This document shows positions 1 through 13,522 of a DNA stretch of 13,522 nucleotides, in pieces (within the stretch, counting starts at the first letter, position 1; each line of letters starts with the position of its first letter). A program made the translations under genes and the position numbers. This DNA comes from Chitinophagaceae bacterium (GTDB lineage: Bacteria; Bacteroidota; Bacteroidia; Chitinophagales; Chitinophagaceae), in the NCBI GenBank assembly GCA_019747455.1, contig JAIEQT010000585.1, forward strand, positions 1 through 13,522. Direction: 5' to 3'. Below the pieces are notes generated by a model. It made no database searches and was not told the origin of the DNA. It saw only the letters and a program-made list of their open reading frames with translations.

Positions 1-1902
1 AGTAACGGTAGTTCTTCTGTTGATAGCGCGCCCCGATTCTGTTTTGTTATCTGCAATGGGCTTTGTGCTTCCATAACCTTTAAAAGAAATTCTTTCTCCG
101 GCAATACCCTTGCCGATAATATAATTGGCAATAGACTTAGCTCTTTCTGTAGATAGTTTATTATTGTCTTCTGCCTTCCCAATATTATCTGTATGTCCGC
201 CTATCTCAATCTGTAAGGAAGGATTTTCTTGTAATACTTGTACGAGTTTATCTAATTCAATATGGGCATCTTTAGGTAATTCGTATGCATTCGTATTGAA
301 TAGTATATTGTTGAAAACATAATTAGCGTTCAATTCAATGGGTTGTAATAAAATATTTTTCTTGTATACACTATCTGCCTCTTTACTACTCAGTGCATAT
401 AATTCACTATAAAATAAATAGCCTTTTCTATTCACTACAAAAGTGTAATCTTTTCCGATAGGGAGCGTAATAAAATATTCACCGGTTTCATCAGTTTGTA
501 CTTTCATGAGTGATTCACCGGTATTATTTTCAATTAATTCAACAGTAGAGGGTAGTTTTTTACCCGTTTTTTTATCTGTTACAATACCTTTTACATAAAG
601 CGTTCTAAACGGACGAATATCTTTGCGCATATCAAAACGATACAAATCGAGCTGCCCTCTACTGTCAGCTCGGTCGCTGGCATAGTAGGCGGTTAATCCA
701 TCCGCAGATACTGCCAAGCTTCCTTCATTTTCGATGGTGTTGATAGGATACCCTAAATTTTCAGGAGTACCCCATTCGCCTTTGGTATTTTTTCTTACCA
801 CATACAAATCCGAACCTCCATAACCGGGTAATCCATCAGACGTGTAATATAGTGTTTGATTATCAGCATGTATATAAGGTGCCAGCTCATCGCCCGCAGT
901 ATTAATAGCAGCACCCATGTTTACAGCGGCCGACCAGGTTCCATTTGATTTTCTATAGCTTACATACAAATCTCTTCCACCATATCCTCCCGGGCGATTA
1001 CTACTAAAATAGAGTGTTTGTTTATCCGGACTAATAGCCGGAGAACTTTCCCAAAAATCGGTATTGATAGCTGTGCCCATATTCTGAGGTTCGCTCCAGC
1101 CTTGGGGAGTATAATATGAAATATACAGATCAAAATTACCATAGCCTTGCTCCGCAAATCTTCCTGCAAAAAGCATCCATTCTCCATCTTGTGATACCGT
1201 TATAGCGCCTTTTTGGGGCTCTATATTTATATCCCCGTTTATAGCTTTTGCTTTACCGAAATTTTTGCCGTTGATAACACTTTGAAAAAAATCTTCTCTT
1301 AAATGTTCTCCTCTTCTGGTAAATACCAATAAACTATCGGTAACCGTAACTGAGGGATAATATTCTGAATAAGGAGAGTTTACACTATCGCCTAAGTTGA
1401 TCGGATTAAATTGATATGTTTCACCGGTATGTTGAGCGGCGTAGTTTAATGCAAATTCATAACTTCTTTTTCTATAGTTAGCACTCTTAATACTTTTATC
1501 ATTAAGTTTAGGTAAGCTCAAAAATTTATTTACAGCAGCCAATGCTTCTGTGAACTTTCCTTCACCCGCTAAATTGATAGAGTAGGGTAAATTATAAATA
1601 TTGAAATAAATGGAATCTTTTGATCGTGCCTTTTCGTAAAATTGGTTGGATCTTTTGTATTGCTTTAATTGTCCGAATACACCCGCAGCAGATAAATAGG
1701 CATCTAAGTGATTGGTATCTGCCTCAATAGCATCAAGTAAGAAAGGCATCGCCTCTTTAAGTTCATCATTACGTAAAAATTCTATTGCTTTAGCATATAG
1801 TTTTGCTGATTTCTCCTTTACCTTATCCGAGTCGTACCATTGTGCTTTAGAGGTAAGCGCCAAGCCTATATACACACAGATAAAAGCAATTCGATTTTTC
1901 AT
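1..1902 (-). CDS. OmpA-family outer membrane protein with TPR, PD40 and carboxypeptidase-regulatory domains (C-terminus off window)
   Basis: Open for 634 codons from ATG at 1902 to the window edge with no stop. Residues 1-20 (MKNRIAFICVYIGLALTSKA, then Q) are a signal peptide, so the protein is exported. Residues about 25-140 are helical and TPR-like. PD40/beta-propeller repeats follow: about 226-246, 284-314 (PDKQTLYFSSNRPGGYGG), 338-367 (DNQTLYYTSDGLPGYGG) and 387-420. A carboxypeptidase-regulatory-like beta domain lies at about 434-475 (VKGIVTDKKTGKKLPSTVEL). The OmpA peptidoglycan-binding domain runs from about 520 (FNNILFNTN, GHTDNIGKAEDNKLSTERA, GRAINRR), so only a few residues are missing. 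The domain order matches PorE of the type IX secretion system, but Bacteroidota carry many such paralogues and no T9SS gene is adjacent. No lipobox cysteine follows the signal peptide. It lies 70 nt downstream of queE on the same strand. Family is firm; role is open. Confidence 0.9.
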   Translation of the reverse strand, partial: MKNRIAFICVYIGLALTSKAQWYDSDKVKEKSAKLYAKAIEFLRNDELKEAMPFLLDAIEADTNHLDAYLSAAGVFGQLKQYKRSNQFYEKARSKDSIYFNIYNLPYSINLAGEGKFTEALAAVNKFLSLPKLNDKSIKSANYRKRSYEFALNYAAQHTGETYQFNPINLGDSVNSPYSEYYPSVTVTDSLLVFTRRGEHLREDFFQSVINGKNFGKAKAINGDINIEPQKGAITVSQDGEWMLFAGRFAEQGYGNFDLYISYYTPQGWSEPQNMGTAINTDFWESSPAISPDKQTLYFSSNRPGGYGGRDLYVSYRKSNGTWSAAVNMGAAINTAGDELAPYIHADNQTLYYTSDGLPGYGGSDLYVVRKNTKGEWGTPENLGYPINTIENEGSLAVSADGLTAYYASDRADSRGQLDLYRFDMRKDIRPFRTLYVKGIVTDKKTGKKLPSTVELIENNTGESLMKVQTDETGEYFITLPIGKDYTFVVNRKGYLFYSELYALSSKEADSVYKKNILLQPIELNANYVFNNILFNTNAYELPKDAHIELDKLVQVLQENPSLQIEIGGHTDNIGKAEDNNKLSTERAKSIANYIIGKGIAGERISFKGYGSTKPIADNKTESGRAINRRTTVT

Positions 1903-1972
1903 AGTCTGAATATCGGAAAAAAAAGGGTATCGATTTGTTAAAATAGGGTACCTGCTGCTTTCTTAGTTGGTG

Positions 1973-2590
1973 TTAAGGTATTTGCAAGTATTTGTGAACT
2001 TGTAAACTCATTTGCCATTTCGGATTTTGTTGGATATAGTGGATGATTGCAGGTGTTACTTCGCTTGCTTTATCCCATTCGGGTTGCAAGTATAACTTAC
2101 AAGAAGGAGATACTTGATTAGCGTATGTTTCAGCCCATTCAAAATCATGTTTATTATAAACGATAACTTTTAATTCATTAGCAAGTGGAATGATCTCAGA
2201 TAAGGGGGCTTTGAATTTTTTGGGAGATAAGCATATCCAATCCCAATTACCGGAAAGAGGTGATGAGCCGGAGGTTTCGATATTTGTTTCAAAACCCAGT
2301 TCATGTAATCCGTTAGTTAAATCAGTAAGATCATGTAATAAAGGCTCACCGCCTGTAATTACAGCTAATCTTCCGGGAAATTTTTTCGCTTCATTCAAAA
2401 TATGATCTACCGATTGTTGAGGATGCTTGGTCGCATCCCAACTATCTTTTACGTCGCACCAAAAACAACCCACATCGCATCCGCCCAAGCGAATAAAGTA
2501 AGCCGCCCTCCCTTGGTGAAAACCCTCTCCTTGCAAGGTATAGAAAGCTTCCATTACCGGTAATGTATTTATAGTGGGTAACATTTGCAT
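1973..2590 (-). CDS. queE: 7-carboxy-7-deazaguanine synthase (radical SAM)
   Basis: Converts 6-carboxy-tetrahydropterin to 7-carboxy-7-deazaguanine in cytosolic queuosine/preQ0 biosynthesis. The 205-aa protein has the QueE opening EAFYTLQGEG (14-23) and a canonical radical-SAM CxxxCxxC cluster site at Cys38, Cys42 and Cys45 (GGCDVGCFWCD). A TGGEPLL motif follows, the usual SAM-binding GGE. Length is typical for short QueE. The start could be the first ATG or the one two codons later (MQM); nothing decides between them. It begins 14 nt after folD on the same strand and is probably co-transcribed with it. No other queuosine gene is in the window. Confidence 0.93.
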   Translation of the reverse strand: MQMLPTINTLPVMEAFYTLQGEGFHQGRAAYFIRLGGCDVGCFWCDVKDSWDATKHPQQSVDHILNEAKKFPGRLAVITGGEPLLHDLTDLTNGLHELGFETNIETSGSSPLSGNWDWICLSPKKFKAPLSEIIPLANELKVIVYNKHDFEWAETYANQVSPSCKLYLQPEWDKASEVTPAIIHYIQQNPKWQMSLQVHKYLQIP

Positions 2591-2604
2591 GAGGTAAAGT
2601 TATA

Positions 2605-3483
2605 TTAACCGCGATTGTTGAGATAGGCTTGCATGGTATTTTTCAATAAGCCGGCAATGGTCATGAGTCCAACACCACCAGGTACCGGCGTAATAGCACC
2701 GGCTTTTTTACTGGCTTCTGCATAATTCACATCCCCTTTTATACGAAATCCTTTTTTGGCCGTATCGTCGTTAACCCTTGTAATACCTACATCGATGATA
2801 ATGGCTCCTTCTTTTACCATATCGGCAGTAACAAATTCAGGCTTACCTAAAGCAGCTACCAAAATATCTGCAGTAGCAGCAATCTCCACAAGGTTTGGGG
2901 TATATGAGTGGCAGATGGTTACTGTACAGTTTCCTTTTGCCATATTGCTGCTGAGTAATATACTCATGGGTCTGCCTACTATATTACTTCTGCCGATAAC
3001 AACAGCATGTTTGCCTTTGGTAGGAATATTATAGTATTCGAGTAATAAAATAATACCGTATGGAGTTGCTGGTATAAATGTGGGTAAGCCTTGCACTAGT
3101 TTACCCACACTGCTTGGATGAAAACCATCCACATCTTTAGAAGGGTCTATAGCTTCTATTAATCTTTGTTCCGAAATATGTTTAGGTAGTGGTAGTTGTA
3201 CCAAGATACCATCGATATCATTGTTCTTATTCAACGTATCTACTGTATGCAGTAATTCCTGTTCTGAAATATCATCGGGGAAACGGATAAGTGTGGATCG
3301 AAAACCTATTTCTTCACAATTCTTCACTTTGCTGGCTACATAAGTTTCGCTAGCCCCATTATTACCAATCAGAATAGCTGCTAAATGCGGACTAGGCTTG
3401 CCTTTTGCTACTAAATCAGCCGTTTCTTTTTGAAGTGATTCCTTAACGGAAGCTGATGCCATTTTACCATCTAGTACTAACAT
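2605..3483 (-). CDS. folD: Bifunctional methylenetetrahydrofolate dehydrogenase / methenyltetrahydrofolate cyclohydrolase
   Basis: Interconverts 5,10-methylene-, 5,10-methenyl- and 10-formyl-tetrahydrofolate using NADP, supplying one-carbon units for purines and formyl-Met-tRNA. The 292-aa length is standard. Visible signatures: SETYVASKVKNC with the catalytic Tyr48/Lys52 pair, DGILVQLPLP (91-100), KDVDGFHP (116-123), the dinucleotide-binding GRSNIVGRP (164-172), and the C-terminal PVPGGVGLMT. It starts MLVLDGK as the family does. A TACTTTTG element ends only 4 nt before this ATG, suggesting a leaderless transcript. It diverges from the DUF3467 gene and leads into queE. Confidence 0.96.
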   Translation of the reverse strand: MLVLDGKMASASVKESLQKETADLVAKGKPSPHLAAILIGNNGASETYVASKVKNCEEIGFRSTLIRFPDDISEQELLHTVDTLNKNNDIDGILVQLPLPKHISEQRLIEAIDPSKDVDGFHPSSVGKLVQGLPTFIPATPYGIILLLEYYNIPTKGKHAVVIGRSNIVGRPMSILLSSNMAKGNCTVTICHSYTPNLVEIAATADILVAALGKPEFVTADMVKEGAIIIDVGITRVNDDTAKKGFRIKGDVNYAEASKKAGAITPVPGGVGLMTIAGLLKNTMQAYLNNRG

Positions 3484-3487
3484 GCCG

Positions 3488-3495
3488 CAAAAGTA
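3488..3495 (-). promoter_or_regulatory. Bacteroidota -7 promoter element for folD
   Basis: TACTTTTG on the minus strand is an exact match to TAnnTTTG. A TTG lies 21 nt upstream as a possible -33 element. Only 4 nt (CGGC) separate the element from the folD ATG, so transcription would begin at or very near the start codon. Confidence 0.6.
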
Positions 3496-3503
3496 TAATT
3501 ATT

Positions 3504-3511
3504 TACCTTTG
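3504..3511 (+). promoter_or_regulatory. Bacteroidota -7 promoter element for the DUF3467 gene
   Basis: TACCTTTG is an exact match to TAnnTTTG, 11 nt before the first ATG and 17 nt before the second. No convincing -33 TTTG is seen. It lies back to back with the folD element, giving a very compact divergent promoter region. Confidence 0.55.
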
Positions 3512-3522
3512 CGCTTCAATAA

Positions 3523-3837
3523 ATGTATATGGAACAACTACCCAACAATCAATTGAATATTGAAATAAGCGAAGAAATGGCGGAAGGTGATTATGCTAAC
3601 CTCGCCATTATAACACATAGCAATGCCGAATTTGTTATTGATTTTGTAAGTGTTATGCCCGGTACGCCTAAGAGCAGAGTGAAGTCTAGAATTATATTTA
3701 CACCCATGCATGCCAAGCGTTTTATGAAGGCATTAGAGGAGAATATAGAGCGTTTTGAGGCAGCTAATGGTGCTATTCAAGATTTAGAGCAAGTAGAAAT
3801 TCCTATGCATTTTGGAGGACCGGCAGGGCAGGCTTGA
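3523..3837 (+). CDS. DUF3467 family protein
   Basis: A 104-aa protein recognisable as DUF3467 from NQLNIEISEEMAEGDYANLA, ITHSNAEFVIDFVSVMPG and SRIIFTPMHAKRFMKAL. The family is small and widespread in Bacteroidota; its function is not established. There is no signal peptide or membrane segment, so it is probably cytosolic. Two ATGs lie close together (MYMEQ); the second, at 3529, gives the more usual MEQ start and better spacing from the TACCTTTG element. It ends with tandem stops TGA TAA, the second of which is the first three bases of the heptad inverted repeat. It converges with radC. Confidence 0.85.
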   Translation: MYMEQLPNNQLNIEISEEMAEGDYANLAIITHSNAEFVIDFVSVMPGTPKSRVKSRIIFTPMHAKRFMKALEENIERFEAANGAIQDLEQVEIPMHFGGPAGQA

Positions 3838-3961
3838 TAATCTTCAATCTTCAGTCTTCAATCTGGAATCTTCAATCTTCAAACTGGGTTATAATTTGAA
3901 GACTACAGATTCCAGATTCCAGATTCCAGATTCCAGATTGAAGATTCCAGATTGAAGATTA
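3838..3961. repeat. Heptad-based inverted repeat between convergent genes
   Basis: Made almost wholly of 7-nt units. The left side is CTTCAAT/CTGGAAT type; the right side is the complementary ATTCCAG/ATTGAAG type, with four ATTCCAG units in a row. The outer arms 3838-3871 and 3928-3961 pair over 34 bp with three mismatches. An inner pair, CTTCAAA (3877-3883) and TTTGAAG (3895-3901), encloses an 11-nt loop. The right arm contains the radC stop codon. The position between convergent genes suggests a bidirectional terminator or mRNA 3'-end stabiliser (inference). Confidence 0.85.
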
Positions 3962-4648
3962 CAAAAGCCCTTCCTCTGCGAAGCTATAATAACCCTCACT
4001 GCTTACGATAATATGATCGGCCACTTTGATATCGAGGAAGCCGGCAGCTGTTTTTATTTTTTGTGTGAGTATTTCATCGGCACTGCTGGGTTTGAGATTA
4101 CCACTGGGATGATTATGACATAGAATAATCGCTGTAGCCTGGTGTTCCAAGGCTTTCTTAAGTATGATACGTGGGTCGGCAACAGTACCTGTAATACCCC
4201 CCTCACTAATAATTTCAACTTGTAAAATTTTACTTGCCTGGTTTAAAAAAACAACAGCAAAAATTTCTCGGCTATAAAACTGAAAAGAGGATTTCAAAAA
4301 AGCAGCCATATCAGTGGTGGTATTGATCTTTTCTTTACGAGTTATGGCTGTTTGTCTGCGTACACCCAATTCAAGCGAAGCCACAATACTGATGGCTTTG
4401 GCGGTTCCTAAGCCTTTGATATTCAGTTGCCTTATATCCCGAACGGAAAGGGCGCCAAGTTTTGACAAGTCGTTGTTTACAGCATGTAACAAAGCCCTGG
4501 CAATATCCAATGCGGTTGCTTGTGGAGTGCCGGTATTGATCAAAATAGCCAATAGCTCACTATTGCTCAAATGATCGCTACCTAAGGATAATAACTTTTC
4601 GCGGGGGCGTTCTGTTTCAGCCCATTCTTTAATAGAAAATTTCCTCAT
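3959..4648 (-). CDS. radC: RadC family JAB-domain protein (UPF0758)
   Basis: A 229-aa protein with an N-terminal helix-hairpin-helix region (QLNIKGLGTAKA, about 74-85) and a C-terminal JAMM/MPN domain. The zinc-site pattern is complete: His178, His180 and Asp191 in HNHPSGNLKPSSAD. Despite the name, members have no proven DNA-repair role; the domain is that of zinc-dependent isopeptidases. The ATG at 4648 is chosen because MRKFSIKEWAETERPREKLL is the family's usual N-terminus. A longer frame to 4789 would run through the promoter and start of prs. It diverges from prs with a 72-nt gap and converges on the DUF3467 gene; its stop lies inside the heptad repeat. Confidence 0.93.
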   Translation of the reverse strand: MRKFSIKEWAETERPREKLLSLGSDHLSNSELLAILINTGTPQATALDIARALLHAVNNDLSKLGALSVRDIRQLNIKGLGTAKAISIVASLELGVRRQTAITRKEKINTTTDMAAFLKSSFQFYSREIFAVVFLNQASKILQVEIISEGGITGTVADPRIILKKALEHQATAIILCHNHPSGNLKPSSADEILTQKIKTAAGFLDIKVADHIIVSSEGYYSFAEEGLL

Positions 4649-4695
4649 AATATAAACAAGTGTTATTTCAAAATAGTATTTCTTGTTTGAATCAA

Positions 4696-4703
4696 TATCT
4701 TCG
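4696..4703 (+). promoter_or_regulatory. Possible -7 promoter element for prs
   Basis: TATCTTCG matches TAnnTTTG at all but one fixed position and lies 17 nt before the prs ATG, similar to the spacing at rplY. No well-spaced -33 element is seen. Confidence 0.35.
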
Positions 4704-4720
4704 CGCCATATAACTGTGTT

Positions 4721-5677
4721 ATGAATCCTTCTGTTAAGATATTTTCGGGTACGGGTTCTCAAAAACTCGCCGAAAAAATTGCCAAGCAATTTGGTGCCCC
4801 CATCGGAAAAATAAATATTCAGAAATTCAGCGATGGTGAGTTTCAGCCCATTTTTCTGGAAAGTATTCGTGGCGATTATGTTTTTTTAGTGCAGAGTACC
4901 TATGCTCCTACGGATAACTTGATGGAGTTGCTCTTGATGATAGATGCGGCCAAAAGAGCTAGCGCTTATAAGATCATAGCTGTAATTCCTTATTATGGTT
5001 TTGCCAGGCAAGATAGAAAAGATAAACCCCGTGTTGCCATTGGCTCTAAATTAATCGCAACCCTTTTAGAAGCTGCCGGAGCCAATAGGGTTATAACCAT
5101 GGATTTGCATGCACCTCAAATACAGGCATTTTTTGAAGTACCAGTGGATCACCTGGATAGTTCCGCTATTTTCATCCCCTATATCGAACAACTAAAGTTG
5201 AAAAATTTAGCTTTTGCGGCTCCCGATGTAGGCAGTACCAATCGGGTAAGAGAAGTAGCCAGCTATTTTAATGCAGAAATGGTGATTTGTGATAAGCATC
5301 GTAAGCGCGCCAATGAAATTGCGAGTATGGTAGTAATTGGGGATGTTAAGGATAGAGATATTGTTATTATCGATGATATCTGCGATACCGGTGGTACTTT
5401 GGCCAAAGCCGCGGCTTTATTAAAGGAAAAAGGTGCCAGGAGTGTCAGAGCACTGATTACCCATCCTGTACTTAGCGGCAAGGCTTATGAGAATATCGAA
5501 AACTCGGTACTGGAAGAATTAGTAGTATGTGATACTATTCCACTAAAACAAGAGACTTCTAAAATCAAAATCATTTCTGTAGCAGAGCTTTTTGCTATCG
5601 CTATCCGGAATGCGTATGAAAATAAAAGTATTACCAGCCTGTTTATCCACTCCCAACTAAAAGGGAAGGAGAAGTGA
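4721..5677 (+). CDS. prs: Ribose-phosphate pyrophosphokinase (PRPP synthetase)
   Basis: Makes PRPP from ribose 5-phosphate and ATP for purine, pyrimidine, NAD, His and Trp synthesis; cytosolic. The 318 residues match class I enzymes. Motifs: KFSDGE (35-40), YYGFARQDRKDKPR (91-104), the metal-binding His130 in MDLHAPQIQ, the basic catalytic-loop segment DKHRKR (191-196), and the PRPP-binding loop IIDDICDTGGT (216-226). It diverges from radC and precedes rplY by 169 nt. It ends TGA TAA with no obvious intrinsic terminator, so read-through into rplY is possible. Confidence 0.97.
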   Translation: MNPSVKIFSGTGSQKLAEKIAKQFGAPIGKINIQKFSDGEFQPIFLESIRGDYVFLVQSTYAPTDNLMELLLMIDAAKRASAYKIIAVIPYYGFARQDRKDKPRVAIGSKLIATLLEAAGANRVITMDLHAPQIQAFFEVPVDHLDSSAIFIPYIEQLKLKNLAFAAPDVGSTNRVREVASYFNAEMVICDKHRKRANEIASMVVIGDVKDRDIVIIDDICDTGGTLAKAAALLKEKGARSVRALITHPVLSGKAYENIENSVLEELVVCDTIPLKQETSKIKIISVAELFAIAIRNAYENKSITSLFIHSQLKGKEK

Positions 5678-5773
5678 TAAGGTATTAAGAATGAGCGTTT
5701 AATTATAAACAGTTATAAATCAATGGTTAACGAATATGTTATATTTAATATATTTCAGCACTAAATCATCTAT

Positions 5774-5815
5774 AATTCTGAATTCTGATTTCTAAATTCT
5801 TAATTCCTAATTAAA
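5774..5815. repeat. Degenerate heptad tandem array upstream of rplY
   Basis: Six consecutive 7-nt units: AATTCTG, AATTCTG, ATTTCTA, AATTCTT, AATTCCT, AATTAAA. It ends 3 nt before the -7 element of rplY, so it occupies the space where the -33 region should be. Unlike the 3838-3961 array it has no inverted partner nearby. The rest of the prs-rplY gap is AT-rich with no other clear signal. Confidence 0.75.
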
Positions 5816-5818
5816 CCT

Positions 5819-5826
5819 TACATTTG
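5819..5826 (+). promoter_or_regulatory. Bacteroidota -7 promoter element for rplY
   Basis: TACATTTG matches TAnnTTTG exactly and lies 20 nt before the rplY ATG. The expected -33 region is filled by the heptad array and has no TTTG. Confidence 0.55.
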
Positions 5827-5846
5827 CCGTCCAAAATTTAAAATAA

Positions 5847-6437
5847 ATGAAAACAATTACAATCGAAGGTGTTCTGAGGACCGAACACGGGAAGAAGGCA
5901 GCCCGCCAAATTCGCTCTCAGGAAAATGTGCCGGGTGTAATTTACGGTGGTGCCGAGGAGATCAATTTCTACGCTCCGGCTAAAGCTTTAAAACCTTTAG
6001 TATACACTGGTGAATTCCAATTGGCAGAAGTTCAGGTAGGTGGCAAAAAATACAAGTGTATTTTAAAAGACCTACAGTTTGATAAGGTTTCTGATGAATT
6101 AATTCACGTTGATTTGTTGGAGTTAGTAGATAACAAACCAGTTATTGCTACTTTACCTTTGAAATTTACAGGTACTTCCGTTGGTGTTAAAGAAGGTGGT
6201 AAGTTAGTTACTAAAATGAAATCATTGAAAGTAAAAGCTTTACCAAAATACTTGCGCGAAACCATTAATGTAGATATCTCTACTTTAGAATTGAACGGAA
6301 ATATTCGTGTGGAAGATGTAAAGGCCGATAATATCGAGATCTTAAATTCACCACGTATTCCTATTGCTTCTGTAGTAATGACTCGCCAGCTAAAGCAGGA
6401 AGAAGCAACCGCTGCAAAAGACGAAAAGAAGAAATAG
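5847..6437 (+). CDS. rplY: 50S ribosomal protein L25/general stress protein Ctc
   Basis: Binds 5S rRNA in the large subunit. The 196-aa length marks the long TL5/CTC form. The N-terminal L25 domain (about 1-92; EHGKKAARQIRSQENVPGVIYGG) is followed by the beta-rich TL5 C-terminal domain (about 97-180; FTGTSVGVKEGG, LPKYLRETINVDISTLELN) and a lysine-rich tail. It has its own -7 element 20 nt upstream and a strong intrinsic terminator downstream. It sits after prs, as often seen in bacteria, but pth is separated from it by a reverse-oriented kinase gene. Confidence 0.96.
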   Translation: MKTITIEGVLRTEHGKKAARQIRSQENVPGVIYGGAEEINFYAPAKALKPLVYTGEFQLAEVQVGGKKYKCILKDLQFDKVSDELIHVDLLELVDNKPVIATLPLKFTGTSVGVKEGGKLVTKMKSLKVKALPKYLRETINVDISTLELNGNIRVEDVKADNIEILNSPRIPIASVVMTRQLKQEEATAAKDEKKK

Positions 6438-6456
6438 TTTTTTTAACATTATTATC

Positions 6457-6486
6457 AAGCCCCTACCGAAAGGTTGGGGCTTTTTA
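6457..6486 (+). terminator. Intrinsic terminator after rplY
   Basis: Stem AAGCCCCTACC / GGTTGGGGCTT (11 positions, one T-T mismatch) with a GAAA tetraloop, running into a T-rich stretch. It ends at the stop codon of the convergent histidine kinase gene. In the minus direction the stem is not followed by a T-tract, so it mainly serves rplY. Confidence 0.9.
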
Positions 6487-7767
6487 TTGGGCTAATGGTA
6501 AGCTAATGCTGAATCTTGTTCCCTTACCTATCTCACTTTGTACATCAATGGTTCCTTTATTGATATGAATAAATTCTTTACAAAGTTTCAATCCTAATCC
6601 TGTTCCCTTTTCTTTCTCCGTTCCTCTGGAAGAAATAATCGGCTCATTGGTAAATAGCTTGGCCAGCGTATTTTCTTCAATACCAACCCCTTCATCTTGA
6701 ATAGTAATGTAGGCTAGTCCGTTTTCAAGGGAAGATAACAAATAGATATTCTTTCTTCTCTTACTAAATTTAACAGCATTGGAAATAAGGTTACGAATTA
6801 CAAGACGTATTTGATCGGGGTCGGCATAAATCATAAGCGGGGCTAATTGACATGCTATATTGATTTCTTTTTCATTTGCCATTTGTTGTATCAGGCTCAC
6901 AGCTTCCTCCGCAAGTACTTTAATAGAACAAATTACGGGCTTGGTAGTAATACCTCCTAACTGGCTCTGACTCCAATTTAGCAGCGTATCTAAATTGGCT
7001 TGCAATTCATCTATCTGTTTATAAAATACCCCCGACATGTTTTTGAATTCTTCCGGGGATACATATTGTTTGTTTACTAGATCTAAACCTCCTTTTAACT
7101 GGGCAATCGGCGAGCGTAGATCATGCGCAACGATAGTAAAGATCTTTTCTTTGGTATTGTTGGCGGCAGATAACTGTTGATTTTTTTCCTTCAGCGACAT
7201 CTTGATCCTTCGCTGATTTCTTTTGAAATACAGAAGCCCAAACACCATCATCCCCAAAAACCAAGTCATATTAAAGGCAACTCTGCCTGCAGACATTTGC
7301 TGTACGATCGCAGGATGCGTATACACCCAATACTTACCAAATACAAAACCAATAACACTGGTTGTGATCGAAGGGATCAAGAACTCTCTTTCATTAAAAA
7401 AAATCATGACCACTACCAAATTCTGAATATTAAAATATTCAGAACCATTATGATAACATATTGCCTGAACAGTACAGGTAATGGATAAGATCATATTCAA
7501 TACCAACTTCAACGTATCGTATTTCCTAAATGGATTAATTAAAATAGTTAGTACACCCACTACAAAAACGATCATATTGGTACCGGCTAACAAATACCGG
7601 GCATGAACTGTATTTAATATGATAAGTGATAGGAGAATAGGTAGGCTCGGAGCAATAATAAAATTAACCACCTTAATTTTTTCCTGCTCATCTACATCAG
7701 ATGTATGCTCAGTTCCGTAATACAAGATGCGCTTGATAAAGCCAAGTGTATACAACTTGAATCCCAT
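6484..7767 (-). CDS. Orphan membrane sensor histidine kinase
   Basis: A 427-aa two-component sensor kinase counted from ATG at 7767; an in-frame TTG at 7776 would add three residues. About six hydrophobic segments fill residues 33-182, with short loops and no large periplasmic domain, suggesting sensing within the membrane. A short coiled linker follows (KEKNQQLSAANNTKEK). HisKA has the phospho-acceptor His215 in FTIVAHDLRSPIAQ. HATPase_c shows the N box NLISNAVKFS, G1 DEGVGIEE and G2 GTGLGLKLCKEFI, so it looks catalytically intact. No response regulator is next to it and its ligand is unknown. It lies reversed between rplY and pth. Confidence 0.93.
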   Translation of the reverse strand: MGFKLYTLGFIKRILYYGTEHTSDVDEQEKIKVVNFIIAPSLPILLSLIILNTVHARYLLAGTNMIVFVVGVLTILINPFRKYDTLKLVLNMILSITCTVQAICYHNGSEYFNIQNLVVVMIFFNEREFLIPSITTSVIGFVFGKYWVYTHPAIVQQMSAGRVAFNMTWFLGMMVFGLLYFKRNQRRIKMSLKEKNQQLSAANNTKEKIFTIVAHDLRSPIAQLKGGLDLVNKQYVSPEEFKNMSGVFYKQIDELQANLDTLLNWSQSQLGGITTKPVICSIKVLAEEAVSLIQQMANEKEINIACQLAPLMIYADPDQIRLVIRNLISNAVKFSKRRKNIYLLSSLENGLAYITIQDEGVGIEENTLAKLFTNEPIISSRGTEKEKGTGLGLKLCKEFIHINKGTIDVQSEIGKGTRFSISLPLAQ

Positions 7768-7834
7768 ACGTAGCAAATTACGATAATCTATACTTTGGTT
7801 TTGTAGTTATACTTCTAAATTTACGCCAAGGGGC

Positions 7835-7842
7835 TATTTTTG
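7835..7842 (+). promoter_or_regulatory. Bacteroidota -7 promoter element for pth
   Basis: TATTTTTG matches TAnnTTTG exactly. Only 4 nt (CAAT) separate it from the pth ATG, the same spacing as at folD, implying a leaderless transcript. No clear -33 element. Confidence 0.5.
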
Positions 7843-7846
7843 CAAT

Positions 7847-8422
7847 ATGCAGCGATTTTTAATTATCGGACTCGGAAATATAGGTGATGAATACAAGCAT
7901 ACCCGGCATAATATAGGTTTTGATGTATTGGATGCCTTCGTGAGAAAACATAATACTTTTTTTAGTACAGGCCGTTTGGCCGATGTGGCAGAGGTGAAAT
8001 GGAAGGGTAAAACCTTTATTTGTATAAAGCCTACCACGTATATGAATTTGAGTGGGAAAGCCTTTAAATACTGGCTCGATAAGGAAAAACTCGATCTTTC
8101 TCAAACCCTTACCATCGTTGATGAGTTGGCTTTACCCATAGATAAACTTCGTTTAAGAGGAAGTGGTAGTGCTGGCGGACATAATGGGCTGAAAGATATT
8201 GAACTTACGCTCGGAAGTAGCGAATACGCCCGTTTACGCTTTGGTATAGGGAATAATTACCCCAAAGGCCGGCAGGCCGAGTTTGTTTTAGGTAAATGGC
8301 TTCCGGAAGAAAGCGTAATGGTTGATAAAAAAATACCCGCTTGTATAGATATTATTGAGGCATTTGCGGCAATGGGACTCCAAAAAGCCATGAATATGGC
8401 AAATAATTTGAGCTTTACATAA
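7847..8422 (+). CDS. pth: Peptidyl-tRNA hydrolase
   Basis: Cleaves peptidyl-tRNA released by stalled ribosomes to recycle tRNA. The 191-aa length is usual. It starts MQRFLIIGLGNIGDEY as the family does. Active-site residues are present: Asn11, His21 (TRHNIGFD), Asn67 (TYMNLSG), Asp92 (VDELALP) and Asn113 (GGHNGL). LGSSEYARLRFGIG is also typical. The start is fixed by the conserved N-terminus, even though it lies only 4 nt after a -7 element. It follows the reverse-oriented kinase and precedes the FAH gene by 119 nt. Confidence 0.96.
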   Translation: MQRFLIIGLGNIGDEYKHTRHNIGFDVLDAFVRKHNTFFSTGRLADVAEVKWKGKTFICIKPTTYMNLSGKAFKYWLDKEKLDLSQTLTIVDELALPIDKLRLRGSGSAGGHNGLKDIELTLGSSEYARLRFGIGNNYPKGRQAEFVLGKWLPEESVMVDKKIPACIDIIEAFAAMGLQKAMNMANNLSFT

Positions 8423-8541
8423 TAATCTGCCCCCTTTCATAGTTATAAGTGTTGGAAATATAATCGAGGTGGCCCGAACCGTACCCCGCAGCCCAGCGCT
8501 GCAATGGATCAGCTCATTACTATTTTAAATGCGACTGTACT

Positions 8542-9153
8542 ATGAAAATTTTTTGCGTAGGCCGAAATTATGCCGATCATGCAAAAGAACTGGGCAACGA
8601 AGTTCCTGAAGAGCCCGTTATTTTCATGAAACCTAAAACTGCACTGCTACAGTCGCATACGCCATTCTATTATCCCGAGTTTTCCAACGAATTGCATTAT
8701 GAAGCCGAGCTCGTGTTACGCGTTTGTAAAAACGGGCGCTATATCACCGAGCAACAAGCCCAGCGTTATTACGATGCGGTAACTATCGGTATTGATTTTA
8801 CCGCCCGTGATATACAGGCTGCATTGAAGAAGAAAGGCTTGCCTTGGGAGAAAGCCAAAGCTTGGGATAATTCGGCAGTGGTTGGAAATTGGGTGCCTTT
8901 AACAGAAAAACTCTTAAAAAACCCTATTCATTTTTCACTGAAAAATAATCAAACAACGGTTCAGGTGGGAGATACATCACACATGATCTTTTCTTTCAAC
9001 CAAATCGTTTCTCATATCTCAAATTATTTCTCCCTCAATATCGGCGACCTCATTTATACAGGTACACCGGCAGGTGTAGGAGAATGTGTGGTAGGAGATA
9101 TATTGGAAGGTTTTTTTGAGAATGAAAAAATGTTTGAACTGGAAATAAAATAG
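8542..9153 (+). CDS. Fumarylacetoacetate hydrolase (FAH) family protein
   Basis: A 203-aa single-domain FAH protein. KIFCVGRNYADHAKELGNE and the C-terminal IYTGTPAGVG are hallmark segments. The metal ligands are visible as Glu54 and Glu56 (HYEAEL) and Asp85 (GIDFTARD). Short FAH proteins include acylpyruvate hydrolases, oxaloacetate decarboxylase/tautomerases (FAHD1-like) and hydroxymuconate isomerases; sequence alone does not choose. It ends 1 nt before the E1 dehydrogenase start, so the two are probably translated from one mRNA, which would fit a role in 2-oxoacid metabolism (inference). The 119 nt upstream hold a small GCAGC/GCTGC hairpin (8488-8502) and no clear promoter. Confidence 0.9.
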   Translation: MKIFCVGRNYADHAKELGNEVPEEPVIFMKPKTALLQSHTPFYYPEFSNELHYEAELVLRVCKNGRYITEQQAQRYYDAVTIGIDFTARDIQAALKKKGLPWEKAKAWDNSAVVGNWVPLTEKLLKNPIHFSLKNNQTTVQVGDTSHMIFSFNQIVSHISNYFSLNIGDLIYTGTPAGVGECVVGDILEGFFENEKMFELEIK

Positions 9154-9154
9154 C

Positions 9155-11221
9155 ATGCTTACACCCAATATATTACTGCAGGCGTATAAGCTCATGATGA
9201 TGGCAAAATCCATGAGTGAAACCTACGATGCCAATAGGCAGGTGTGTAAGTATGTGCATTCTACCTCTCGCGGCCACGAAGCTATTCAAATTGCAACCGG
9301 TTTACAATTACTACCCTGCGATTGGGTAAGCCCCTATTATAGAGATGATAGTTTAATGCTCGCAGCAGGCTTTGAGCCGTACGAGTTAATGCTTCAATTG
9401 TTGGCCAAAAAAGATGATCCCTTCTCCGGTGGTAGGTCATATTATTGCCACCCCAGTAATAAAGATGAAGTTCGTCCTTCTATCATACACCAAAGCAGTG
9501 CCACCGGTATGCAGGCCATACCTACCACAGGTTTAGCCCAAGGTGTTCAGTTTCTGGAGCAAACACAATCGGCCAAACTACGAAAATCCTCCGATGGAAA
9601 ATCACCCATCGTGATATGTTCATTAGGTGATGGAAGTATGACGGAAGGAGAGGTAAGTGAAGCCCTTCAATTTGCATCCCTCAAACAATTACCGATTGTT
9701 TATTTAGTACAGGATAACCAGTGGAGTATCAGTGCCAGTGCCGATGAAGTAAGAACCATGAATGCCTATGAATATGCTTGTGGTTTTAAAGGTCTTAAGC
9801 GAATGCAATGCGATGGCAGTGATTTTATGCGTTGCTATGAAACTATGGAGCAGGCAGTAAACTATGCCCGCACCGAAAGAAAACCAGTACTAGTGCATGC
9901 TAAAGTGCCTTTATTGGGGCATCATACCAGCGGGGTACGCAAAGAGTTCTATAGAAGTAGAGAAGATTTATTAAAGCATGGATTATATGATCCAATCCCT
10001 AAACTCAGGCATCTCCTAAACGGTGTGGGATTTAATGATCATGAAATTAATAAAGTAGAAACCGACGCTCTTGAAATCATACTGGAAGATTTTAAGAAAG
10101 CACAAGGAGCTGCTGAACCAGATATTCGTTCCGTTGAAGATCATGTGTTTGCACCTACAGCTATTAAAGAAGAAAAAGGACAAAGAGTACCCAAAGGTGC
10201 TGAGAAAGTGATGATGGTAGATGCTGCCCTACATGCCATTGATGAAATTTTAGATGAATATCCTGAAGCCATATTATACGGACAAGATGTAGGAGGAAGG
10301 CTAGGGGGTGTTTTCCGGGAAGCGGCAACCCTGGCAGAAAAATATGGTGAGAACAGAGTGTTTAATACAGCCATTCAAGAGGCTTATATAGTTGGATCTA
10401 CTGTTGGCTTGAGCGCTATGGGTATGAAGCCGATCGTAGAAATCCAGTTTGCCGATTATATCTATCCCGGCTTAAATCAGTTGGTTACCGAAGTAGCCAA
10501 ATCTTGTTATTTATCTAACGGTAAGTTTCCCGTACAAATGGTATTGCGTGTACCTGTAGGTGCGTATGGGGGTGGGGGGCCATATCATAGTGGCAGTATC
10601 GAAAGTACCTTATTATCTATCAAGGGTATTAAAGTAGTATATCCTTCCAATGCCGCGGACATGAAAGGTTTGATGAAAGCCGCCTTCCTCGATCCTAATC
10701 CTGTTATTATGCTCGAGCATAAAGGATTGTACTGGAGTAAAGTGCCCGGTACCGATGATGCCAAAACCATCGAACCGGCAAAAGATTATATACTGCCCCT
10801 AGGTAAAGCCAATGTAGTATTACAAACTGAAATGGAGCGGGTACGTAAGGGAGAAACTATTACAGTGGTTACTTATGGTATGGGAGTATATTGGGCAAAA
10901 GCGGCTGCAGAGCGTTATCCCGGACAAGTAGAAATAGTAGACCTTCGATCTTTATATCCATTAGATGAAGAAACCATCTTTAATTCGGTAAAGCGCCATG
11001 GTAAAGTATTAGTACTAACCGAAGAGCAACAAAATAATTCATTTGCAGAAGCTTTATCGCTTCGTATATCTAACGATTGCTACCATTTTTTAGATGCCAA
11101 GGTTGAAGTAATGGGAGCTAAAAACCTGCCGGCTATTCCTATCAATGTGGCATTAGAAACCGCCATGCTCCCCACTGCCACCAAAGTGGCTGAACGCATC
11201 GGGAAATTGTTGGCGTATTAG
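9155..11221 (+). CDS. 2-oxoacid dehydrogenase E1, fused alpha and beta subunits
   Basis: A 688-aa thiamine-diphosphate enzyme decarboxylating a 2-oxoacid (pyruvate or branched-chain) and passing the acyl group to E2. The alpha half (about 1-335) has SRGHEAIQIATG (38-49), YYRDD and the TPP motif from GDG (158-160) to Asn188 (VQDNQW). The beta half starts near 345: ILYGQDVGGRLGGVF, NTAIQEAYIVGSTVGLSAMG, VEIQFADYIYPG, RVPVGAYGGGGPYHSGS. These halves are separate subunits in many bacteria; fused forms are known in Bacteroidota. Substrate cannot be decided, and no E2 or E3 gene is nearby. It starts 1 nt after the FAH stop and ends 43 nt before the tRNA, with no clear terminator between. Confidence 0.95.
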   Translation: MLTPNILLQAYKLMMMAKSMSETYDANRQVCKYVHSTSRGHEAIQIATGLQLLPCDWVSPYYRDDSLMLAAGFEPYELMLQLLAKKDDPFSGGRSYYCHPSNKDEVRPSIIHQSSATGMQAIPTTGLAQGVQFLEQTQSAKLRKSSDGKSPIVICSLGDGSMTEGEVSEALQFASLKQLPIVYLVQDNQWSISASADEVRTMNAYEYACGFKGLKRMQCDGSDFMRCYETMEQAVNYARTERKPVLVHAKVPLLGHHTSGVRKEFYRSREDLLKHGLYDPIPKLRHLLNGVGFNDHEINKVETDALEIILEDFKKAQGAAEPDIRSVEDHVFAPTAIKEEKGQRVPKGAEKVMMVDAALHAIDEILDEYPEAILYGQDVGGRLGGVFREAATLAEKYGENRVFNTAIQEAYIVGSTVGLSAMGMKPIVEIQFADYIYPGLNQLVTEVAKSCYLSNGKFPVQMVLRVPVGAYGGGGPYHSGSIESTLLSIKGIKVVYPSNAADMKGLMKAAFLDPNPVIMLEHKGLYWSKVPGTDDAKTIEPAKDYILPLGKANVVLQTEMERVRKGETITVVTYGMGVYWAKAAAERYPGQVEIVDLRSLYPLDEETIFNSVKRHGKVLVLTEEQQNNSFAEALSLRISNDCYHFLDAKVEVMGAKNLPAIPINVALETAMLPTATKVAERIGKLLAY

Positions 11222-11246
11222 GCTTTTCCCATTCATCCAAACCACC

Positions 11247-11254
11247 TATATTTG
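11247..11254 (+). promoter_or_regulatory. -7 promoter element for tRNA-Met
   Basis: TATATTTG matches TAnnTTTG exactly, 10 nt before the mature tRNA 5' end. A TTTT run about 19 nt upstream is a weak -33 candidate. Confidence 0.6.
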
Positions 11255-11264
11255 CACCCCAATT

Positions 11265-11338
11265 GGCGAGGTAGCTCAGTTGGTTAGAGCACAGGATTCA
11301 TAACCCTGAGGTCTCGGGTTCAAATCCCGATCTCGCTA
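11265..11338 (+). tRNA. tRNA-Met (CAT anticodon)
   Basis: A full cloverleaf can be drawn. Acceptor GGCGAGG / TCTCGCT with G-T pairs at both ends; D stem GCTC/GAGC; anticodon stem CAGGA/CCCTG with one A-C mismatch next to loop TTCATAA; variable loop AGGTC; T arm TCGGG-TTCAAAT-CCCGA; discriminator A at 11338. CCA is not encoded. The first acceptor pair is G-T and the D arm is ordinary. It reads as elongator Met, but CAT could also mark initiator or a lysidine-modified Ile tRNA; without the identity elements tested, elongator Met is the best guess. Its 3' part is duplicated 325 bp downstream. Confidence 0.93.
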
Positions 11339-11365
11339 CACGGTCTCAGTAATGAGACCTTTTTT
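11313..11365 (+). repeat. 53-bp direct repeat, copy 1 (tRNA T arm, acceptor end and terminator)
   Basis: Identical over 53 bases to 11638-11690. It starts at the last base of the variable loop (CTCGGG) and runs through the acceptor 3' strand and the terminator into its T-tract. This copy belongs to the intact tRNA gene. Confidence 0.95.
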
Positions 11366-11366
11366 T
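11342..11366 (+). terminator. Intrinsic terminator of tRNA-Met
   Basis: Perfect 7-bp stem GGTCTCA/TGAGACC with GTAA loop, followed by seven Ts. The GIY-YIG ATG begins at the very next base. Confidence 0.92.
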
Positions 11367-11609
11367 ATGTCATTCACCGTTTACGTTTTATACTCGGAAA
11401 AAGCAAATAAACACTACACTGGATTTACTAATAATCTAGCTGAGCGTTTGCACAGCCATAATGATTATGGAAAAGATTGGACTGCCGCTTACAGACCTTG
11501 GAGGTTGATTTACTCAAAGCAATTCGATTTAAAGGCTGATGCAATGAAATACGAAAAATGGCTAAAATCGGGTGTTGGGAGAAATTATATAAAGCGTTTG
11601 CCCCATTAA
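11367..11609 (+). CDS. Small GIY-YIG nuclease-domain protein (YhbQ-like)
   Basis: An 80-aa protein that is almost entirely one GIY-YIG domain, a fold that cleaves DNA via a conserved Tyr/Arg/Glu centre. The motif is degenerate (YVL at 6-8, YTG at 17-19), but key residues are present: Tyr6, Tyr17, Arg27 (ERLHSHN) and Glu63 (YEKWLKSG). The ATG directly after the terminator T-tract is chosen. A longer start at 11352 lies inside the terminator stem-loop and adds only MRPFF. There is no promoter between tRNA and gene, so expression may need read-through of the tRNA terminator. No DNA-binding domain is attached, unlike classical homing endonucleases. It is flanked by the 53-bp tRNA-derived repeats. 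Confidence 0.88.
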   Translation: MSFTVYVLYSEKANKHYTGFTNNLAERLHSHNDYGKDWTAAYRPWRLIYSKQFDLKADAMKYEKWLKSGVGRNYIKRLPH

Positions 11610-11612
11610 GTA

Positions 11613-11663
11613 AGGATTCATATCCGCCTAAGGCGGACTCGGGTTCAAATCCCGATCTCGCTA
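11613..11663 (+). pseudogene. tRNA-Met 3'-half remnant
   Basis: Begins with AGGATTCATA, matching the anticodon region of the intact tRNA (11293-11302) including CAT. A 15-nt palindrome (TCCGCC-TAA-GGCGGA, 11623-11637) stands where the rest of the anticodon stem and the variable loop should be. The T arm and acceptor strand are then identical to the intact gene. There is no D arm or 5' acceptor strand, so no functional tRNA can form. It starts 3 nt after the GIY-YIG stop codon. Confidence 0.8.
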
Positions 11664-11690
11664 CACGGTCTCAGTAATGAGACCTTTTTT
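11638..11690 (+). repeat. 53-bp direct repeat, copy 2
   Basis: Perfect copy of 11313-11365, at offset 325 bp. It carries the tRNA T arm, acceptor 3' strand and terminator, and forms the distal boundary of the GIY-YIG unit. Confidence 0.95.
11667..11690 (+). terminator. Duplicated tRNA terminator
   Basis: Same GGTCTCA-GTAA-TGAGACC hairpin followed by six Ts. In its new place it ends any transcript covering the GIY-YIG gene. Confidence 0.9.
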
Positions 11691-11715
11691 ATTGAGATTA
11701 TTGCTAATTTCATAC

Positions 11716-12009
11716 ATGCATCAGCACATCATCAACGCCTCTATCCAAGTTGTTCCCATTGGTACTAATAAACATCCTTATGTTTGGGTAGATGAAGCCA
11801 TTAGCATTATTCAGCAATCCGGGTTAAAGTATACCATTGGCGCTTTTGGTACCGATATAGAGGGTTATTATATCGAAGTGATGAAACTCATTGAAGATAT
11901 AAATGAGTACTTGTATAAACAAGCCTGCGAAGAATGGATCGTAAATTGTCAAATTCAGTTTAGGGCGGGCTCGGATATTACAATTGAAGAAAAGATCAAG
12001 AAATATTAG
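11716..12009 (+). CDS. Thiamine-binding (MTH1187/YkoF-like) protein
   Basis: A 97-aa protein resembling the MTH1187-type thiamine-binding family: INASIQVVPIGTNKHPYVWVDEAI near the N-terminus, then GLKYTIGAFGTDIEG and a C-terminal IQFRAGSDITIEEKI. Members are small ferredoxin-like-fold proteins of about 100 aa that bind thiamine-like ligands; their physiological role is unclear. The ATG at 11716 gives the family length. An upstream in-frame ATG at 11677 lies in the duplicated terminator and would add a hydrophobic 13-residue stretch, judged unlikely. It sits just outside the tRNA-derived repeat and looks intact. No thiamine genes or riboswitch are seen, though the E1 enzyme upstream uses thiamine diphosphate. 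Confidence 0.8.
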   Translation: MHQHIINASIQVVPIGTNKHPYVWVDEAISIIQQSGLKYTIGAFGTDIEGYYIEVMKLIEDINEYLYKQACEEWIVNCQIQFRAGSDITIEEKIKKY

Positions 12010-12031
12010 TATAAAGTTTTACCTTAGGAAT

Positions 12032-12082
12032 ACAACAGTAACCCTAACAAATTAAGCCGGTTGATATAACTGGCACTGTTGT
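12032..12082. repeat. Nested inverted repeats ahead of the recombinase remnant
   Basis: ACAACAGT (12032-12039) pairs perfectly with ACTGTTGT (12075-12082). Inside it, GCCGGTT (12056-12062) pairs with AACTGGC (12068-12074) with one mismatch around a 5-nt loop. The structure ends 1 nt before the recombinase ATG. It could be an operator or recombination site; no function is shown. Confidence 0.45.
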
Positions 12083-12083
12083 T

Positions 12084-12606
12084 ATGCAAATACAAAGAGT
12101 TGACTCTGTAAATGGTCATGTGCTTAAAGCTATGAAAGACCATTTGATATTGAAAACCTATAGTGCGAGTACGATACGAACCTATTTGAACGAGATGCAG
12201 CAGCTATTACATACGGTAGCTAATATACCTGTTGATGCCTTGCAGCCCGAGCATTTAAAAAGATATTTTGCGTGCCTATATTTGCCAATATACCCCAAAG
12301 CCGAAGGTATATCTATTTGAGTCGGAGCAATCGGGGGATGCATATCCAATTAGAACCATTCAACAAATTTTTAGTAATGCAAAGGTAAAAGCTGGAATAA
12401 AAAAGGAGTTAGGTATACACAGTTTGCGACATAGTTTTGCAACACATTTATTAGATAAGGGGACAGATATACGCTACATCAAGGAATTATTGGGTCATTT
12501 CGATATTAAGACTACCGAGCGTTATTTGCATGTGAGTAAACGGCAATTAGTAAATATCATAAGCCCATTAGATGATTTATTCAGTAAAAAGCAGATAAAT
12601 CGCTAA
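12084..12606 (+). pseudogene. Tyrosine recombinase/integrase, internally deleted and frameshifted
   Basis: Two pieces of a XerC/D-like site-specific recombinase lie in different frames. Piece one (12084 to about 12270) is the N-terminal SAM-like core-binding domain: [30 protein letters not shown]. Piece two (about 12268-12606, frame +1) is the end of the catalytic domain: [20 protein letters not shown], then [28 protein letters not shown]. The second catalytic Arg with its HxxR, the LGH histidine and the nucleophile Tyr survive. The first catalytic Arg region and roughly 120-130 residues of the usual length are gone; the join falls near TATTTTGCG at 12263-12271. It cannot make a working enzyme. 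It may be the relic of the integrase of an island at the tRNA. Confidence 0.88.
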
Positions 12607-12608
12607 CA

Positions 12609-12689
12609 ATACAAACTGTATAACTGCATATGTGTAAGCTACAATACAAAATGTATAATATATTGACGCAACTACAATATAAATTATAT
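12609..12689. repeat. Three evenly spaced 13-bp palindromes
   Basis: ATACA-AAC-TGTAT (12609-12621), ATACA-AAA-TGTAT (12644-12656) and ATATA-AAT-TATAT (12677-12689) are 35 and 33 bp apart, about three helical turns. Each lies in a longer similar context, ACAATAnAAAnTnTATAAY. They fill the gap between the recombinase remnant and the next gene, so they could be regulator operators, recombinase sites or former att-site arms. The third is more diverged. Confidence 0.7.
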
Positions 12690-12724
12690 AACGCTGGAGG
12701 GGCTGAATTCATTGATTTTTTTAT

Positions 12725-12755
12725 TTTGGAATGAGTCGGGGGTAGCGTATATTTA
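12725..12755 (+). promoter_or_regulatory. Candidate Bacteroidota promoter for the hypothetical gene
   Basis: TTTG at 12725-12728, a 19-nt spacer, then TATATTTA at 12748-12755 (one base off TAnnTTTG). The ATG follows 29 nt downstream. An imperfect inverted repeat, TATA(A)CGCT (12687-12695) with AGCGTATA (12744-12751), overlaps the -7 element and the third palindrome. Confidence 0.45.
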
Positions 12756-12784
12756 AGTGTTACCTGCCATTTTACTGACACAGT

Positions 12785-13468
12785 ATGCCAATAACACAAT
12801 CCGAAAATATTGTCTCTCAAATTAACTCAAATGTTTTTTTTAAAGAGTTCACATTTAGCAAAAATGACTTTAAAGAGCTTGACACAAACCCAAAATTGGA
12901 GTTTGCTGACAATTTCGTTTGGTTAGACAAATTATTTTTTATTTATCAGATAAAAGAACGAGACGCCAATTCAACGGACAACATAAAATGGTTCGAAAAT
13001 AAAGTATTAAAAAAGGCGGTAAAGCAAATAAAGTCGACACTAAATTATATTTCGACATATCCAGAAATTATTATTGAAAACGAAAAGGGGCATAAACTTG
13101 ACATTACAAAAGCAAAAGAATGTGAAGACCCTAAAAAAATAATTATTTATTCCCCGTCTGACAATTTTCCCGAATCAAAAAGAAACTTAAAGTTTTACGA
13201 GAGTTCTGAAATTGGCTTAATACATCTTTTTCATTCAGAGGATTATTATTGGATTTGCAAATACCTAATTACGCCAGCGGAAGTTGAAGAGTATTTAAAC
13301 TTTAGAGAAGACTTGTTTCTTTTTGACAAAGAAAGGACTAACGTCTTGCCTGAACAATATTTCTTGGGACACTTTTTGGAAACATTAGATGCCGACCACT
13401 TCGACCCAGCGTATATTACAAATCTAAAAAATCACAAACCTGACATGTGTAAGCTCCCCCAAAAATAG
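12785..13468 (+). CDS. Hypothetical protein, 3' end apparently cut by an insertion sequence
   Basis: I do not recognise this 227-aa protein. It has no signal peptide or membrane segment, is rich in charged and aromatic residues, and its codon use is more AT-rich than the core genes, suggesting acquisition by transfer. Residues 38-60 (LEFADNFVWLDKLFFIYQIK) resemble the strand-turn-strand of PD-(D/E)xK nucleases (Asp...Gln-x-Lys), and KWFENKVLKKAVKQIKSTL follows as a charged helix; this nuclease idea is weak inference. EIGLIHLFHSEDYYWICKYL and PAEVEEYLNFRE follow. The last six codons (CKLPQK) and stop coincide with what looks like an IS left end, so the native protein was probably longer. It starts downstream of three palindromes and a candidate promoter. 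Confidence 0.6.
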   Translation: MPITQSENIVSQINSNVFFKEFTFSKNDFKELDTNPKLEFADNFVWLDKLFFIYQIKERDANSTDNIKWFENKVLKKAVKQIKSTLNYISTYPEIIIENEKGHKLDITKAKECEDPKKIIIYSPSDNFPESKRNLKFYESSEIGLIHLFHSEDYYWICKYLITPAEVEEYLNFREDLFLFDKERTNVLPEQYFLGHFLETLDADHFDPAYITNLKNHKPDMCKLPQK

Positions 13469-13522
13469 TACGTTTTGAAAGTAGACTAAATAGTTAACTT
13501 TAAAACGTAAAATATGAAGAAG
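13446..13522 (+). mobile_element. Left end of an insertion sequence, probably IS3-type (continues off window)
   Basis: A TG-beginning end (TGTGTAAGCTCCCCCAAAAA) is followed by an inverted repeat with one bulged base (ACGTTTT-G-AAAG 13470-13481 with CTTTAAAACGT 13498-13508). A promoter-like TTTG-N17-TAACTTTA (13474-13502) comes next, then ATG AAG AAG at 13514. MKK- is a common start of IS3-family OrfA in Bacteroidota. The far end, transposase and target duplication lie outside the window, so the family call is tentative. The exact terminus could be at 13446 or 13448. Confidence 0.5.

Follow-up and report, generated by a model that had tools for sequence, protein, structure and literature searches.

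Integrative elements that target tRNA genes leave the tRNA end duplicated and one tRNA intact. REP palindromes, which are short, GC-rich and dispersed, go with a Y1 transposase (RAYT), and homing endonucleases of the I-TevI type carry a DNA-recognition region besides their catalytic domain. Closer to the unit described here is SegB, a phage GIY-YIG enzyme that amplifies a tRNA and its own gene in tandem. Like our unit, SegB of phages T4 and T6 pairs a GIY-YIG gene with neighbouring tRNA genes, forms tandem repeats of tRNA and nuclease gene, and has homology between the tRNA and the nuclease gene end; it differs in being phage-borne and in having a cleavage motif that enhances cutting and is not required (PMC13096335, in the part of that paper used here). 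The same part makes no mention of a palindrome-bearing tRNA copy (PMC13096335). In fungal mitochondria, the mORFs of Allomyces atp6 and of Glomus atp9, the latter with a GIY-YIG gene, place an endonuclease gene between a working gene end and its displaced duplicate, as our unit does, and the sections of that source used here describe no hairpin (PMC3630166). Prokaryotic Slx1 members are described as the minimal variant of the GIY-YIG domain, for which the portion of the source drawn on shows no link to tRNA genes (PMC1564403). Across the open literature, a scope outside which most subscription papers fall, we met no account of bacterial GIY-YIG genes lodged at tRNAs together with broken tRNA copies, the nearest being SegB as the cited part of its paper presents it (PMC13096335).

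A one-gene unit beside tRNA-Met

The unit lies in a 13,522-nt stretch of DNA (the window). An intact tRNA-Met with its terminator, an 80-aa GIY-YIG gene and a 53-bp repeat had been read from the letters alone; this layout is real in the window, and a similar one recurs in other families. Its features are as follows.

11265..11339, + strand: intact tRNA-Met (CAT), elongator type, called by ARAGORN and with an Rfam tRNA match in L001
11342..11366, + strand: terminator-like hairpin and T run 3' of the tRNA, a putative terminator judged from sequence only
11367..11609, + strand: GIY-YIG nuclease gene, 80 aa, single domain (ORF list, PF01541 match and model)
11613..11664, + strand: degenerate tRNA-Met copy (anticodon 10-mer, palindrome, T arm, acceptor strand), by sequence comparison
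11623..11637, + strand: palindrome TCCGCCTAAGGCGGA within the degenerate copy, perfect, with compensatory changes in relatives
11667..11690, + strand: terminator-like hairpin, second copy, lying within the 53-bp exact repeat (11638-11690)

The longest exact repeat in the window is 53 bp, with 11313-11365 identical to 11638-11690 at a spacing of 325 bp; it covers the T arm, acceptor strand and terminator and is far beyond chance. The tRNA homology of the downstream copy opens before this repeat, with the anticodon 10-mer AGGATTCATA at 11613-11622, and the perfect palindrome TCCGCCTAAGGCGGA then occupies the place of the anticodon-arm 3' side and variable region of the intact tRNA. The GIY-YIG frame opens one base past the end of the T run (11366), the mechanical ORF start being 11352. 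In the window ORF list, no other ORF of at least 50 aa lies wholly between tRNA and repeat, and the unit holds no recombinase. The view of a one-gene unit without recombinase, tied to tRNA genes, is borne out. A duplicated tRNA end and one intact tRNA are what the unit shares with tRNA-targeted integrative elements, from which it differs in lacking a recombinase, in having a palindrome in the repeat and in involving 5' as well as 3' tRNA halves.

Domain score and conserved residues place the protein in the GIY-YIG superfamily, as far as its sequence can tell: the PF01541 match has an E value of 4e-13 and 49.9 bits against a curated cut-off of 22.6, and Y6, Y17, R27, H31 and E63 are invariant across 20 aligned relatives. 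We take these five to be the catalytic residues, by recall from I-TevI. The predicted model forms one confident domain (pLDDT 93.5) that contains all 80 aa, and a DNA-recognition region beside the catalytic domain is absent. The best solved relatives by sequence are two UPF0213 proteins (E about 2e-13), followed by Slx1 (1.6e-7), with I-TevI at 0.004; by fold, UPF0213 and Slx1 are again closest (structures compared, 1zg2, 1ywl, 7cq2 and 6seh) and I-TevI is near E 1. Because its nearest relatives are UPF0213 and Slx1 and the resemblance to I-TevI is far weaker, a structure-reading nuclease acting on the hairpin would fit better than a reader of long sequence. Slx1 itself differs from the window protein in carrying further domains and a partner.

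Three other identities for the gene were rejected. A group I intron-borne endonuclease finds no support, as no Rfam intron was found in the 14 loci scanned, including L001, and TIGR01453 matched only below its cut-off. As an anti-phage defence gene it drew only weak partial PADLOC matches. Carriage by phage or plasmid was set aside as well, the protein having no match in the phage collection and three weak plasmid matches.

Recurrence beside tRNA genes

PF01541 matches five genes of the source genome (2.8 Mb, 650 contigs, 77% complete): four short ones and one with a 604-aa frame, presumably UvrC given its size. All four short GIY-YIG genes found there adjoin a tRNA (Met, Pro(GGG), Lys and Arg(CCG)) accompanied by a broken copy of the same tRNA. 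The Pro locus has a 5' broken copy with a palindrome in the D loop, and the Arg locus has both 5' and 3' broken copies and a 32-bp palindrome. At the Lys locus the broken copy is 3' with its anticodon stem altered, and the intact tRNA is divergent and sits at a contig end.

This arrangement is common among relatives. Together, the source genome and its relatives gave 28 short GIY-YIG loci, of which 20 have a called tRNA nearby and four of the other eight end close to the gene. Among 20 contiguous genomes of the phylum, chosen for having at most 10 contigs, 17 of 57 matches (frames up to 435 aa) have a tRNA (16) or tmRNA (1) no more than 400 bp away, in every case on their own strand; chance expectation for a tRNA within 400 bp is ~1%, estimated from typical tRNA numbers. 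A broken copy scored above 30 shuffles in 28 of 34 tRNA-linked loci (L034 was judged by a separate comparison), and in the remaining six (L047, L105, L113, L116, L118 and L132) none did so. Four Met-clade proteins used as queries turned up 89 relatives, of which 80 loci were retained; they come from Pedobacter, Cyclobacterium, Niastella, Longitalea, Ignavibacteria and others. A tRNA lies within 400 bp in 59 of these 80, invariably on the gene's strand (59/59); 55 are tRNA-Met (one called incompletely), three tRNA-Val and one tRNA-Ser. In 47 of the 59 a broken copy lies on the gene's other side; in the other 12 it was not above shuffles, though visible by eye in some. Of the 21 loci lacking a called tRNA, eight are near contig ends, and inspection of 14 by eye revealed a tRNA fragment in 13.

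The family is present in Bacteroidota and some allied phyla, and the architecture and recurrence of the unit are solid. The original prediction proposed looking for short GIY-YIG genes beside tRNAs with a duplicated end, and the 59 of 80 genes beside tRNAs, 47 of them with broken copies, agree with it. The counter-case that it named, a layout lacking empty sites and absent from other RNA genes, is not what we see: there are ten empty sites (below) and copies at tRNA-Pro, tRNA-Lys and tRNA-Arg. We also observed GIY-YIG genes downstream of tmRNA on the same strand in L108 and L233, two of them in tandem in L233; by eye, no broken tmRNA copy was seen at either locus.

The link to tRNA genes follows protein phylogeny. 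In a tree of 72 proteins and 97 columns (13 of 85 were left out for X or for lengths of <65 or >130 aa), the label 'tRNA-linked' requires six changes against a shuffled mean of 24.2, and none of 500 shuffles was as low. One clade has 0 tRNA-linked rows of 33, with L108, near tmRNA, among them, against 33 of the 39 remaining rows; many forks of the tree are weak, and the branch holding the unlinked clade has support of 94/77. Those surveyed UPF0213-like GIY-YIG genes that are not tRNA-linked form a clade separate from the window's. A search for rRNA or tRNA beside 20 loci of unlinked GIY-YIG genes returned only the tmRNA of L108 and two other small RNAs. Within the tree, tRNA type mostly follows subclade (Met, Arg, Leu, Val and Asn), though not strictly, as Pro, Ser and Arg loci are mixed in.

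The 3' part of the tRNA varies between genomes, and at every locus compared (39 of 39) the broken copy resembles the tRNA of its own genome more than it does, on average, those of the other genomes; this comparison favours good copies since 12 of 51 3'-type loci were dropped for having no anchor or a score <20. The match to the own tRNA is perfect in 24 of the 39, over the full length in 21 and over only part of the end in three; at L298, 10 of 38 other genomes score equally high. Identity stops within 8 nt of the tRNA end in 26 of 39 loci and extends at least 13 nt beyond it in 13. Because the broken copy is host-matched, the end does not look imported, and the comparison suggests local copying or gene conversion. 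mORFs differ here, as they sit in organelle protein genes and their inserted ends are foreign and divergent, in contrast to the host-matched ends of our loci (PMC3630166, in the part cited above). The mORF pattern of a foreign inserted end and a native displaced end thus does not appear in the sequences compared. We file the element, on present comparisons, as a kind of free-standing endonuclease element that would lack a recognition region and a foreign gene end.

Host-matched ends would also be left by plain tandem duplication, in which a local tRNA duplicate decayed and the GIY-YIG gene between the copies is a passenger. The 13 of 39 loci with identity at least 13 nt past the tRNA point the same way, as do broken copies that have no gene. 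Such a history leaves unexplained why one protein clade is linked to tRNA genes (33/39 versus 0/33), why the gene shares the strand of the tRNA and why 42 of 47 copies hold a paired palindrome, which makes it distinctly improbable. The downstream repeat had likewise been weighed as an old tandem tRNA copy unrelated to the nuclease: a second tRNA copy it is, but it accompanies the nuclease gene in most loci.

A palindrome in the broken tRNA copy

A GC hairpin is present in 42 of 47 broken copies, 38 of the 42 being TCCG..CGGA; the search covered the broken copy and 35 nt on each side, so that a few (L296, L322) may be neighbours. Run on 546 random stretches of these loci, the same detector found a hairpin in 19; in 78 intact tRNAs it found one in 3. 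In the Met clade the palindrome directly follows CATA, with a loop of mostly 2-4 nt. Pattern-matched hairpins occur in 60 of 81 loci, 45 as TCCGCC/GGCGGA and eight fully paired with both sides changed; the pattern forces three of the six pairs, and four of the 60 matches look like chance and one has a mismatch. The palindrome is a conserved paired part with compensatory changes. By eye, its position varies with tRNA type: four Arg loci have CCTGCC..GGCAGG in the D loop and one Leu locus has a palindrome in the T loop (L021 was left out of this placement).

Of the 55 intact tRNAs beside the Met clade, 47 are initiator-like and 8 are elongator tRNA-Met. All 55 contain TCATAACCCnnAGGTC, and the palindrome replaces its second half. 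This placement bears on sequence-specific homing of the kind seen with fungal mitochondrial mORFs, in which the nuclease would cut the conserved block of an element-free tRNA gene, recombination would copy the gene with a replacement end, and the palindrome would do nothing except destroy the target in the remnant. For such homing speak the palindrome's position exactly on the block common to initiator and elongator tRNA-Met (55/55), the general coincidence of protein subclade with tRNA type and the existence of sites without the gene. It sits poorly with an 80-aa protein that has no recognition domain, with an intact tRNA adjoining the gene that still holds the block, with a paired stem where plain interruption would do without one, and with broken copies whose ends match the host at all 39 loci compared, while mORFs have foreign ends (PMC3630166, same part). 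We regard this explanation as rather unlikely. Spread by homing had been the original prediction, and part of it stands, the unit being found at other tRNA genes and missing from orthologous sites; recognition of tRNA genes by sequence is not supported, given the bare domain, the conserved block kept by the intact neighbour and an extra conserved feature that is a paired hairpin.

In seven 5'-type loci (L007, L009, L034, L037, L038, L092 and L106), the nuclease ORF runs 10-23 nt into the start of the tRNA, and a shared transcript would lose the end of its mRNA once the tRNA was cut out. These overlaps, the gene's position on the tRNA strand in 59 of 59 loci and a paired stem with a free loop would suit an RNA role, with hairpin and broken tRNA acting as a tRNA-like leader or tail through which the processing or the expression of a housekeeping or regulatory nuclease gene is controlled. 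This possibility is improbable, as the hairpin lies upstream of the gene in 5'-type loci and downstream in 3'-type loci, and persists in the gene-free copies L168, L176 and L214.

We saw five broken copies with no GIY-YIG gene (L168, L176, L190, L214 and L370). In the source genome, L168 and L176 are degenerate tRNA-Cys and tRNA-Ser copies with palindromes beside an intact tRNA; they may be relics or non-autonomous units. L370 (G081:C31) has four tandem repeats of tRNA part and palindrome beside tRNA-Met and no strong GIY-YIG match there, and positions 1-185 of L005 hold two perfect 77-nt repeats of tRNA part and palindrome before tRNA-Arg. Repeats in arrays of the L370/L005 type are about 108-120 bp long.

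The palindrome is also dispersed. Among the 29 genomes that have the Met-clade profile (E up to 1e-15), TCCGCC(N3-4)GGCGGA occurs at 303 sites versus 7 in a reversed control, as compared with 46 versus 44 in 50 genomes without the profile; the counts include sites inside units, many of G081's 29 being in one array. At least five net sites were found in 15 of the 29 genomes with the profile and in 1 of the 50 without (within-family permutation p 0.006). No palindrome sites occur in seven of the genomes with the profile, family f26 shows no effect, and the source genome has one site of the strict pattern. The association of dispersed palindromes with the enzyme family is no more than suggestive. 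At L187, L191, L184, L193, L369, L371 and L372, TCCGCC..GGCGGA also falls in matches to 23S rRNA, RNase P RNA and a cobalamin riboswitch and, judged by eye, in hairpins resembling terminators and in a 23S-like stretch; some palindromes in 23S rRNA, RNase P RNA and riboswitches may be natural stems. The idea that dispersed palindromes sit, as a rule, in loops of larger hairpins was not supported: 33 sites remained once duplicates and short flanks were removed, and only 3 of these reach 5/100, with a median of 35/100.

A bolder reading is a two-part mobile pair, in which short paired GC palindromes are coupled with a GIY-YIG enzyme of ~80 aa that is Slx1-like. The gene would be sheltered in tRNA transcription units, the palindrome would be the cut site, tRNA halves would address the ends to tRNA genes, and the enzyme would scatter palindromes genome-wide, much like RAYT with its REPs though by unrelated chemistry. 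We consider this unlikely as a whole. Dispersed GC palindromes, here in numbers that may go with a nuclease family, would be the likeness to REP/RAYT; the differences are a GIY-YIG enzyme and not a Y1 transposase, palindromes that lie in broken tRNA copies, and a mobilisation that is putative.

Empty sites, arrays and a candidate mechanism

We compared the best 29 loci besides the window from 60 other genomes of the same genus. Ten orthologous sites (L195-L202, L205 and L207) have the upstream anchor ORF (78-90% protein identity) and tRNA-Met without the GIY-YIG gene, in line with the empty sites that the original prediction expected in close relatives. L214 has only the remnant, with the same palindrome and no gene. 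The site thus has occupied and empty alleles, as free-standing homing endonuclease genes do. Tandem arrays also occur, with eight GIY-YIG copies in L230, three each in L094 and L103, and two in L229. In four Cyclobacterium genomes the unit is at one locus, which points to a largely vertical history.

Downstream of the unit in the window, at 12084-12606, are two pieces of a tyrosine integrase. A relative, L201, has a 247-aa ORF of the same integrase family (2399-3142) after its tRNA-Met, and the greater length of that ORF makes the window's integrase look broken. As the integrase ORF follows tRNA-Met in L201 as in the window while the GIY-YIG unit is missing there, the window's broken integrase is no part of the unit. 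Elsewhere in the genus, L224-L227 (G140:C89, G123:C7 and G009:C21) contain 14 tRNA-Met 3'-half copies beside two tRNA-Met. These 3' halves share 43 identical nt, with the anticodon arm intact and no palindrome; the 0.9-13.5 kb separating them hold one or a few genes, giving cassette-like arrays at tRNA-Met. The L201 integrase has no match in the L224-L227 stretches.

The integrase pieces at 12084-12606 and the arrays of 3' halves in relatives could be read as signs of an integrase-borne element reduced to one gene, with the repeat as its attachment site. That account is very improbable indeed: the relatives' repeats keep the anticodon arm and lack the palindrome, the L201 integrase ORF follows its tRNA without the unit, and neither 5'-type loci nor eight-unit arrays fit.

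Our tentative preference, which we hold at a little short of even, is for a minimal, probably selfish nuclease element that dwells at tRNA genes, cuts its hairpin and is repaired or amplified against tRNA sequence. We infer both the cutting and the mobility of the unit. An enzyme of the Slx1/UPF0213 type would cut DNA hairpins or branches and not long sequence, and its substrate would be the palindrome in the degenerate copy. Each of the two ends left by a cut there would be one half of a tRNA gene, and repair would for that reason be guided to tRNA genes. Repair on the neighbouring tRNA would keep the broken copy host-matched, repair on a sister unit would give tandem amplification, and repair on another tRNA gene, more rarely, would give spread, with one working tRNA kept throughout. 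Several points count against this reading: repair from the intact tRNA would be expected at times to erase the palindrome, palindrome-bearing copies exist without the gene, the hairpin may instead act in RNA, the history in Cyclobacterium is largely vertical, and the loci that lack a called tRNA (21 of 80) or a broken copy above shuffles (6 of 34 and 12 of 59) do not show the full layout.

If the unit does multiply, a single gene in ~325 bp that spares an essential tRNA would rank with the smallest selfish DNA in cells. A natural comparison lies within the family: across many genera one enzyme clade adjoins initiator or elongator tRNA-Met, and arrays, relics and empty sites all occur. Whether a bare GIY-YIG domain that recognises DNA structure and not sequence can be mobile thereby becomes testable. 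The family would account for small GIY-YIG genes beside tRNAs, and it may be a source of the dispersed palindromes of Bacteroidota.
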